Origin: Phycisphaerales bacterium
GTDB taxonomy: Bacteria; Planctomycetota; Phycisphaerae; Sedimentisphaerales; Anaerobacaceae
DNA length: 63,696 bases
Direction of reading: 5' to 3'
Assembly (NCBI GenBank): GCA_003141275.1
Contig: PLLM01000016.1
Coordinates: forward strand, 1-63,696
The position numbers were made by a program, and so were the translations under genes. Positions 1 through 63,696 of this stretch are shown one piece after another. How positions within the stretch are numbered: the stretch's first letter is position 1; each line of letters begins with the position of its first letter. The notes beneath the pieces were generated by a model that was not told where the DNA came from, did no database searches, and was given only the letters and a program-made list of their open reading frames with translations.

Positions 1-217
1 CTTCAAACACAGCCGCTCTGTGGTCTCTGTGGCTAAAAATCCCGCGAAACGCGCTCTTGACTTTTCCCCCCCAAGACGATAACTTTATCGTCATAATATT
101 GGGCAGCCCCCTGGCGCAAGGGATTGCCTTTTTACCACTAAGATACGAGGTATTTTAAATTTAATCTCCCTCTGTGTCTGCGTGGTTAAGAAAAGCAGTT
201 AAGGACAGCTAAAATTT

Positions 218-2965
218 ATGAAAAAAGAATCAGGGCAACCAGAACTGCCCCCGCCAGTGGGCAGCAGAATCGAGAATATTCCTATTCTCGACGAGCTGAA
301 AAACTCATATCTCAACTACGCGATGAGCGTCATCGTATCGCGTGCCCTGCCGGACGTCCGGGATGGCTTAAAGCCCTCGCAAAGACGAATTCTCGTCGCG
401 ATGAACGACCTCAGCTTAGGTCCCCGAAGCAAACACCGCAAATGCGCAAAAATCGTCGGCGACACCGGCGGCAACTACCACCCGCACGGCGACCAGGCGA
501 CTTATGGCACACTCGTCCGAATGGGCCAGGACTGGAATATGCGTTACACGCTGGTTGACCCGCAGGGTAACTTCGGCTCAATCGACGCTGACCCCCCCGC
601 CGCTATGCGTTACACCGAGGCAAGAATGACCGCGGCTGCGACAGATATGCTCGAAGACCTCGAATACGAGACGGTCGATTTTGTCCCCAACTACGATGAG
701 ACAAGAACAGAGCCGACGGTATTGCCTTCGAAACTCCCGAACCTGTTAGTCAACGGCTCAACCGGCATCGCCGTCGGTATGGCAACCAACCTCCCGCCTC
801 ACAACATCGCCGAGGTTTGCGACGCCCTGCTGCTTGTCGTCGATGACCCAAAGTGCGGCTTCAAAGACATAATGGCAAAACTCCCCGGCCCGGATTTCCC
901 AACAGGCGGAGAAATCTGCGGCAAGCAGGGAATAGTCGATGCCTATACAAAAGGCAAAGGCCACCTGGTCGTAAGAGCCAAGTACGAGGTCGAACAGTCA
1001 AAAAAGGGAAGAGAATATATTATCATAACTGAAATCCCCTATATGGTTGTCAAGACGAGCATCGTTTCGAAGATAGCCGACTGCGTCCGCGACGGCCAAA
1101 TCGCCGAGATTTCCGACATCAGGGACGAATCAGGCCGCGATGGCATGAGAATCGTGGTCGAAATCAAAAAAGATTGCGACGCGGAGGTCGCGCTGAATAA
1201 ACTTTTCCAGTTCACCCAGTTGCAGACCACCTTCGCAATCGCCAACGTCGCGCTGGTCAACAACCGCCCCGAAACGCTCAACATCCGCCAGATGCTCGAC
1301 CTGTTTATCGACCATCGCAAGGTGGTCATACGCAGACGCAGTATGTTTCTGCTCAAGCGATGCCAAAACAGGGCGCACATCCTCGAAGGTCTGATTCTGG
1401 CGGTCAGCGACATAGATGAAATAATCGAACTCATAAAAAAATCTCCCGACGCCCCCACCGCCAAAATCAACTTAATGAAAAAGGCGTTGAAACTGGCGGA
1501 AACGGAAACCCTGCGAAAACTCCTGTCTAAGGAATTCCTCAAGGAAAAGACAAAGGAAAAGCAATTCCTCACAAGCCCGCAGGCAGACGCCATCCTGACG
1601 ATGCAATTACAACGCCTGACTGGTCTCGAAATTGAAAAGCTCGCGAAGGAATACACCGGCCTTATTGAGCAAATCGAGGGTTACGAGGCAATTTTAGCCA
1701 AAGATGCCGTGCTAATGGACATCATCCGCGAAGATATTCTCGAGATGAAGACCAAATACGGCGACGCCAGACGCACAAAGATAACCGCAAAACAAGCCGA
1801 GACCTTCGACCTTGAAGACCTCATAGCCGACGAAGAGGTTATCGTTACCGTCAGCCACGCCGGCTACGTCAAGCGAATGCCCATCGACACCTATCGCAAG
1901 CAGGGTCGAGGAGGCCAGGGCGTTATCGGCTCCGACACAAAGGAAGGCGACTTCATCGAGCATATGTTCACCGCCTCCACGCACGACTACCTGCTGATTT
2001 TCACCAACCGCGGCAAATGTTACTGGTTAAAGGTTTACGACATTCCGAGTTTGACACGCCAGAGCAAAGGCAGGTCTATCGCCAACTTGCTCAACCTCGG
2101 CGACCAGACAATCGCCTCGGTGATTAACGTCGCTAAACTTACAGAAAATGAAGAACTGCCCGAAGACAAACAGCCGCAGCTCGTTATGGCAACACAGAAC
2201 GGCCTAATCAAAAAGACAAAACTCTCCGCATACAGCCATCCTCGCTCTGTAGGCGTTACCGCAATCAAACTTGACCCCAACGACACCCTTATCGAGGTCG
2301 CCCAGACAACCGGCAAAGACCACATCATACTCGGGACACGCGATGGTATGGCAATACGATTCGACGAACAGCAGGCCCGCTCAATGGGCAGGGTATCGAG
2401 AGGCGTCCACGGAATCAGGTTGCGTTCCGGCGACGCGGTCGTCGATATGGTCATCGCCGAAGAAAAAGCGTCGCTGTTGACCGTCTGCGAAAAGGGCTAC
2501 GGCAAACGCACCTCGCTCGAAAATTACCGCTCTCAGAACCGCGGCGGCGTAGGACTGATTAACATCAAGACCACCGACCGTAACGGCAAGGTCGTCGCGC
2601 TAAAAGCAGTCCAGTTCGAAGACGAATTGATGCTGATTACCGCAAACGGAATCATCATCCGCACGGGCCTCGACCAGATTCGACCCATCGGCAGAAACAC
2701 ACAAGGCGTCCGGCTTATAAAACTCAAAGAAGGCGACAAGCTCGTCGCCGCGGCGAAAATAGGCCCCGAAGTAGCAAAGGAACAGTCCGACGATGCGGCG
2801 ATACAAAAAGCCGAACTTCCCCCGCCTGAAGAAACCGAGCCGGGCCCGGAAGAGGAAGAAGAAATCGAAGCCGAAGTGGAGCCGGAAGACAAGCCAAAGT
2901 CAAAACCGGAAAAGAACGAACCCAAAGACAAGGGCAAAAAGCCGGACAAGAAACCCCGCAAATAA
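218..2965 (+). CDS. gyrA: DNA gyrase subunit A
   Basis: The 915-residue product is the breakage-reunion subunit of DNA gyrase, which cuts and passes DNA strands to introduce negative supercoils. The N-terminal domain is complete; the catalytic tyrosine is Tyr132 in the motif [10 protein letters not shown]. The C-terminal half holds the beta-pinwheel repeats. The GyrA box is recognisable but divergent (QGRGGQG instead of QRRGGKG), so a topoisomerase IV ParC identity is not fully excluded, although the length and full pinwheel favour GyrA. The last 80 residues are an acidic then lysine-rich low-complexity tail. The ATG at 218 follows AAGGA at 201-205. At the positions equivalent to E. coli Ser83 and Asp87 it has Gln93 and Gly97, both atypical for a quinolone-sensitive enzyme. 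holA follows after 32 bases and is probably co-transcribed. Confidence 0.95.
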
Positions 2966-2997
2966 AATCGGCTTATAGAAATGCAGGCGGGATAGCT

Positions 2998-3984
2998 ATG
3001 GCAAAGGCCGGCGATAAGACAAAAAGCAACAAATCGCTTGTGTATGTAATCGCGGGCGACGAACCATCGTTAGTCAACGCAAAATACGCCGAAATTATCG
3101 ACCAGCTTGTCCCACCTCAGGAAAGAGACACCGGCCTGTTAGTCGTCGATGCCGACAAAGCCGTTATAGGCGAAATATTCGACGAGCTGCGAACCCTGCC
3201 TTTCCTCACAAAAAGACGTATAGTCGCCCTGCGGAACGCCGATAAATTTATCTCCAATAATCGCGAGGCACTCGAAAGATACTTTGAAAGCCCCTCCCCT
3301 ACCGGCATACTCGTAATGACGGTTTCCTCCTGGCCGAATAATACACGCTTAGCCAAAAAACTCCCCAGTATCGGGACACTTGTAGAGGTTAAATCGCCCA
3401 AAGGACAAGACCTTACCAATCGGCTTATAGATTACGCACGCGATGCACACAGTAAAGGGCTCGATTACAGAACAGCGGGTTTGCTCGTTGAGCTTGCCGG
3501 CGACAACCTAACCCGGCTATACACCGAAATCGATAAACTCGCCACATACGCGGCGACCGAAAAGGCCATAACAACCGCCCACGTCGAATCGCTTATTGGG
3601 AGAAATCGGGAATTTGACGCGTTCGAGGTCATCGAATCCTGTCTCCAGCGGAAAACCGGCCCGGCAATCGAACGGCTGCGCAAGATGTTCGCCGAAGATA
3701 AATCGGCTGAATATACAACCATCGGCGCGTTCGCGTATCATATCCGCAGGTTATTTACCGCGAAGAAAATGCTTGATGAAGGATGCTCACAGTATGAGGT
3801 CGCAGGCAAAGCCCGCATTTTTTACAATAAAGAGGCACACTTCGCGCTGCTTAAACGACTGTCCCTGAAGCAAATCGGCGACCAGATTCAGCGGTTAGCC
3901 GAAACGGATTACGCCATTAAAAGAGGCCAGGCCCAGCCCAAAATCGCGATTGAACAATTTGTATTGCAATTGGCGACGCTGTAA
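2998..3984 (+). CDS. holA: DNA polymerase III delta subunit
   Basis: The 328-residue protein matches the clamp-loader delta subunit, which opens the beta sliding clamp for loading on primed DNA. It has the usual HolA architecture: an N-terminal AAA+-like domain starting around residue 14 (VYVIAGDEPSL), no functional P-loop as is normal for delta, and a helical C-terminal collar domain (about residues 210-328) ending in QLAETDYAIKRGQ and QPKIAIEQFVLQL. The ATG at 2998 lies 32 bases after gyrA, preceded by a weak GGCGGGA. Length is typical of the family. Its place next to gyrA fits a replication-related transcription unit. Confidence 0.92.
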   Translation: MAKAGDKTKSNKSLVYVIAGDEPSLVNAKYAEIIDQLVPPQERDTGLLVVDADKAVIGEIFDELRTLPFLTKRRIVALRNADKFISNNREALERYFESPSPTGILVMTVSSWPNNTRLAKKLPSIGTLVEVKSPKGQDLTNRLIDYARDAHSKGLDYRTAGLLVELAGDNLTRLYTEIDKLATYAATEKAITTAHVESLIGRNREFDAFEVIESCLQRKTGPAIERLRKMFAEDKSAEYTTIGAFAYHIRRLFTAKKMLDEGCSQYEVAGKARIFYNKEAHFALLKRLSLKQIGDQIQRLAETDYAIKRGQAQPKIAIEQFVLQLATL

Positions 3985-4128
3985 AATCAGACACAAGACG
4001 CAAGACCACAGACCCAAGAGAACAGGAATACTCAAGTCGGTTCGTGCCCCATAAAATGCTTGACCGAAACGTGCAATCCGACTACGCTAACGCCCCACTG
4101 GATGAAGCTGTAAATCACCAGCGGTTTT

Positions 4129-4215
4129 GGAGAGGTGTCCGAGTGGCCGAAGGAGCACGCTTGGAAAGCGTGTGTGCGGCTTGCCGTACCGCGGGTTCGA
4201 ATCCCGCCCTCTCCG
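4129..4215 (+). tRNA. tRNA-Ser (anticodon GGA)
   Basis: An 87-base class II tRNA. The acceptor strands GGAGAGG (4129-4135) and CCTCTCC (4208-4214) pair perfectly, with discriminator G4215. The anticodon stem CACGC/GCGTG closes the loop TTGGAAA, giving anticodon GGA. A long variable arm (GTGCGGCTTGCCGTACC) follows, diagnostic for serine. The T arm contains GGTTCGAATCC. No CCA is encoded. Its 3' end is duplicated at 24812-24835. Confidence 0.97.
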
Positions 4216-4217
4216 TT
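4194..4217 (+). repeat. Candidate attachment site in tRNA-Ser 3' end (left copy)
   Basis: This 24-base stretch covers the T loop, the 3' acceptor strand, the discriminator and two bases beyond it. It matches 24812-24835 in direct orientation at 22 of 24 positions, the last 18 (4200-4217) without mismatch. Partial duplication of a tRNA 3' end is the classical footprint of tyrosine-recombinase integration. The match is seen directly; the att role is inferred. Confidence 0.6.
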
Positions 4218-4516
4218 GGTTTTTATAAATAACGTAACTACTTTAATATAAAGAAGTTACAAGCCGCAATAGTAGAGAATCCAGCCTCTTTACCAATTTT
4301 CTGTATTGATTTTTTTAACTCTTTGATTTACCGAGGCTTGTGAATGTCTCTACAGCACGGCTGTCCTACGATCGTCCTAATTTTCGGTCTTTGTTGCTGT
4401 TAACACTTAGACCGTTGATTACAGTTTGTGCCTGCCTGTTATATGCTTGCCGTTAAGGAATAGGTTAAAGTCGGGTAGTATTTCTTAACAGGGAACAGTA
4501 TAGGGACAATGTGATT
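4216..4516. other. Intergenic gap after tRNA-Ser
   Basis: About 300 bases between tRNA-Ser and the 3' end of the first regulator. No reading frame with coding character and no strong hairpin terminator was seen. The apparent frame running into this gap from 4044 is only the tRNA read as protein. If the island hypothesis holds this is its left end. Confidence 0.5.
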
Positions 4517-5695
4517 TCAGGTTCGAAAATATTCATTCCTGTATTGAGTAGGGGTTAGTCCTTTTACCTGGCGGAAGAACCGGGCGATATGGTCAACATT
4601 GTAAAATCCGAACTCAAGGGCTATCTCCTTGACGCTTTTGTCGGTTTCCACGAGCAGTTTGCATATCTCTTCGATTTTTATTTTTCTGATTTGGTCATAT
4701 ACGCTTGTTCCGAGATTATCGTTAAATTTTTTATAAAGATATTTTCTCGAGATATTAAATTCTTCAATAATATCGGTGACCTGCAGAAGTGTTTTGGAAT
4801 TTTTCTTTATATAATTTATTATATCCGATACTATTTTATCGTTCACCGCGATTATATCTGTTGATTGCCTTTCCTGCACCCCCACCGGCTCAATCAGAAT
4901 TATCTGTGTATCAACAGCAATGCCTTTCATTATTTTATCTAACAGCGCGGCGGCATCAAATCCGCCTTTTTCGGTGTTGAGCGAGATGCTCGATAAAGAT
5001 GGGTACGTCAGGTCGCATATAATGTCATCGTTATCAACTCCAAGAACGGCAACCTCGTCCGGAACCGAGATTGAGGCCCTCCTGCAGGAGTCAATTATAA
5101 ACTTGCCGCAGGAATCATTACAGGCCATTATTCCAATCGGCTTTGGCAGTTGCCCAATCCATTTACCGATGTGTTCAAGGTTCGAATCTTTAAATTTTTC
5201 TTTCTGGGGATAAGTTAATTTTTTTGCATATATTTTAAGTCCGGCTTTTTCTGCCGTGTCTGTAAAGTATTTTTCTCTGTGCTCGGACCAGAGCATTTTT
5301 CTGAATCCGCAAAAAGCCAGATTTTTAAATCCCTTTTGAATAAAGTAGTTTGCCCCCATTTCGCCTATTGTTCTGGAGTTTGTCAGGACTGTAGGTCGCG
5401 CAGATACCTTGGTATCTCTAATGGCAGACGCTATGACAATGGGAAAGTCAAGATTCTTAGAGAAGTCCACTAAATCCGGCTCCAGCATTATTATGCCATC
5501 AGAATTTTTCATTATCTCCGTGAGGATTTTCAGGATATCCGCCTGCTGGGGAGACGCATCATAAAAATCGCTGGCGATATGGTTTAACTGCCAAGGGCCG
5601 TAAATCCTCGCGTACCTCGCGATTCCACGCATTAGGTTCCTGCCTGGCGTCGAAGACAAATCTATCAGCAGCGTAATCTTAGGAACGGTATTCAT
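4517..5695 (-). CDS. XylR-type regulator: LacI-like sensor plus AraC DNA-binding domain
   Basis: A 392-residue cytoplasmic transcription regulator. Residues about 8-270 form a LacI/PBP-like ligand-binding domain (motifs GIARYARIYGPW, GIMACND, VAVLGVDNDDIICDL). Residues about 285-390 are an AraC-family double helix-turn-helix ending in KEIALEFGFYNVDHIARFFRQ. The architecture is that of E. coli XylR, which binds a sugar and activates catabolic genes. It is a paralogue of the gene just upstream, 33 bases away on the same strand, so the two are probably one operon. Position at the edge of a galactan locus suggests it senses a galactan- or arabinan-derived sugar; the ligand cannot be read from sequence. 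Confidence 0.88.
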   Translation of the reverse strand: MNTVPKITLLIDLSSTPGRNLMRGIARYARIYGPWQLNHIASDFYDASPQQADILKILTEIMKNSDGIIMLEPDLVDFSKNLDFPIVIASAIRDTKVSARPTVLTNSRTIGEMGANYFIQKGFKNLAFCGFRKMLWSEHREKYFTDTAEKAGLKIYAKKLTYPQKEKFKDSNLEHIGKWIGQLPKPIGIMACNDSCGKFIIDSCRRASISVPDEVAVLGVDNDDIICDLTYPSLSSISLNTEKGGFDAAALLDKIMKGIAVDTQIILIEPVGVQERQSTDIIAVNDKIVSDIINYIKKNSKTLLQVTDIIEEFNISRKYLYKKFNDNLGTSVYDQIRKIKIEEICKLLVETDKSVKEIALEFGFYNVDHIARFFRQVKGLTPTQYRNEYFRT

Positions 5696-5728
5696 CCGGT
5701 ATAGTCATTGAAAAAGGCGAGGAGACCA

Positions 5729-6919
5729 TTATTTTTGCCCAAACTGCCTGCGATACTCAATCAAGCTCATGCCTTTTTCTCGCCTGAAGTATCTGGCTAT
5801 GTGTTCAACACCCGAGTAGGACAAGCTTTTCGCGATTTCAGAGATGGGTAAGTTGGTCTCGACAAGCATTTGGACGACCTGTTGGACACGGGCTCGTCTT
5901 ATTTCGCTCAAAATTGAACGACCAACTGTTTTTCGGAACCGTGATTCGAGAACCCGGCGAGATAATGGCACGGCTCTTACCACGTCGTTCACGTGAATAT
6001 CCTCGGTGGAATGCTGCTGGACGAAATTCAGGGCGTTGACAACCTCCGGGTCTGCAACGGCGAATATATCGGTAGATTGTCTTGTTACTATATGAGTGGG
6101 GATAGCGGAAATATGTTTGTTATCACCGTTTTTTCCTGACATCAACTGGTCCAGAAGCGCAGCGGCTTCATAGCCGGCCCTTTCGTTATTGACTGCTATG
6201 CTGGAAAGAGGCGGATTAGCGAGTTCACATGCCAGGTCATCGTTATCTACGCCGAGGACGGCCACGTCGTGAGGGACATGCAAACCCATTGTCTTACAGG
6301 CGTCGCACACGTCTAAGGCACGGTCATCGTTACAAGCCATTAATGCCAGCGGTTTAGGCAGCGAGCAAAGCCATTCGCCAAGCGCGGAACGCCCGCTTTT
6401 TTTGGACCGCGTGTTCGTAGATTCCAATCCGCTTTGTGTAAGAGTGTGCGCTGTGAAACCGGCTTTGGCCAATCTCTCAGAAAAGCTTTGTCCCCGTGTC
6501 TCTGACCAGAAGATGCTCCGGTAGCCGAAGAACGCAAAATTGCGGAAATTCTTCCCAATAAAATATTCCGCAGCCATCCGGCCGATTTCAACGTCATCCG
6601 TTACAAAATTACAGAAGTCTCTGGACTTGACAACAGTGTACAAGCTGATTACCGCAGGGACATTTTTAGGCACAATTTTACGCCAGTGTTTTGTATGCGG
6701 AATATGTGCTATTACGCCATCGACGTCCCACGTTTTCGGATTCGGCAGTTTCCTTGTTATCCTTGTTAGTCCAAATGTTGAGGCGACATAAAATGGAGGT
6801 TCCCTGAAAAAGACCCAGGGGCCGTGAAGTTTGGAGTACGTAGCGATGCCTCTAAGTGTCCTTCTCGAGGCGGCTCCGGAAGTGTCGAAAAGTAACAGTA
6901 CCCTATGCATCTTGGACAT
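5729..6919 (-). CDS. XylR-type regulator (paralogue of the 4517 gene)
   Basis: A 396-residue protein with the same two-domain plan: LacI-like sensor (about residues 5-275; RRTLRGIATYSKLHGPW, LMACNDDRALDVC, VAVLGVDNDDLACEL) and a C-terminal AraC helix-turn-helix (about 290-394; SEIAKSLSYSGVEHIARYFRRE). ATG at 6919 is preceded by GAGGATAG. It is the first gene of a two-regulator operon and faces away from the plus-strand secreted genes that begin at 7334, the usual layout for a local regulator. A paralogous pair could let the locus answer to two different sugars. Divergence between the copies is large, so the duplication is not recent. Confidence 0.88.
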   Translation of the reverse strand: MSKMHRVLLLFDTSGAASRRTLRGIATYSKLHGPWVFFREPPFYVASTFGLTRITRKLPNPKTWDVDGVIAHIPHTKHWRKIVPKNVPAVISLYTVVKSRDFCNFVTDDVEIGRMAAEYFIGKNFRNFAFFGYRSIFWSETRGQSFSERLAKAGFTAHTLTQSGLESTNTRSKKSGRSALGEWLCSLPKPLALMACNDDRALDVCDACKTMGLHVPHDVAVLGVDNDDLACELANPPLSSIAVNNERAGYEAAALLDQLMSGKNGDNKHISAIPTHIVTRQSTDIFAVADPEVVNALNFVQQHSTEDIHVNDVVRAVPLSRRVLESRFRKTVGRSILSEIRRARVQQVVQMLVETNLPISEIAKSLSYSGVEHIARYFRREKGMSLIEYRRQFGQK

Positions 6920-7333
6920 AACTATCCTCTATACTAAAGGTGGTCGTTTTTACCGGACGCGCAATCATCCTATTTCCATTCACACGGGAGTCAAGAGAAT
7001 AAGCGGTCTATTTCGTAAAATGGTTATATTTTAACGCGAATTGGCGTTCATTTAAGGGTGCGATTTTGAGACAATGACAATGTACGATGGCCGTAGAAGT
7101 CATTATATGGCCTTCGGGCTGTTGTTGAGTTGAACAGAGGCGATTGTGTTAAATTTCGTTAAATGGGCACAAGGTTATAAATGGTGAAAGTCAAACTTAG
7201 TGCTTGTTTGACATTGTTCGAAACGGACGCAAATGTAAGAGAGTGTGTCTGTTGAGAAGGGAATGGTGTTTTTGGCTTGTTGTCAAAGGCATCGAAACCG
7301 AAAATAGTTAATATCGAAGTAGGAGGAGACAGA
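6920..7333. other. Divergent intergenic region
   Basis: 414 bases between the regulator pair and the PEP-CTERM gene. It must hold the promoters for both directions. Apart from the minus-strand promoter candidate and the palindrome at 7034-7047 I see a TTGACA at 7208-7213 without a good -10 partner. No gene is supported; upstream in-frame codons from 7277 lack a ribosome-binding site. Confidence 0.5.
6967..6994 (-). promoter_or_regulatory. Candidate sigma-70-type promoter for the regulator pair
   Basis: Read on the minus strand: TTGACT (6994-6989), 16 bases, TAGGAT (6972-6967), about 47 bases before the ATG at 6919. Matches are 5/6 and 4/6 to consensus. A near-palindrome, ACGCGAATTGGCGT at 7034-7047, lies about 40 bases further upstream and could be an operator. 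Confidence 0.35.
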
Positions 7334-7957
7334 ATGAGTAAGAAACTGGTTATTTTTGTATGTGCCTTGTGTTTAGTTAGTGGCGTGGCTCAAGCCGCTA
7401 ATGCACTTTGGAACGGCGGTTTTGAGACCGGCACCCTGGAAGGCTGGTGGACATACCTGCCTGATACTGCCAATGAAACCGTCACCGTTGTGCCTGGTGG
7501 TCCGAGCCCCAGTGTTTATGCCGTGAGCATATACACTAACAATCCTAGTTCTGGCCCTGAGCTTGGTCAAGACATTGCGTTCGCTGGGGGTGTGACGCCT
7601 CTCGTTAATTTCCAGTATGACGCCCCTGCAGGCCAATGGCTGGGAGTAAGCGTAACCGTTCAGTATAAGGACGCCAGTTGGGCCTATCTAGATTCTGGAT
7701 GGGACGTCTTTTACGCGGGCAGTGGTGGTCCTGATACTGGCTGGGTAACATATGATAGCGCCACTTCGGGGACCAAAGCGGGAAATTGGGTTGCCCCGGC
7801 AGGTACGGCGCATCTTACATTTAAAGTAACGCAATGGGGCTGGGAACCATCTGGAACTGAGGTGGATTATGACAATTTTGTCGTTACACCTGAGCCGGCA
7901 ACTATGATTCTGCTTGGAATCGGTGGATTGGTCGCACTTAGAAGGAAGCACGCTTAA
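7334..7957 (+). CDS. Secreted PEP-CTERM protein with carbohydrate-binding-like fold
   Basis: A 207-residue exported protein. The start is ATG 7334, not the upstream in-frame ATG at 7277, because AGGAGGAGA (7321 on) sits at the right distance and a signal peptide follows at once (MSKKLVIFVCALCLVSGVAQA). The middle (NGGFETGTLEGWW) resembles the start of CBM4/9-like beta-sandwich domains. The tail is a classic PEP-CTERM signal: PEPATMILLGIGGLVALRRK, a sorting motif, a hydrophobic span and a basic end, processed by an exosortase. No exosortase gene is in the window. It heads the plus-strand secreted set of the galactan locus; a substrate-binding surface role is inferred. Confidence 0.85.
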   Translation: MSKKLVIFVCALCLVSGVAQAANALWNGGFETGTLEGWWTYLPDTANETVTVVPGGPSPSVYAVSIYTNNPSSGPELGQDIAFAGGVTPLVNFQYDAPAGQWLGVSVTVQYKDASWAYLDSGWDVFYAGSGGPDTGWVTYDSATSGTKAGNWVAPAGTAHLTFKVTQWGWEPSGTEVDYDNFVVTPEPATMILLGIGGLVALRRKHA

Positions 7958-8008
7958 GAAAGCCCTAACAAGGGTTGTTTTCTGAGTCAAAAGGACGCAT
8001 GGTCTCTT

Positions 8009-8039
8009 CTGAGGGGGCCTGATAGTCAGGCCCCCTCAG
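8009..8039. terminator. Perfect 14-bp hairpin after the PEP-CTERM gene
   Basis: CTGAGGGGGCCTGA (8009-8022) and its exact reverse complement (8026-8039) are separated by a 3-base loop. There is no T-run after it, so it may act as a transcript-stabilising or attenuating hairpin rather than a classical intrinsic terminator. Confidence 0.55.
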
Positions 8040-8195
8040 CGGAGGTGTTGCGAAGCGCAAGAGTTTTACGGACATTTTTGAGAAGCGTTTTTTGAAAACA
8101 GCAAATAAAAGGCCTTTGCGACCTCTTGGGGAATTATTAGTTACGTTATCGTATTAAACATATTCAAAGGATTTATTGTGTGAGTAGGAGGTTGT

Positions 8196-10535
8196 ATGAA
8201 AAAGGCAGGAAAGAAAGATATGGGATTTAGAATGCTTTTTCTTGTATGTGTCTTTGCTATTTCGGCAGTTTCGGCACAGGGTTCAAATAATCTGCTGACG
8301 AACGGCAACTTTAATACTGGCAACCTGACGGGCTGGGATCCAAACGAGCCTAATATTCCCGGGATAGATATCCAAGCCGTTGTGCAGACGGCCCTTACTT
8401 ATGACGGCACCCCCTGTTTATTTATGAGGTATCGCACAGGTGGCATAGGAGTTGAGGTGCATCAGGTGGTTCACGTCGCTGGCCTGCCTACAATTCGTCT
8501 TTCATTCGTGGCCAACAAATGGACGTGGGGTAGTGCGGCAGCGGAAATAGGTTGGTACAGTGGTGGTGTCCCCGACCCAACCTTTCCGGATACAAATCTT
8601 GTGAGCAGTAACACTTATATTATTGCACAGCAAGGCAATGAAACAGGCGGCTGGGGTTCGTTTACTTATGATTACACCGTACCTCCAACCGCTAACTATG
8701 CGATCCTCCGACTGAGGGCAGCTGACTGGGTCTACAATGTGTATATCGATTCTGTTTACTTCGGAGTTCCGGATAACAACCAGGCAGTTGTTGTGGCTCC
8801 GTGGCCTAATTCCACTGTGGCCAAGGAAGATAAGAGGAATGGTTGCGGCATTGGCCCGACGCTGATTTGGACCCCCGCAAAGAACTCTACAGGCAACCAT
8901 CGTGTCTACTTTGGTACTTCTTTCGCGGATGTCAATGACGCCAACACAAGCTCTCCGGAGTATTTGGGTGCTTTCGATACCAATTCCCATGTGCTGCCTC
9001 TTGGCAGCGTCACTCGTGGGCAGGCTTATTACTGGCGCGTGGATGAAACCGTAGGCTCCAACGTTATCAAAGCCGAGAACGTATGGCCGTTCTCCGTGGG
9101 CAATTTCACGTGGTTAGATAGATTCGACAGCTATGGCGATATCACAGCCGTATGGGGCCCCAACTCTGTTTTGGCTGATTCTAACTTACAAATCCTTTAC
9201 GATCATGCGTATTATGATGCGGTCAGCGCAGATATGTCGGCATTGCTTTGTTCGAATAACATCAGCAGTAACGCGATGCTTGTGCTAATGGTAAAAGGCC
9301 ACGACAACATGAAAGGACCAACCAATATTTATGTAAAACTGGAATCGAACAGTGGCGCCCAGAGCGGCACTGTCCATTTCCCAGAGCCAAACGCGTTAAA
9401 TCAGCAGGCCTATGAGCCTATGATATTGTGGCCGATTGCTTTGCAGGAATTTGCTTCTAAGGGAGTTAATTTGACGAATGTGACTAAGATTACTATTGGA
9501 GTTGACAACGGAAGCGGTGGTCCTCCCGGCGACGCAGGAACGGTAACTATCAACGATGTCCGTCTTGATTACCCCTATTGCGACTCGACTCTGGCTGAAT
9601 TGATACCTGCAGATTTCACAAAAGATTGCTACGTTGGCATGGCTGACCTGGATTTACTCGCAACTAACTGGCTCACTCAATCTATAGTAGTGACTGCTGT
9701 CGCACCTTCAACCGATAAAACCCAGCGCATATTGTGGTACAAGTTTGATGAAAGTATAGGTAATCCGGCAGATTCTTCAGGAAACGGCTACAATGGGATA
9801 ATCAGCTACCCGTTTGCCTGGGGAGGTGCTGGAAGCGGCCATGACGGTACAAATTGTTTTCACCCCAATAATCTTGACCGGGTTACGATACCCATTGCGG
9901 CTATTAATGACCACCCTACGATTGGCGCGGAAAGCACCATATCCGTGTGGTTAAAGGACCCTGGGCAAACTGATACTGATTCAGAGATACTGCAGATTGG
10001 TCGCGACAGCAATGTCATTGGCATCTGGTGCGGGGCAACAGGCGCATTTTCCTACATGGCAGGTTGGGATTCGGATAACGGTTGGGGCGATACCCTGCAC
10101 TATCCTACGCAGCAGAACTTTACCAATCCTGACCATCCCCAGGATGTATGGGTGCACTACGCGTTTGTCAAAAGTGTCAGCGGCCACTATCAGAAAATTT
10201 ACAGAAACGGCCAGTTGATAGCATTGAATGATAATGCCACGACTGCGGAGACGACAAAGCTTGATACGACAAATAACTTTGCCACTCTTGGGGCATGGCG
10301 CTGGTCAGGCGGATATGGCGGCTACTATGATGGCTATATCGATGATTTCCGTATCTATAGCTATGCTCTTTCACCTGAAGAAGTCCTCTATCTGGCCGTC
10401 GAGGGCGGAACGGCAACAAGTCCGATGACGCAGGGATTGATTACGCCCGCTGATGCCACCGGCAACAATAAGGTTGATTTCTATGATTTTGCGGTGATGG
10501 CCCGGTATTGGCTCCAGAACGTTGTGTGGCCATAA
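8196..10535 (+). CDS. Secreted LamG-domain protein with two dockerin-like modules
   Basis: A 779-residue exported protein. A signal peptide (about residues 1-28) is followed by a CBM-like region beginning LLTNGNFNTGNLTGW and a Planctomycetota-type repeat (HRVYFGTSFADVN, YYWRVDE). Residues about 475-497 (ADFTKDCYVGMADLDLLATNWL) and about 748-775 (DATGNNKVDFYDFAVMARYWL) are dockerin-like calcium-binding segments. Between them (about 515-740) is a LamG/concanavalin-like domain (LWYKFDESIGNPADSSGNGYNG, YIDDFRIYSYALS). ATG 8196 follows AGGAGG. Neither a catalytic motif nor a transmembrane anchor is visible, so a role as surface or matrix carbohydrate-binding protein is inferred. In this phylum dockerin-like repeats occur without obvious cohesins, and none is seen here. 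Confidence 0.8.
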   Translation: MKKAGKKDMGFRMLFLVCVFAISAVSAQGSNNLLTNGNFNTGNLTGWDPNEPNIPGIDIQAVVQTALTYDGTPCLFMRYRTGGIGVEVHQVVHVAGLPTIRLSFVANKWTWGSAAAEIGWYSGGVPDPTFPDTNLVSSNTYIIAQQGNETGGWGSFTYDYTVPPTANYAILRLRAADWVYNVYIDSVYFGVPDNNQAVVVAPWPNSTVAKEDKRNGCGIGPTLIWTPAKNSTGNHRVYFGTSFADVNDANTSSPEYLGAFDTNSHVLPLGSVTRGQAYYWRVDETVGSNVIKAENVWPFSVGNFTWLDRFDSYGDITAVWGPNSVLADSNLQILYDHAYYDAVSADMSALLCSNNISSNAMLVLMVKGHDNMKGPTNIYVKLESNSGAQSGTVHFPEPNALNQQAYEPMILWPIALQEFASKGVNLTNVTKITIGVDNGSGGPPGDAGTVTINDVRLDYPYCDSTLAELIPADFTKDCYVGMADLDLLATNWLTQSIVVTAVAPSTDKTQRILWYKFDESIGNPADSSGNGYNGIISYPFAWGGAGSGHDGTNCFHPNNLDRVTIPIAAINDHPTIGAESTISVWLKDPGQTDTDSEILQIGRDSNVIGIWCGATGAFSYMAGWDSDNGWGDTLHYPTQQNFTNPDHPQDVWVHYAFVKSVSGHYQKIYRNGQLIALNDNATTAETTKLDTTNNFATLGAWRWSGGYGGYYDGYIDDFRIYSYALSPEEVLYLAVEGGTATSPMTQGLITPADATGNNKVDFYDFAVMARYWLQNVVWP

Positions 10536-10553
10536 GATTCAGTATTTAATGAT

Positions 10554-10589
10554 GTTGGGGAGGCCGGTTCGAAATAGCCGGCCTCCAAC
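10554..10589. terminator. Hairpin between LamG gene and pseudopilin gene
   Basis: The arms GGAGGCCGG and CCGGCCTCC flank an A/T-rich loop, with flanking GTTG/CAAC extending the pairing imperfectly. No T-run follows. It sits in the only gap between two co-directional genes, like the hairpin at 8009-8039. Confidence 0.45.
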
Positions 10590-10612
10590 AGTTTGTTGTG
10601 GGATTCGGGCAT

Positions 10613-11476
10613 ATGAAATCAAAAATCAGGATGATGACTCGTATGATACCAAAATTGAATTTCTGCAAAAACCAGGATAAGGGCTTCACCTTGGTCGAGC
10701 TGCTTGTTGTGATTGCGATAATTGCTCTCCTGATGGCAATCCTGCTGCCGGCTCTTAATAAAGCCAGGGACCAGGCCAATACCGTCAAATGCGCTTCCAA
10801 TCTCCGTCAATTCGGCCTAATGTTTGAAATGTATACTGAGGCGCATAACGAATCTATGCCAGGCGGCTGGAACAGCGGGTCGATGTGGATGGTTGACTTG
10901 ATGCCATATTACCAGGGCGTGGGTGATGTTCGCCTTTGCCCGAAAGCCACAAAACTTCTTAGCAATTCATCTGACGCCTTCAATGCGGGGGTTTTTACTG
11001 CGTGGGGGAAATACGGTGAGGGGACTTGGGCTGGCTATAATCCTGTCTGGGCTAAGGCCGGTATGTATGGCAGTTACGGGATTAATGGGTGGGCGCATAA
11101 CCCGCCAGACATAGGTTTGCCTATCGGCAACCCTGAGACCTATAATATCGACCCCATAGACCGTCCAAGATTCTGGCGTTCAACGTTGAATGTAACACAC
11201 ACAGCAGATGTGCCGTTGATGGCGGATTCTATGTGGGACGGCACTCAGCCTAGGGTAGATAATACACCTCCTTCCAGCGAGGGTTTGCAGACCAACGAAA
11301 TGTCTGAATTCTGTGTGCCTCGCCATAACAGAAGGGCAAATATGCTGTTTATGGATAACTCTGTGCGACTGATTGGATTAAGAAATTTGTGGTCCTTGAC
11401 ATGGCATCGCCAGTGGAGACCAATAGACCAAGCTTATATGGATTGGCCACAGTGGATGAAGGACCTACCTAATTAA
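10613..11476 (+). CDS. Type II secretion-like pseudopilin (H-X9-DG family)
   Basis: A membrane-anchored pilin-like protein of about 287 residues. The prepilin peptidase site and hydrophobic helix are plain: KGFTLVELLVVIAIIALL followed by NKARDQA. The C-terminal globular part ends with VPRHNRRANMLFMDNSV, the terminal block typical of the very expanded planctomycetal pseudopilin family. An in-frame GTG at 10598 is an alternative start; neither has a strong Shine-Dalgarno. No other type II secretion gene is nearby, so it is a solitary pseudopilin linked to a polysaccharide locus, a common but unexplained arrangement in this phylum. A role in surface display or polysaccharide capture is speculative. 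Confidence 0.85.
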   Translation: MKSKIRMMTRMIPKLNFCKNQDKGFTLVELLVVIAIIALLMAILLPALNKARDQANTVKCASNLRQFGLMFEMYTEAHNESMPGGWNSGSMWMVDLMPYYQGVGDVRLCPKATKLLSNSSDAFNAGVFTAWGKYGEGTWAGYNPVWAKAGMYGSYGINGWAHNPPDIGLPIGNPETYNIDPIDRPRFWRSTLNVTHTADVPLMADSMWDGTQPRVDNTPPSSEGLQTNEMSEFCVPRHNRRANMLFMDNSVRLIGLRNLWSLTWHRQWRPIDQAYMDWPQWMKDLPN

Positions 11477-11500
11477 ATTGGATTATTTGGTATTTCTAAC

Positions 11501-11545
11501 GGGCCGGTTAAATTCGGAGGTTCCTACTGGCCGGCCTGCTTTTGT
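11501..11545. terminator. Weak hairpin after the pseudopilin gene
   Basis: GGGCCGG and CCGGCCT pair across a 20-odd-base loop and are followed by TGCTTTTG, so weak terminator activity is possible. The stem sequence resembles the hairpin at 10554-10589. Confidence 0.35.
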
Positions 11546-11563
11546 AGTAACGGCTGTGTTGAT

Positions 11564-12172
11564 ATGATTAAGAATTTTGTCATTATTATTTTGCTTAGTT
11601 CGGCTGCTTTTGTCTATGCGGATGACAGCTTATACACCGAGACATTCGATAATAACGGCGACGTTAACCTGGTCGGATGGGTCGGCGTATATTCCAGCGG
11701 AAGCAAGGGCGGTTTGTCGAACTTCGCGTGGGTTTGGCATAGTGGAACATGCGGAAACTTGATATACACCAACGCATATACAGTAGACACCAAGGTCTAT
11801 TCCAATTTGATGTTTCGCTTCGACCTTAGAGCGCATTCGTTCTACCTTCGTACCCCCGATTGCAGCATTGCCGTGAGGGTTAATGGCGTCTGGTACGTGT
11901 CAAAAACCGTCTTTACCTCGGTTAGCACCTCTTTCGCCACTGAAAATTACGCTTATCACCCTGATAAGGGGCAGTGGGATTTACTCGATATCGAGACGTT
12001 AACTCGCGGGTCCACTGCCCCATCGGTTCTCGCGGGTGATATTACGGCATTTGGCTTGTATTCGAACAGCAGCAATGTTGGCGGCAGTTGCACGGCGGAG
12101 TATGACAATTTCCAAATCGTAAACAACACGGCAGGCCATACTCGGGACCCCCATGCGGGTGATAAAAAATGA
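11564..12172 (+). CDS. Secreted protein of unknown function, beta-sandwich-like
   Basis: A 202-residue protein with a signal peptide (MIKNFVIIILLSSAAFVYA) and a body that starts YTETFDNNGD and closes with TAEYDNFQI, a pattern common to planctomycetal jelly-roll carbohydrate-binding proteins. I recognise no named family. Its stop codon overlaps the next start by four bases (ATGA at 12169-12172), so it is translationally coupled to the GH53 galactanase. That coupling suggests it works with the enzyme, perhaps as a non-catalytic binding partner. Confidence 0.75.
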   Translation: MIKNFVIIILLSSAAFVYADDSLYTETFDNNGDVNLVGWVGVYSSGSKGGLSNFAWVWHSGTCGNLIYTNAYTVDTKVYSNLMFRFDLRAHSFYLRTPDCSIAVRVNGVWYVSKTVFTSVSTSFATENYAYHPDKGQWDLLDIETLTRGSTAPSVLAGDITAFGLYSNSSNVGGSCTAEYDNFQIVNNTAGHTRDPHAGDKK

Positions 12173-13428
12173 TAAGAGCAATGGACAATAAGTTTAGATG
12201 CCTGGTTTTTGTGCTGTTGCTCACAGGGCTAAGCATTACGGCGACCAAAGGCCTATGTGACGAGTTTATAAGAGGGGCCGATATTTCTGTCCAGACGCGG
12301 CAGGAAGCAGATGGGGTCATCTATAACGAGTATGGCGTGCCCAAGGATGTGCTGACCATTTTCAAAAACCACGACCTCAACTGGATTCGTATCCGGATTT
12401 TTAACAACCCGAGCGGTTCGATATACGGCGTATGCCAGGACGTCAACTATGTGACTACTCTCGGTGCCAGGGTCAAGGCCGCTGGGTTCAAATTCCTCCT
12501 GGATTTCCATTACTCGGATACCTGGGCCGACCCCGGGCATCAGACCAAACCCGCAGCGTGGAGCAGCTTGAGTCAATCGCAATTAGTCACTGCGATTCAC
12601 GACTACACACGCGACGTCATCTCGCACCTGCGGGATAACAACGCTATGCCGGATATGGTCCAGATTGGCAATGAAATCAATTGCGGTATGCTCTTCCCGA
12701 ACGGAAACTGCTGTAATGGAAATTGGCAAAATCTTGCCGATCTTATCAACTCTGCCATAGCCGGTATCAACGACGGCAGAGGGGCCGAACCTATGCCGAA
12801 AATTATGATTCATGTTGCTTATGTTAAATCTGGCGGCGGCATTTCGAGCACCCAGTGGTTCTTTGATAACCTCATGTACACATACGGCGTGCAATTCGAC
12901 GTCATAGGGCAATCCTTCTATCCGGAGTGGCACGGCACGCTCGATGACCTGACAATAAACCTGAATTTTATGGCTGGACGCTATCTTGATAAGGAAATCC
13001 TCATCGCGGAGGCCGGTGACTACTATACCGGCAGCACAGGGAAAACTCCTGAAAGCCAGAAGGCATTTCTGGACGGACTAATCCAGAGAGTCCAGGCCAC
13101 GCCCGGTGGAAAGGGAATAGGCGTGTGCTACTGGGAGCCGACATGGATCTGGAATTCGTCGGTCGCCTATAAGGCATTATTCCAACCGATTTCCGGGAAC
13201 TGGAAAAACGTCAATATGCTGATGGGTATGGAGGCCTTTGACAAAATATACGGAGATATTACAGGTAACGGTATAGTTGATTTTGAAGATCTTGACATTC
13301 TTGTCGGGCAGTGGTTGCAATCGCCAGGTACTCCATCTGCTGATATTGCACCGCTGCCTAACGGTGATGGCATAGTTAACTTCCTTGACTTTGCCCTATT
13401 GGCCAACAATTGGCTGGAAATTGAATAG
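12169..13428 (+). CDS. Arabinogalactan endo-beta-1,4-galactanase (GH53) with dockerin-like tail
   Basis: A 419-residue secreted endo-galactanase that cuts internal beta-1,4 bonds of galactan side chains of pectin. A signal peptide covers about residues 1-33. The GH53 barrel (about 33-350) has FLLDFHYSDTWADPGHQ, the acid/base Glu in QIGNEINCGML and the nucleophile Glu in ILIAEAGDYY. The C-terminus (about 362-419) is a two-repeat dockerin-like module (GDITGNGIVDFEDLDILVGQWL and NGDGIVNFLDFALLANNWL). A second GH53 at 18643 lacks this tail and is instead a lipoprotein, so the two enzymes probably work at different places. Start by the ATGA overlap with the previous gene. Confidence 0.92.
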   Translation: MIRAMDNKFRCLVFVLLLTGLSITATKGLCDEFIRGADISVQTRQEADGVIYNEYGVPKDVLTIFKNHDLNWIRIRIFNNPSGSIYGVCQDVNYVTTLGARVKAAGFKFLLDFHYSDTWADPGHQTKPAAWSSLSQSQLVTAIHDYTRDVISHLRDNNAMPDMVQIGNEINCGMLFPNGNCCNGNWQNLADLINSAIAGINDGRGAEPMPKIMIHVAYVKSGGGISSTQWFFDNLMYTYGVQFDVIGQSFYPEWHGTLDDLTINLNFMAGRYLDKEILIAEAGDYYTGSTGKTPESQKAFLDGLIQRVQATPGGKGIGVCYWEPTWIWNSSVAYKALFQPISGNWKNVNMLMGMEAFDKIYGDITGNGIVDFEDLDILVGQWLQSPGTPSADIAPLPNGDGIVNFLDFALLANNWLEIE

Positions 13429-13462
13429 ATTCAATGATTAAGAGTAATTTTAAGGTACTTAC

Positions 13463-15295
13463 ATGAGCGATTTCTTCGTTAATGTTGTTCACAGACCGGA
13501 AATGGTCCCCGAATATCTCGAAAAAGAAGCATCCTTCGGGAAGGAGGAGGATGTTACCAGGAAAAGTGTAATCCAGGAATCATTGGATATTTTCAAGACC
13601 CAGCAGCAGATAGCCCATGAGAATGGGCTTAAGACCACCATACAAATGACCTATTCCAGCTTGTTTAATGATGAAGCTGTTCAGTTAGCTAAGGAATATA
13701 ACGCCGAATTCGGCGACGAAATAGGATGCACGTTTCTTGGCATCCAGTGCCAGCAGTTCCGCGATAAATTTCACACCAAAGAGCTGGCCGTCTGGCTGTT
13801 TTCAATGGAGGAAAAGAAAGCCGTAGTGGATGAGGTCTTCGGGCGGTTCAAAGAAGTGTTCGGTTTTTATCCGACTTCGACCGGTTCTTACTATATGGAC
13901 GCTGAGCTGGTTAATTATATTAAGTCAAAGTATCCAATGATAAAATGCGCTGTGGCCACCTGCTGGGAGGAGGGCCCCAAAGCCTATCATAACGCGAACA
14001 ATTCATGGTATACCCTTTTTGATGGCGGCCCGTGGAACCCGTGGATTCCATCGAAATATAATATTCACTGTCCCGCATCGGGCAAGGAAGACGACATAGG
14101 GATTGTCGCGATACCTCATCTGTCGAGAGACCTTCTCGCGGTATTCGACGGCCCCGGCTCTTACTTCGGGACCCATCCGCAAAACATTTTAAGGGGTATG
14201 GTTTACGAAGACGGCGAGCTGCCGTATTTCCAAAATCTTGTTGACCAGTACCGGTCAATGACCAAATACAACAACGGGTATTCTTACAATATGATTTACG
14301 TCGGTCCCGCCTGGATGGGCAAGAACGGCAGGTGGGAAGCCAATCACGCCTTGCTTGTAAAAAGCTACAAGGACGCAATGGGTTACTACGGCAATCTCAA
14401 AAAGCAAGGGCACCTTCAGGACGTTACAATGTCGGAGTTCGCGGACATTTTCCGTACCATAAAAAGATACGATGAACCGGAATGCACCCTGTGGCGGGAT
14501 ATTCTTTACGGCTCAGACAGGCAGCAGTTCTGGTATGCCGACCCTTATATGCGAACGGCCCTCGATATGAATCAGGGCGGGGCAATGATTGACCTTCGGC
14601 CTTATGCCGCCAAACTTGTCCGGCCATGCGGGGTTGGGACTAAATGCCTGCAGAATGCTTCGTATCCTTTCCTTGTTCAGTCGTATTACAGGGCCGGATA
14701 CTTCACGCACTACGCCGGCGAGGGCTCAATAAAAAGCTGCAAATTAAGTTATTATGGCGAGTCAGTGGACCTTTGCACCTGCAGGACGTGGGCTTCGTAT
14801 GACAGGCAGGACGGCAGAGTAGTCATAACGCTGGACCCTGTTGAGATTGAGTTCAACGGTCTGACTATCGCTGTGCAATCGATATTCAGATTTAAGGAAG
14901 GCACCGGCGAAATAGAGATTACCCGGCGTATCGTCGATACGAGCGACCAGGAAGCGCAAATCACCGTTGACGAATACATTACGGGATGCTACGGCACGAC
15001 GGAATACCCCGAAGACCTTACCGGGGTCGTCCTGAAATGTATCGGGCCGGATGATAAACAGTCGATTGAATATGAATACAAGTGCAGGGAGAAAACCGTG
15101 CAGTGCGCAACGAGGGTCGAAGCTATGATTCCCCACGTTGACACACGGCTGTCGATGAACGTGCAGGCCGACCACGCCGCGGGATATATTCGCGAGGGGT
15201 TTGCATTTTCACCGATGTACACGCTTGGCATAAAGAAAACGCTTAAGGCGAGAGAGGAGTTGCGAACATGGCTCAAGGTAGAAAAGGCAAGTTAA
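13463..15295 (+). CDS. Unassigned 610-aa protein, glycosidase/deacetylase-like
   Basis: A cytoplasmic-looking protein (no signal peptide). From memory the sequence resembles the DUF3863/DUF3864 pair, known from Bacteroidetes as a glycoside hydrolase/deacetylase-like barrel followed by a beta domain; I could not verify this. Residues about 1-350 look like an alpha/beta barrel (GLKTTIQMTYSSLF, FYPTSTGSYYMDAELVNYI). Residues about 370-610 are beta-rich. Conserved acidic residues near GSYYMDAEL could be catalytic. It sits in the plus-strand galactan set, 34 bases after the GH53 gene, and its last 28 bases overlap the zinc-ribbon gene. A sugar-processing role is inferred from context. Confidence 0.6.
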   Translation: MSDFFVNVVHRPEMVPEYLEKEASFGKEEDVTRKSVIQESLDIFKTQQQIAHENGLKTTIQMTYSSLFNDEAVQLAKEYNAEFGDEIGCTFLGIQCQQFRDKFHTKELAVWLFSMEEKKAVVDEVFGRFKEVFGFYPTSTGSYYMDAELVNYIKSKYPMIKCAVATCWEEGPKAYHNANNSWYTLFDGGPWNPWIPSKYNIHCPASGKEDDIGIVAIPHLSRDLLAVFDGPGSYFGTHPQNILRGMVYEDGELPYFQNLVDQYRSMTKYNNGYSYNMIYVGPAWMGKNGRWEANHALLVKSYKDAMGYYGNLKKQGHLQDVTMSEFADIFRTIKRYDEPECTLWRDILYGSDRQQFWYADPYMRTALDMNQGGAMIDLRPYAAKLVRPCGVGTKCLQNASYPFLVQSYYRAGYFTHYAGEGSIKSCKLSYYGESVDLCTCRTWASYDRQDGRVVITLDPVEIEFNGLTIAVQSIFRFKEGTGEIEITRRIVDTSDQEAQITVDEYITGCYGTTEYPEDLTGVVLKCIGPDDKQSIEYEYKCREKTVQCATRVEAMIPHVDTRLSMNVQADHAAGYIREGFAFSPMYTLGIKKTLKAREELRTWLKVEKAS

Positions 15296-15588
15296 ATTAC
15301 AGGTGTCCGCTGTGCTTTAGGCGGGATATCGATATGGATATGCTTTTCGACAGCGAAAAGAATGAGTATTACTGCATTCGCTGCTCCTTTACGGGCTCAG
15401 AGACCCAGGTGCAGGTCCTTAACGCCGAAACCAAGCGCCGTTACGCGGACCGCAGGATTCGCATAACCGATTTCGGCCCGCGAACGGAACCCCCCGCCGC
15501 CAGCAGCCCGAAACAGATTCCTATCACAATAGAAGCAAACAAAACTCCGGCAAAATCGCCCAGGAAAACGAACGTAGAGAGCAGATAG
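15268..15588 (+). CDS. Small zinc-ribbon protein
   Basis: A 106-residue protein with two CxxC knuckles near the N-terminus (CPLC at about residues 13-16 and CIRC at about 36-39), the pattern of a TFIIS-like zinc ribbon. The remainder is basic and probably disordered. ATG 15268 lies inside the end of the preceding gene and has GAGAGGAG upstream, so the overlap looks real. It closes the plus-strand set and ends 8 bases before the convergent GH51 gene. Function unknown. Confidence 0.6.
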   Translation: MAQGRKGKLNYRCPLCFRRDIDMDMLFDSEKNEYYCIRCSFTGSETQVQVLNAETKRRYADRRIRITDFGPRTEPPAASSPKQIPITIEANKTPAKSPRKTNVESR

Positions 15589-15595
15589 AACTAAA

Positions 15596-17134
15596 TCACT
15601 CAATACGGATGGCAGTGAAAGAGAAGGGCTCGGCGTAAAACGTCAGCCCTTTTTCGTTTTCCACGCTGACTTCCTGCGGTTGGCACACTTGGTGTTTAAG
15701 GCCAATCATTTCCGCAGAGACCTTGCCTGCCTTTTCGTCTAAACTGATAGTAACTTTGCGACGCAGGGAATTTTTATTGATAATCAGCAATATCCTGTGT
15801 CCCGCCTCATCACTTGCGGCCACAACAGGCAGGTCTTTATTTGAACTCTCAGACGCGATAACGGTTTTACCCCTGACGGCGGAAAACATTCGGAACATAT
15901 CGAGCGTGAGGGTTGGCGCAAAAGGCAGCTCCTGAGTAATAATGCTCGGGAAGGAATCCTGCTCGGACCAGACGTCACGGGAGGATTGCCATATTAATGG
16001 CCAAAGACAAGTCAGCCGGACATCATCCCTGAGATATTCCATAAGAATTTCCGACTGGATTACGGCAATCAGCTGCTGACTGAAGATTTCGCTGCCGTTA
16101 CTGGGGCCGATGTTCCATTCGAGCGCGACGAGACCCATATTCGGCTCTCCGGCCCTGGCGCAGGTCTCCTTTATCAACCGAATATCCTCCGCGTACGTCC
16201 GGTTCCATTCCTCCTTTTTCCATTTATCGCCCGTTTGCAGCGGGGTGTTTTTGAGCCAGTAATCGAAGGACCCCTTGCCTGACGCCCAGTACCAGTGCAC
16301 ATCGATAAAATCCACGAAGCCATGAGTTTTAGCGACAAATTTTTCCAGCCAGTCCCAGTAATTGTAACTGGTCGAACTTGTGGGGTTGGCGATTAGCTTG
16401 ATATCCGGGAATTCGGCCTTAAGGGCGGCACCATAAGCACATACCTCATCAGCGTATTCCATATCTTTGAACGTATAAGACGATCCCGCATTCCATGGTT
16501 CGGTGTCGAGGTACCAGTAGGTTACTTTGTAGTTTTTTTCTTTGCAGTATCGCAGCCAGCGCAGCGCCTCATCAAGGCCTTCTTTGTGCCGTTTATGTTT
16601 GACGCCGGAAGTCAGATTCAGGCCGACAATAGGCTCGGCTTTGAGGGCCTGACAGGCCTGCATAAATTCGTCAAAGTCCATAAAGTTTTTATTTGTGCTC
16701 CACTTGTCGGGCGGCACCCAGGTGGCCTGAAATCTGCCCCGTCCGGGGCTTGTGCCATGTTTCTCGTTGGGGTCCCAGAGGTCTTCGTAGCCGTTGACGC
16801 CGGGGTGTTCCCAGTGAAAAAACTCCGTTTCCATCCCGCCCGGATAGCGAAGCGAACCAATGCCGGCGGTCTTCAGTTTTTCGAGGATGTTGTATTTTTT
16901 CCAGATTTCGTCGGTGACATTGAAATAACTCACGTCCATACCGAGGAAGCCATTTTCAATGGAATGCAGTTCCCGGCCCTCGTGAATTGTTACCGTAACA
17001 CTTCGCTCGGGCGTTGAATAAAACTTATCGAGCTGCTCTTTGGAGGTGGGTTCAAACTTCTCGCCCTCGGCAAGGGCCAATGGATTTATAGACAGGACTA
17101 TAATGCCCAATATGATACTAAATAACTTTTGCAT
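15596..17134 (-). CDS. Secreted alpha-L-arabinofuranosidase-like clan A glycosidase (GH51-like)
   Basis: A 512-residue protein with signal peptide (MQKLFSIILGIIVLSINPLALA). The barrel shows LRYPGGMETEFFHWEHP near residue 100, a probable acid/base Glu in YLDTEPWNAG and a probable nucleophile Glu in LVALEWNIGPSNG, followed by a C-terminal beta domain ending FYAEPFSFTAIRIE. This is the GH51/clan GH-A layout of arabinofuranosidases. It would strip arabinose from arabinogalactan outside the cytoplasm. It is the last gene of the minus-strand operon, 25 bases after the permease. GH30- or GH39-like specificity cannot be ruled out. Confidence 0.8.
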   Translation of the reverse strand: MQKLFSIILGIIVLSINPLALAEGEKFEPTSKEQLDKFYSTPERSVTVTIHEGRELHSIENGFLGMDVSYFNVTDEIWKKYNILEKLKTAGIGSLRYPGGMETEFFHWEHPGVNGYEDLWDPNEKHGTSPGRGRFQATWVPPDKWSTNKNFMDFDEFMQACQALKAEPIVGLNLTSGVKHKRHKEGLDEALRWLRYCKEKNYKVTYWYLDTEPWNAGSSYTFKDMEYADEVCAYGAALKAEFPDIKLIANPTSSTSYNYWDWLEKFVAKTHGFVDFIDVHWYWASGKGSFDYWLKNTPLQTGDKWKKEEWNRTYAEDIRLIKETCARAGEPNMGLVALEWNIGPSNGSEIFSQQLIAVIQSEILMEYLRDDVRLTCLWPLIWQSSRDVWSEQDSFPSIITQELPFAPTLTLDMFRMFSAVRGKTVIASESSNKDLPVVAASDEAGHRILLIINKNSLRRKVTISLDEKAGKVSAEMIGLKHQVCQPQEVSVENEKGLTFYAEPFSFTAIRIE

Positions 17135-17159
17135 AAAATGATTCTCCTTAAAAATCCGG

Positions 17160-18605
17160 TTAACCTGCGGCGCTGATGGCTCCTCTTCTTTCTTCGAGGA
17201 TGCGGCGGGTATCGGCAGCGCGTTCGGCGGTTATGGGATAAAATCTTATGGCCAAAATGGCGAATACCGCGGTAATCGCCGGGGCACCGGCGAGGAAAAG
17301 CCTCATTATTGTGAATGTTTCGGGGGTCTGGTTTCCGCCAAGCTCACTATGATAGCCCGAAAGCCACAGGGTCAAACCGGAGAAGACAGCCGAGAGTGAC
17401 CAGGCAGTTTTTTCGAGGAAAGAAAAAGCTGCGCCGAACATACCTTCCCTGCGTTTACCATATTTAAGTTCATCATCATCACAGATATCCGCCATCATCG
17501 AAGCAAGCATAATTTTAACCGCCACCCACATCGGCCCGCATAAAATCGGGTCAATCAGGATAACAGGGTCGATCGCGATTTTGCCTATGTAGTAAAGATG
17601 ATGTCCCGGCGTGAAGATAAACCATTTCATAATTCCGCCGAAGACCATTAGGCCGTAAACAAAATACAGCGAACCTCTTTTTCCGAACAGGTTGGCAAGC
17701 CAGGCGATGACCGGAATGGAGGCAATTCCAACAACGGCGTAACCGGAAGAAAGCAACCCCTTCCAGATGCTGCCAATCGTAATGTCGCCGTTTGCCATAT
17801 AGTAGGTCATTACAATGTGGTCCATATTCATTGCCAGAACGCCGGACAGGACGTTGAGAATAACAATTAAAAACAGAATCATAAACGGCTTGCTGCTGAA
17901 GGCCTCTTTGCAGGTTTGAAAGAGTTTGACTTCTCCCTGATGCTTGGTTTTTTCCGCAAAGCGTTCGCGTACGAGCAATCCTGGTATCATGCCAATACCA
18001 GTCATTATCACAAGCCCGACTATCCAGGTTACCATCCGAATGCCGTTGAGTTCTACCTTCTGGGAAGCAAAGAACACCCAACTGAATACGGCAGCCAATG
18101 GAATCATCCATTCATAAAGAAATTCGGCTACTTTGTGAAAAAACGCATTGAAGGCCATCACATTGTTGCGTTCGTTGTAATCGGGCGTCATCTCATACGT
18201 CAGGGCGTTGTAAGGGACAGAGAACATAGTATAGCCGGTGAAGAAAATAAACTGCATAACGATGAAACAGGCCAATTTGGCGGTTTGACTCCAGCTTTCA
18301 GGGGTCATCCACATCAGTCCGAAAACAATCCCCATCAATACGGCCCCGATAACAACAAACGGTTTGCGTCGTCCCCATTTAGAGTGAAAATTGTCGGAGA
18401 TTTTGCCCATTAAAAGGTCAAGAAATCCGTCCAGAAAACGCGGGGCAAAAAGCGCCAAACCAACCAATAAGGGATTGACTCCCAGAATCATTATATATAC
18501 GGTTCTTGCGACTGTATTGATGCCTATGTAGCCGAAAAGGGAGGGAAATCCGCCGATGCCCAGAACGAGTTTTTCCCAAAACGGAACGCGGTCGGAATTT
18601 TTCAT
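17160..18605 (-). CDS. GPH-family sugar:cation symporter
   Basis: A 481-residue inner-membrane protein with about twelve hydrophobic spans. It has the glycoside-pentoside-hexuronide (GPH, MelB-like) signatures: FLDLLMGKISDNFHSKWGRRKPFVVIGA near residue 60 and VPYNALTYEMTPDYNER near residue 145. Transporters of this family import galactosides and other oligosaccharides with a cation. Between a GH53 lipoprotein and GH51, it is the obvious importer of galacto-oligosaccharides. Spacing to both neighbours is below 40 bases, consistent with one operon. Confidence 0.9.
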   Translation of the reverse strand: MKNSDRVPFWEKLVLGIGGFPSLFGYIGINTVARTVYIMILGVNPLLVGLALFAPRFLDGFLDLLMGKISDNFHSKWGRRKPFVVIGAVLMGIVFGLMWMTPESWSQTAKLACFIVMQFIFFTGYTMFSVPYNALTYEMTPDYNERNNVMAFNAFFHKVAEFLYEWMIPLAAVFSWVFFASQKVELNGIRMVTWIVGLVIMTGIGMIPGLLVRERFAEKTKHQGEVKLFQTCKEAFSSKPFMILFLIVILNVLSGVLAMNMDHIVMTYYMANGDITIGSIWKGLLSSGYAVVGIASIPVIAWLANLFGKRGSLYFVYGLMVFGGIMKWFIFTPGHHLYYIGKIAIDPVILIDPILCGPMWVAVKIMLASMMADICDDDELKYGKRREGMFGAAFSFLEKTAWSLSAVFSGLTLWLSGYHSELGGNQTPETFTIMRLFLAGAPAITAVFAILAIRFYPITAERAADTRRILEERRGAISAAG

Positions 18606-18642
18606 AATATCGCTTTCGCTCGTAATTATATTTGCTGGTTTT

Positions 18643-19767
18643 TCATTTGTCCTGCTTTACAGGTTTTCTGCCTGCGGCGGCATCGGAAAAAGCTTTTGCG
18701 CCGGGCAAAACGTTTCCATTGGGGTCGAACAGGGCGTTAGTTCCTCTCATCCAGCCGCGACCGGTAACAGGAATTGTCTCGGGAGACCAGTAAAATACGC
18801 CGCGTCCATGTTTATCAGGCGTCTGGAGGACTGTTTTTGTAACCGCGTAAAGGAAATCATATTGTCCCTGCGGCGTCAGCGGGAAGGGCTGGCTTTCAGG
18901 GGCTTTCTGCCGGTCGTTTGCGGCATACGAATATCCCGTTTCTACAACCACCACGTCTTTCTTTAGCTCGGTGGCGATGTAGTTGAGATTATCATTAAGG
19001 TCTTCAATCTTTCCGTGCCACCAGGGATAGTAGCTTACGCCGATTATATCGTAGGGAACCTGACGCTTATTTATGTTGTCAAAGAACCACTTAGTGACGC
19101 CTTTTTTGCCTCCCTGGTCGATATGCAGCATAATAATTACGTTAGAGTCACCTGCACCCTGACGGACGCCGGCAATACCTGCCTTGAGCAATGAGGTGAA
19201 TTTTTCCCATTGCGCATCATTTTCGTAATCTCCGCCGACTCTTCCATCAGGCCAGAGCATTCCGGGGGTAATTTCGTTTCCAACCTGGACCATATCCGGA
19301 AGGGCGTTTTCTTTTTTGAAGGCCTCTATGACAGAAGCCGTATAACTTTGAACCGTCTGTTTCAATTCATCAAAGGGCATATTGGCCCAGGCCGCCGGCT
19401 TATACTGTTTTTGCGGGTCGGCCCACGTGTCTGAATAATGAAAATTGAGTAATAGCTTCATATTGTGGGCCTTTGCCCTTTTGGCAAGGTCCAGGGTATA
19501 AGGCAGGTCATTTCTAACCATCCCCTCTTTGTTCGGGTTCACAAAAATGCGCAGGCGAATAGTGTTAAACCCGCTGTTTTTCAGGATGGTGAACAAATCG
19601 TTCGGCTTGCCGTTTTCACGATACACCGCCCCGGCTTTTTCCATCACCGAAGTCCCCGATATATCCGCACCAATTAAAAACTTATCAGCCCCGACAGGTT
19701 GTGGCACACAACCAAACTGACTGCAAAACGCGATAAGTAATAAAAGGCATACTTGTATGAGTTTCAT
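18643..19767 (-). CDS. Endo-beta-1,4-galactanase (GH53), lipoprotein form
   Basis: About 374 residues. The ATG at 19767 is preferred over an in-frame TTG at 19785 because the signal peptide starts there (MKLIQVCLLLLIAFCSQFGC), ending in a lipobox-like cysteine, with GATGGA upstream. The GH53 barrel has LLLNFHYSDTWADPQKQ, acid/base Glu in QVGNEITPGMLW and nucleophile Glu in VVVETGYSY. It lacks the dockerin-like tail of the GH53 at 12169, so it is probably anchored by lipid and makes galacto-oligosaccharides at the membrane for the GPH permease encoded next. The start is 20 bases after the GH42 stop. Confidence 0.93.
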   Translation of the reverse strand: MKLIQVCLLLLIAFCSQFGCVPQPVGADKFLIGADISGTSVMEKAGAVYRENGKPNDLFTILKNSGFNTIRLRIFVNPNKEGMVRNDLPYTLDLAKRAKAHNMKLLLNFHYSDTWADPQKQYKPAAWANMPFDELKQTVQSYTASVIEAFKKENALPDMVQVGNEITPGMLWPDGRVGGDYENDAQWEKFTSLLKAGIAGVRQGAGDSNVIIMLHIDQGGKKGVTKWFFDNINKRQVPYDIIGVSYYPWWHGKIEDLNDNLNYIATELKKDVVVVETGYSYAANDRQKAPESQPFPLTPQGQYDFLYAVTKTVLQTPDKHGRGVFYWSPETIPVTGRGWMRGTNALFDPNGNVLPGAKAFSDAAAGRKPVKQDK

Positions 19768-19786
19768 ATCAGTTCCATCGAGCAAT

Positions 19787-21859
19787 TCATTTTGTTTTTC
19801 TTAGGATAGAAACGCCATATTTAACCAGGTTCAAAGTGCCCTGATGGGCAATTCCTGTCAGAAGGTCTTCATATTTACCTTTGGGCAACGTCACCAGCTT
19901 TTTAGTCCCTGAATGATTGAGGTAAAAACCGTAATTCCGGCCGTACCCGGAGCGGGTTACTAATTCAACCCCCTCAGGCAATTGTGATATCTTGATACCC
20001 TGGGCGTCTGCGATTTTGGATAAAAAGTCCCGCATAAAATCTTTATCCGGCCTGGTGGCCACGTAGTATGCCTTTCCATTGCCGAATTGATTCTCCGTGA
20101 AGGATGGCGAGCCCGTGTAATAACCCTCAACAAAGGTGGCCAGCGTTTTGGCCGAGGTCGTATGAGCTACATCGCACCATATAGAGCAACCATATTTTTT
20201 CTTGAACCCCTTGATTGTCCCCGTCATCTTCATCGCGTTTTTGCCGCCGGGAGGCAGGGGATTATATTCTTCAACCTTTACCCCCAGCACGTCTTTGAGG
20301 GGCCCAATATACCCGTCTAAAAAGACGCCGACGGATTCGTCAATGACCCCTGTGAAATAAGTGGTAATAAACGTGCCGCCCTTTTTGACAAAGTTCTCTA
20401 TTGTCTCTTTGAAGCCGGGTTTGACCATATGCAGGATGGGGGCGACGATGACCTTGTATTTTGAAAAATCATAATCGACCGGAATCACATCGACTGGGAT
20501 ATTCAAATCGTAGAAGGCATTAAAGTAGTATTCCAGCTCGCCGAAATAACTGACTAAAACGGTTGGGAAGGGTTGCCCGTTGGCAGACCAGAAAACTTCG
20601 TTATCTAATGATTTTGTGCCATGGCCATAAGGATTATCCACCGCCCACCAGGAATCGTTATCCAAGAGAATAGCGACTTTCGAATCTACGGTAGAGCCGA
20701 CAATGTCTTTTGCTTTTTTTAATTCGTTCCCTAAATCGCTGATTTCCTTGAACACCCGTGAGTTCTCGCCGAAGTGCGGAACCATTCCGCTGTGATATTT
20801 CTCTGCGCCTTTTTTGGAGGCCCTCCACTGGAAATACATTACCGAATCAGAACCGTGTGCCAGGGCCTGATAACTCCAGAGCCGCATCAGGCCTGGAGGT
20901 TTCGGTATGTTCACCGGATACCAGTCCACCTGCGACGGGGCCTGTTCCATTACCATAAATGGTTTACCCAGCAAAGAACGCATCATCGTATGCCTCAGGG
21001 CGGCCCATTTGCGGGCGTCGGGGTTGCCGGGGTCCGGGTAGATATTAAAAGAGACAACGTCCAGATGATTCCTGAACAGGTAGTGGTCGAACTTACTCCA
21101 GTCGCCTTCAAAATTAGATGTGATAGGCACATCCGGCGTAATCGGGCGAATCACGTTGTATTCTTCGAGGTACAGTGTAAAAAAGCTTTCGCTCAGGAAC
21201 CGCTTATAATCGAGAAGCTTGGTTGCGTTGCGTCCGCCGGCGCTTGCGCGGGGGGTATTAATTTCCTCCCAGGCGGAATACTTTTCGCTCCAGAAAACGG
21301 TGCCCCAGGATTCATTTAAATTGTCTATGGTTCCATACTTTTTTTGTAACCAGCCGCGGAATGCCTTTTCACAGTTTTTGCAGAAGCACATGCTGTTCTT
21401 GTTGGCATACTCATTGTTGATATGCCATAAGGCCAATGCCTTGTGCCCCTTATAATGAGTCGCCATTTTCTCGGCCAGCAGGCGTATGGCCTTTCGATAG
21501 CTGGGGCTATTGACGCAATAGGTTTGCCTGGAGCCATAGGGAACCTGCTCGCCCGATTCCCGGACAAACAGGATATCGTCATACTTGCGAGTCAGCCAGT
21601 TGGGCTGTGCTGCGGTAGCGGTCCCTAAACAGACGTCGATATTGTTGGCCGCCAGCATATCCATAATCTTGTCTAACCAGTCGAAGGTAAAAGTGTTTTC
21701 ATCCGGCTGAATCAACGCCCACGAAAAAATGCCGATGCTGACCATATTGACGTTTGCCTGTTTCATCAGGCGTATGTCTTCTTTCCACGTATCTTGGGGC
21801 CATTGTTCAGGAAAGTAATCTCCGCCAAATATGATTTCAGTGTTTTTGCGCGTCAGCAT
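19787..21859 (-). CDS. Beta-galactosidase (GH42)
   Basis: A 690-residue cytoplasmic enzyme (no signal peptide) that releases galactose from galacto-oligosaccharides. GH42 hallmarks: FGGDYFPEQWPQDTW at the start, acid/base Glu in ALWHINNEYA (about residue 150), a zinc-type cysteine cluster right after it (CFCKNC), and nucleophile Glu in FMVMEQAPSQVDW (about residue 310). A trimerisation-like domain follows (about 390-600) and a short beta domain closes the protein. Length is typical. It lies 16 bases after GH112, in the same operon. Confidence 0.95.
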   Translation of the reverse strand: MLTRKNTEIIFGGDYFPEQWPQDTWKEDIRLMKQANVNMVSIGIFSWALIQPDENTFTFDWLDKIMDMLAANNIDVCLGTATAAQPNWLTRKYDDILFVRESGEQVPYGSRQTYCVNSPSYRKAIRLLAEKMATHYKGHKALALWHINNEYANKNSMCFCKNCEKAFRGWLQKKYGTIDNLNESWGTVFWSEKYSAWEEINTPRASAGGRNATKLLDYKRFLSESFFTLYLEEYNVIRPITPDVPITSNFEGDWSKFDHYLFRNHLDVVSFNIYPDPGNPDARKWAALRHTMMRSLLGKPFMVMEQAPSQVDWYPVNIPKPPGLMRLWSYQALAHGSDSVMYFQWRASKKGAEKYHSGMVPHFGENSRVFKEISDLGNELKKAKDIVGSTVDSKVAILLDNDSWWAVDNPYGHGTKSLDNEVFWSANGQPFPTVLVSYFGELEYYFNAFYDLNIPVDVIPVDYDFSKYKVIVAPILHMVKPGFKETIENFVKKGGTFITTYFTGVIDESVGVFLDGYIGPLKDVLGVKVEEYNPLPPGGKNAMKMTGTIKGFKKKYGCSIWCDVAHTTSAKTLATFVEGYYTGSPSFTENQFGNGKAYYVATRPDKDFMRDFLSKIADAQGIKISQLPEGVELVTRSGYGRNYGFYLNHSGTKKLVTLPKGKYEDLLTGIAHQGTLNLVKYGVSILRKTK

Positions 21860-21875
21860 TCGGTAATTCCTGCTG

Positions 21876-24068
21876 TTATATACAGAGTCGGTTAATTTCT
21901 TCCAGTTCGAACCATTTCATTTTCATCGGCGCCAAAGAAAAACGCGCTGTTTTGCCGGCCCCATTATAAACAGCCGTATCCTGATTTTCCTCCGTATTGT
22001 TCATAAGAACAAATTTCTTCACCTGCGGATAATAGGCACAGTCGGTGTTCTGATTTGAACTGAACCATTTCTTCAATTCGTTTTCCATATTCGCCGCCCA
22101 CAAAATAGCTCTGTACAGCAGGCGAATATTCTGGGCAGTGTGTTTGTAATCCGCCATATAGACTGCGCGTCCCTTGCCGAAGGTGTTTGTTGACAGCAGG
22201 ACGTTGTTCGGTGTTCCTGCCAGTAATCTGGTCTCTTCGCTACTCAAATAGACGCCCGAATTACTTGCTCCGAGGTCTATGCTGCCCGTCAAATCTTCGA
22301 GTATGAAATGTTCACTGGTAAGTCCCGGCCGGATGTTCTTGCTCCAGGAAAGTGTGTTTCCGACTTCCTTTTGGACTCCAAGAATATCGGCGAGCTGGAA
22401 GAATCTGCCCTGGTATTCATAAGCCGACGGCTCTGTGACGCCGATGAAGCCGCCTCCTTGGTAAACCCACTCGCGAATTTTTACAAGGACTTCCGCGTCT
22501 ATCCAGTTTTTGCCTCCGCTCCAGGCGCTGTTGGCTGTCCCCCAGTTTATGATTACGCCAATATCGTTGCTGATGCCTTTTTTGCGAATATCGTCGAAGC
22601 TGATGAATTCCGTCTCCGCCTGCAGGCCGCTTAGACATTCAGGGATATGTCCCTGTGGCCAGTTATCATTATGCATCCAGGAACGCATCTTTCCCCACGC
22701 GTCTAACAGGGCGACTTTTTTCCCGACGCTGTATGGCAGCGTTTTTTTGGTCTCGTGTAATACCGTCCTGAATTCATTCGCCAGATCCGCGACGTAATCC
22801 AGAAAGGCTGGGTATTTTATCGCCAGATTCAGATATCCGCCAAATCCAATCCGGTCAACGCAACGTCGAAGCAATGCCCTTCTTATTCCTTTCCACCATC
22901 TTTTACATTCCCTTACCGGGTCACCGTCGCCTGTAAAAACGGGCTCATTCTGCAAATTGACTGCGAAGAAATAAGGATACAGCCGGATCTCCTTGAACAG
23001 ATTTCCCGGCACGTCGGAAATCCTCCGCAGTTCCACACCGCTCAAACATGGCCCCGCGATTCCATCGAATCCGAGCTTTTCAAATCCGGCGAGGTAGGGC
23101 TCTGTTCCAATCCAGTGGTCACAGAAAAACAGGACCGCCTTTTTGCCGGCTTTATGAACTCTGTCCACACATTTTTTCGTGTAACCTCGTACGAATTTTT
23201 GCGTGAAATCCATCCAGTCGAGAAATTCCTTCTTAGGTACTCGATAGGAAGCGTTAAAATATCCCTCATCGACGATGTCTTCACTGCGCAGGCGATAGCC
23301 CTTCGCTTTTTCAAATTCATCCATTGCCAGCGCGCTCATCGGGTCTAAATATCCGCTCCAGTCGAGGTACGCATTTTGTCTCTTTTCGTTTTGAATGAGA
23401 GGGAACTGATAAAACATAGACGTGAAGCGAACAACATCGGTATTGGGATGGGTTTCAATCCAGCGGTCTAAATACTTCAACAGACGCCTGCCGGTTTCCG
23501 GCTGCCGCGGGTCCACGCCCATCTGATGCTCCCCTGTCCAATTATTGGTGATATAATTGTACATCGAGGTCGTTTCCCAGATTTGATAGACAAGAAAATT
23601 AACGGTATAGATGTGCCATTTTACGGGATGTTCTATAAGGACTTCCCCAACGTGTTCCAGATATTGCCAATTCTTCTTGCTTACAACTTTGCCGACCGTC
23701 CTGTCAATTACCTCCCAGTATTTTTTGGGGTCGTGTTCGGTATCAATCTTATACTGCTCGCGGCTGTATCCTTTTTGAATCTTTATCCTCAATTCCTTTT
23801 CGCTTGCGCAGGTTACGGGGCGGGAAATAAGGTGTTTTTGCTGGCACTGCTCCGGATGCGCTTTGGCCCATTCCTGGTCGGCCCTTATGAGACAAATGGT
23901 TGAATAGACGTTATATCCCAGATTGAGCAGCTCTTCCGACAAAACGGTCCCGTCGCTGTCGCGGATTGCGTCGGCACCCCATTTTTCGCACAGCATTTTT
24001 ACGACGTTATCCATGCCTTTTTGGGCGGGAAGGGTGAAATGGCCGGTCAGTTTGCCAGATTCTTTCAC
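21876..24068 (-). CDS. GH112 beta-galactoside phosphorylase
   Basis: The 730-residue enzyme belongs to GH112, which uses phosphate to split beta-galactosides such as galacto-N-biose/lacto-N-biose or galactosyl-beta-1,4-rhamnose, giving galactose 1-phosphate without spending ATP. The family start GKLTGHFTLPAQKG followed by KWGADAIRDSDGT is intact, as is a C-terminal beta domain. I place the start at GTG 24068, not at an in-frame codon 153 bases upstream, because a perfect AGGAGG lies 7 bases before this GTG and the family homology begins here. In a pectic galactan locus, galactosyl-rhamnose phosphorylase is the more likely specificity; that is inference. It is the first gene of the minus-strand operon. 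Confidence 0.88.
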   Translation of the reverse strand: MKESGKLTGHFTLPAQKGMDNVVKMLCEKWGADAIRDSDGTVLSEELLNLGYNVYSTICLIRADQEWAKAHPEQCQQKHLISRPVTCASEKELRIKIQKGYSREQYKIDTEHDPKKYWEVIDRTVGKVVSKKNWQYLEHVGEVLIEHPVKWHIYTVNFLVYQIWETTSMYNYITNNWTGEHQMGVDPRQPETGRRLLKYLDRWIETHPNTDVVRFTSMFYQFPLIQNEKRQNAYLDWSGYLDPMSALAMDEFEKAKGYRLRSEDIVDEGYFNASYRVPKKEFLDWMDFTQKFVRGYTKKCVDRVHKAGKKAVLFFCDHWIGTEPYLAGFEKLGFDGIAGPCLSGVELRRISDVPGNLFKEIRLYPYFFAVNLQNEPVFTGDGDPVRECKRWWKGIRRALLRRCVDRIGFGGYLNLAIKYPAFLDYVADLANEFRTVLHETKKTLPYSVGKKVALLDAWGKMRSWMHNDNWPQGHIPECLSGLQAETEFISFDDIRKKGISNDIGVIINWGTANSAWSGGKNWIDAEVLVKIREWVYQGGGFIGVTEPSAYEYQGRFFQLADILGVQKEVGNTLSWSKNIRPGLTSEHFILEDLTGSIDLGASNSGVYLSSEETRLLAGTPNNVLLSTNTFGKGRAVYMADYKHTAQNIRLLYRAILWAANMENELKKWFSSNQNTDCAYYPQVKKFVLMNNTEENQDTAVYNGAGKTARFSLAPMKMKWFELEEINRLCI

Positions 24069-24702
24069 AATCTGTCCTCCTGTCTGGAAGAGGTTTATAA
24101 TTGTGCCGTTTTGCCCTGGTTTTTGCTTATCGTGCTTTGCAAAAGATACCATATAACCTGCCTGCAATCTAAGGAAATTAGCCCTGTAACCAAACGCCAT
24201 AATGTGTAAACCTGCCTCCAAATCGTATCCTTGGCTTATACGCCGGAAGATTTATGCGATTTGCGGATTGGACGTGGGCTTCGCCGGATCTTACAGAGAT
24301 GCTTCGTAAGCTTTATTTCCAGTTCTTTTATAAGTTCTAAGCGTTTAATGCCCATTATAAGCAGAAAAAAATCAGCTTGTACTTAAACTGCATGGCCAAT
24401 TGCTGCTTGACTAAAGGAAAACGTGACTTGATTCAAAGCGGATATCTAACGATGCAGTGGACCCAGGCGATATAACAACATGCGTCGCAACCAATTGACC
24501 GACAATAATATAACCTTCGGTTTTTAGTTTGCCAGCTTACCAAGCCAATTTGGTGTACGTCGTCTAAAAGAGTGAGACATATTTGGCCTTGCATTTGGAG
24601 ATGACTTCAGCTTTTACTGACGTCGAACAATTAAAAGAGTCGAGGCAAAAACATTCTTTTTTTAGGCGTTGTCCTGCAAATTGTCCTATTTTTCAAGTCA
24701 CG

Positions 24703-24740
24703 TATCGTAACAAATCGTACAGGTATAGTAACATATCGTA
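24703..24740. promoter_or_regulatory. Four helically phased TATCGTA-like repeats, candidate operator
   Basis: TATCGTA (24703), AATCGTA (24713), TATAGTA (24724) and TATCGTA (24734) follow each other at 10, 11 and 10 bases, so the larger unit repeats every 21 bases. Direct half-sites about 21 bases apart are typical targets of AraC-family proteins, and two XylR-type regulators lie in this locus. The distance to GH112 (over 600 bases) is unusual. The pattern is seen directly; the role is inferred. Confidence 0.45.
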
Positions 24741-24811
24741 GCCGTTAATGCTTTATAAAATAAAGGCTTGTGTCATAAGTGCTGATTTTATAATATATTA
24801 CAAAAGAGGGC

Positions 24812-24835
24812 GGTTATAATCCCGCCCTCTCCGTT
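24812..24835 (+). repeat. Partial copy of the tRNA-Ser 3' end (distal candidate att site)
   Basis: Direct repeat of 4194-4217, 22/24 identical and exact over the last 18 bases (24818-24835). Nothing else of a tRNA is present here. It marks the switch from galactan genes to glycogen genes. Because its sequence also forms the right arm of a hairpin, a terminator explanation is possible, but the exact 18-base match favours descent from the tRNA. Confidence 0.55.
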
Positions 24836-24952
24836 CTTCGCTATGCTACGAATGACAGGCTGTTCTCCTCTAGGCAAATCTGCGCAGAAAAGCCCCCACA
24901 GACCTGAGCCGGATGTTATGATACCTGCACCACGTTATCGTTTGCGCAGCCC

Positions 24953-25327
24953 TTAGACAACCCTGATAACAGAATTCAATTCGCCGTAGGGATTGACTTC
25001 GGTAGAATCGTTATGAGGGTCGTGCTGCCATTTGCCGTCCACGACCAGCCGATAACGATATGTACCTTTTACGAGGGGCACTCTGGCCTGCCAGGTGCCG
25101 TCGCCGGCCTTTGTCATAGGGGTTTTCCCAGGTTGCCAATTGTTAAAATCGCCGGCAATCTGAATAACGTTTGCCTTAGGATAAGAGGCGACGAAAATAA
25201 CGCTATCGCCGACCTGGCATGGGCCAAGCGGTTTAGTGGCGCTTACAGATGAAGGCCTGGGACTCATGATTGTTGAAGACATTGTTGTCGATGCCACTTT
25301 GTCTCTTGAAAATTTTGCTGCTTTCAT
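24953..25327 (-). CDS. Stand-alone glycogen-binding (CBM48/AMPK-like) protein
   Basis: A 124-residue protein. Residues about 38-124 form a CBM48-type domain (ANVIQIAGDFNNWQPGKTPM, WQARVPLVKGTYRYRLVVDGKWQHDP), the module that binds alpha-glucan in branching enzymes and AMPK beta subunits. The N-terminal 35 residues are Ser/Thr/Lys-rich and likely disordered. There is no catalytic domain and no signal peptide. ATG 25327 follows AAGGA. It is the last gene of a GT4 - GH57 - CBM48 operon, so it may tether these enzymes to glycogen granules. Confidence 0.85.
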   Translation of the reverse strand: MKAAKFSRDKVASTTMSSTIMSPRPSSVSATKPLGPCQVGDSVIFVASYPKANVIQIAGDFNNWQPGKTPMTKAGDGTWQARVPLVKGTYRYRLVVDGKWQHDPHNDSTEVNPYGELNSVIRVV

Positions 25328-25329
25328 AA

Positions 25330-26613
25330 CTAAGTCCTTTCAGAAAAACATAACCTATTAGTAACAGTATCATTACGGGTTTTAACATTACGTTTGGTAT
25401 CAAGTTCATACATCCGGGGCTGTTTTTTAAGAATCGCCTCGGAGCAGCGATAGTCCAGATTGTCCAGGACATTCATAAAATTGATGTAGGCGTCGTACGG
25501 TGAGTCATAATGGTTGAAGTATTTATGCACGTCGCCGTCAGAGAAGTATTTAGTGCACATATAGTAAAAATGGTCGGATGTCTGAAGGTTTCTCCAGTCG
25601 GTGATAATGCCGTCGTCGTCCGTTTGTCCAACCCGGTCCTTGAGCCGATAAAGTTCCGCCAGGGCGTTTTCCTGCATATCATTACCCCGCCAGGCTGAGA
25701 GGTCCCGTTCGATATCCGCCCAGCTTATTGTGTGAGGGACATTGATTGAGTCAACTGCGCTGTAGGCCTTTACCGCTTCTGAGGGGGTTTTGAAGTCGTT
25801 GTCCGGGTGCTTGAGAATTTCCCCCGGCAGATGACGCATAAATTCGAATATGCCGGTATCCTCCCACTGATGTTCGCCAAAGGTTTCGTAATCCATAAAG
25901 AGGTTGGCGACGTAGCCGCAGCCGTTGATATTGTTAATCCAGCCCGCGAATTTGTCGGCGGTGAGCGGCCAGTCACGCCAGTCGCGGTTGGAGAACCGAA
26001 AGGCGATGTCGTCGCTGAGCCGGTAATTTTTGAGAAGCAGTTTCAAGCGGGTCGAATTCACCGGGCGATAGACAAAATTCGGGCTTTTGTAACCGAGGAT
26101 GTGGTCCGCACCTTCGGTTATTATCGCGTCGAAACCGCCTATTTGCTCAATAATCGGCGGCAGACTGTTGTTGTAAATAAGTTCGGTGTTTCTGAAGACG
26201 CGAGGCGTCTGGCCAAAGAGTCGCTTGATAGTCCGCCTGTGGGCTTTTATCTGCTCAATGAATTCTTCTTTTGAGTATAGAAAGCCCAAACTGTGGTAAT
26301 AAGTTTCGCCGAGAAATTCTACGCAGCCGGTATCGGCCAGTTGCTTAAATGTGGTCAATACCTCCGGCGCGAATTTTTCGAGCTGCTCAAGCAGAACGCC
26401 GGTAATACTATAGGATATTTTAAATTTTCCCCTGTGTTTGTGAATAAGCTCCAGCATCAGACGATTTGTGGGAAGGTAGCATTTGTTGGCCACTTTCCTG
26501 CATATTTCGGCGTTCTTATGGTCGTCGAAGTAGTTATCGCCGTGATCGAAAACGGTATAATGCCGCAGCCTGTTGGGCTGATGCACCTGGAAGTAGAAAC
26601 ATACCGAAGCCAT
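25330..26613 (-). CDS. GH57 alpha-amylase-like enzyme
   Basis: A 427-residue cytoplasmic GH57 protein acting on alpha-glucans (amylase or 4-alpha-glucanotransferase type). Landmarks: VCFYFQVHQPNRL at the N-terminus, EFLGETYYHSLGF near residue 100 and RNTELIYNN near residue 145 carrying the nucleophile Glu, then FMDYETFGEHQW with the catalytic Asp. AAGGAGG precedes ATG 26613, which begins 3 bases after the GT4 stop; CBM48 starts 2 bases after its own stop, so translation is coupled. It probably trims or remodels glycogen made by the GT4 enzyme. Confidence 0.9.
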   Translation of the reverse strand: MASVCFYFQVHQPNRLRHYTVFDHGDNYFDDHKNAEICRKVANKCYLPTNRLMLELIHKHRGKFKISYSITGVLLEQLEKFAPEVLTTFKQLADTGCVEFLGETYYHSLGFLYSKEEFIEQIKAHRRTIKRLFGQTPRVFRNTELIYNNSLPPIIEQIGGFDAIITEGADHILGYKSPNFVYRPVNSTRLKLLLKNYRLSDDIAFRFSNRDWRDWPLTADKFAGWINNINGCGYVANLFMDYETFGEHQWEDTGIFEFMRHLPGEILKHPDNDFKTPSEAVKAYSAVDSINVPHTISWADIERDLSAWRGNDMQENALAELYRLKDRVGQTDDDGIITDWRNLQTSDHFYYMCTKYFSDGDVHKYFNHYDSPYDAYINFMNVLDNLDYRCSEAILKKQPRMYELDTKRNVKTRNDTVTNRLCFSERT

Positions 26614-26616
26614 TGG

Positions 26617-27909
26617 TTAATCCTCCTTACCTTTCGCCTGGTCGATTACTTCATCGTAAATTTTAGCTACTTTCTTTGCGGAGTCCTCCCATGTGAATTT
26701 GTGTGCCTCATGAAAGCCGTTTGTGCGGAGCGTTTTTTGAAGTGGAGGTCGCTTGAGAACAGCTATCATTTTATTTGCCATTTCGTTTATGTCCCAGAAA
26801 TCGACCTTCAGCGCGTGTGTTACCACTTCAGCGACGCCGCTTTGTTTACTCATCAGGACCGGGACGTTTCGGTTCATCGCTTCGAGAGAAGAAATTCCAA
26901 ATGGCTCGGAAACAGAGGGCATTACATAAAGGTCTGCCATTTTGTATGCTCTATCCACGTCTTCGCCATTCAAAAAGCCGGTGAAGAGGACTTTGTTGCC
27001 GATACCCATAGAGGCCGCAAGCTCGATGGTTCTGTGCATCATATCGCCATCTCCGGCCATAACGAATTTGACATTATCAATCTCATCGAGAACTTTTTTT
27101 GCGGCGGCAAGGAAATACTCAGGACCTTTTTGCATTGTGATTCGCCCGAGAAACAGAACGATTTTGTCTTTTTTTTCCGGAGGGATATGACAGACACCGT
27201 CGCCGTTGTGCTCAACAGCGTTGTAAACTACTTCAACTTTAGCCGGTGGAACGCCGTAATGTTTTACTATTGTTTCTTTGGTTAAATTGCTTACGGCGAT
27301 TACTTTGGCCGCAGCGTGCATACCCGTTCGTTCAATGTCGTAAACGGCCTGATTGACGTGTTCGCCGCTTCGGTCAAACTCGGTTGAGTGAACGTGGACG
27401 ATTAAGGGTTTATGGCTTTGCCACGAAACCGCCTCGCCTGCCGGATATGTCATCCAGTCGTGAGCATGGACCACGTCGAAGTTTTCGGATGCGGCGACAC
27501 AAGTAGCTTTCTCGGCGTAGCGAATAACTGATGAGAGCATATCGCCGTCGTAGTTGTCCGGAATAGATATAGATATATTGAACGGGTTGACGCCGTTCTG
27601 CACTGTCTTTTGTTTAGATGCCAGGTTGGAGATTTGTTCTCGATGCGAGCTGGCGGTGGCGTACGGTCTCAATGTCGAAGAAATCGTACGAAACCTGACA
27701 TTTGTGAATCGGCCCGGCATTGTGGCTTCAAATTCTTCGGTCCCAAGCATTTTAACAGAACCGACCGGAGGGGTTATATCCGCTCTGGGCAGAACAAACG
27801 TAACTTTTATGCCCAGCTTGTCCATCGCCTTTGTCAGGCCGTAACAAGCCGTTCCCAACCCGCCGCTGATAAAGGGGGGGAACTCCCATCCTAGCATAAA
27901 AGTTCTCAT
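26617..27909 (-). CDS. GT4/GT5-type glycosyltransferase, glycogen-synthase-like
   Basis: A 430-residue GT-B glycosyltransferase. N-terminal MLGWEFPPFISGGLGTACYGLTKAM is the donor-site glycine motif shared by GT4/GT5 starch and glycogen synthases; HAHDWMTYPAG and, in the C-terminal half, LFLGRITMQKGPEYFLAA and MPSVSEPFGISSLEAM with the E-x7-E motif follow. Location in front of GH57 and CBM48 genes supports a glucan-synthesising role, as in the GT4-GH57 pairs of other bacteria. The exact acceptor and donor (UDP- or ADP-glucose) cannot be read. ATG 27909 follows AGGAAAG. Confidence 0.85.
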   Translation of the reverse strand: MRTFMLGWEFPPFISGGLGTACYGLTKAMDKLGIKVTFVLPRADITPPVGSVKMLGTEEFEATMPGRFTNVRFRTISSTLRPYATASSHREQISNLASKQKTVQNGVNPFNISISIPDNYDGDMLSSVIRYAEKATCVAASENFDVVHAHDWMTYPAGEAVSWQSHKPLIVHVHSTEFDRSGEHVNQAVYDIERTGMHAAAKVIAVSNLTKETIVKHYGVPPAKVEVVYNAVEHNGDGVCHIPPEKKDKIVLFLGRITMQKGPEYFLAAAKKVLDEIDNVKFVMAGDGDMMHRTIELAASMGIGNKVLFTGFLNGEDVDRAYKMADLYVMPSVSEPFGISSLEAMNRNVPVLMSKQSGVAEVVTHALKVDFWDINEMANKMIAVLKRPPLQKTLRTNGFHEAHKFTWEDSAKKVAKIYDEVIDQAKGKED

Positions 27910-27978
27910 TGATGCTTTCCTTTCTGTCCCTGGGCATACATGCCCCTGTTTTTGTTTCTTTATTTTTTATCAATGTGC

Positions 27979-28197
27979 CTACACGACATTCACGGAATAA
28001 CCGGGCTGCTGCCTGGGCATTTTTTGCAGCCACTGCCCATTGCAGTTTTTATCACTGCACCTGAACCATACAAAAATTGTGCCACTTTCACATGTCCTTT
28101 CGGACTCGGTCATTTTGCCCCCACATTCCGGACACAACTGGTGGTTCTGGGCCCGCATAATTCTTGACAACAGCCCGGTATTATTTTGGGTTTCCAT
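27979..28197 (-). CDS. Small zinc-ribbon protein
   Basis: A 72-residue protein with CPECGG at about residue 22 and a second Cys pair (CSDKNC) at about 48, suggesting a single zinc ribbon. An upstream in-frame ATG at 28212 is possible, but GGGGATGA is well placed for the ATG at 28197. The 23-base near-palindrome at 28297-28319 lies about 100 bases upstream, at a similar distance as in the PEP-CTERM-like gene at 43807. Function unknown. Confidence 0.6.
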   Translation of the reverse strand: METQNNTGLLSRIMRAQNHQLCPECGGKMTESERTCESGTIFVWFRCSDKNCNGQWLQKMPRQQPGYSVNVV

Positions 28198-28296
28198 AAT
28201 CGTCATCCCCATTAATCGATGAGATCGTAAATTATTTGAATATTACCGGCTAAAATTTACCAACGTTGAAGATTCTACTCTTATGTTCATTCGGGG

Positions 28297-28319
28297 GCAT
28301 ATAGGCATATTGCCTAATT
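28297..28319. promoter_or_regulatory. 23-base near-palindrome shared with 44188-44210
   Basis: GCATATAGGCA-TAT-TGCCTAATT, identical to 44188-44210 except for the three central bases. The core AGGCA/TGCCT is an inverted repeat. Both copies lie upstream of a minus-strand gene in the same orientation (about 100 and 75 bases before the start codons), as expected of a transcription-factor site. Confidence 0.5.
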
Positions 28320-28406
28320 ATGGCATCGAAATTGCTCACTTTTTGTGATGGTATCTAACATCTTATTTTGCCTTGTGTTATGACACGTAAATACCGTCGT
28401 ATTGCT

Positions 28407-28550
28407 TTAAATATTCCATTTGTTCTGAATTTGTTCAATATATTCCATCAAAGCCGCCGCATTGTTGAAAATTTTGTCTTTGCGGGCAACTGCAAATAAG
28501 GGAAATACTTAACTGGCGGGCCGCAATTACTCAGCACAAGCGCATCTGTC
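28407..28550 (-). pseudogene. Possible relic of an unidentified gene
   Basis: On the minus strand a 30-odd-codon stretch ending at 28407 reads like protein (RKDKIFNNAAALMEYIEQIQ, then NKWNI and stop) but has an in-frame stop just upstream and no start. A coding-like stretch in another frame precedes it (DALVLSNCGPPVK). The two would join after a single-base change. I do not recognise the family. Confidence 0.3.
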
Positions 28551-28590
28551 GAGTCCGCGGAAAGTATTAGGAACGTGATTTGCCCGAATG

Positions 28591-29244
28591 TTACGGTTCC
28601 GGCTGGGTCAAACCTTCCTGAACCGCGTATTTTGTAAGCTGGGCGATGTTATCTATCTTGAGCTTGTTCATAAGATTGAGGCGGTGGACTTCGACGGTTT
28701 TTGCGCTGATGTGAAGGCGTTTGGCAATTTGCTTGGTGGCTTTGCCTTCCGTTAAAAGCTGAAGGACTTCCCGTTCTCTCTGGGAGAGTATTGAAAAGGC
28801 GGAATTTTTGGCATTAGCGGGCTGTCGCATATAGTTATCGACGACGACGTCTGATATGGCGGGGCTGATATAGGTTTTATTGTTCATCACCTGCCGGATG
28901 GCGTTGACCAGCTCGTCAAACTCGCAATCCTTTAGCAGATAACCGGAGGCGCCTGCCTTGAACATTTCGATGATGAAATTCTTGCTCGAATGCATCGACA
29001 GGGCGATGACCTTGACTTTGGGGTTCTCTTTGACAATCTGGCGCGTCGCCTCGATGCCGTTGAGGTCCGGCATACCGATGTCCATTATTATGATATTTGG
29101 AGAAAACTCTTTGGCAAGCTCAACGGTAGTCCGGCCGTCTTTGGCCTGGGCGACCACTTCCATATCTTTCTCATTTTGAAGAGATTTGCTGAGGCCATGC
29201 CGCAACATCGCATGGTCATCGGCCAATATTATTTTGATGCTCAT
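28591..29244 (-). CDS. NarL/FixJ-family response regulator
   Basis: A 217-residue regulator: receiver domain at residues 1-120 (ILADDHAMLRHGL, phospho-acceptor Asp in NIIIMDIGMPD, Lys in YLLKD) and a LuxR-type helix-turn-helix at about 150-210 (LSQREREVLQLLTEGKATKQIAKRL, SAKTVEVHRLNLMNKL). It is encoded 26 bases after a hybrid kinase of the HisKA_3 class, which normally phosphorylates exactly this type of regulator, so the two form a cognate pair. Target genes are unknown; the surrounding glycogen genes are candidates only by proximity. Confidence 0.94.
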   Translation of the reverse strand: MSIKIILADDHAMLRHGLSKSLQNEKDMEVVAQAKDGRTTVELAKEFSPNIIIMDIGMPDLNGIEATRQIVKENPKVKVIALSMHSSKNFIIEMFKAGASGYLLKDCEFDELVNAIRQVMNNKTYISPAISDVVVDNYMRQPANAKNSAFSILSQREREVLQLLTEGKATKQIAKRLHISAKTVEVHRLNLMNKLKIDNIAQLTKYAVQEGLTQPEP

Positions 29245-29270
29245 AATGGTAGTCCCCTTTCATCAGGATT

Positions 29271-32200
29271 TTACCCTATTTTCAAAGGCGCCGTCAAGGT
29301 TGAATGCGTCCCTTTGCCTCGTTTCGATTCGATTTCGAGCTTGCCTCCTATGTGCTTGAGTCGTTCGCGAACGCTAAACAATCCAAGTCCCGTCGTTTTT
29401 TCCTTTAGCAGAGACACATCAAAACCTCTGCCGTCATCCTCTATGGTTACCTGTATATCGTTATTGTCCCTTACAAGAACGATCTTGACCAGTTTTGCTT
29501 TTGCGTGTTTTGCGATATTTATCAGCATTTCGCGGATAGAACGATACAACAGCACTTTCACCGGGTCGGCCAACGGTTTGGGTTGGTCGCTGTTGCGGAA
29601 AGAGTATTCCAGCTTATGCTCCTGGCAGAACCGTTCAAGCAACTCTTCTATCGCGATTTCGAATCCGAGGGTGTAAAGCGTTGGCGGACTGAGGTCAAAT
29701 GTCAGGGTTCTCGTCTGCTTGACCGCCTCGCTGATGTTATCGCTGATATTTTTCAGGGATTCGGCAATTTGCGGCGGGGCAGATTTTTGCAGTGTTCCCA
29801 GCTCTCTTTTCGAGAAAGCCAGTATCGGGCCAAGTGAATCGTGCAGGGCCGTGGCGATTTCGTGTCGTTCACGTTCCTCGGTCAAGAGAAGTTCCGCGGT
29901 AAGCAGACGCAGTTGCTTCTGGTCGGAGATGATTCTTTCCTGGGCGAGTTTGCGTTCGGTAATATCACGGAAGACAATTTGCGCAGCCGGCCTGTTCTCA
30001 TAGACAAGCGGTGTGGCCGCCACTTCCACATCAATAGCGGTTCTGTCAACACGCATAAATATATTTTCCCGCAGCGGCAGGGCTTTTCGCTTTCTGCGGA
30101 GAAATTCCAGCTGTCTGTGCGTACGTTTCCTGTACTCAGGGTAAACGAAATCAAGAATCGGTTTTCCGATAAGCTCCGCAGAATTTTTGGCGCCGAGCAA
30201 TCTGGTCGCGGCGGTGTTCATAAACACTATTTTGTCGTCTCTTTCGACGCCAATGCCCTCAGGGGAAAGCTCTACGAGCTGACGATAACGCTCCTCGCTT
30301 TCCCGAAGCTCGGTTTCAATATCGAATCTGTGGACGGCCTCTCCGATAAGCATCACTATATTCTCTATAAATTCCACTGTTTGGACCGGTGTTTTGTCTT
30401 CCTGCTTGTCGGCAAGGTGAATCGCACCGAGCACTTTATCCCTGTAACAAATCGGGACAACGGCCAAAGATGCAAAGCCGTATCGCATACATACGCCTCG
30501 GTATCGCTTTTTGCCTTTTCCCGTGAGAGAGTCAACGAACTTAAAAGTGTTGCCGCTGTGGAAAGACCCCCTGGGCGTAAGAAGAGGCGCATCCTGTCGT
30601 TCGGGCGATTGTGTGATAGCGCGGATACAGATACAGGCGTCTGTTTTCAGGCAGAGCTTGTTCTCTGTCTCCACAAATTCGTCGCTAAAGCCAATATGGG
30701 ATTCGTATGGTATGAGGCCGTCTGAATTGGTGATACGGACACCCACGCATTGACAGCCGCTCCAGTCGTGTATCGCCCTGACTACCGAATCGAGATATTC
30801 TTTTCTCGAGGTCTTCTGCGCAAAAAGCTCAAGCAGGACATTCGTAAACCGGTTGCGGTTTTCCATTCTATTATGTTCGGTAACGTCACGGGCGGCAGCA
30901 AAGACACCCTGTATCTGCCCTGCTTCGTTTTTATAAAGCGTGGCGTTGTACAGGACGTCTGTTGTATGCCCCGATGTATGCCGGATGGTGAGCGGATAAT
31001 CCTTAACCATACCTTCCGTAAGCACTTTTTTGTAACCGTCCTTTGCTTTTTGGGGTTCCGTAAAGTAATCCGAGAAATCGCTGCCTATCAGGCCTTCGCG
31101 GGAAAGCCCCGTCACCAGCTCGGTTGCCCTGTTGATATCGGTAATCTTCCCTTCCGGGCTGATTGTAACAAAGGGGTCAAGAGATGCTTCGAGAAGACCG
31201 CGTGCATACAGTGACGTGGAACGGAATGCCTCTTCTGCCTTGACCCGCTGCACAATCTGTTTTTGCAGCTCCAGCACCATTTCGCCAAGCTCGGCGGTTC
31301 GCTCTTTGACGCGTGTATCAAGCTCATCGTGGGCTTTGCGAAGCGCCTCCTCGGCTTGCTTGATATCGTTGACATCTGTGTTGGTCCCGAACCACTGGAC
31401 GACGCGGCCTTGCGAGTCCTTCAGCGGTACGCCGCGAGTCAGAAACTGGCGGAATCGCCCGTCCGCCCGGCGAAGCGGAAACTCCATCTCGAATAGCTTG
31501 CCTTGGGCAATCGAAGCTTTCCATTGCTCCAAAACTTTCGGCAGCAAGACCGGGTCGTGCACGCTCTGCCAGCCCCAGCCTTCCATTTGTTCGGGGGTAG
31601 TGCCAGTGTAATCGTACCATTGCTGGTTATACCAGAAAATATGGCCGTCTGGCCTGGCGGTCCACGCCAGTTGCTGCATTGCGTTAGCCATCGTGCGGAA
31701 ACGCTCTTCGCTCTCGCGGAGCCCCTCCTCGGCCCGTGCGCGGTCCGTGATGTCGCGGATGTTACACTGGATTACTTTCGTATGATCTACCGTGTATACG
31801 TTACTAACAAATTCCACCGCTATACGACGTCCGTCTTTTGTTTCGAGCGGCATGTTTTCGTAGCGTACGTATCCCCTGGTTTGTAATTTCAGGAACGCTT
31901 CTTTTGATGCCGCAATATCTTTGAAAAGACCGACCTCCCAGAGCTTCTTATCTAAAAACTCCTTGTGAGAATAACCCAATACATCTTCTATGAATGGATT
32001 AACGTCAACTATCTGCCCGGAGTCCGCATCAAGGATTAGTATCCCGTCACGGGACGCCTCAAAAAGCCGGCGATAACGAAGTTCAGAAACCAGCATCGCT
32101 TCCTCGGCCTTTTTTCGCTCGATGGAATAACGAATGACACGGGTTATGGTTCGTCCGTCGGTCTGGCCTTTTACGAGGTAATCCTGAACGCCTGTTCGCA

Positions 32201-32507
32201 CGGCTTCGACGCCCGTATTCTCGTCATCGACCCCGGTAAGCACTACAATCGGCAAATCAGGAGAGATGCTCCTGACCTCTCGAACGGTATCAAGGCCGGA
32301 GCTGTCGGGTAAGGTCAAATCCAGCAGCACCGCGTCGGGATGATTGTTTTTAAGATGTTCTTTGGCCTCGTTCAGCGATTGAACCGCGCTGATGGAAATA
32401 TTTTTGACGCCGCTTGACAAAATATTTTCCTGCAACAGCACAGCATCGGAAGCACTGTCTTCCACAAGCAGTATCTGCAGGGGTTTTATCGATTTTGTGT
32501 TTTTCAT
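29271..32507 (-). CDS. Multi-PAS/GAF sensor histidine kinase with N-terminal receiver (HisKA_3)
   Basis: A 1078-residue soluble kinase with no transmembrane segment. Order of domains: receiver (about 10-130; phospho-acceptor Asp in AVLLDLTLPDSSG), PAS (about 143-262), PAS (about 268-390), a short coiled coil, PAS (about 432-552), GAF-like (about 560-735), PAS (about 740-865), HisKA_3 (His in IATALHDSLGP, about 890) and HATPase (DDGRGFD, GLGLFSVRERL). It senses cytoplasmic signals such as redox or small ligands, and passes phosphate to the NarL-type regulator downstream. The N-terminal receiver is probably fed by another kinase. It starts 4 bases after the single-domain regulator at 32512, forming one operon. 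Confidence 0.93.
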   Translation of the reverse strand: MKNTKSIKPLQILLVEDSASDAVLLQENILSSGVKNISISAVQSLNEAKEHLKNNHPDAVLLDLTLPDSSGLDTVREVRSISPDLPIVVLTGVDDENTGVEAVRTGVQDYLVKGQTDGRTITRVIRYSIERKKAEEAMLVSELRYRRLFEASRDGILILDADSGQIVDVNPFIEDVLGYSHKEFLDKKLWEVGLFKDIAASKEAFLKLQTRGYVRYENMPLETKDGRRIAVEFVSNVYTVDHTKVIQCNIRDITDRARAEEGLRESEERFRTMANAMQQLAWTARPDGHIFWYNQQWYDYTGTTPEQMEGWGWQSVHDPVLLPKVLEQWKASIAQGKLFEMEFPLRRADGRFRQFLTRGVPLKDSQGRVVQWFGTNTDVNDIKQAEEALRKAHDELDTRVKERTAELGEMVLELQKQIVQRVKAEEAFRSTSLYARGLLEASLDPFVTISPEGKITDINRATELVTGLSREGLIGSDFSDYFTEPQKAKDGYKKVLTEGMVKDYPLTIRHTSGHTTDVLYNATLYKNEAGQIQGVFAAARDVTEHNRMENRNRFTNVLLELFAQKTSRKEYLDSVVRAIHDWSGCQCVGVRITNSDGLIPYESHIGFSDEFVETENKLCLKTDACICIRAITQSPERQDAPLLTPRGSFHSGNTFKFVDSLTGKGKKRYRGVCMRYGFASLAVVPICYRDKVLGAIHLADKQEDKTPVQTVEFIENIVMLIGEAVHRFDIETELRESEERYRQLVELSPEGIGVERDDKIVFMNTAATRLLGAKNSAELIGKPILDFVYPEYRKRTHRQLEFLRRKRKALPLRENIFMRVDRTAIDVEVAATPLVYENRPAAQIVFRDITERKLAQERIISDQKQLRLLTAELLLTEERERHEIATALHDSLGPILAFSKRELGTLQKSAPPQIAESLKNISDNISEAVKQTRTLTFDLSPPTLYTLGFEIAIEELLERFCQEHKLEYSFRNSDQPKPLADPVKVLLYRSIREMLINIAKHAKAKLVKIVLVRDNNDIQVTIEDDGRGFDVSLLKEKTTGLGLFSVRERLKHIGGKLEIESKRGKGTHSTLTAPLKIG

Positions 32508-32511
32508 ATTC

Positions 32512-32958
32512 TCAGGTCTTTGGCGGCAGCGTAACGACCGTCAGCCAGAATTGCTCGATGGTCTTGACCACCTCAATAAAATGCGGAAAATCCACTGGCT
32601 TTGTAATGTAGCAGTTCGCGTTCAATTGATATGATTGCAATATATCCTTATCGGAACGAGACGTGGTAAGAACGATAATGGGAATGAGTTTGAGGTTCGG
32701 GTCGTTTTTCAGTTCCGCGAGGACCTCTCGGCCGTCCTTTTTAGGCAGATTGAGGTCGAGCATAATAAGGTCGGGCCTCGTGGCTTTGGCGTATTTACCC
32801 TGCCGTCTTAAAAAACTCATTGCCTCGACGCCGTCTTCGACGTGGTTTAGCCGGTTTGCAACCTTGCCCTCCTTGAGGGCTTCGATTGTCAATGCGGCGT
32901 CGCTGGGACTGTCCTCAACGAGTAATATTTCGATTGGTTTTGCATCAGACAGATTCAT
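32512..32958 (-). CDS. Single-domain response regulator (Rcp1-like)
   Basis: A 148-residue receiver without output domain: [18 protein letters not shown], phospho-acceptor Asp in [14 protein letters not shown], Thr-Ser in VLTTSRSD and Lys in CYITKPVDF. Rcp1-like proteins are usually encoded beside a PAS/GAF or phytochrome-like kinase and pass phosphate between proteins. Such a partner probably existed here: a truncated kinase end lies immediately upstream (33037-33330). It could now be served by, or compete with, the receiver of the downstream hybrid kinase. Confidence 0.92.
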
Positions 32959-33036
32959 CCGGTTAGTTCTCCTTTATCTGTTTTCAATTTGTATAAAAGT
33001 TCGGTCATAGAGTATTATACCTCATTTTAAGGCGTT

Positions 33037-33330
33037 TCAAGCTCCTTCTATATCAGGAACAGTAAAATAGAACGTGGAACCGTGTTCCTGCGTGGATTCG
33101 ACCCATATTTTCCCTCCGTGTCGTTCTACAATTTTCTTGCAGATTGACAGTCCGATACCGGTTCCGGGGTAAGTTTTACGGGTATGCAGCCGCTGGAAAA
33201 TCATAAATATACGCTCGGCGTATTGCGGCTCAATACCGATACCGTTATCGCGGACGGCAAACCGCATAAGAATAATTACCGGCACTGCCAATATCGCGTA
33301 AATATAACGTAAGTAGCTTCTCTTCTCCAT
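33037..33330 (-). pseudogene. Truncated histidine kinase (C-terminal ATPase remnant)
   Basis: Only the end of a HATPase domain is left: [20 protein letters not shown] (G1), [19 protein letters not shown] (G2) and a normal C-terminus [10 protein letters not shown]. The H-box, N-box and all sensor domains are missing, and the first 25 residues (a hydrophobic run) do not fit the family. It cannot be an active kinase. It precedes an Rcp1-like regulator in the order typical of kinase-Rcp1 pairs, so it is best read as the 3' relic of the former partner. Confidence 0.8.
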
Positions 33331-33495
33331 TTGAATAGATTGTCTTTTATCGCGTTAACCGGCTTTACGTCTGGCCCCTGCTGTACGTGGGCTTATAAGA
33401 ACAGCGCTCCGCCTTCGTGCATCATTATACCCTATAAAACAGGGGCAAACAATCGTATTTCCTCTCCTTTGTGACCGTCTTTCAGGATGCTTACT

Positions 33496-33822
33496 TTATA
33501 ATGACTCTTTGTGTGAATTACCCAGGTGCTTGAGGTAGATTTCCCTTGCCCAGTTAAGTTGCGTGACTGCGGCCTTGACAGTCGTGATGAGCAGCGCCTC
33601 GGTTATTTCTTCTTTTGTTACTCCCGCCTCAAGTGCCGCCTTTATATGAGATTCGGTGCAATGCGGGGAGCGAAATGCCGTGGCAAGAGACAGCATCAAT
33701 AATTCGCGGGTCTTTGTGTCGAGCACGCCTCCTTTAGCGACAGCATCTTGGAAATCCTGAAACGGCTGGCCCATTTCAGGGGAGTTTAGAACATACCATG
33801 GCGTTACTTTTTCAGAAATCAT
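33496..33822 (-). CDS. Carboxymuconolactone decarboxylase/AhpD-like protein, first redox Cys replaced
   Basis: About 108 residues of the CMD/AhpD fold (LDTKTRELLMLSLATAFRS, HIKAALEAGVTKEEITEALLI). The family usually carries CxxC followed by a histidine; here the stretch is SPHCTESH, so the first cysteine is serine and a disulphide reductase mechanism is doubtful. I choose ATG 33822, which has TTGGAG just upstream, over the in-frame ATG at 33858. It lies between csrA and the kinase remnant. Function is probably a non-redox CMD enzyme or unknown. Confidence 0.8.
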   Translation of the reverse strand: MISEKVTPWYVLNSPEMGQPFQDFQDAVAKGGVLDTKTRELLMLSLATAFRSPHCTESHIKAALEAGVTKEEITEALLITTVKAAVTQLNWAREIYLKHLGNSHKESL

Positions 33823-33896
33823 TTTCATCTCCAAAGGATTTCTTCCTGTAAGGTTCATATTTGGGCATCCGTGCCCTTTAATCAGCTATATCCCTG

Positions 33897-34130
33897 TTAT
33901 ACTCTTATGGCCATCGCGCAGGCAGACCTGCGATACGAGGGCAGATACTGGCTGCCCCTGCCGTCTCTTTCCCGGCAAATGCGGCCATATACTTCCTTAC
34001 GGTGAACAGGTACGGATTTGGGAGCGTTTATTCCCAGTTGAATCTCATTGTGCCCGATACCGACAACCATAATCTCTATGTTGTCGCCGACCATAATCGA
34101 TTCGTCCTTGCTTCTGCTTAATACCAGCAT
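33897..34130 (-). CDS. csrA: Carbon storage regulator, RNA-binding protein
   Basis: A 77-residue CsrA. The start is ATG 34130 (MLVLSRSKDESIMVGDNIEI), as in all family members; an in-frame ATG 42 bases upstream is not used by homologues. The five beta strands and the VHRKEVYGRI RNA-contact end are intact. The C-terminal tail after residue 55 is longer than usual and not conserved. CsrA represses translation of glycogen genes in E. coli; here it is encoded among glycogen genes, a suggestive location. Confidence 0.93.
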   Translation of the reverse strand: MLVLSRSKDESIMVGDNIEIMVVGIGHNEIQLGINAPKSVPVHRKEVYGRICRERDGRGSQYLPSYRRSACAMAIRV

Positions 34131-34487
34131 TTTAAGCCCCTTTAACGAGGTCGATATACTCTTTATAGCCATCCCTTACCTGCCGCTGCTTCTTAATTTA
34201 CGGGCGTGGCAGCGAAACGTCGCGTGTCGCTGCCACGTCCTGCGTTGGAGGAAGGTTATTTGAATTCCTTTTTCGTATTTTAGAGAGCCAAAACAAGCAG
34301 CCAAAACCATCTTGTACAAATATAAGGATACGTTTAAATTGTTTTTTGTAAATCAGGGGAATGCTTAATTGATACTTCGCAATCGCTTAGTCCAGAGCGG
34401 ACTCCAAAGCAGCCGATATACAATACAATATGAAGTGAAGCGTAGAATAAGCAAAGAACTTAGGGTATGATGGACAAGAGGTCGAAA
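34131..34487. other. Divergent intergenic region csrA / GH57
   Basis: About 350 bases between two divergent genes, rich in A/T near 34320-34350. Promoters in both directions are expected; I could not pick a convincing pair. The frame that covers 34365-35336 on the minus strand is antisense to GH57 and not a gene. Confidence 0.45.
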
Positions 34488-36929
34488 ATGGAGCACTATG
34501 TATGTATTCATGGACACTTTTACCAGCCGCCGAGGGAAAACCCATGGCTGGAAGAGGTGGAGTTGCAGGATTCGGCCTATCCCTACCACGACTGGAACGA
34601 GAGGATAACCGAAGAATGCTACAGGCCCAATATGGCCTCGCGGATACTTGGTCCCGACCGCAAAATCATCGATATCGTTAACAACTATTCCAGAATGAGT
34701 TTCGACTTCGGCCCTACGCTGTTGTCGTGGCTTGAAAGGCACGCACCGGACGTTTATCAGGGGGTGATAGATGCCGACAAGAAAAGCCAGGAGCGTTTTT
34801 CCGGACACGGCGCTGCCATTGCTCATGCGTATAACCATATCGTTATGCCTCTTGCAAACAGCCAGGACAAACGCACTCAGGTTGTATGGGGGATATACGA
34901 TTTCGAGCACCGGTTCGGCAGAAAGCCGGAGGGAATGTGGCTGCCCGAAACTGCGGTTGATTTGGAAACGCTCGATATACTCGCGGAATACGGGATTAAA
35001 TTCACAATACTCTCGCCTCATCAAGCAAAATGTATCCGCCGTATTGGTGGAACCGACTGGATATATATTGAGAAAGACAAAATTGACACAACAAAACCAT
35101 ATCTTTGCCGGCTCGCCTCCGGGCGAACAATAAATTTGTTTTTCTACCACGGCCCAACCGCTAATGACGTAGCGGGCGGTCATGTTTTGCAGAACGGCGA
35201 GGTTTTCGCCAGGAAACTGGACTGGATTTTCACAAGGAGCAACGCGGAACACCAGCTTGCCCACATCGCCACTGACGGCGAGACATTCGGCCATCATCAT
35301 CGTTACACCGATATGGCGCTTGCCTTTTGCCTTCATTACGTTGAATATAACAAACTCGCAAATCTAACAGTGTATGGCGAATACCTCGAAAAATATCCTC
35401 CTGCCGAAGAAATTGATATATACGAGAACAGTTCGTGGAGTTGCTCCCACGGGGTGGAAAGATGGAGGACGAACTGCGGCTGTAATTACGGCCGATTCCC
35501 TTCGGGCAAACAGCAATGGCGTGCGCCGCTTAGAGAAGCAATGAACTGGCTTAGAGACCGGCTCGCGGAAATTTACGAAAGAAGGATGAAACAGTTTGTC
35601 GCCGACCCGTGGGGACTCAGGGACAAGTATATCGCGGTCATAAATGACAGGACCGCAGAAAACGTGGAGAAATTTATAACCGCCTCGGCGGGCAGCAAGC
35701 TGGATTTCAGCGAGAAGGTGATTTTCCTCAAGCTGCTGGAAATACAAAGAAATGCCCTGCTTATGTTTACAAGCTGCGGATGGTTCTTCGACGACATCAG
35801 CGGGATAGAAGCTGTCCAGATAATGAACTACGCATCAAGGGCGATTCAATTAGCTAAAGAAATAGAAAACAGGGATTTCGAACCTGAGTTTGAGGAAATA
35901 CTCAAAAAAGCGTCTTCCAATGAAAAGGAATTCACCGACGGCAAGGCGGTCTATGAGAGATACGTTAAAACCAGCACCGTTGATTTGAATCGTGTGGCGG
36001 TGCATTTCGCGATAAGCTCGATATTCACGGAACATCCGGAGGAACAGACGAGCATTTACTGCTATTCCGCCAGAACCGAGATATATGAACGAACGGAGGC
36101 GGGCATCCAGGTCCTTGTTACAGGCAGGGCCACGGTGCAGTCGGCCATTGTTCTGGAAGAATACACGGTGGATTTCGCCGCGTTACACCGGGGAGACCCG
36201 TATATAATCGCTGCCGGCAAAGGGCGTATGTCCGACAGTTTATTCTCAGCCATCCAGCACGATTTGAAAACCGCTTTTCTCAAAGGGGACTCCAATGAGG
36301 TAGCTCGCCTGATGAATGTTGTTTTTGGCGGTAACAGCTATTCGCTATGGCATCTTTTCAAGGATGAGCAAAGGCATATCCTGCACCAGCTGCTTGATAC
36401 GACGTGGCTTGAGATTGAGGCGTCGTTCAGGCATATTTACGAACACAACTACGCCATAATGCAGGCAATGCGCGGAATGAATATCCCGCTGCCAAAAGCC
36501 CTTGCCGCGCCTGCCGAGTTCATTCTGAACGAGGCGATATGCAAAATAATCAGGGACGAGCACGAAGAGCACGCCAGTTTGCTGGAACATCTTCAAATAC
36601 TGGCCGATGAGGCAGCCAGATTTTCCCTTCAGCTCGATAAGGACACTATCCAGTTTGAGGCAAGCAGGAAGATAAACCGGCTTATGACCCAATTACAAGA
36701 AGTGCCTGAAAATACCGAGCTTCTTGAAACAATAGAGGCAACAGTGAGGATTTTGCTGTCAATTGTGACGGAATTTAATTTTCAGATGGCCCAAAACGTC
36801 TTATTCGACATCAGCAAAAAGACATATCCGGAAATGAACCAAAAAGCCCAGGCAGGCGACCAGGCGGCGCAAAAATGGGTTGAACATTTCACGAAACTGG
36901 CTCGCTATTTAGGAGTCAGGATTCAGTAG
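34488..36929 (+). CDS. GH57 glycosidase with DUF3536 C-terminal region
   Basis: An 813-residue cytoplasmic protein. Start ATG 34488 gives MEHYVCIHGHFYQPPRENPW, the conserved GH57 opening, with GAGGT just upstream; an ATG at 34467 is less likely. The nucleophile Glu lies in GMWLPETAVDLETL (about residue 157) and the Asp in HIATDGETFGHHH (about 270). Residues about 470-810 match the DUF3536 helical region that accompanies this subgroup of GH57. It acts on alpha-glucans. malQ follows 24 bases later, probably in the same operon. Confidence 0.9.
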   Translation: MEHYVCIHGHFYQPPRENPWLEEVELQDSAYPYHDWNERITEECYRPNMASRILGPDRKIIDIVNNYSRMSFDFGPTLLSWLERHAPDVYQGVIDADKKSQERFSGHGAAIAHAYNHIVMPLANSQDKRTQVVWGIYDFEHRFGRKPEGMWLPETAVDLETLDILAEYGIKFTILSPHQAKCIRRIGGTDWIYIEKDKIDTTKPYLCRLASGRTINLFFYHGPTANDVAGGHVLQNGEVFARKLDWIFTRSNAEHQLAHIATDGETFGHHHRYTDMALAFCLHYVEYNKLANLTVYGEYLEKYPPAEEIDIYENSSWSCSHGVERWRTNCGCNYGRFPSGKQQWRAPLREAMNWLRDRLAEIYERRMKQFVADPWGLRDKYIAVINDRTAENVEKFITASAGSKLDFSEKVIFLKLLEIQRNALLMFTSCGWFFDDISGIEAVQIMNYASRAIQLAKEIENRDFEPEFEEILKKASSNEKEFTDGKAVYERYVKTSTVDLNRVAVHFAISSIFTEHPEEQTSIYCYSARTEIYERTEAGIQVLVTGRATVQSAIVLEEYTVDFAALHRGDPYIIAAGKGRMSDSLFSAIQHDLKTAFLKGDSNEVARLMNVVFGGNSYSLWHLFKDEQRHILHQLLDTTWLEIEASFRHIYEHNYAIMQAMRGMNIPLPKALAAPAEFILNEAICKIIRDEHEEHASLLEHLQILADEAARFSLQLDKDTIQFEASRKINRLMTQLQEVPENTELLETIEATVRILLSIVTEFNFQMAQNVLFDISKKTYPEMNQKAQAGDQAAQKWVEHFTKLARYLGVRIQ

Positions 36930-36953
36930 TCCCGGCTCACCGGAAAAACGACT

Positions 36954-38483
36954 ATGACGCCAAAAAGAGCAAGCGGCCTACTTCTGCACATAACTTCGCT
37001 TCCATCAAAATATGGTATAGGCGATTTTGGCCCGCAGGCCTACAGGTTCGCCGAGTTTCTTGCCCGCGCCAAACAAAGATATTGGCAGATACTCCCTCTG
37101 ACTCCGCCTACTCTAAGGCAAAATCCTTATTCGCCGTATAACTGCATCTCCGCCTTTGCCGGCAATCACCTCCTTATAAGCCCTGATTTGTTATATCAAC
37201 AGGGCCTTTTGCTCAAGGAAGAACTTCAGGATTGTCCCCGGTTTGCGGAGTCAAGGGTTGAATATCCAAAAGTCGTTTCTTACAAGACAAAATTATTGAA
37301 TGCTGCCTGCGAACGATTCAAAAATTCAAAAAGCCAAAGCGATTACGAGCGGTTTTGTATTGAGAACGCTGCGTGGCTTGATGATTTCGCGTTGTTTGTC
37401 GCGCTGCGTCAGCACTTTGGACGTATCTTGTGGTGCGACTGGCCCGCAAAACTGCGAGATAGAAAAAAAGATGCCCTCAAATTAGCGAGGGATAGTTTCC
37501 CGGAAACAATCGGCAGGGAAAAGTTTTTACAGTATATGTTTTTCAGGCAATTAACCTCCCTCAAGAGCTACTCCAAACAGCTCGGAATCAAATTGATTGG
37601 GGATATACCAATTTATGTCGCGTATGACAGCGCAGACGTCTGGAGTAATCCCGAAATCTTCAAGCTGACCAAAGCGAAAAAGCCCCGGTTTATCGCGGGC
37701 GTGCCGCCGGATTATTTCAGCAAAACGGGACAGTTGTGGGGTAACCCCGTTTATGACTGGACAGCGTTAAAAGATACGCGGTATCGCTGGTGGCTGGAAC
37801 GGATAGGACATAATCTCAAACTGTTCGATATGGTCAGGATCGACCATTTCAGGGGTTTTTTCGCTTACTGGCAGGTCCCCGCAGGCAGCAAAATCGCGGC
37901 GAATGGCAGATGGGTCAAATGTCCCTATGAGAACTTTTTCAATACGTTATTTAAGCGATTCAGGCCTCAATCTATCATAGCGGAAGATTTGGGGATTATT
38001 ACTTCCGATGTTAAAACGTTTATTGAAAAACATCATCTGACGGGTATGCGGGTGCTTCAATTCGGCTTCGACGGCAATCTCGCCAAAAATCCGCACTTCC
38101 CGGCCAACCACAAAAAAAACTCAGTCGTTTATACCGGCACGCACGACAACAATACCGCAGCCGGATGGTTCGCAAAAGAAGCAACCGCCTCCCAAAAGAA
38201 AATCCTCTTCAGTTGCCTCGACCGCAAAATTTCGACCAATCAAATAAACTGGGAGCTTATAAAACTCGCTTTTGCGTCAGTTGCCAATCTTGCCATAATT
38301 CCCGTGCAGGATTGTTTGGGGCTTGATGAATCGGCCCGTATGAATCACCCCGGCAGGATAAAAGACAACTGGCAATGGCGTTTGAACCCGGGTCAGCTCA
38401 CGCCTCACACGGAGCGAAGCGACGAGCCCGCTTCGGAAATCTCAAAGAAACTGGCGAAACTGACTGCTATCTCCGGCAGATGA
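36954..38483 (+). CDS. malQ: 4-alpha-glucanotransferase (amylomaltase)
   Basis: A 509-residue GH77 enzyme that transfers alpha-1,4-glucan segments in glycogen/maltodextrin metabolism. Signatures: GLLLHITSLPSKYGIGDFG, IGDIPIYVAYDSADVW, DMVRIDHFRGFFAYW (catalytic Asp), IIAEDLGIIT (acid/base Glu) and TGTHDNNTAAGWF (third Asp). Length is typical of bacterial MalQ. ATG 36954. Works with the GH57 enzyme upstream and the phosphorylase at 41092, from which it is now separated by an accessory insertion. Confidence 0.95.
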   Translation: MTPKRASGLLLHITSLPSKYGIGDFGPQAYRFAEFLARAKQRYWQILPLTPPTLRQNPYSPYNCISAFAGNHLLISPDLLYQQGLLLKEELQDCPRFAESRVEYPKVVSYKTKLLNAACERFKNSKSQSDYERFCIENAAWLDDFALFVALRQHFGRILWCDWPAKLRDRKKDALKLARDSFPETIGREKFLQYMFFRQLTSLKSYSKQLGIKLIGDIPIYVAYDSADVWSNPEIFKLTKAKKPRFIAGVPPDYFSKTGQLWGNPVYDWTALKDTRYRWWLERIGHNLKLFDMVRIDHFRGFFAYWQVPAGSKIAANGRWVKCPYENFFNTLFKRFRPQSIIAEDLGIITSDVKTFIEKHHLTGMRVLQFGFDGNLAKNPHFPANHKKNSVVYTGTHDNNTAAGWFAKEATASQKKILFSCLDRKISTNQINWELIKLAFASVANLAIIPVQDCLGLDESARMNHPGRIKDNWQWRLNPGQLTPHTERSDEPASEISKKLAKLTAISGR

Positions 38484-38505
38484 AAAAACTTTAGCCACTG
38501 GTAGA

Positions 38506-38546
38506 CACAGATTAACACTGATTTATTTTAGACGCAGATTACGCAG
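38506..38546 (+). repeat. Left copy of inverted 41-base repeat flanking an accessory segment
   Basis: It matches the reverse complement of 40957-40997 at 34 of the first 36 positions, with one indel thereafter. Related sequence occurs elsewhere in intergenic DNA (for example 61378-61408), so this is a dispersed repeat; whether the inverted pair mobilised the segment is unproven. Confidence 0.6.
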
Positions 38547-38684
38547 AGGGCGCTGTTTTTCAAAAAAATCAAGGGAAATCTTAGTAGCTTTGTGGCAGAT
38601 AAATCTTCTTGAAAACTCACCGCGAATGTCGGTAGAATCTACCCGTCGTTAATTTGATGGAAGGGCAAAAAAAGAGGAAACAAT

Positions 38685-39551
38685 ATGAATGAGAATAATT
38701 TAGCCCGCAATCCGAAGTCGTTTGAGGAACTCAAACAAACAAATCAGTTCGGCACTGAATACTGGAGCGCAAGGGATTTGCAGCCATTGCTGGGCTATAA
38801 CCATTGGCGGAGTTTCGATAACGCCGTTACAAAGGCGATTATCTCTTGTGAAAAGTCAGGCAATGAGTCGGGGCATCACTTTGCGCGCGCGCGCAAACCG
38901 ATAACCGGAGGCAAAGGAGCTGTTCAGGACGTGGATGATTATCATCTTTCACGTTTTGCCTGTTACTTAATTGCCCAAAACGGCGACCCGCGTAAGCCGG
39001 AGATTGCCAATGCCCAGAAGTATTTCGCGATACAGACGCGCAGGCAGGAAGTTTCCGACATTTTGACAGCCGATATGGAACGGCTTGAGATAAGAAAGCA
39101 GGCGTCGGAGGATTTTCGGGCGTTATCAGGGGCCGCCCGCGATGCAGGGGTTCAAAATAAGATGTTCGGTGTCTTTCACGATGCGGGTTACAAGGGACTC
39201 TATGGCGGCAGAGGTGTTGATGATATCAAGAAACGCAAGGGTATCGACAAACAGGAAAACCTGATGGACCGAATGAATGCCACGGAATTAGCTGCCAATC
39301 AGTTCCGAATGACCCAGGCACGCGAGAAACTGCAAGAACAGAACGTCAAAGGCCAGGAGCAGGCCATTGCGACCCACAACAAAGTTGGCAAAGAAGTGAG
39401 GGACGCGATTAAACGTATCGGCGGCACGTTGCCGGAAAATATCCTTCCTGCCGAGCATATTAAGGTTGTCCAAAAACGAATCAAAGGCGTTAAATCCCGC
39501 CTGCAATTGGATGAAAAAAACGCCAAAGGCCTCATCGGCGGGACAAAATAA
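38685..39551 (+). CDS. DinD-like DNA-damage-inducible protein
   Basis: A 288-residue protein matching the DinD family: FEELKQTNQFGTEYWSARDL at the start, LLGYNHWRSFDNAVTKA, and the downstream block FHDAGYKGLYGGRGVDDI. DinD of E. coli is SOS-induced and antagonises RecA filaments; the family also shares the N-terminal BRO-type domain with phage proteins. It is the first of three plus-strand accessory genes inserted between malQ and the oppositely oriented phosphorylase. No clear LexA box was recognised upstream. Confidence 0.88.
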   Translation: MNENNLARNPKSFEELKQTNQFGTEYWSARDLQPLLGYNHWRSFDNAVTKAIISCEKSGNESGHHFARARKPITGGKGAVQDVDDYHLSRFACYLIAQNGDPRKPEIANAQKYFAIQTRRQEVSDILTADMERLEIRKQASEDFRALSGAARDAGVQNKMFGVFHDAGYKGLYGGRGVDDIKKRKGIDKQENLMDRMNATELAANQFRMTQAREKLQEQNVKGQEQAIATHNKVGKEVRDAIKRIGGTLPENILPAEHIKVVQKRIKGVKSRLQLDEKNAKGLIGGTK

Positions 39552-39566
39552 GATTAGGAGGATTAG

Positions 39567-40037
39567 ATGTTTTGGTCGGTATTGAACTTTGGAAAACACA
39601 AAGGAAAAACGCTTCCTCAAATTATTTTCATAGACCCAGATTACTTTTTTTGGGCAATCGGAGCACAAGTTTTTGCTAATAAAGGTTCTCTTGCGCAAGA
39701 AGCAAGAGAAATCGATCGTAAAGCCAGAAATATTAAAATCCCTCAAAAAACTGGAAAAGAACAACTGGTTGTAGAATATGTAATTGACCCTACAACAGGA
39801 AAATTCGGGGATATAGAACTTGTGCCAATTTCAAGGCCTCCTCATAGGGGCTCAAGTCAAACTTTTAGAACAGACAAAATTGATCTAAGTACCCCATCAC
39901 GGATTAAAGCTTACGACAAATTGGGATGCAAGCTAATGATTAGATCTGTAAAGTTTCATTTATTTGGAAACGAAAATATTCGTATGACTAAGGGTAAATG
40001 TGAAGAATTTTTTGATGACGACAACAATTTTGCGTAA
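39567..40037 (+). CDS. Small protein with DUF3820-like N-terminus
   Basis: 156 residues. The first 45 (LNFGKHKGKTLPQIIFIDPDYFFWAIG) match the pattern of DUF3820 and exonuclease-associated modules (GKHKGK...DPDYxxW), often found beside nucleases. The rest is unrecognised. GGAGGATTAG precedes ATG 39567, 15 bases after the dinD-like gene. Base composition is more A/T-rich than the glycogen genes on either side, in line with horizontal acquisition. Confidence 0.65.
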   Translation: MFWSVLNFGKHKGKTLPQIIFIDPDYFFWAIGAQVFANKGSLAQEAREIDRKARNIKIPQKTGKEQLVVEYVIDPTTGKFGDIELVPISRPPHRGSSQTFRTDKIDLSTPSRIKAYDKLGCKLMIRSVKFHLFGNENIRMTKGKCEEFFDDDNNFA

Positions 40038-40128
40038 TCTTTCAGATAATAATGAGTATCCTCTATTTTATCGGTAGCAGCTTTTACATACTGCATATTC
40101 GACTTGTTGGGCGATTACATTGGGAAAT

Positions 40129-40794
40129 ATGAGCAAGACTTGGAAACAATACCAAGAAGAAGCAGCGTCCTTTTTTCGTTCTTTAGGATTTGAAGCCCAA
40201 GTTGATCAGACACTTGTGGGCGTAAGGGGTCAGCATAATATCGATGTTTGGGTGACCGGTGAAATACAGGGGATATCATTCAAATGGATAGTTGAATGTA
40301 AATTCTGGAAGAATAATATCCCTAAGGAAAAGGTTTTGGCTTTAATCTCAATCGTTCAGGATATAGGAGCCGACCGTGGTTTTTTATTGTCAGAAGTAGG
40401 ATTTCAATCAGGAGCGATCCGTAATTCACTTGGTACAAATATTAGTCTTACCAGCATTGCAGATCTAAAGGAAGAAACAAAAACAAAAGTGGGTGATTTT
40501 TTAGCATCAAAGCTTCATTGGAGAATTATACATATAAAAAAACAGTTGTTTCGATTACATAAGCAAACAGATGATTATTTTTCGAAATATCTTGAGGCGA
40601 TAGGTAAGGTTACTTTTCTTGATATGGCAATTGAAGATGCCATCAAAGGAAATTTCCCAATTGTTTACGGAATAACACAGGATAGAAGACTTACAGCAAT
40701 TGATTGGGAAGACTTAAATAAAAAAGCATCAGAAATTCTGGATGAATCTGAAGCACTTGCTGGAGACAATCCAATTAATAACATAGGGGAATAA
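40129..40794 (+). CDS. Mrr-like restriction endonuclease domain protein
   Basis: About 221 residues. The N-terminal half fits a PD-(D/E)XK fold of the Mrr_cat type: YQEEAASFFRSLGFEAQVDQ, Asp in QHNIDVWVTG, E-x-K in WIVECKFWK, and a following AADRGFLLSEVGFQ-like block. The C-terminal helical part is unassigned. The start is ATG 40129; an in-frame TTG lies 9 bases upstream. With no methylase nearby it resembles Mrr-type modification-dependent or anti-plasmid nucleases. Third gene of the accessory trio, A/T-rich. Confidence 0.75.
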   Translation: MSKTWKQYQEEAASFFRSLGFEAQVDQTLVGVRGQHNIDVWVTGEIQGISFKWIVECKFWKNNIPKEKVLALISIVQDIGADRGFLLSEVGFQSGAIRNSLGTNISLTSIADLKEETKTKVGDFLASKLHWRIIHIKKQLFRLHKQTDDYFSKYLEAIGKVTFLDMAIEDAIKGNFPIVYGITQDRRLTAIDWEDLNKKASEILDESEALAGDNPINNIGE

Positions 40795-41091
40795 TTGGGA
40801 CAGGAGAATAATGGGAACATCAGATTATTTCTTCTATGAGAAAAGGATACGATTTTTCAAAACTGAAAGGCCGGCGGAATCCGCATTCCAAAATCATCGA
40901 TCATAATTTGTAAATCAGAAATAAAATTTTCTGCGGTAAAAAAAACAGCGTTATTTTGCGTTAATCAGCGTCTAAAATAAAGCAGTGTTAATCTGTGTAA
41001 ATCCGTGTCTAAAAAACACCTAACCCGCCGTGAAACGGCGGGCTAAATATTTTAAGGAATCAGTGAGAATCTGTGTAATCTGTGGTTAACC
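40795..41091. other. Repeat-rich gap between Mrr-like gene and phosphorylase
   Basis: About 300 bases with two kinds of dispersed repeat: the inverted 41-base unit (40957-40997) and a hairpin unit (CCCGCCGTGAAACGGCGGGCTAAA form, 41031-41080) that recurs near 58160. No gene. Confidence 0.5.
40957..40997 (-). repeat. Right copy of inverted 41-base repeat
   Basis: Reverse complement partner of 38506-38546. Together they bracket dinD-like, DUF3820-like and Mrr-like genes. Confidence 0.6.
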
Positions 41092-43638
41092 CTACTCGCT
41101 CCACTTGACCATTTCGGGATGCAAATCCTGCACAGTCAGGTCGGTGGGCCTTATGCGGGCGCTGATATTCTGCACGCCATATCCCTCTATTTTGGCGGAA
41201 CATTCGTAAACCGCTATTGTCCAATCCCGGCTTTTTAATGTCATCGGGATAATTTTGTAGCTCTGCCTGTCGCCCGGTATATGGAACAGCTCGACGACAA
41301 ATAATTCCGTTGGCGCATGCCCCAAATCGACAACGCATCGCGCATCGAGAGTATCGCCTTCGCAGACGCACTCTTTTTTATCCAAGCTGGTAGTAAGCTC
41401 TTTAACCGTTATATAATTCCAGCCCTTTAAAATCTCCTGTTCCCGGCCAATAGAGTCCCGGAGCCGCTGACGGTTATTCTCGCGGAGCAGTTCGTGTTCT
41501 TTCGTTGCGGGTGCATAAAACTTTCTTGAATAATCAACGAGGACCCTGTTCATATTGAAATTGCCGCAAACCGAAATAATGGACTCTTTCATCATCCCCA
41601 CCCATCGTTTGGGAATGCCCTCTTCATTGCGCTCGTAAAACAGCTCAGCCACTTCTTCTTCGAGCAGGTCATAAATCTGATTTGCCTCAGCGGTTTCCTG
41701 CAGTTCGGTATGAACGTAGAATTTGCCCGCGGTAATCGGCCAGCCGTTTTTGCCGTTATATCCTTCCGCCCACCAGCCGTCTGGAACGCTGAGGTTCAAA
41801 ACGCCGTTCATTCCCGCCTTCATCCCGGATGTGCCGCTGGCCTCGTTTTCCATTACCGGAGTATTGAGCCAGACGTCGGCTCCCCAGACAAGATGTCTGG
41901 CGACATCTATATCGTAATTCTCAAGGAAAATCACCCGGTCTTCGAGCTTGCGGTCACGCGCGAAATCCAGGATTTCCTTAATCATATATTTGCCCGCGGC
42001 GTCGGCCGGGTGCGCTTTGCCCGCGAATATAAGCTGGACAGGCCTTTTTGAGTTCGTCAGTATTTTTACCAATCTTTCCTTGTCCTTCAGGAGGAGAGTT
42101 GCGCGTTTGTAATATGCGAAACGCCTAGCGAAGACAACCGTCAGATACTCCGGGTTAAAGAGGCGCGTGAGGTTGGTAATCTTTGGCTGTGAATAACCCC
42201 TGGCGACAAGGTCGTTGGCAAGTTTTCTGCGAATAAATTCGACCAATTTGAGCTTATTCTCACAATGGGCTTCCCAAATCTCCTCATCCGGGGCATCGGC
42301 GAGTTTTTGCCATATATGGCCTTTATCACGACAATGTATGAAATTAGGGCCTATACGGTGGTTGAATAGATTGGTAAACGGCTCACTAATCCACGACCAG
42401 TGAACGCCGTTTGTTACGTAATCTATCGGGATTTCTATCGGCTGCGCCCCGGGGAACAGCCCCGCCCACATTTTACGGGAAACGTCCCTGTGTATCTTCG
42501 AAACACCATTGACGTATCTGGAAAATCTTATGGCGAGCGCCGGCATCCAGAAGACGTCCTTGCTGTTTTCCATAAATGCGTACGCGCTGAATTCGTCGAA
42601 TGAAAGACCAATCTGTCTTATTTCCGGCTCAAGATACTTTTTTGCCAGCTTGGTGTCGAAGTGTTCGTTGCCGGCTATTACCGGGGTGTGCGTTGTAAAA
42701 ACCGTGGATGTTCTAATCAGGGCCCTGGCTTCGGAAAATGAAAGTTTTTCTTCGGCCATCAGCTTCTGCAGCCGGGCGATTATCAGAAAGGCGGAATGCC
42801 CCTCGTTTATATGATAGATATTGGGTTTGATATTCAACAACGCCAGGGCTTTTACCCCGCCAAGCCCAAGGACCACTTCCTGCTGGATTCGTTTGTCTTT
42901 GTCCGCAACATAGAGTTCGTTTGTAATGTCCCTCAGGTATCGCGGGTTATCTTCGACGTTGGTATCGAGCAGAATCAGTTTTGTCCGCCCGACATCAACC
43001 TGCCAGAGCTTAATTTTGCAATTTTCACCGAGTATCCTTGTTTCAACAAACGCGGGCCGGCCGTCAGGAAGACGTATCTCCTTTATTGGGAGGTAATGAT
43101 TTTCAAGCTCAAGGAACAACTCTTCCTGCCGCCCCTCAAGGTTAATGCGTTGAGTGAAATAGCCGAACCTGTAAATGAGTCCCACACCTATGACCGGCAT
43201 CCCCAAATCCGAGGCAGTCTTAAGGTGGTCTCCCGCCAGAATACCCAGCCCGCCGCCGTATATCGGCATAGATTCGTGAATGCCGAATTCCATTGAGAAG
43301 TAGGCGATAACGGTATTCTTGTTAATGCCGCAGTCGTCTCCGTTGCCGTTTTGCGGCCCTCCGCTGTACTTCATATATTCGTCGAATTTCTGCCAGACCC
43401 TGTCGAGCTCAAGCAAGAAGCCCCTGTCATTTGAAAGCTCGTTCATTTTTTCTTCGGGCAGGTCCAGAAGAAATTTGACCGGGTTATGATTGACCGACCT
43501 GAACAGGTGGGTATCAATGCGGTAAAAAAGATTTATCGCGTCATAGTCCCACAGACACCACAAATTGTGGGCAAGCGCATACAGCTTGCTGAGGTTCTCC
43601 GGGTAACGCGGATATACGAATATATTCTTAAAAGTCAT
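41092..43638 (-). CDS. glgP: Alpha-glucan (glycogen) phosphorylase
   Basis: An 848-residue GT35 enzyme that releases glucose 1-phosphate from glycogen. It belongs to the archaeal/bacterial type with an N-terminal DUF3417-like region (FVYPRYPENLSKLYALAHNLWCLWDYDA). GGGLGILAGDHLKTASDLG is the phosphate/glucan-site glycine loop and EASGTSGMKAGMNGVLNLS is the motif next to the PLP lysine. The C-terminal 110 residues form a small beta domain. ATG 43638. It faces malQ across the accessory insertion and completes the glycogen set. Confidence 0.95.
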   Translation of the reverse strand: MTFKNIFVYPRYPENLSKLYALAHNLWCLWDYDAINLFYRIDTHLFRSVNHNPVKFLLDLPEEKMNELSNDRGFLLELDRVWQKFDEYMKYSGGPQNGNGDDCGINKNTVIAYFSMEFGIHESMPIYGGGLGILAGDHLKTASDLGMPVIGVGLIYRFGYFTQRINLEGRQEELFLELENHYLPIKEIRLPDGRPAFVETRILGENCKIKLWQVDVGRTKLILLDTNVEDNPRYLRDITNELYVADKDKRIQQEVVLGLGGVKALALLNIKPNIYHINEGHSAFLIIARLQKLMAEEKLSFSEARALIRTSTVFTTHTPVIAGNEHFDTKLAKKYLEPEIRQIGLSFDEFSAYAFMENSKDVFWMPALAIRFSRYVNGVSKIHRDVSRKMWAGLFPGAQPIEIPIDYVTNGVHWSWISEPFTNLFNHRIGPNFIHCRDKGHIWQKLADAPDEEIWEAHCENKLKLVEFIRRKLANDLVARGYSQPKITNLTRLFNPEYLTVVFARRFAYYKRATLLLKDKERLVKILTNSKRPVQLIFAGKAHPADAAGKYMIKEILDFARDRKLEDRVIFLENYDIDVARHLVWGADVWLNTPVMENEASGTSGMKAGMNGVLNLSVPDGWWAEGYNGKNGWPITAGKFYVHTELQETAEANQIYDLLEEEVAELFYERNEEGIPKRWVGMMKESIISVCGNFNMNRVLVDYSRKFYAPATKEHELLRENNRQRLRDSIGREQEILKGWNYITVKELTTSLDKKECVCEGDTLDARCVVDLGHAPTELFVVELFHIPGDRQSYKIIPMTLKSRDWTIAVYECSAKIEGYGVQNISARIRPTDLTVQDLHPEMVKWSE

Positions 43639-43806
43639 TTATTCGACTCCTTAGTTTTAGCTTCGTCACCAAATATCTGTATATCTATAGTATTATACGC
43701 TGCCGGGTCAAATACGGTTTCGGCGAGAAATTCAGCGACAAAAAACCGCAACCCAAACAAACCGCGTTTGGGGCGAATTAGTGACCTTTATAACCCAACA
43801 AGGGTA

Positions 43807-44115
43807 CTACTCTTTCCTGCGGCGATACAGCATGCCGCCCAATCCCAGCAATGCAAGAGTCGTCATGTCAGGAAGCTGGTGAATAATATCCGCCCCCGCA
43901 GAGGCGGCAACCGGCTCAGGTCTGCCCACATCGGTTATTTCGAGATATACCATGCAAACCGAGCCGTCATCCGATTGTACGCCGAGCACAACATCCGGGG
44001 AAGCCGCCATAGTAATATTACCAGCAGCAGCGCTATTATCAAACGAAAATCCCGTCCTGTCCGCAGCAAAAATGGCCAACCCGAGAACCAGTATAAGCAT
44101 CATTAGCTTTTTCAT
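43807..44115 (-). CDS. Small exported PEP-CTERM-like protein
   Basis: About 102 residues from ATG 44115 (MKKLMMLILVLGLAIFAADRTG, a signal peptide). The tail LPDMTTLALLGLGGMLYRRRK is built like a PEP-CTERM signal (hydrophobic span plus RRR) but the PEP triad is replaced by LPDM, so sorting by an exosortase is uncertain. The middle 60 residues are unrecognised. The shared near-palindrome at 44188-44210 lies about 75 bases upstream. Confidence 0.7.
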   Translation of the reverse strand: MKKLMMLILVLGLAIFAADRTGFSFDNSAAAGNITMAASPDVVLGVQSDDGSVCMVYLEITDVGRPEPVAASAGADIIHQLPDMTTLALLGLGGMLYRRRKE

Positions 44116-44187
44116 TTTTTCTCTACTTAATACTCTTACTTTTAAACGTTCCTGATGCTTGTATTCTTGTCTTTGCCGGGCAAAAAA

Positions 44188-44210
44188 GCATATAGGCAAT
44201 ATGCCTAATT
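44188..44210. promoter_or_regulatory. 23-base near-palindrome shared with 28297-28319
   Basis: GCATATAGGCA-ATA-TGCCTAATT. 20 of 23 positions match the other copy, the difference being confined to the three central bases. It sits upstream of the PEP-CTERM-like gene. Probable binding site of an unidentified dimeric regulator. Confidence 0.5.
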
Positions 44211-44377
44211 TGCATCTCACAAATGCCTATGGGTAAACCGTGGACAGCAGTATTGGCAGAATGAACTGGCGGCAGGATATTTGCTGAACTAAAGACAGGG
44301 TACACTTTAAGGAATAGACCAAAGTACGCACTATTTACGACCGTAGCATCCGCCAATCAGTGCACCATTACTGGTAA

Positions 44378-44878
44378 CTATTGGCTGTTCTTGTTCTCAT
44401 TGCGCCGCCGGGCAAAAAAATCTTGCAGCAATGCGCTGCATTCATCGGCTAAAACACCGCTTGTCACCTCGACACGGTGATTCAGGCGTTCATCCTGAAC
44501 GATATTATACAAGCTTTTCACCGCGCCCGTCTTGGGGTCGTCACAGCCGTAAACTAACCGGTCGATGCGAGACAACACTAAAGCCCCGGCGCACATACAG
44601 CACGGCTCTAAGGTAACATAAATCGTGCAGTCATTCAGATGCCAGTTTTCGAGGGCCGCTGCCGCCTGGGTAAGCGCGATGATTTCCGCGTGGGCGGTCG
44701 GGTCCTGCAATTGCTCCCGCTGGTTATATGCCTTTGCGATGATTGTATTGTTATGAACAATCACCGCCCCAATCGGCACATCCCCATTCTCCTCGGCAAT
44801 CTTGGCCTGATCGATGGCGATACGCATATACTGCTCGTCAGCAGATGATTTGATAGAATCAGAAACCGGCTCAATCAT
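44378..44878 (-). CDS. tadA: tRNA-specific adenosine deaminase
   Basis: A 166-residue zinc deaminase that converts adenosine 34 of tRNA-Arg(ACG) to inosine. The zinc/catalytic motifs are HAEI (His and Glu) and PCCMCAGAL (two Cys), with GDVPIGAVIV before and VYGCDDPKTGAVKSLYNI after, which marks TadA rather than a nucleoside deaminase. ATG 44878. Before the tRNA-Glu element inserted, tRNA-Glu lay just upstream of tadA on the same strand. Confidence 0.94.
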   Translation of the reverse strand: MIEPVSDSIKSSADEQYMRIAIDQAKIAEENGDVPIGAVIVHNNTIIAKAYNQREQLQDPTAHAEIIALTQAAAALENWHLNDCTIYVTLEPCCMCAGALVLSRIDRLVYGCDDPKTGAVKSLYNIVQDERLNHRVEVTSGVLADECSALLQDFFARRRNENKNSQ

Positions 44879-44939
44879 AGTTTATGGGAGGCGTCTTACT
44901 ACGCCGACAGGCAAAATTATCAATTATCAATCATCGGTA

Positions 44940-44971
44940 GAAAATAAAAAATACCCCCAAGGGGAGTCGAA
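44940..44971 (+). repeat. att site, left end of the tRNA-Glu element
   Basis: Direct repeat of 52766-52797: 30 of 32 bases agree, with an exact 20-base core at 44952-44971. The core is the 3' end of tRNA-Glu (acceptor strand, discriminator and T stem/loop part). The tRNA itself is intact at the right end, so this is the displaced copy. Confidence 0.92.
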
Positions 44972-45188
44972 ACATAAAGAGCAAAACATTTCACAAACTC
45001 CTGAAAATACTACACTTAACGCAAGTGGTAACATTTCAGGCAATTCCCAAAGGGTGCAGAATACGGTGCATTTTACCCAAAAATACCCTGACTTGCAACA
45101 GGTTATCGAGGCATGGCCGAACCTGCCGGAGCATATCAAAGCGGCTATAAAGGCGTTAATCCAACCTAACACAATGGAGAAAAAATAA
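44952..45188 (+). pseudogene. Stranded C-terminal coding segment of the integrase
   Basis: The frame across the left att site reads KKYPQGES within the core and then 72 codons to a stop at 45188, ending PDLQQVIEAWPNLPEHIKAAI. The same core in the integrase at 51491 is read in the same frame (KNYPQGES). The AWPxLPExIKAxI ending is, from family knowledge, a usual C-terminus of planctomycetal integrases. So this is the native integrase tail, cut off by integration. In the integrated state the upstream part of the frame is only host flank and has no ribosome-binding site. It is silent unless the element circularises. Confidence 0.8.
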
Positions 45189-45857
45189 ATGGCAAAGCAA
45201 AAGACCCAAAAAAACGAGACCACACCCCAGACGGAAAGCTTGGTTAAAAGGGAATACACCGAAGAAGAAAAGGCGAGTATTGCAAGGTATCAGGAATTGT
45301 CTAAAAGCAAACCTGTAAAATTCAAAGAGGTTAAGGGCAAAGCAGGAAAGATAACTATAAATTGTGAATACCCTGATGGTCTGTTATACCCTGCTAAGAT
45401 GTCTGAGGCATTTGGAACAACAAACCCCGAATTGTGCAAATATTTACTTGCCCAAGTAACTGGGACATTCGAGGGAACTTTTTCGAGTGATGGTCGCGAT
45501 AACGAAATGGTAGTAACCGCAATCAATGCAACTATGGCTTTACTAAACGGCATACAGCCAAAAGATGAGATTGAAGGTATGCTGGTCGTTCAAATGATAG
45601 GCGTTCACAATGTGGCGACGGCAGCCATGAGACGCGGAATGCTCAAAGACCAGACCTTTGCGGGAAGACAGGCCAACATAGACAACGCAACCAAGATGCT
45701 GAGGACTTTTGTAGCTCAAATGGAAGCATTGAAGAAATATCGAACAGGCGGCCAGCAAAAGATGATTGTCGAGCATGTCAGCGTCAATGAAGGCGGCCAG
45801 GCCATTGTAGGAACGGTAAACCAAGGGGGTGGAAAAAATGGACAGAGTGTCAAATGA
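45189..45857 (+). CDS. Conserved element protein of unknown function
   Basis: A 222-residue protein. ATG 45189 follows the integrase-tail stop without a gap and has GGAG upstream within the tail. The C-terminal part (FAGRQANIDNATKMLRTFVAQMEAL, VEHVSVNEGGQAIVGTVNQGGG) recalls a protein common in prophage-like regions of Proteobacteria, usually next to an HGG-motif protein, exactly as here. The N-terminal part is charged. No enzymatic motif is seen. In the integrated element nothing obvious promotes its transcription from the left; in the circle it would follow the integrase directly. Confidence 0.8.
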   Translation: MAKQKTQKNETTPQTESLVKREYTEEEKASIARYQELSKSKPVKFKEVKGKAGKITINCEYPDGLLYPAKMSEAFGTTNPELCKYLLAQVTGTFEGTFSSDGRDNEMVVTAINATMALLNGIQPKDEIEGMLVVQMIGVHNVATAAMRRGMLKDQTFAGRQANIDNATKMLRTFVAQMEALKKYRTGGQQKMIVEHVSVNEGGQAIVGTVNQGGGKNGQSVK

Positions 45858-46206
45858 ACCCCATGAAAACAGAACAAAAATCCCTGTTTTGTTAAAAAAT
45901 GGCAATCCTCAGGGTAATCCGATGAATGCCCCTCGATGCGGGGCTAAAACAAGAAGGGTAACACCGTGTCAAGCACCAGCTATGGCAAACGGCAGATGCA
46001 GGATGCACGGGGGCAAGAGCACAGGGCCTCGCACTCCTGAAGGTCTTGCGAGGTCGAAAAAAGCGAATTGGAAACATGGAAACTACTCAGCCGAATCATT
46101 AGCTGCCCGCAGATATATAAACCAGCTTTTACGAGATAGCCGTGAAACTATTGAGCAGATAGAAAAGGGCTTTGAAGATAAAGCTATCTTTTCGGCTGGT
46201 ATCTAA
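45838..46206 (+). CDS. HGG-motif protein (HGGxSTGxxTxxG)
   Basis: About 122 residues from ATG 45838 (AGGGGGT upstream; an in-frame GTG at 45829 is less likely). It has a Cys/His cluster CGAKTRRVTPCQAP...GRCRMHGG followed by STGPRTPEGLARSKKANWKHG, the signature of a small family found in phages and integrative elements near terminase-like genes; function unknown, nucleic-acid binding plausible. After its stop a second frame stays open to 46298 and reads DIIEHILERKEIEDLENRIE, a coiled-coil-like end that may be the true C-terminus lost by a +1 frameshift around 46185-46204. Confidence 0.8.
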   Translation: MDRVSNEPHENRTKIPVLLKNGNPQGNPMNAPRCGAKTRRVTPCQAPAMANGRCRMHGGKSTGPRTPEGLARSKKANWKHGNYSAESLAARRYINQLLRDSRETIEQIEKGFEDKAIFSAGI

Positions 46207-46323
46207 TGACATTATCGAGCATATTCTTGAACGCAAAGAGATTGAGGACTTGGAGAACCGGATTGAGGCGATAGAGCAAAGGTTATCCGATAAGTAAATT
46301 ATTCTTTCCGTCTCACAATCACA

Positions 46324-47169
46324 TCAGGCGGGTGGGCCGTATTTGTTGAGGCCAGGAGTGCCTTTTTTGAACAACAAATACAATCCAAGAATAATGGCGA
46401 CTGGAGTAAGAGAATACAAGTAATACACACCAGACATATTAAGGTCGTGCAGCCTCTTGATGGCTATTGGCATTAAGGATATAAAAGCGATGAGGTTTAT
46501 CAGAATGAATAGGAAATATTTTTCAGAGGTAGCGAATTCCGATTCCGAAACGAAAAAGGCCATCACTGCTATAGGCAGAGCTATTAGTAAAGTCATCTTT
46601 ATATACTTCGCTCGGTTATATCGTCCTGAGAAAATGTCTTGCATATGCTTATCTTCTATAATGAATTCCGCTTTACATTTGGGGCAAATACCGGTCTCTC
46701 CGACCATAGCTCTCGTAGCTCCAAACAATCTTTTGTGGCACTGAGGGCAAACAATGTGTAGTTTCTCAGTCTTAGTATCAGTATTTTCTACCGTTTTGTT
46801 TAATAGGTTTTTATTTATTATCACCATTTCCCGATTGCTATTTTTTATCAGCATTTCCTGATTGTTATTCTGCTTATCCGCTATGAGCTTCAATTTGGCT
46901 AAATATCGTCCATAGAAGAAGGAAAGCCCACCGCCAGCAAGAATGACAACGGCACATTGAACTAATAAGCGGAGAATATCAATTGAAGCCGTTGTCCCTT
47001 CTCCATTTGAGTCGATAATTTCTGGCGGAGTAAACAAAAAAGCGTATTTGCTCGATATTTGCCATTTATGGGGAATATTTTCACTGACTGAATAACTGTA
47101 TCGCATCCAAGGCGGATAAAGGCACATTCCTATCACAATTATAATAGTCCAAAAAGCTATTCGTTGCAT
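46324..47169 (-). CDS. Membrane protein: duplicated N-terminal module, zinc ribbon, DUF805 C-terminus
   Basis: 281 residues. Residues 1-95 hold a two-helix module (FWTIIIVIGMCLYPPW ... IDILRLLVQCAVVILAGGG) also present at the end of the next protein. Residues about 138-170 form a zinc ribbon (CPQCHKRL, CPKCKAEF). Residues about 185-281 are three membrane helices ending RLHDLNMSGVYYL and FKKGTPGLNKYG, the DUF805 signature. It overlaps the start of the upstream gene by 13 bases, so the two are co-translated. Cargo of the integrative element; function unknown, membrane stress or envelope role possible. Confidence 0.75.
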   Translation of the reverse strand: MQRIAFWTIIIVIGMCLYPPWMRYSYSVSENIPHKWQISSKYAFLFTPPEIIDSNGEGTTASIDILRLLVQCAVVILAGGGLSFFYGRYLAKLKLIADKQNNNQEMLIKNSNREMVIINKNLLNKTVENTDTKTEKLHIVCPQCHKRLFGATRAMVGETGICPKCKAEFIIEDKHMQDIFSGRYNRAKYIKMTLLIALPIAVMAFFVSESEFATSEKYFLFILINLIAFISLMPIAIKRLHDLNMSGVYYLYSLTPVAIILGLYLLFKKGTPGLNKYGPPA

Positions 47170-48188
47170 CTTTCTGCTCCTTCAGCTTTTTTATCTTTCA
47201 GAGTGTAAAGCAAGCCCCCTGTAATTAAGCCCACTATGGCGCATTGGATTAAAAGGCGGACTAAATCAATATGAGCGCGGATGTCGCCCCGGCGAAACTG
47301 CTGAAAATTTCCGTCAGAAAACAAATAGGCATAACCCACCATGCGGCCCTTATCAGCCCACGGAGGGAAAAGGCACATAGCCACAATAACAAAAATGCCA
47401 GTCCAGAGAATTACTTTCGGTCGATACAACGCATTGAATAGTGTCTTTATAAATAGCTTTATTCTTTTTCTTTTGCTAATAAGTAGCCAAGTGATACAAA
47501 CAGTAATGGCCAGCAACACCACCACTGACACTACTATCGCTATCAACTGTCTCTTATTTGCTTCCCTTTCTGCCAATATTCTTTGTGCATTTTCTTTTTG
47601 CCAATCCTCAAACGATTGCTTAGGCGTTGGACGAATATCTTCTTCTAACACTATCTGTGGTTCAAACAAAGGTTTTACTATTTTAAGCTCAAAGGGTTTA
47701 ATATTTCCAAGACCGCTATAGTTGATACCGCCCGGTATTTTGAGGAGAAGATATTCCGTGTTTTCTAACGGTTTAATGCTAAATCCGATTGTGAGTAATT
47801 TCTCTTCTCCTGGTCTTAGGTTGCCAGAAAAGAAGGGGGATGCAATAAGATATTGAAGGTCATTTCCAAAATTATCTAATACCTTTATCCCAACAGGGGT
47901 AAATATACTTATGATTTTATTGTTAGCTAATATTTTTAGTTTTAATTCTATGAAAAATTTATCCCCATTAGAACCTGTTTTGCTGTATGTTCGGTTAAAA
48001 GAAATTAAAACATCTTCGTCTTGGTAAGCTACAGCTTGTCCCGCTAAATCGGGGGATTCCCCGACCAAATCAGAGAACATTCCTTTGGCCGGTTTATTTG
48101 CATCTTGTTTTTCACCATAGGCAAAAGGTGAAAGAGAAATCAAAAGTGTTATAGCTAAAAACCAAACAAGCGATATATTCCTTCTCAT
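47157..48188 (-). CDS. Exported membrane protein of element cargo
   Basis: 343 residues: signal peptide (RRNISLVWFLAITLLISLSPFAYG), a soluble extracytoplasmic region (about 30-205), a membrane helix (about 212-236, LIAIVVSVVVLLAITVCITW), then a C-terminal two-helix module (ILWTGIFVIVAMCLFPPW ... IDLVRLLIQCAIVGLITGG) homologous to the N-terminus of the protein encoded downstream. No enzyme motif seen. First gene of a two-gene minus-strand unit; sits between the HGG gene and the Sel1 gene. Confidence 0.7.
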   Translation of the reverse strand: MRRNISLVWFLAITLLISLSPFAYGEKQDANKPAKGMFSDLVGESPDLAGQAVAYQDEDVLISFNRTYSKTGSNGDKFFIELKLKILANNKIISIFTPVGIKVLDNFGNDLQYLIASPFFSGNLRPGEEKLLTIGFSIKPLENTEYLLLKIPGGINYSGLGNIKPFELKIVKPLFEPQIVLEEDIRPTPKQSFEDWQKENAQRILAEREANKRQLIAIVVSVVVLLAITVCITWLLISKRKRIKLFIKTLFNALYRPKVILWTGIFVIVAMCLFPPWADKGRMVGYAYLFSDGNFQQFRRGDIRAHIDLVRLLIQCAIVGLITGGLLYTLKDKKAEGAERCNE

Positions 48189-48284
48189 TTTTGCCCCTTC
48201 AAAATTATCCCGAAATTGCTTTAGCGAAATACTACCCTTTTCTGCTCAGATAAGCAAATAGAGAATGAAGCGGAATATTGCCTT

Positions 48285-48348
48285 TTATCGCTTCTTTCTA
48301 AACATCGCCGCCGACCAGACCGAACAGCAGGAGCGTGGCAGGTTCGGA
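48285..48348 (-). pseudogene. PEP-CTERM tail relic immediately after the Sel1 gene
   Basis: Reading on from the Sel1 stop codon in the same frame gives SEPATLLLFGLVGG, the core of a PEP-CTERM signal, and a one-base shift then gives MFRKKR and a stop, its basic end. A sorting tail was therefore once encoded here and is now cut off by the TAA at 48351-48349 and by a frameshift. Confidence 0.6.
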
Positions 48349-49143
48349 TTACTTCTGTTTTTGGGGTTTGAATTCTCTGGCAAGCCTCTGCGCTTCGGCA
48401 ATCTGTTCGGGTGTCATACGTTGCTTGAGTAAATCCCTATATTCTTCATATTCTCGCCGTCCTTGAGCCTCAGCAAGAATGTACCACTTATAAGCCTGAA
48501 CATAATCTTCAGGTACTCCTTTTCCATTCTCATACATCCGGCCGAGGCCATTTTGGGCGCCTGCATATCCCTGTTCAGCCGATTTTCTATACCACTTCAC
48601 CGCCTCTTGGTAGTCTTGTGAAACACCTTGACCTTCTCGATACATCATACCGAGGGCGCATTGCGCATTCACATTACCCTGTTCAGCCGACTTTCTATAC
48701 CACTTCACTGCTTCATTGTAGTCCTGCGGCATATGAAAAATGCTATCTTCATACATCAATCCGAGCTTTAATTGGGCGTCTGCATCCCCTTGTTCACCAG
48801 CCTTTGTAAACCACTTTGCCGCCTCTTTATAATCCTTCGGCACACCACATCCATAGAGGTACATCCGACCGAGTTCAAATTGGGCATCTACATTTTCCTG
48901 CTCTGCCGCCTTTGTGTACCATTCAATTGCCTTTTTATAATCCTGCCCAACACCGTTTCCGTCGCAATAATGCCAACCAAGGTCGTACTGGGCATTTGGG
49001 TCTCCCTTATTTGCTTTATCGATAAGTAGATTGAGTGAGTTTTGGTCTAAGGAGGCCGACTTTGGCTGTTCTGGTGAAGCGGCATAGACCGAAGCGACTG
49101 TCATTAAGACAAACGAAAAAAGCACTACGAATTTATTGGCCAT
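48349..49143 (-). CDS. Exported Sel1-repeat protein
   Basis: 264 residues from ATG 49143, chosen because AGGAGAA precedes it and a signal peptide follows (MANKFVVLFSFVLMTVASVYA); an upstream in-frame start at 49305 has neither. Five Sel1/TPR-like repeats of 36-37 residues cover about 45-230 (for example AQYDLGWHYCDGNGVGQDY). Sel1 proteins are protein-interaction scaffolds. A relic PEP-CTERM tail follows the stop codon, so the ancestral protein was probably anchored by the exosortase pathway and this one is released. Cargo of the integrative element. Confidence 0.85.
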   Translation of the reverse strand: MANKFVVLFSFVLMTVASVYAASPEQPKSASLDQNSLNLLIDKANKGDPNAQYDLGWHYCDGNGVGQDYKKAIEWYTKAAEQENVDAQFELGRMYLYGCGVPKDYKEAAKWFTKAGEQGDADAQLKLGLMYEDSIFHMPQDYNEAVKWYRKSAEQGNVNAQCALGMMYREGQGVSQDYQEAVKWYRKSAEQGYAGAQNGLGRMYENGKGVPEDYVQAYKWYILAEAQGRREYEEYRDLLKQRMTPEQIAEAQRLAREFKPQKQK

Positions 49144-49354
49144 AGTTTCTTCTCCTGCAAAGACGATTGTAATAATACTCTTTTGCTTGGGACACAACAA
49201 GGGATATTGATTATTTTTGCGATTGTCGTCACAATAGGGGAAACATTTATCGGGACGGCGGCTTGCAACCGCCAAGCGGCCCGGGCGCGGTAAGGTTCGG
49301 CTCACCTGCTAACCTGCCGACGCCCCGGCTGGCCCGAAAGAAAGCAGGTGAAAA

Positions 49355-49876
49355 ATGCCACACATACCGGATTACTTAATAGCCATTAAACGAATCTCCG
49401 ATGAAATATATGCGCGAAAATTCTTTGTCCAACGCGGGGATTCAGAGAAATATTTAGATTCTTATATTAGGCTTCTGCGCGACCCTCAACAGAGAGCAAA
49501 AATGGACCTTAAATCAACGCTTGAGTTGATGGAAGTATTAAAAGAAAAACAATTTTTTTCAGATGACAAAAGAGAACAAGAAAAACTGAATAAGTTTTGT
49601 GATGAAATTAAATTACATCTCGCAGAACTGAGGCCACAGGAGCAGACCAGCGAGCAGAAAAAATGGAAGAAGCCGAAACCACAAGCTCCACAAGGCGAAT
49701 GGTCGAAGCCGATGACGAAAAGCAGGATGCGAAAAGCCCTCAATATAGACAGCGAACAGACGTTTAACACCTTTGCTAAAAGATACGGTATCCGACAAGC
49801 GGGTAATCGGCAGACGTGGCAAATACGTTTGGACACATTAGACGGTAAAACGCGGTCGAAACTTGAAAAGGTATAG
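49355..49876 (+). CDS. Unrecognised element protein, probable DNA-binding C-terminus
   Basis: 173 residues, highly charged. Residues about 85-115 are a Lys/Pro/Gln-rich linker. The C-terminal 55 residues (MTKSRMRKALNIDSEQTFNTFAKRYGIRQAGNRQTWQIRLDTLD) look like a small helix-turn-helix that could read DNA, as in element control proteins. CAGGTG precedes ATG 49355. It stands before the excisionase-like pair on the same strand. No family recognised. Confidence 0.6.
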   Translation: MPHIPDYLIAIKRISDEIYARKFFVQRGDSEKYLDSYIRLLRDPQQRAKMDLKSTLELMEVLKEKQFFSDDKREQEKLNKFCDEIKLHLAELRPQEQTSEQKKWKKPKPQAPQGEWSKPMTKSRMRKALNIDSEQTFNTFAKRYGIRQAGNRQTWQIRLDTLDGKTRSKLEKV

Positions 49877-49899
49877 CCGAAATACACCACACACTGCTT

Positions 49900-49936
49900 G
49901 AAACTCTCTCTAACTGGTCGAAACTCCCCCTAACTG
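49900..49936. repeat. Two direct 17-base repeats upstream of the excisionase-like genes
   Basis: GAAACTCTCTCTAACTG (49900-49916) and GAAACTCCCCCTAACTG (49920-49936) repeat at 20 bases with two mismatches; a further degenerate AACTGCCCC follows. They lie 50-85 bases before ATG 49985. Binding sites for the HTH protein downstream, or for the integrase arm domain, are possible. Confidence 0.5.
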
Positions 49937-49984
49937 CCCAACTGCCCCCTATTAGTGCATAACTGCATTGTCGAAGATGCAGTG

Positions 49985-50173
49985 ATGGATTATGAATTGT
50001 TAAAACCAAGTGAGGTCAGTTTGTTGCTACGTTGGCAGGAGCGGCGATTGCTTCGGCTTGCCAAGTTAGGGCAAATCCCTCATATCGTCTTGCCGGACGG
50101 AGAAATACGCTTTGAAAAGTCCGAAATAGACCGGCTCATCGAGCAGGGCAGACGGAGGGCAACTAATGAATGA
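49985..50173 (+). CDS. Excisionase-like helix-turn-helix protein (first)
   Basis: 62 residues from ATG 49985. LLKPSEVSLLLRWQERRLLRLAKLGQIPHI and IRFEKSEIDRLIEQG match the MerR-like excisionase/HTH_17 pattern (helix-turn-helix plus wing). Such proteins direct the integrase towards excision or repress element genes. Its end overlaps the next gene by 8 bases. The short charged tail is normal for the class. Confidence 0.75.
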   Translation: MDYELLKPSEVSLLLRWQERRLLRLAKLGQIPHIVLPDGEIRFEKSEIDRLIEQGRRRATNE

Positions 50174-50447
50174 GCAACAAAACATAAGTCCCCGGCTGAT
50201 AAGGCCGCGAGAGGCGGCGTCGTATATCGCCGTCAGCGAGCGGACGCTATGGACCTTAACAAAATCGCAGAAAATCCCGGCTATCAAAATCGGCTCAGCC
50301 GTTCGCTATTGTCGTGATGACCTGGACGCTTTCATTATGAAGTGCAGAACAAGCGGGCAGGCCCAGACCCCTGATTTGAGGGGGTTTGAGGCCGCAGAAT
50401 CGACGAACCCCGGCGAAAAGGTATCCGGCAAGGGGGCAGAGGCATAA
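50166..50447 (+). CDS. Excisionase-like helix-turn-helix protein (second)
   Basis: 93 residues. LIRPREAASYIAVSERTLWTLTKSQKIPAIKIGSAVRY followed by CRDDLDAFI is a canonical HTH_17/excisionase domain. GGAGG lies upstream of ATG 50166. The C-terminal 30 residues are disordered. A second, divergent excisionase-like protein directly after another implies separate roles, such as a directionality factor and a repressor. It overlaps the next start by one base (TAATG). Confidence 0.85.
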   Translation: MNEQQNISPRLIRPREAASYIAVSERTLWTLTKSQKIPAIKIGSAVRYCRDDLDAFIMKCRTSGQAQTPDLRGFEAAESTNPGEKVSGKGAEA

Positions 50448-51064
50448 TGAGCAAAAGCGGCGTCATTGTGTTGGACAAACTAATGGTACAATCTGCCGTG
50501 TGGCTTTCGCTATCGGGGTCAGCCGTTAAGGTTTATTGCCTTTTCCGATGCAAGTGCCAGTTTATGAAACGCAGCCCAAGTTATGGGAATATGAAACGTA
50601 GCGATGACCTTATGGGGCGGCTGTTGAACAACGGCGAATTAGTTTTTACATACATCGAAGCCGAGCAGAAACACAAAATTGCCGCAGGCCGGTTTGGGCG
50701 GGCGATTGATGAGCTGGTCGAAAAAGGTTTTCTGGACATAGCAAAAACAGGGATGGGGCTTTACAAGATGACGACGTATTACGGCATAAGCGACCGCTGG
50801 CGATATTGGGGGACTGAAAAGTTTGAACCAGCTAAAAGGCCAGAGCCGAATATCAGGGGTTGCGGCTTTCGCAAGGGCAACAAGCTCTGGCAAAAGGCAA
50901 AAAGAAAAACTCAACTGCTATCTGTGCGCACGGCGGGGGCTTTGGCTATGAGCAAAAATATGCACGGCGAAGTTTCAGCGATGCACACCGGTGCGCACGG
51001 CCAAAAAGTCATAAATCGGTATATCTATTGTGAGGACAAAGGTTTATGTGTCCAGATTGCCTAA
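50447..51064 (+). CDS. Unrecognised element protein with winged-helix-like region
   Basis: 205 residues. Residues about 10-110 (WLSLSGSAVKVYCLFRCKCQF ... FGRAIDELVEKGFLDIAKTG) look like the winged-helix domain of phage replication-organiser or RepA-like proteins, with the helix-wing LVEKGFLDI. The C-terminal half is basic. Coupled to the excisionase-like gene by TAATG. If it is a replication initiator it would allow transient plasmid-like replication of the circle; this is speculative. Confidence 0.6.
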   Translation: MSKSGVIVLDKLMVQSAVWLSLSGSAVKVYCLFRCKCQFMKRSPSYGNMKRSDDLMGRLLNNGELVFTYIEAEQKHKIAAGRFGRAIDELVEKGFLDIAKTGMGLYKMTTYYGISDRWRYWGTEKFEPAKRPEPNIRGCGFRKGNKLWQKAKRKTQLLSVRTAGALAMSKNMHGEVSAMHTGAHGQKVINRYIYCEDKGLCVQIA

Positions 51065-51272
51065 ATTGCCAACCGTGCGCACGAATAGCAGCGTTCTATG
51101 GATTACCATATCCCATAGCGCAGTTTGAGATTGTGTGCAGTTTTGAAAGTGAGAATGAAAGAAAACGGTGTTTTGCTGATTGACCAGCCGCCGAAGCCGA
51201 AGCCATAGCGAGAGCGAAGGCAAGGCGGCGATAGAAGTTTCAAAAAAAAGCGAAAATAATTTGTTTTTGTGT

Positions 51273-51301
51273 TTGACATTTCCGAATACAATAAGTATTA
51301 T
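51273..51301 (+). promoter_or_regulatory. Near-consensus promoter of the RHH-integrase operon
   Basis: TTGACA (51273-51278), 17 bases, TATTAT (51296-51301): 6/6 and 5/6 to the sigma-70 consensus at ideal spacing, the best promoter seen in the window. The ATG of the RHH gene begins at 51309, only 7 bases after the -10 box, so the transcript would start at or next to the start codon and be leaderless. Confidence 0.7.
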
Positions 51302-51308
51302 TGCTCGT

Positions 51309-51485
51309 ATGAAGGGAAAAAAGAAAAAAATGGGCAGACCTACACTGAGGCCGAAAAACAGGCGCACCGCCCTAATAACCTTGCGGCTGACAAGCACAGA
51401 CAGGGCATTGCTTTTGAAAGAAGCAAAAGCCAAAGGATTGAGTATTTCAAATTATCTTTTTTATTGTTGGAAAAAAGGCAGGTGA
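51309..51485 (+). CDS. Small ribbon-helix-helix-like protein
   Basis: 58 residues, very basic N-terminus (MKGKKKKMGRPTLRPKNRR) followed by TALITLRLTSTDRALLLKEAKAKGLSISNYL, the strand-helix-helix pattern of RHH (MobC/CopG-like) DNA-binding proteins. The start at ATG 51309 fits the promoter, which makes the message leaderless. Integrase follows 5 bases after its stop. It probably autoregulates the operon. Confidence 0.7.
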   Translation: MKGKKKKMGRPTLRPKNRRTALITLRLTSTDRALLLKEAKAKGLSISNYLFYCWKKGR

Positions 51486-51490
51486 AATTT

Positions 51491-52831
51491 ATGGCCAGTA
51501 TCGTAAAACAATCGACGACTGATGGGACGCGATATTTAATCCAGCTTAGTCCGGGGGAAAATGAGGCAAGGCCGAAAATCAGCTTGGGTAGAGTAACTAA
51601 AAACCAAGCCGAAACTGCAAAGGTTAACATCGAAAGTGTAATCAGGTGCAAGGATGCAGGGGCTATAATGCCCCCTGCTGTGCAAGAATGGCTCAAAGGT
51701 ATATCAGACGGCCTCAGGAAGCGTTTAACGGCCCTTGGTATTATCGAGCCGACAAAAGACGGCCCAAACATCACGGTTGCCGATTTAGTAAGCCGGTATA
51801 TTGTGAGCCGCCCAGACGTGAAGGCAATCACAAAGGGTAAATGGCAGAACGCCTATAATAAGCTATCTGCGTTTTTCCGAAATCAGAATATCGAGGATGT
51901 TACCGTTCAACAGGCAAAGGATTTTCGGATTTATTTGAAAACTGTTGGCCAGCTATCGGAAAATACTGTGCGGAGATTGATAGGTTTATCGAGGCAGTTT
52001 TTTAAGGCGGCGATTGACGCGGGCTTACTGAGCAAGAATCCTTTTGCCGGTCAAGCAATATCCGTTAGGGCAAACCCCGAAAGATTTTATTATGTCAATC
52101 AGGAAATGGCCTTAAAGGTCTTAGACACCTGCCCAGATAGCGAATGGCGGCTGATATTCGGATTATCACGCTGGGGCGGTTTACGCTGCCCAAGTGAGGT
52201 ATTGGGATTGAAATGGCAAGACGTGGACTTTGAACATAGCCGTTTTACCGTTCACGCCTGCAAAACAGAACATCACGCCGACAGCGGCATTAGAATAGTC
52301 CCGATGTTTCCTGAATTAAAGCCATTGTTTCAGGACGCCTTTGATAATGCCAACGAAGGGGATATTTACTGCATAACGCGGTATAGGAAAGCCACAACGA
52401 ATTTTAGAACAACGATGACAAAAATAATTAAGCGGGCCGGATATAAACCTTGGCCTAAACTGTTTCAAAATCTTCGCAGCACACGCGAAACAGAATTATT
52501 CAAAATGACCGGCGGTAACGTCAAAGCGGTTTGTAACTGGATAGGCAATAGTCCCGAAATTGCAATGCAACATTATGCACAAGTCACCGAAGCGGATATT
52601 CAGGAAGCGGCTAAATCGTCCCTGATAAACGATGCTGAAAAAAGGGTGCAAAAAACGGTGCATAATACGGTGCAGACAGCCGATGCAACGAATCGCAACG
52701 AGCCGCAAGAGATTATCGCAAGTCCTTGTGATTGCAATGATAAGCGAGAATTTGCAACACTGTGCGAAAGTAAAAATTACCCCCAAGGGGAGTCGAACCC
52801 CTGTCTCCAGGATGAGAACCTGATATCCTAG
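51491..52831 (+). CDS. int: Tyrosine recombinase (integrase) with tRNA-derived C-terminus
   Basis: 446 residues in the integrated state. I start at ATG 51491 (MASIVKQSTTDGTRY, CAGGTG upstream). Residues about 1-80 form an arm-type N-terminus, about 90-185 the SAM-like core-binding domain, about 195-370 the catalytic domain with Arg232 (GGLRCPSE), Lys in HACKTEH, Gln326-Arg329 (QNLR; Gln in place of the usual His), Trp in CNWIGNSPE and nucleophile Tyr362 (MQHYAQV). The last 11 codons, after the att core, are antisense to tRNA-Glu and give a foreign tail. The native 72-residue tail lies at 44972-45185. The catalytic part is complete, so both forms may work. Confidence 0.94.
   Translation: MASIVKQSTTDGTRYLIQLSPGENEARPKISLGRVTKNQAETAKVNIESVIRCKDAGAIMPPAVQEWLKGISDGLRKRLTALGIIEPTKDGPNITVADLVSRYIVSRPDVKAITKGKWQNAYNKLSAFFRNQNIEDVTVQQAKDFRIYLKTVGQLSENTVRRLIGLSRQFFKAAIDAGLLSKNPFAGQAISVRANPERFYYVNQEMALKVLDTCPDSEWRLIFGLSRWGGLRCPSEVLGLKWQDVDFEHSRFTVHACKTEHHADSGIRIVPMFPELKPLFQDAFDNANEGDIYCITRYRKATTNFRTTMTKIIKRAGYKPWPKLFQNLRSTRETELFKMTGGNVKAVCNWIGNSPEIAMQHYAQVTEADIQEAAKSSLINDAEKRVQKTVHNTVQTADATNRNEPQEIIASPCDCNDKREFATLCESKNYPQGESNPCLQDENLIS
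52766..52797 (+). repeat. att site, right end of the tRNA-Glu element
   Basis: Partner of 44940-44971; exact core 52778-52797. It lies inside both the integrase frame (plus strand) and the tRNA-Glu 3' end (minus strand). Confidence 0.92.
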
Positions 52832-52850
52832 GCCACTGGACGATGGGGGC
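52778..52850 (-). tRNA. tRNA-Glu (anticodon CTC)
   Basis: 73 bases, minus strand. Acceptor GCCCCCA pairs with TGGGGGT (one G-T pair), discriminator A. The anticodon loop TTCTCAT gives CTC. T arm AGGGG-TTCGACT-CCCCT is intact, and CCA is not encoded. It hosts the integrative element, which restores its 3' end, so the gene stays functional. Confidence 0.93.
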
Positions 52851-52932
52851 AGAAACAAATCAAAAATTAAAACGCAAAAATCAAATATCTGCCGGGAAAG
52901 AGTATAGCAAAACTCACTACGAGGTCAACCAT

Positions 52933-52967
52933 AAAAAAAACAGCCGGCAGGGATGCTGCCGACTGTT
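52933..52967 (-). terminator. Intrinsic terminator of the 52995 gene
   Basis: Read on the minus strand: a 12-bp stem (AACAGTCGGCAG against CTGCCGGCTGTT, one mismatch), a 5-base loop and a run of eight T. It lies 28 bases after the stop at 52995. Confidence 0.85.
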
Positions 52968-52994
52968 ATGAATTTCATCGCATTTGAAACAGAT

Positions 52995-53315
52995 TTAATT
53001 TACTGAGCCGACGAGATGCTCCCTGGTGATGAATTGCTTTCCAATTTCGCCCGGTGTCTGGTTTTGAGCGGACTCTTGCTCCCCAAGCTTTTTTTCGAGT
53101 TTCTCGATTCGCTCGGACAGCTCTATGCGCTGTCTTGTTGCGCTGGCGGAACTTATAAGGGCAATGCCGGTGCAGACCATGAAAAGCAGATATGCCCAGG
53201 TGTGCGCACTGCTCCAGTCCGACGGCGGGTTAACAAGAGACGGCAGCACAGCCACCAGAAAACCAATCCCTATTAAATACTCCACAGCCCATACCAGCTT
53301 TCTATCCTTATTCAT
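52995..53315 (-). CDS. Small membrane protein with C-terminal coiled coil
   Basis: 106 residues: two membrane helices (about 8-28, VEYLIGIGFLVAVLPSLV; about 38-58, TWAYLLFMVCTGIALISSA), then a charged coiled coil (RIELSERIEKLEKKLGEQES). AAGGAG precedes ATG 53315 and an intrinsic terminator follows, so it is a genuine single-gene unit. No family recognised. It lies between tRNA-Glu and tRNA-Met. Confidence 0.75.
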   Translation of the reverse strand: MNKDRKLVWAVEYLIGIGFLVAVLPSLVNPPSDWSSAHTWAYLLFMVCTGIALISSASATRQRIELSERIEKLEKKLGEQESAQNQTPGEIGKQFITREHLVGSVN

Positions 53316-53504
53316 ATCTGACTCCTTGCAACTTTGTATTAAGCTTCTCTAATCAAGGCCCGCCACGACCTCTATATCTGAATCGGCGTTCTATATGACC
53401 GACGTTAAAAGGTATGTGCCTTTGCTTAGCCCAAAGCAGGATATTGACGGATGCGTCCTGTTTATCGGACGTAGATATGCCTCTCGGAATTGCCCCTATG
53501 TTAA

Positions 53505-53578
53505 TGGCGGCGGTCGGAGTCGAACCGACGACCCTGGGCTTATGAATCCCATGCTCTAACCAACTGAGCTACGCCGCC
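53505..53578 (-). tRNA. tRNA-Met (anticodon CAT)
   Basis: 74 bases, minus strand. Acceptor GGCGGCG/CGCCGCC, discriminator A, anticodon loop TTCATAA with CAT, T arm GTCGG-TTCGACT-CCGAC. Elongator-type acceptor pairing (G1-C72) excludes the usual initiator tRNA; a lysidine-modified tRNA-Ile with CAT cannot be excluded from sequence alone. Confidence 0.9.
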
Positions 53579-53725
53579 AATTGCCTTCAAATCTACAAAA
53601 CATTTTCGTTTTTTGCAAGCGATTCTTTAGCCCGACGTCCCGCAAACAGCGTCGATTTTGCTTTGACGCGGGCACCAAATCCGGCTATCCTTTCCGCGAC
53701 GCAAAATTTGATAAGGAGTCATAAA

Positions 53726-54721
53726 GTGAAATACAAACCGGCGGACAAACGATACGAGAAAATGAAATACAATCGCTGCGGACGCAGCGGCTTATTACTG
53801 CCCGCGGTCTCACTGGGCCTGTGGCACAACTTCGGCGACGTTGACGATTTCGAGACGGGCCGGGCAATCGTCCGCCGGGCGTTCGACCTCGGCGTAACCC
53901 ATTTCGACCTCGCCAACAACTATGGCCCCCCGCCCGGCTCAGCAGAGAAAAACTTCGGCAAAATCTTCAAACAGGATTTGAAGCTCTACCGCGACGAGCT
54001 GATTATCTCCACCAAAGCCGGCTACCTGATGTGGCCCGGCCCTTACGGCGAATGGGGCACAAGAAAATACCTCCTCGCGAGTTTGGACCAGTCCCTCAAA
54101 CGCCTCGGCCTCGATTACGTTGACATCTTCTATTCGCACCGCTTCGACCCCAATACCCCTCTCGATGAAACCTTGTCCGCCCTCGAATCGGCTGTCAAAC
54201 AGGGCAAGGCCATTTACGCCGGCATCTCGAATTACAAGCCGGAGCAAACTACGGAGGCGGCAAAAATCCTGCGTAATCTTGGCACGCCCTGCCTGATTCA
54301 TCAGCCGCGCTATTCGATGTTCGACCGCTGGGTTGAAGATGGTCTTCTCGATGTATTGGGCAAAGAGGGCATCGGCTGCATCTGCTTCTCGCCTTTGGCG
54401 CAGGGGCTCCTTACCGACAAGTACCTCAAGGGTATTCCCAAAGACAGCCGCGCCGCAAAGTCGTGGGGCTTCCTCAAACGCGAGCAGATTACCGAAGCCG
54501 TCGAGAAAAAAGTCGCCGCCCTCAACGAGCTTGCGAAAAAACGAGGCCAGTCGCTTGCCCAGATGGCCCTTGCCTGGGTCCTGCGTGATAAACGCGTAAC
54601 TACCGTCCTCATCGGCGCAAGCAAGGTTAAGCAGCTCGAGCAAAACGTCGCCGCACTCGATAATCTCCACTTCGCCGATGATGAGCTTAACCAAATCGAA
54701 AAGATTCTAAAAGGCGCATAA
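53726..54721 (+). CDS. Aldo/keto reductase (YghZ/Kv-beta-like)
   Basis: 331 residues from GTG 53726, chosen because AAGGAG sits 8 bases upstream; an in-frame TTG at 53663 has no such site. The NADPH-dependent reductase barrel has LGLWHNFGD, the catalytic tetrad Asp-Tyr (FDLANNYGPP), Lys (ISTKAGY) and His (FYSHRFD), and the cofactor-site end (VLIGASKVKQLEQN). Closest in pattern to L-glyceraldehyde-3-phosphate reductase YghZ, which detoxifies aldehydes. Its last 410 bases are overlapped antisense by the HNH-AP2 gene. Confidence 0.93.
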   Translation: MKYKPADKRYEKMKYNRCGRSGLLLPAVSLGLWHNFGDVDDFETGRAIVRRAFDLGVTHFDLANNYGPPPGSAEKNFGKIFKQDLKLYRDELIISTKAGYLMWPGPYGEWGTRKYLLASLDQSLKRLGLDYVDIFYSHRFDPNTPLDETLSALESAVKQGKAIYAGISNYKPEQTTEAAKILRNLGTPCLIHQPRYSMFDRWVEDGLLDVLGKEGIGCICFSPLAQGLLTDKYLKGIPKDSRAAKSWGFLKREQITEAVEKKVAALNELAKKRGQSLAQMALAWVLRDKRVTTVLIGASKVKQLEQNVAALDNLHFADDELNQIEKILKGA

Positions 54722-55308
54722 GCAGATTCATCGACTGGCGGAAAGTTCAGGCGGGCAAACTCGCCAAAATACTTTTGGGCCGCTTCGTCATAAGCCCGTG
54801 CCGCTGTAATCTCGTTGTCAAATCTGCCCAACCAAATTTTTTTCCCATTACACTTAATTTCACTTGCCCACCTGCCCTGCGACTTACGAAAGGATACGCC
54901 GAGAAATCGCGACGTTGTATTTTTTTGTTTTCTCCTGTTGCGAATATTCTGTGTTCGCGTCGCAAAACACAGGTTGCTCTTTCGATTATCGAGGGAATTA
55001 CAATTCTTATGGTCAACTACCCTTTCGTCAGTCGCATTCATTATCTCCCTGTGCATAGAGACAAACGTTGTCTTTTTCGGACTGACCAATTTGTATCGGA
55101 CCGCGTATAAGTTATTTCCACCCTTGCCGCCTGCGTACGCAACCCATTTGTAATGCCGCAGGCAGTAATAATCGTCCGGGTCTAAAATCGTCCATTGACC
55201 TTCGCCCAAGTAAATTCTGCGGTAGGTGTAGCCGTACTTCAACAGCCGATAAACCATCACCGGCCACACCAAAAAAATATCCACCCAATCCGTCAATCTA
55301 ACTTTCAT
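54310..55308 (-). CDS. HNH-AP2 (homing-endonuclease-like) protein running antisense into the reductase gene
   Basis: 332 codons, but only the first 195 or so look like protein: an N-terminal region (ILDPDDYYCLRHYKWVA), an HNH motif (SMHREIM, VVDHKNCNSLDNRKSNL) and an AP2 DNA-binding domain (SRFLGVSFRKSQGRW ... ARAYDEAAQKYFGEFARLNFP). After LNFP the frame simply continues as antisense of the reductase to the stop at 54310. HNH-AP2 proteins are free-standing homing endonucleases of phages and bacteria. The original 3' end was probably lost when it landed beside the reductase; the extra 137 residues may destabilise it. Confidence 0.8.
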   Translation of the reverse strand: MKVRLTDWVDIFLVWPVMVYRLLKYGYTYRRIYLGEGQWTILDPDDYYCLRHYKWVAYAGGKGGNNLYAVRYKLVSPKKTTFVSMHREIMNATDERVVDHKNCNSLDNRKSNLCFATRTQNIRNRRKQKNTTSRFLGVSFRKSQGRWASEIKCNGKKIWLGRFDNEITAARAYDEAAQKYFGEFARLNFPPVDESAYAPFRIFSIWLSSSSAKWRLSSAATFCSSCLTLLAPMRTVVTRLSRRTQARAIWASDWPRFFASSLRAATFFSTASVICSRLRKPHDFAARLSLGIPLRYLSVRSPCAKGEKQMQPMPSLPNTSRRPSSTQRSNIE

Positions 55309-55326
55309 ATCTCAATCTCTGGTAAT

Positions 55327-55485
55327 AAATTCTAAGTTCTAAATTCTAAGCTCTAAACAAATCCCAAATCCTAATCACCAAATGTTCAAAACCATTGGTG
55401 GCCCCGACAGGTCGAGGTTTGGGATTTCGGGTTTTGGTAATTTGAATTTGTTTAGGATTTAGTGCTTAGTGTTTAGGATTTTAGA
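55327..55485. repeat. Long imperfect inverted repeat
   Basis: A left arm rich in TTCTAA and CTAAACAAATCC and a right arm reading GAATTTGTTTAGGATTTAG fold back around a C/G-rich centre (ATTGGTGGCCCCGACAGGTCGAGG). It resembles non-coding fold-back (MITE-like) sequences dispersed in many anaerobe genomes. Confidence 0.6.
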
Positions 55486-55856
55486 TTGCTGCCTTACCTT
55501 GAAGGCACGATGTCCCGTGCGGTTCTCCGCTACTACAGAGGAACATGGTCCCCCCGCCGTTTTGCTAAGCAAAACGAGACGCGGGGGCTAACGCGCCTCT
55601 ATATATAAGGTGAAATTACGGGCATTTTAAGCACTTACAAAACATTTTGTTTTATTCAAAAATCCGTAAGTCCTTATGTCGTAAGGAATAAAAAAATAGT
55701 TAGAGAATCGCCAGATTTTTTTGGCAATATAGGTAATTTAAGAATAAGACCTCAGACCACAGACAAAAGGCAGAAGTTTAGAAATAAGAATGGAGAATGG
55801 CGAAAGCGCGGGGCAGGGAAAAACGGCAGATGGCCCCCATTATTACTTTGTAATTT
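55486..55856. other. Non-coding region between repeat and the AT-rich cassette
   Basis: About 370 bases. It has one short hairpin (GTTTTGCTAAGCAAAAC, near 55558-55575) framed by CCCCCGCC/GCGGGGG. No gene is supported. Confidence 0.45.
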
Positions 55857-56207
55857 TTATTTACTAGTAACCCAAACGTATACTTCTTCGTCATCGTCAT
55901 ATCTATGATGTTTACCCTCGAATTGTCGCATTGCCGCATCATACTGTGACATTACGAAAACTGCGTCGCTAGTTGAAGGTAGTGTTTCATTATCTAACAG
56001 TTCTAAAAATTGTACTGATGGATCATCTGATAGTATCACTTTTATTTTTACAAGTACCTTGTTAATCATCTCAACCTTAAGTTTATTTAGAGGATTATCC
56101 GATTTCTTTTTAGATAATTCTTTAGTTTCAGCCAAAAGCGACTTAAGGATCGGCCAGAGCATTTCAAATTCTGCAACTTGTGCTTTTGTTGGTGCCTTAT
56201 TAGTCAT
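55857..56207 (-). CDS. Small protein, paralogue of the next gene
   Basis: 116 residues. Shares with the protein encoded just upstream the pattern ELSKKKxDxxLNxxKLxxIN...LLDNETLPSTSDAVFVMSQY. Predicted helical with no membrane segment. AAGG precedes ATG 56207, 4 bases after the upstream stop. Last gene of a three-gene A/T-rich operon. Function unknown. Confidence 0.65.
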   Translation of the reverse strand: MTNKAPTKAQVAEFEMLWPILKSLLAETKELSKKKSDNPLNKLKVEMINKVLVKIKVILSDDPSVQFLELLDNETLPSTSDAVFVMSQYDAAMRQFEGKHHRYDDDEEVYVWVTSK

Positions 56208-56210
56208 TGC

Positions 56211-56597
56211 TTACCTTTCTTGAATTTTTTTAGGGGGCGCAGTCCTAATACCAGTTACCACTCCTTTAATAGACCAGTTCCATTGTCCGTGACCAATCTC
56301 GATATTATCTGATCGTAGTTTTTCCATGCAATTAAGATATTGTGCTAATATCATTACAACATCACTGTTCGTGGGGATGCTTTCCAAATCAAAAACTTCA
56401 AAATCGGGGAACGGCTTGTATTCTGCCCCAAGAAGTTCATTGGCTTTTTCAAGTATGCCATTGACAAGTTTTAATTTAAAAACATTGATTCCGTCATCAG
56501 GTTTTTTCTTTGATAGCAACTCGATCTCTTCATGTAATCCCTTTAACTGGGCTTCAAGTTTCTCAAACTTATTAATATCGTTCCTATTTTCTATCAT
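56211..56597 (-). CDS. Small protein, paralogue of the 55857 gene
   Basis: 128 residues, LLSKKKPDDGINVFKLKLVNGIL and FDLESIPTNSDVVMILAQY align with the neighbour. The extra C-terminus is basic. GAGGAG precedes ATG 56597. Tandem duplication with clear divergence suggests a heteromeric pair or different specificities. Not a recognised toxin-antitoxin pair. Confidence 0.65.
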   Translation of the reverse strand: MIENRNDINKFEKLEAQLKGLHEEIELLSKKKPDDGINVFKLKLVNGILEKANELLGAEYKPFPDFEVFDLESIPTNSDVVMILAQYLNCMEKLRSDNIEIGHGQWNWSIKGVVTGIRTAPPKKIQER

Positions 56598-56627
56598 TAG
56601 AACAACTCCTCATAAACACCTTTTACG

Positions 56628-57998
56628 CTATATTGGGCACTTTCGAGTAAATTCAATATATTTTGCATTAAGCACCTCTATGGGCGATCTCTGTTTACTT
56701 TCATAAACACTTACCATAAGTTTTATATCTGCATCGGTCAAAGTAATAATGCACCGTCTCTGACCTGACCAAAGATCGATAGTATTTTTGAACATTGCGG
56801 TTGAAAGTGGATTGCGCGTTACAATTATGCCAAATTTCCCAAAGTCATTTGCCAAATATCTATTTAACTGGGTTATGTGTTCTCTTTCTATTGACAGTAC
56901 ATTCTTAAGCTCAAAGACCAGTTGCTTATTACCATAGACCTCATGGATATCCTGAAGAAACTTTTCAGAACGGGTATTGTAAAAAATTAAATCCCTAATT
57001 TGTACACCTGAATCTGTTCTGACTTGTTCTGCTGCAAAATCCAAATGAGGGTAGAGTAAAGAAGCAAGTAATTGACAAACGTAATCCTCGTACTTCTTAT
57101 CTGCATTATCAGTCTTGCCAGTCGGCAGTTTTTCTATTGTCGAAATTTTACGTTTCGCAGAGAATATTGGAATCGGTCTAAATAACGGATCGTTACGACA
57201 ATCATTCTGTGTTCTCTCTTTTAGTTTTATATAAACGCTAACTACGTCATAATTTTGTCTGTTAAAATTGAGTATTTCAATTCTGGTTAAACTTTTTTCT
57301 TCTTTTAGAACGTCCTTAATATAATACTCATTTATATAATCTTCACAGTTAATCCAAGGTGCCCCTCTCAACCATCGTTTTGGTACTAGCAGTACAGGCC
57401 TTTTATCTTGTGGATTAAATGGCAATTTTACTTTTTCCGTTTTGAAGACGTTATCCTTTGTATCATAAACATTCTCCAAAGTAACATCTTCCATGGGGAT
57501 TCCAAGTTTTTGGCATTGATCCATTGTGTAATCAATAAGCCAGGATTTGAGATAATTGCATGCGATATCACTGATTCTGTCTTTTGAAATTTGGTCTATA
57601 TAAAGTTGTATCTCTTCAAAGTGAGTGAAACCACTTTTTTGAATTTGTGGGATTAATCTGAAAAGCGAAAGAATCTCAGAGGTAACCTTAGGGCCTATTT
57701 TATGTCCTTGGCGAGTTCCGGAGAAACCTAAACCTACCTCATCACACTCTGAGGATTTAATTAGGATTTCTGTTGCGGTTGCTTCATCACCTTTATTGAC
57801 CAAAAATCCTAAATAGTTGAAAGAATTGGCCAGCATAGCGTGTAGGCTTATGTCCTGCATTGATGGGGAGCGCCAAAGCAAGAAAGGATCAAGGCAAAAT
57901 GGGATATCTTCGTCTAGGAATGGTATTGCGAAATCTGTATTCTCTTGACAAACAGGTATATCAAAACAGTCTATTAATCTAGGCCTAATAAGAGCCAT
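56628..57998 (-). CDS. Large protein with C-terminal PD-(D/E)XK-like nuclease domain
   Basis: 456 residues, first gene of the cassette. The N-terminal 300 residues are unassigned (FAIPFLDEDIPFCLDPFLLW; EVGLGFSGTRQGHKIGPKV). The C-terminal 150 residues fit a restriction-endonuclease-like core: a helix (YEDYVCQLLASLLYPHLDF), Asp in IRDLIFYN, then E-x-K in LVFELKNV 25 residues later, and a following helix HITQLNRYL. Composition is A/T-rich against its surroundings. A nuclease with two small partners suggests a defence-type module, but no known system was identified. Confidence 0.6.
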   Translation of the reverse strand: MALIRPRLIDCFDIPVCQENTDFAIPFLDEDIPFCLDPFLLWRSPSMQDISLHAMLANSFNYLGFLVNKGDEATATEILIKSSECDEVGLGFSGTRQGHKIGPKVTSEILSLFRLIPQIQKSGFTHFEEIQLYIDQISKDRISDIACNYLKSWLIDYTMDQCQKLGIPMEDVTLENVYDTKDNVFKTEKVKLPFNPQDKRPVLLVPKRWLRGAPWINCEDYINEYYIKDVLKEEKSLTRIEILNFNRQNYDVVSVYIKLKERTQNDCRNDPLFRPIPIFSAKRKISTIEKLPTGKTDNADKKYEDYVCQLLASLLYPHLDFAAEQVRTDSGVQIRDLIFYNTRSEKFLQDIHEVYGNKQLVFELKNVLSIEREHITQLNRYLANDFGKFGIIVTRNPLSTAMFKNTIDLWSGQRRCIITLTDADIKLMVSVYESKQRSPIEVLNAKYIEFTRKCPI

Positions 57999-58094
57999 CG
58001 GGGTGTCCTAAAATTTAATCTTAATTAATCCCCAATTCTACCCAAACTGCTTGATTCCGTCCACAAGCATCCTGAGTTTGTCGAAGGAATCCTT

Positions 58095-58132
58095 GTCTAA
58101 TTTTTCTTTCATTGTTTTTTTCTGCGTGTTGA
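58095..58132 (+). repeat. Dispersed intergenic module B, copy 1
   Basis: GTCTAATTTTTCTTTCATTG continuing to GCGTGTTGA. Further copies at 59547-59583, 60436-60469 and 61454-61490 differ at few positions. Confidence 0.75.
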
Positions 58133-58255
58133 CCCCGTGGTTAAAAAAAGAACCCTGCCACTCGCCTGCGGCGAAAATGGCAGGGCTAAATATTTTAAGG
58201 AATCGGTGCAATCTGTGAAATCCCTTCGACCTTGCGCAGGAACGACTTTTGCGAA

Positions 58256-58483
58256 TTATACAGGCGAAGAACCTTTTGTTTTTTTCCTTTTTAGGCCAAG
58301 CATATATCCAATGGCGGCTCCGCCGGCAGCGCAGCCGGCTATGAATTTCCAAGGTTTGTTTTTTGCGCTGTCATCAATAGCCCTTATGGACCGCGTTATT
58401 TTTTTTCCTAATTTAGACGCAGATTCTTTCATGCTCATATTTTGATGTTGTGCCTTGTGTTTTTGATCAGCTTGCGTTGTCAT
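58256..58483 (-). CDS. Small membrane-anchored protein (DUF883/YqjD-like)
   Basis: 75 residues. A charged helix (MKESASKLGKKITRSIRAIDDSA) precedes a C-terminal membrane anchor (NKPWKFIAGCAAGGAAIGYMLGL) with KRKK at the end, the layout of ElaB/YqjD/DUF883 ribosome-associated stress proteins. AAGGAG before ATG 58483 supports it. It is the first of several small stress-type genes in this region. Confidence 0.7.
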   Translation of the reverse strand: MTTQADQKHKAQHQNMSMKESASKLGKKITRSIRAIDDSAKNKPWKFIAGCAAGGAAIGYMLGLKRKKTKGSSPV

Positions 58484-58943
58484 AACAATCTCCTTAAAAA
58501 AGTTTTCATCAATACCTTATTTTAACTGTAAATACGGTCACTATTGTTTCTGCGGCAACAATTTTGCTGTCTCTTTACCACAAATGACGCTTTTAAGAAC
58601 AATTCATACGAGATTAACTCTACTCTTTATAACACAGGGCAAATAAAGGGAAATAAGGATAATGCTTAAAGACGAGGCGCAAATTGCCTAATGCCGTACA
58701 ACACAAGGAAAACTGGGTCCCCGGCTCTGGCTCCCCGCCAACAGCATGCGGGGATCTCCGCTTGGTTCGACGGTGCTCACCACAGGTCGCTACGAGGGGA
58801 GAGCCAGGACTAAGCATTTAAGAGCAGCAATGTTAGTTAACACTTAGCAGGCATTTCCACATCGAGGCGTATAATATAAACAGATAAGGGTGGTTATAAA
58901 TAGAACAGTTGTGATGTGAGTATAAAAAGAAAGGTAGTGTGTT
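58484..58943. other. Gap with a fold-back repeat
   Basis: About 460 bases. 58712-58810 contains an imperfect inverted repeat (CTGGCTCCCC against GGGGAGAGCCAG) around a C/G-rich centre, like a small non-coding transposable unit. The frame on the minus strand at 58620-58817 is this repeat read as protein. Promoter elements for the 58944 gene were not resolved. Confidence 0.45.
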
Positions 58944-59108
58944 ATGGGTCTGTTGCTTTTAGTTTTTTTGATATTGATTCTCGTGGGCGGGTTGCCCAGA
59001 TGGAATTACAGCCGTAACTGGGGCTATGGCCCAAGCGGTCTATTGGGCGTCGTGCTGGTAACAGTGCTTATCCTGCTTCTGCTTGGCTACATACCACGCG
59101 GCTTCTAA
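58944..59108 (+). CDS. DUF3309 small membrane protein
   Basis: 54 residues, two hydrophobic segments separated by PRWNYSRNWGYGPSGLLG, the DUF3309 core. AAGGTAG precedes ATG 58944. Family members are tiny inner-membrane proteins often found in stress-induced clusters; function unknown. Confidence 0.85.
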   Translation: MGLLLLVFLILILVGGLPRWNYSRNWGYGPSGLLGVVLVTVLILLLLGYIPRGF

Positions 59109-59188
59109 AAACCGTATTTTCTTCTTCGCCCGATATGACACATGGCTGCAAGCAGTAACGAGGTTTAGATTATTAAATGGGGTGTCCT

Positions 59189-59449
59189 ATGAATAAATAC
59201 ATAAATGACTCGAAAGCCAAGCAAGTGTTCGCAACTCAGCAAACGCACACGGATTCACAAACCGTGCCGGCGGCCGGTACGCCTACGCACAAGGAAATTG
59301 CCAGGCGGGCATATGAAATTTATATCGAGAATGGTCGCCGACAAGGCCAAAGTGAACAGTACTGGCTGCAAGCCGAACATGAGCTGAAGAATCGAACCGA
59401 CCAGGAACTGAAGAATGTAAAGCACTGGCAGCAAGCCGAAGAGAAATGA
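59189..59449 (+). CDS. DUF2934 small soluble protein
   Basis: About 86 residues from ATG 59189 (ATG 59177 also possible). EIARRAYEIYIENGRRQGQSEQYWLQAE is the DUF2934 signature. The C-terminal repeat-like QELKNVKHWQQAEEK is duplicated in sense from it. Such proteins often sit next to DUF3309 and DUF883 genes, as here. Confidence 0.8.
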   Translation: MNKYINDSKAKQVFATQQTHTDSQTVPAAGTPTHKEIARRAYEIYIENGRRQGQSEQYWLQAEHELKNRTDQELKNVKHWQQAEEK

Positions 59450-59966
59450 CAACATCTGCGAAGCCCTGCGCAGTCCCACCTTGCGGGGCGTAAACCATGT
59501 TTACCCGTTAGATGGCGGCTTTGCCTGTCTCACGGGGTCAATCCGCGTCTAATTTTTTCTTTACATTGTTTTTTTCCCGCGTGGAGTGTTCAGCCTTTCG
59601 ACCTTGCTCAGGACAGGCAGACAAAAATCCGCCGGCTGACAAGTCTTGCCCTCCGCCTCAATCATGCCTGCGGCGGGAAAAATAGGTAATTTCCTTAGAC
59701 GCTAAGTATAAGGGCAGGAGTATAATTAAAGATAAAAGAGTATGGTTTAGTAACATCATAAAAATGAAAGGGTACGACAGCAGCGGCTTTAAGGCCAATA
59801 TTTTGGATTTTGGCAGGTGAAGTGATAAAATTCGTAAAAAATACTTTGGCATCTTAAGACAGGTTTTGATATTATCGCGGCACTGGCAGCCCCTGGTTTC
59901 GGAACCAAGGGTTTAATCCGCCATAGGCGGATAAATATGGGAAATACAAGTTTAAGGAGTTCTATA
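59450..59966. other. Repeat-rich gap
   Basis: About 520 bases with module B (59547-59583), a fragment of a C/G hairpin (CCGCCATAGGCGGATAAAT, 59918-59936) also seen before murC (61563-61588). No gene is supported. Confidence 0.5.
59547..59583 (+). repeat. Dispersed intergenic module B, copy 2
   Basis: GTCTAATTTTTTCTTTACAT continuing to CCCGCGTG. Confidence 0.75.
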
Positions 59967-60092
59967 ATGTTTACTGTTCTCGCAAATTCTTTTACGCATG
60001 TTCTCGCCGATGGCCCGTACATTTACTGGGGCGGTGGTGGGCTGGGGCTCATTATTCTCATCGTGGTGATTGTGCTATTGCTTCGCCGCTGA
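59967..60092 (+). CDS. Tiny membrane protein (41 aa)
   Basis: MFTVLANSFTHVLADGPYIY then one hydrophobic helix (LGLIILIVVIVLLLRR). AAGGAG lies 8 bases before ATG 59967, so translation is credible. Glycine-rich turn before the helix. No named family; similar tiny proteins accompany DUF3309 genes. Confidence 0.65.
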   Translation: MFTVLANSFTHVLADGPYIYWGGGGLGLIILIVVIVLLLRR

Positions 60093-60797
60093 TAGCTGAA
60101 GTGGCTTATGGCATTTTAAGACGCAGGGCGGCGTGATTGTCACTTCCGGCATACGAAGGTTTAGCGTTGACCCTGAGATTTGCCGCAGGCCCTGTCGTCT
60201 TGGCCGTTACGGTCATGATAACGCTGTTGTTTTATTTCTCCACAGGTGGCTTGCTTTCGGCTGATATCCTTCTATTAAATCCGCGAAAGCAGACAATCTT
60301 CTATCCCGTCTCCGGCGGTATCCAAATTATGATATACTACACGTAGCGAAGCACATGGCCCGCTTCGGCAATACAAACGACTAAACCTGCCTTTGACATT
60401 GAGTATCGAGCATCCAATATCGAGTATCTAAATCAATCTTTTTTCTTTCATTGTTTTTTCCCGCGTGTTATTGACAGCGTTCAGCGTACAGCGTATAGCG
60501 GACAGTGTGTTTTCCTCGGCTTAGTAATGAAGGCCAAAGGCCTTCGCGGACAAGGCGAAAGGGTATCGCAGATGCTTGAATCGAGAATACCTTTAGCCGC
60601 AGAACGCAAGCCGAGCAAAAGCAGTGTTAATCCGTGTAACCTGTCCTGAGCAGTAGTCGAAGGAATCCGTGTCTAAAAAAGTTCTCTGTGTCTTCTGTGT
60701 TCTCTTGCCGGAAGGCATCCCTTAGGGAGTGGTAAAAAAACAGTGCAATCTGTGAAATCAGTGGCTAAAATGGAATTCGCCAATTAAGGACTAAAGA
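60093..60797. other. Long repeat-rich intergenic region
   Basis: About 700 bases of mosaic repeats: module B (60436-60469), ATCCGTGTAACCTGTCCTGA and CAGTAGTCGAAGGAATCCGT units, and a TTGCCGGAAGGCATCCCTTAGGGAGTGG unit (60707-60734) repeated at 61306-61333. An open frame at 60137-60346 lacks a start and looks non-coding. Confidence 0.55.
60436..60469 (+). repeat. Dispersed intergenic module B, copy 3
   Basis: ATCTTTTTTCTTTCATTG continuing to CCCGCGTGTT. Confidence 0.7.
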
Positions 60798-61157
60798 ATG
60801 TACGAGCATCATTCCCAACCGCTGCTGCCGCTAAGAAAATTCGTTTATCGCCTTTTGCTGCATATTCTGGTTGCCCTGGCCGCTATTGTGTGCGCTTTGG
60901 GAATAGGGATTCTCGGCTACCATTGCCTCGAAGGTCTCCCATGGCTCGACTCTTTTCTCAATGCCTCAATGATTCTCGGAGGCATGGGGCCTGTCAACGA
61001 GCTGCATTGGCCGGCGGCCAAACTGTTCGCGGGTTTCTATGCGCTTTTTTCGGGACTTATATTTATCGGCGTAGCCGGCGTCATTATGTTTCCCATCGCG
61101 CACCGTTTTCTCCATGTCCTCCATCTGGACGATGACAAGAAGCAGCATTCAGCGTAG
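60798..61157 (+). CDS. Small membrane protein, ion-channel-like region
   Basis: 119 residues with two helices (about 16-40, LLLHILVALAAIVCALGIGILGYH; about 76-100, LFAGFYALFSGLIFIGVAGVIMFPI) around SMILGGMGPVNELHWP. The order helix - GGMGP loop - helix resembles a pore-like two-helix (Ion_trans_2) arrangement, but the selectivity motif is not clearly present. Ends in a His/Asp/Lys-rich tail. Confidence 0.75.
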   Translation: MYEHHSQPLLPLRKFVYRLLLHILVALAAIVCALGIGILGYHCLEGLPWLDSFLNASMILGGMGPVNELHWPAAKLFAGFYALFSGLIFIGVAGVIMFPIAHRFLHVLHLDDDKKQHSA

Positions 61158-61599
61158 AGCGGATGGAAGACAGTTTTGAGTGTTAAGTGTTTAGTTTTGA
61201 GTTTGAGGAGATTGCTTCGGCCTTCGGCCTCGCAATGACAGATAGCAAAAATCCGTGAGAATCCGTGTAATCCGTGGTTAAAAACCTCTGTGCTCTCTGT
61301 GCCCTCTTGCCGTAAGGCATCCCTTAGGGAGTGGCAAAAAATCAGCGTTACCTGTCCTGAGCAGTGGTCGAAGGAATCTGCGTCTAAAATAAATCAGTGT
61401 AATCTGTGCAATCTGTGGCTAAACCTTTTGTGCCTTCTTGTGGCTAAATCAGCGTCTAATTTTTTCTTTCATTGCTCTTTTCTGCGCGTTAAAATCTCTG
61501 ACTTTGATGGGTGACCCCTTCAGTTTACTCGCGCAAACTAGCAGAAGGGGCAGGTGTAATTCCGCCAAACGAAAGGCGGATAAATTTCAAGGATGAAAT
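61158..61599. other. Repeat-rich gap before murC
   Basis: About 440 bases with module B (61454-61490), a further copy of the 41-base unit (61378-61408), a CTGAGCAGTGGTCGAAGGAAT unit (61356-61376) and the hairpin CCGCCAAACGAAAGGCGGATAA just before murC. Promoter not resolved. Confidence 0.5.
61454..61490 (+). repeat. Dispersed intergenic module B, copy 4
   Basis: GTCTAATTTTTTCTTTCATT continuing to CTGCGCGTT. Confidence 0.75.
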
Positions 61600-63078
61600 A
61601 TGCTCAGGACGAATGTAAGGATACATCAGCCGGCCACAAGAGCCAGGCGAGGATGGGAAGTGGTTACGAACGGATTTAACGGACTTGCGGGCAAACGGTT
61701 TCATTTCATAGGCGTCGGCGGTATCGGTATGAGCGGCCTGGCGATGCTTCTGCTCAAACACAAGGCAATCGTTACCGGCTCCGACCAGAACCCGGGCGAA
61801 ACAATCGACCACCTCTGCGAATTCGGCGCGGACATAAAAATAGGCCACAAGGAGCACAACCTCAATCCACAGGCGGACGCTGTAGTGATATCAGCCGCGA
61901 TAAAAGAGGAAAACCCCGAATTGAAGCTCGCCCGCCGCGAAGGCATCCGCGTCTATAAATACGCCGAGATGCTGGGCAAGGTCTTCCAGTTTTATCAGGG
62001 TATCGCCATATCGGGCACTCACGGCAAAAGCACAACCTCCGGCTGGCTCGCCTACCTCTTCAAACTTGCGGGCCTTGAGCCAAATTTCGTCGTCGGGGCA
62101 GTTGTTACCCAGCTCGCCGGCTCATCGAGCGTCGGCAGCGGGCAGCATTTCGTCGCCGAGGCCTGCGAATACGACCGCAGCTTCCTGAATCTCAAGCCGC
62201 AAATCGCCGTCATCCTAAATATCGAGGCCGACCACCTCGACTACTACAAAGACGAAGCCGAAATCGTCGAGGCGTTTCGCGATTTCGCGCTTGGCACAAA
62301 AAATTCGGGCGTAATCATCGCCAACGGCGAAGATAAAAACACCAAACAGCTGCTTCTGGATTCCCGCCTGCTCGAAAACAACCGAAAAATCGAGACCTTC
62401 GGTTTCGGCAAGGAAAACAATTTTTACGCCGACAATATCGTCGAAAAAGACGGACTTTACTCCTTCGACGTTTATCACAATAAGGAATTGCTCGGCAAAA
62501 CCCATATCAGCGTGCCTGGCAAACATAACGTCGCCAACGCGCTGGCTGTTATCGCCGCAGCCGTAAACGCAGGTTTAGCCGCAAAAGACATCCTGCGATT
62601 ATTGCCCGGCTTCACGGGCGTTGACCGCCGGCTGATGCTCAAGGCAAAAATCAATGGCGTAACCATTCTCGACGATTACGCTCATCACCCCACCGAAATC
62701 CGAGCATCGCTCAAGGCGATTAAAGAGCATTACCAGCCCAAACGCCTGTGGTGCGTTTTCCAACCTCACCAGTATAGTCGGACGCGATTTTTGCTGGATG
62801 ACTTCGCCGAAAGCTTCAAACTTGCCGATATAACGATTATGCCGGAAATTTACTTCGTCCGCGACTCGCAGCAGTCAAAAAAAGAGGTGAACGCACAGGT
62901 CCTCGTCGATAAAATACGGGCAAAAGGAAGCGAAGCTTTGTTTATTGACGGCTTCGACGCAATTTGCGAATATTTAACCAAACAAGTGTCCGCCGGCGAC
63001 GTGGTCGTTACCATGGGCGCAGGCGACGTTTGGAAGGTGAGCGATGAATTTCTTAAATGGCTTAGAAAAAATAGTTGA
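61600..63078 (+). CDS. murC: UDP-N-acetylmuramate--L-alanine ligase
   Basis: A 492-residue Mur ligase that adds L-alanine to UDP-MurNAc in the cytoplasm. Signatures: FIGVGGIGMSGLA (UDP-substrate domain), ATP P-loop GTHGKSTTSGWL, EACEYDRSFL, NIEADHLDYY, DDYAHHPTEI and the C-terminal domain GAGDVWK. ATG 61600 has AAGGA upstream, but family homology starts about 26 codons later and a GTG at 61660 with GAGG 8 bases before it is a serious alternative. Its presence shows peptidoglycan synthesis. murB overlaps its end by 35 bases, a tightly coupled pair. Confidence 0.95.
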   Translation: MLRTNVRIHQPATRARRGWEVVTNGFNGLAGKRFHFIGVGGIGMSGLAMLLLKHKAIVTGSDQNPGETIDHLCEFGADIKIGHKEHNLNPQADAVVISAAIKEENPELKLARREGIRVYKYAEMLGKVFQFYQGIAISGTHGKSTTSGWLAYLFKLAGLEPNFVVGAVVTQLAGSSSVGSGQHFVAEACEYDRSFLNLKPQIAVILNIEADHLDYYKDEAEIVEAFRDFALGTKNSGVIIANGEDKNTKQLLLDSRLLENNRKIETFGFGKENNFYADNIVEKDGLYSFDVYHNKELLGKTHISVPGKHNVANALAVIAAAVNAGLAAKDILRLLPGFTGVDRRLMLKAKINGVTILDDYAHHPTEIRASLKAIKEHYQPKRLWCVFQPHQYSRTRFLLDDFAESFKLADITIMPEIYFVRDSQQSKKEVNAQVLVDKIRAKGSEALFIDGFDAICEYLTKQVSAGDVVVTMGAGDVWKVSDEFLKWLRKNS

Positions 63079-63696
63079 AACGAAACATCCCCTGGCGAAA
63101 GAAACGTGGTACGGGCTTGGCGGGCCGGCGGACTACTTTATAAAACCGCAGGATACCGAACAGCTCGCACTGGTCGTAAAACGATGCAACGAGAATAAAG
63201 TGCCGATTTACGTGCTGGGATACGGCTCGAACCTTTTAGTCAGCGACGAGGGCGTTCGCGGAGCGGTAATACAACTCAAGAGCGACAACTTCTCACAGAT
63301 TAAGTTCGTCAAAGAACAGGTCATAGCAGGCGCGGGCGTCGAGCTGAGCCGGCTGCTGCTGACCTGCGCCAAGAAAGGCCTTTCGGGCCTCGAACCCCTG
63401 ACGGGTATTCCGGGTTCAGTGGGCGGAGCGGTCAGGATGAATTCAGGCGGAAACTTCGGCGACATAGGAACCGTCGTCGAAAGCGTTACCCTGATGGACA
63501 AGGACGGCAAAATATCCGAAAAGAAAAAACCAGAGCTTCAGTTCGATTATCGCCAGACAAATATCACGGCTAAATTCATCCTCGAAGCGAAAATAAATAT
63601 GGCCGAAGGCGACCCGGAACAGATTACGAAAACGATTAAGGAAAACTGGGTTTACAAGAAAAATAACCAGCCCCTTAACACCATCAATTCGGGCTG
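63044..63696 (+). CDS. murB: UDP-N-acetylenolpyruvoylglucosamine reductase (partial, cut by window end)
   Basis: The first 217 codons of MurB, the FAD-dependent reductase that makes UDP-MurNAc. ATG 63044 lies inside murC with AAGGTGA just upstream. Visible family motifs: TWYGLGGPADYF, YVLGYGSNLLVSDEGVRG (FAD pyrophosphate loop), GLEPLTGIPGSVGGAVRMNSG (the G-I-P-G loop) and FDYRQTNI. The frame is open to the last base. The C-terminal third is beyond the window. Confidence 0.94.
   Translation, partial: MNFLNGLEKIVETKHPLAKETWYGLGGPADYFIKPQDTEQLALVVKRCNENKVPIYVLGYGSNLLVSDEGVRGAVIQLKSDNFSQIKFVKEQVIAGAGVELSRLLLTCAKKGLSGLEPLTGIPGSVGGAVRMNSGGNFGDIGTVVESVTLMDKDGKISEKKKPELQFDYRQTNITAKFILEAKINMAEGDPEQITKTIKENWVYKKNNQPLNTINSG

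Follow-up and report, generated by a model that had tools for sequence, protein, structure and literature searches.

We consider it likely that the three compact genes at positions 55857-57998 of the window (the whole stretch of 63,696 nucleotides of Phycisphaerales DNA that was analysed) were acquired horizontally and belong to PDC-M36, a candidate anti-phage system in which a predicted nuclease would be held in check or directed by two small paralogous partners. The first-pass annotation had seen here an AT-rich set of three genes, foreign in origin and matching no known system. The gene set itself is as described: three open reading frames on the minus strand whose G+C content is 36.0%. The window as a whole averages 47.1%, and the value for the set lies about 4.3 standard deviations below all equal-size windows elsewhere in the 63,696 nucleotides. 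The supposed lack of a known counterpart did not survive the profile search, since the set matches the catalogued PDC-M36 over its full length.

The operon and its family

The features of the operon are the following:

55857-57998, minus strand: operon A-B1-B2, three compact open reading frames
56628..57998, minus strand: gene A, 456 aa, PDC-M36A (PDLC04597, E 3.4e-231, residues 1-455)
Domains of A, predicted: N-terminal family domain at residues ~1-260; C-terminal PD-(D/E)XK-type nuclease domain at residues ~277-456
56631..57170, minus strand: predicted nuclease domain of A, residues ~277-456, from the AlphaFold model and fold comparison
56211..56597, minus strand: gene B1, 128 aa, PDC-M36B (PDLC04599, E 3e-54)
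55857..56207, minus strand: gene B2, 116 aa, PDC-M36B (PDLC04600, E 2e-40)

In the search of PADLOC-DB 2.0.0 profiles, A is matched end to end (residues 1-455 of 456 against profile positions 1-456 of 457), and B1 and B2, directly downstream of it, both match PDC-M36B over their full length. Because of these matches, the set has to be regarded as already catalogued as a candidate, and the novelty of the finding is accordingly low. The window operon has the same two families in the same gene order as the PADLOC system and no feature that would distinguish it; the catalogue does not split B1 and B2 as functional classes, though its two B models track them. All other PADLOC families gave zero matches for the three proteins even at E 10, and no NCBIfam model was matched by any of them. 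Pfam returned nothing above cut-off for the three proteins, with PDDEXK_3 at the C-terminus of A (E 0.025) falling below it.

The gaps between the genes measure 30 bases (A-B1) and 3 bases (B1-B2), so the close spacing noticed earlier stands, while the values given for it (31 and 4) do not. B1 and B2 had been taken for two diverged paralogues, and, judged by sequence, true diverged paralogues is what they are: they share 27% identity, find each other reciprocally at E ~1e-11 and belong to the same PDC-M36B family. Compared with the nearest relative, dN is 0.21-0.32 and dS is either saturated (A, B1) or ~2.3, which indicates that the genes are under purifying selection. Since, in addition, homologues at 53-64% identity keep the gene order across phyla, the operon is more than a chance arrangement of reading frames.

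The predicted nuclease and its partners

In our opinion there is good support for inferring that the C-terminal domain of A has a PD-(D/E)XK-type nuclease fold, as judged from the alignment and the model together. The alignment of 25 sequences (A and its 24 homologues) contains an invariant D336-x26-E363-x-K365 motif. This is the arrangement that had been noticed in the sequence alone, although with a spacing of 26 and not 25 residues. Q377 and Y381 are likewise invariant in the 24 homologues and form a QxxxY after the E-x-K. The AlphaFold model, built on the 25 sequences, is good for the C-terminal domain and modest for the protein as a whole (pLDDT 74.6, pTM 0.46); the prediction is poor for residues 322-335, which directly precede D336. 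In fold comparison residues 262-456 match the BspD6I nickase with Z 11.4 over 178 residues at rmsd 3.6. Further matches include the BspD6I small subunit (Z 11.4), FokI (10.7), LlaBIII (8.4) and the Shedu nuclease (7.8). For residues 277-456 of the model, the alignments to BspD6I and FokI have rmsd 3.2-3.6 over 148-178 residues. Thus the catalytic residues of the PD-(D/E)XK superfamily are conserved and the alpha-beta core is present in the model. A structure without such a core would have spoken against the putative nuclease, and the prediction for the 456-residue protein gave the opposite result. Searches of solved structures by sequence, single or profile, found nothing credible for A or B.

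In Blautia proteins (L026, L027, 7017-8591) the same nuclease domain is joined to an SF2 helicase, and it is therefore a movable module. The N-terminal domain of A is also seen in a larger family of proteins of 480-500 aa for which no B genes could be recognised; some of these proteins are encoded next to AAA ATPases or type I restriction genes. In G108 (L051, 1874-9969) a distant relative of A is placed between HsdS of a type I restriction-modification locus and an AAA_15 ATPase gene, directly after the former.

With BspD6I (a nickase and heterodimeric restriction enzyme) and FokI, A shares the predicted cleavage fold and the layout of an N-terminal recognition part followed by a C-terminal cleavage part. 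This raises the possibility of a restriction-like enzyme, in which the N-terminal domain would recognise either a sequence or, much as in type IV systems, a modification of phage DNA, the C-terminal domain would cut, and B1 and B2 would be structural. Indeed the best structural matches, which include MspJI and EcoT38I besides BspD6I and FokI, are enzymes of this recognition-then-cleavage type, and the absence of a methyltransferase from the conserved unit, which sets it apart from Type II restriction-modification, fits modification-dependent cutting. However, the fold search, which hardly covered residues 1-260 of A, identified no recognition fold there, and a wide host range without a methylase would need a modified target that is itself hypothetical. 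The operon further differs from BspD6I and FokI in having no detectable sequence relation to them and no methylase, and in that B1 and B2 are helical proteins and not nuclease subunits. We regard the restriction-like reading as rather doubtful. Shedu is a single-gene system. SduA and A are both of the PD-(D/E)XK type, but the window operon has three genes and its sequence matches to PADLOC are confined to PDC-M36.

The model of B1, which is of high confidence (mean pLDDT 95.8, pTM 0.88), shows a bundle of three helices together with a small beta hairpin or sheet. Its conserved positions include N46, S78-D79 and W106; those of B2 include E27, K34, N49, S80-D81 and Q88, in the alignment numbering of the first B2 sequence. 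No relatives of the B proteins were found by sequence, or by fold above the noise expected of helical bundles. A kinship of B1 with the mycobacterial proteasome activator Bpa, its best fold match (Z 7.6 over 94 residues), was rejected as lying within that noise, and a library of viral structures contained no match to the B1 fold.

Exact seed patterns, run against 84,980 species genomes, gave 24 full-length homologues of A, at the identity given above, in Bacteroidota, Bacillota, Pseudomonadota, Chloroflexota, Spirochaetota and Fibrobacterota. The order A-B1-B2 is kept at 22 of the 24 loci. B2 is present at all 24 and B1 at 22, and A is never found without at least one B gene. At two loci (L008, L010) A is followed directly by B2 with B1 missing, and two others (L014, L022) carry an additional B-type gene. 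The conserved unit comprises A, B1 and B2 only. Such an obligate linkage is also what one would expect of a toxin-antitoxin style abortive system, in which A would be a DNA-damaging toxin and B1 and B2 its antitoxins, so that infection would upset the balance and the cell would die. The B proteins are indeed small, acidic (pI ~5.4) and helical, and the operon moves on plasmids and prophages. On the other hand, two separately conserved B families with motifs of their own are more than one antitoxin would need, and A, which has 456 aa and a further domain at its N-terminus, exceeds the usual size of classical type II toxins. Type II antitoxin genes usually precede their toxin genes, while here A comes before B. 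We think that this scheme is unlikely to be the right one.

Spread of the operon and its neighbours

The foreign origin suggested earlier agrees with the low G+C content, with the tree of A and with the distribution of the operon among related genomes. Phyla are mixed in the tree: Chloroflexota, for instance, group with Pseudoxanthomonas, and Spirochaetota group with Paludibacter. The closest sequence to the window copy belongs to a genome of the same family (G051, 71% identity). The PDC-M36A profile scores in 12 of 148 related genomes, with full-length matches only in the window genome and G051, and it has no match in three genomes of the same genus. In the nearest relative (L037, 2990-8519) A stops about 9 residues early, and some 2.6 kb beyond the operon, on its downstream side, there is a gene for a serine recombinase. 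The slot was compared in G003, a genome of the same genus; the G001 locus falls on contig ends. In G003 the window flanks 55596-55737 and 60786-61130 are kept, and between them lie 1.8 kb as against 5.0 kb in the window. A DUF4145 gene replaces the operon in this syntenic slot (L044, 9457-10113, minus strand), which is located between an aldo/keto reductase gene and a murC-like gene. The slot is thus variable, and the operon is either an acquisition or an element that is patchily kept.

Further copies of the operon were found on cyanobacterial and alphaproteobacterial plasmids. Predicted viral contigs also carry the triplet, with a terminase nearby in two (L057, L062), an integrase nearby in a third (L058) and a type II restriction pair adjoining it in a fourth (L061). 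INPHARED phage genomes contained no match to A or B2, and a search of E. coli genomes with the Proteus copy as query gave none either.

It had been proposed that the triplet should be looked for in defence neighbourhoods, and at a number of homologous loci this is where it is found: when larger neighbours were chosen and identified individually, defence-type genes were present at 9 of the 15 loci examined, as a raw count uncorrected for background. In Duncaniella muris (L022) a complete type I restriction-modification M-S-R set lies directly upstream of the operon. Other defence neighbours are a type I methylase (L008), DarG (L019), a ThsB-like TIR protein (L005), DRT2 (L004), PDC-S05 (L015), PDC-S06 (L016), PDC-M43B (L020) and an HEC-06/Orf5-like gene (L021). 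A truncated remnant of A follows a PaeR7I restriction-modification pair on a plasmid. The homologues showed no consistent housekeeping setting, which would have spoken against the earlier reading. L022, and the distant relative of A after HsdS, resemble type I restriction loci in which extra genes are embedded, but most PDC-M36 copies have no type I system directly beside them. It should be kept in mind that PDC-M36 is itself a candidate found by gene context, and that the context evidence here is therefore not independent.

On two unrelated plasmids, of Leptolyngbya and Methylobacterium (L054, 7163-8846; L055, 7928-8959), genes of the UmuD/UmuC type lie directly upstream of the operon. One could argue from this that the operon serves DNA repair or the maintenance of mobile elements and not defence. 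However, no UmuC or UmuD homologue occurs near the 24 genome loci, which have defence genes instead, and the distribution is patchy. We consider such a role very improbable, and have rejected a partnership with UmuDC.

At the window locus defence association is not evident in the same way, as the sole adjacent defence-like gene is the following:

54310-55308, minus strand: AP2-HNH gene (AP2 E 1.3e-11; HNH_3 E 2e-5, just under cut-off)

This is the homing-endonuclease-like neighbour that the first-pass annotation had pointed out. The gene is present, but its association with the operon is probably incidental, because about 25 copies are dispersed in the genome and the gene does not belong to the conserved operon elsewhere. 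The family has 27 matches in the 3.05 Mb window genome (G000), corresponding to ~25 separate genes of ~200 aa each; the window gene reaches 332 aa because its frame continues into the aldo/keto reductase gene, entering the 3' end of that gene in antisense. Upstream of it lies an element of ~145 bases (55596-55741), also present at six more genomic places, in each case with another AP2-HNH gene 170-520 bases away. Copies of the element are L064-L069, L044, L045 and L048. It carries a conserved inverted repeat (ACTTAC..GTAAGT) and CACCTTATATATAGAGG. Since it shows hardly any covariation and matches nothing in Rfam, it has the look of a promoter or recognition element that is shared; the Rfam scan of the window returned tRNAs only.

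Elsewhere in the window, a lone gene for a restriction-type nuclease with an Mrr_cat domain (40120-40794, plus strand, E 3e-12) lies in a patch of 35% G+C, near a Bro-N domain gene (38685-39551). At 51269-52851 there is a tyrosine integrase gene, its 3' end overlapping a tRNA-Glu gene (52777-52851) on the opposite strand. This overlap resembles elements that integrate at tRNA genes, and variable small genes lie upstream.

Possible function of PDC-M36

We infer, with good support, that the role of PDC-M36 is anti-phage defence. In the mechanism that we propose, A would be the effector, whose C-terminal domain would cut DNA. Its N-terminal domain, B1 and B2 would form a complex with the nuclease, either keeping A off or aiming it, and a phage signal would lead to the release of A. 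The B proteins would thus be obligate partner subunits that sense for the nuclease or license it. The partnership of A and B is supported by their obligate linkage, and the DNA-cutting step by fold and conservation. As the conserved unit has no methyltransferase, the task of sparing host DNA would fall to the B subunits or to the N-terminal domain, and not to self-methylation. It is tempting to go further and to imagine a methylation-free nuclease defence that tells self from non-self by means of two paralogous helical sensors, with B2 as the obligate core and B1 and the duplicated B genes as sensors for other phage triggers, but such an extension is speculative and, in our opinion, improbable as it stands.

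According to a recent paper, the PDC candidates stem from a 'guilt-by-embedding' screen (Payne et al.). When PDC-M63AB and PDC-S04, likewise PADLOC candidates, were tested in one host, neither had defence activity (PMC12409345). No published activity test of PDC-M36 was found in the literature searched, so that its remaining interest is that of a well-bounded candidate apparently without experimental study in that literature. Its minimal unit is now defined as A plus B2, its B family is split into two conserved types, and both the invariant residues of its nuclease and its occurrence on plasmids and prophages over at least seven phyla are mapped. For these reasons we regard PDC-M36 as ready to be tested.
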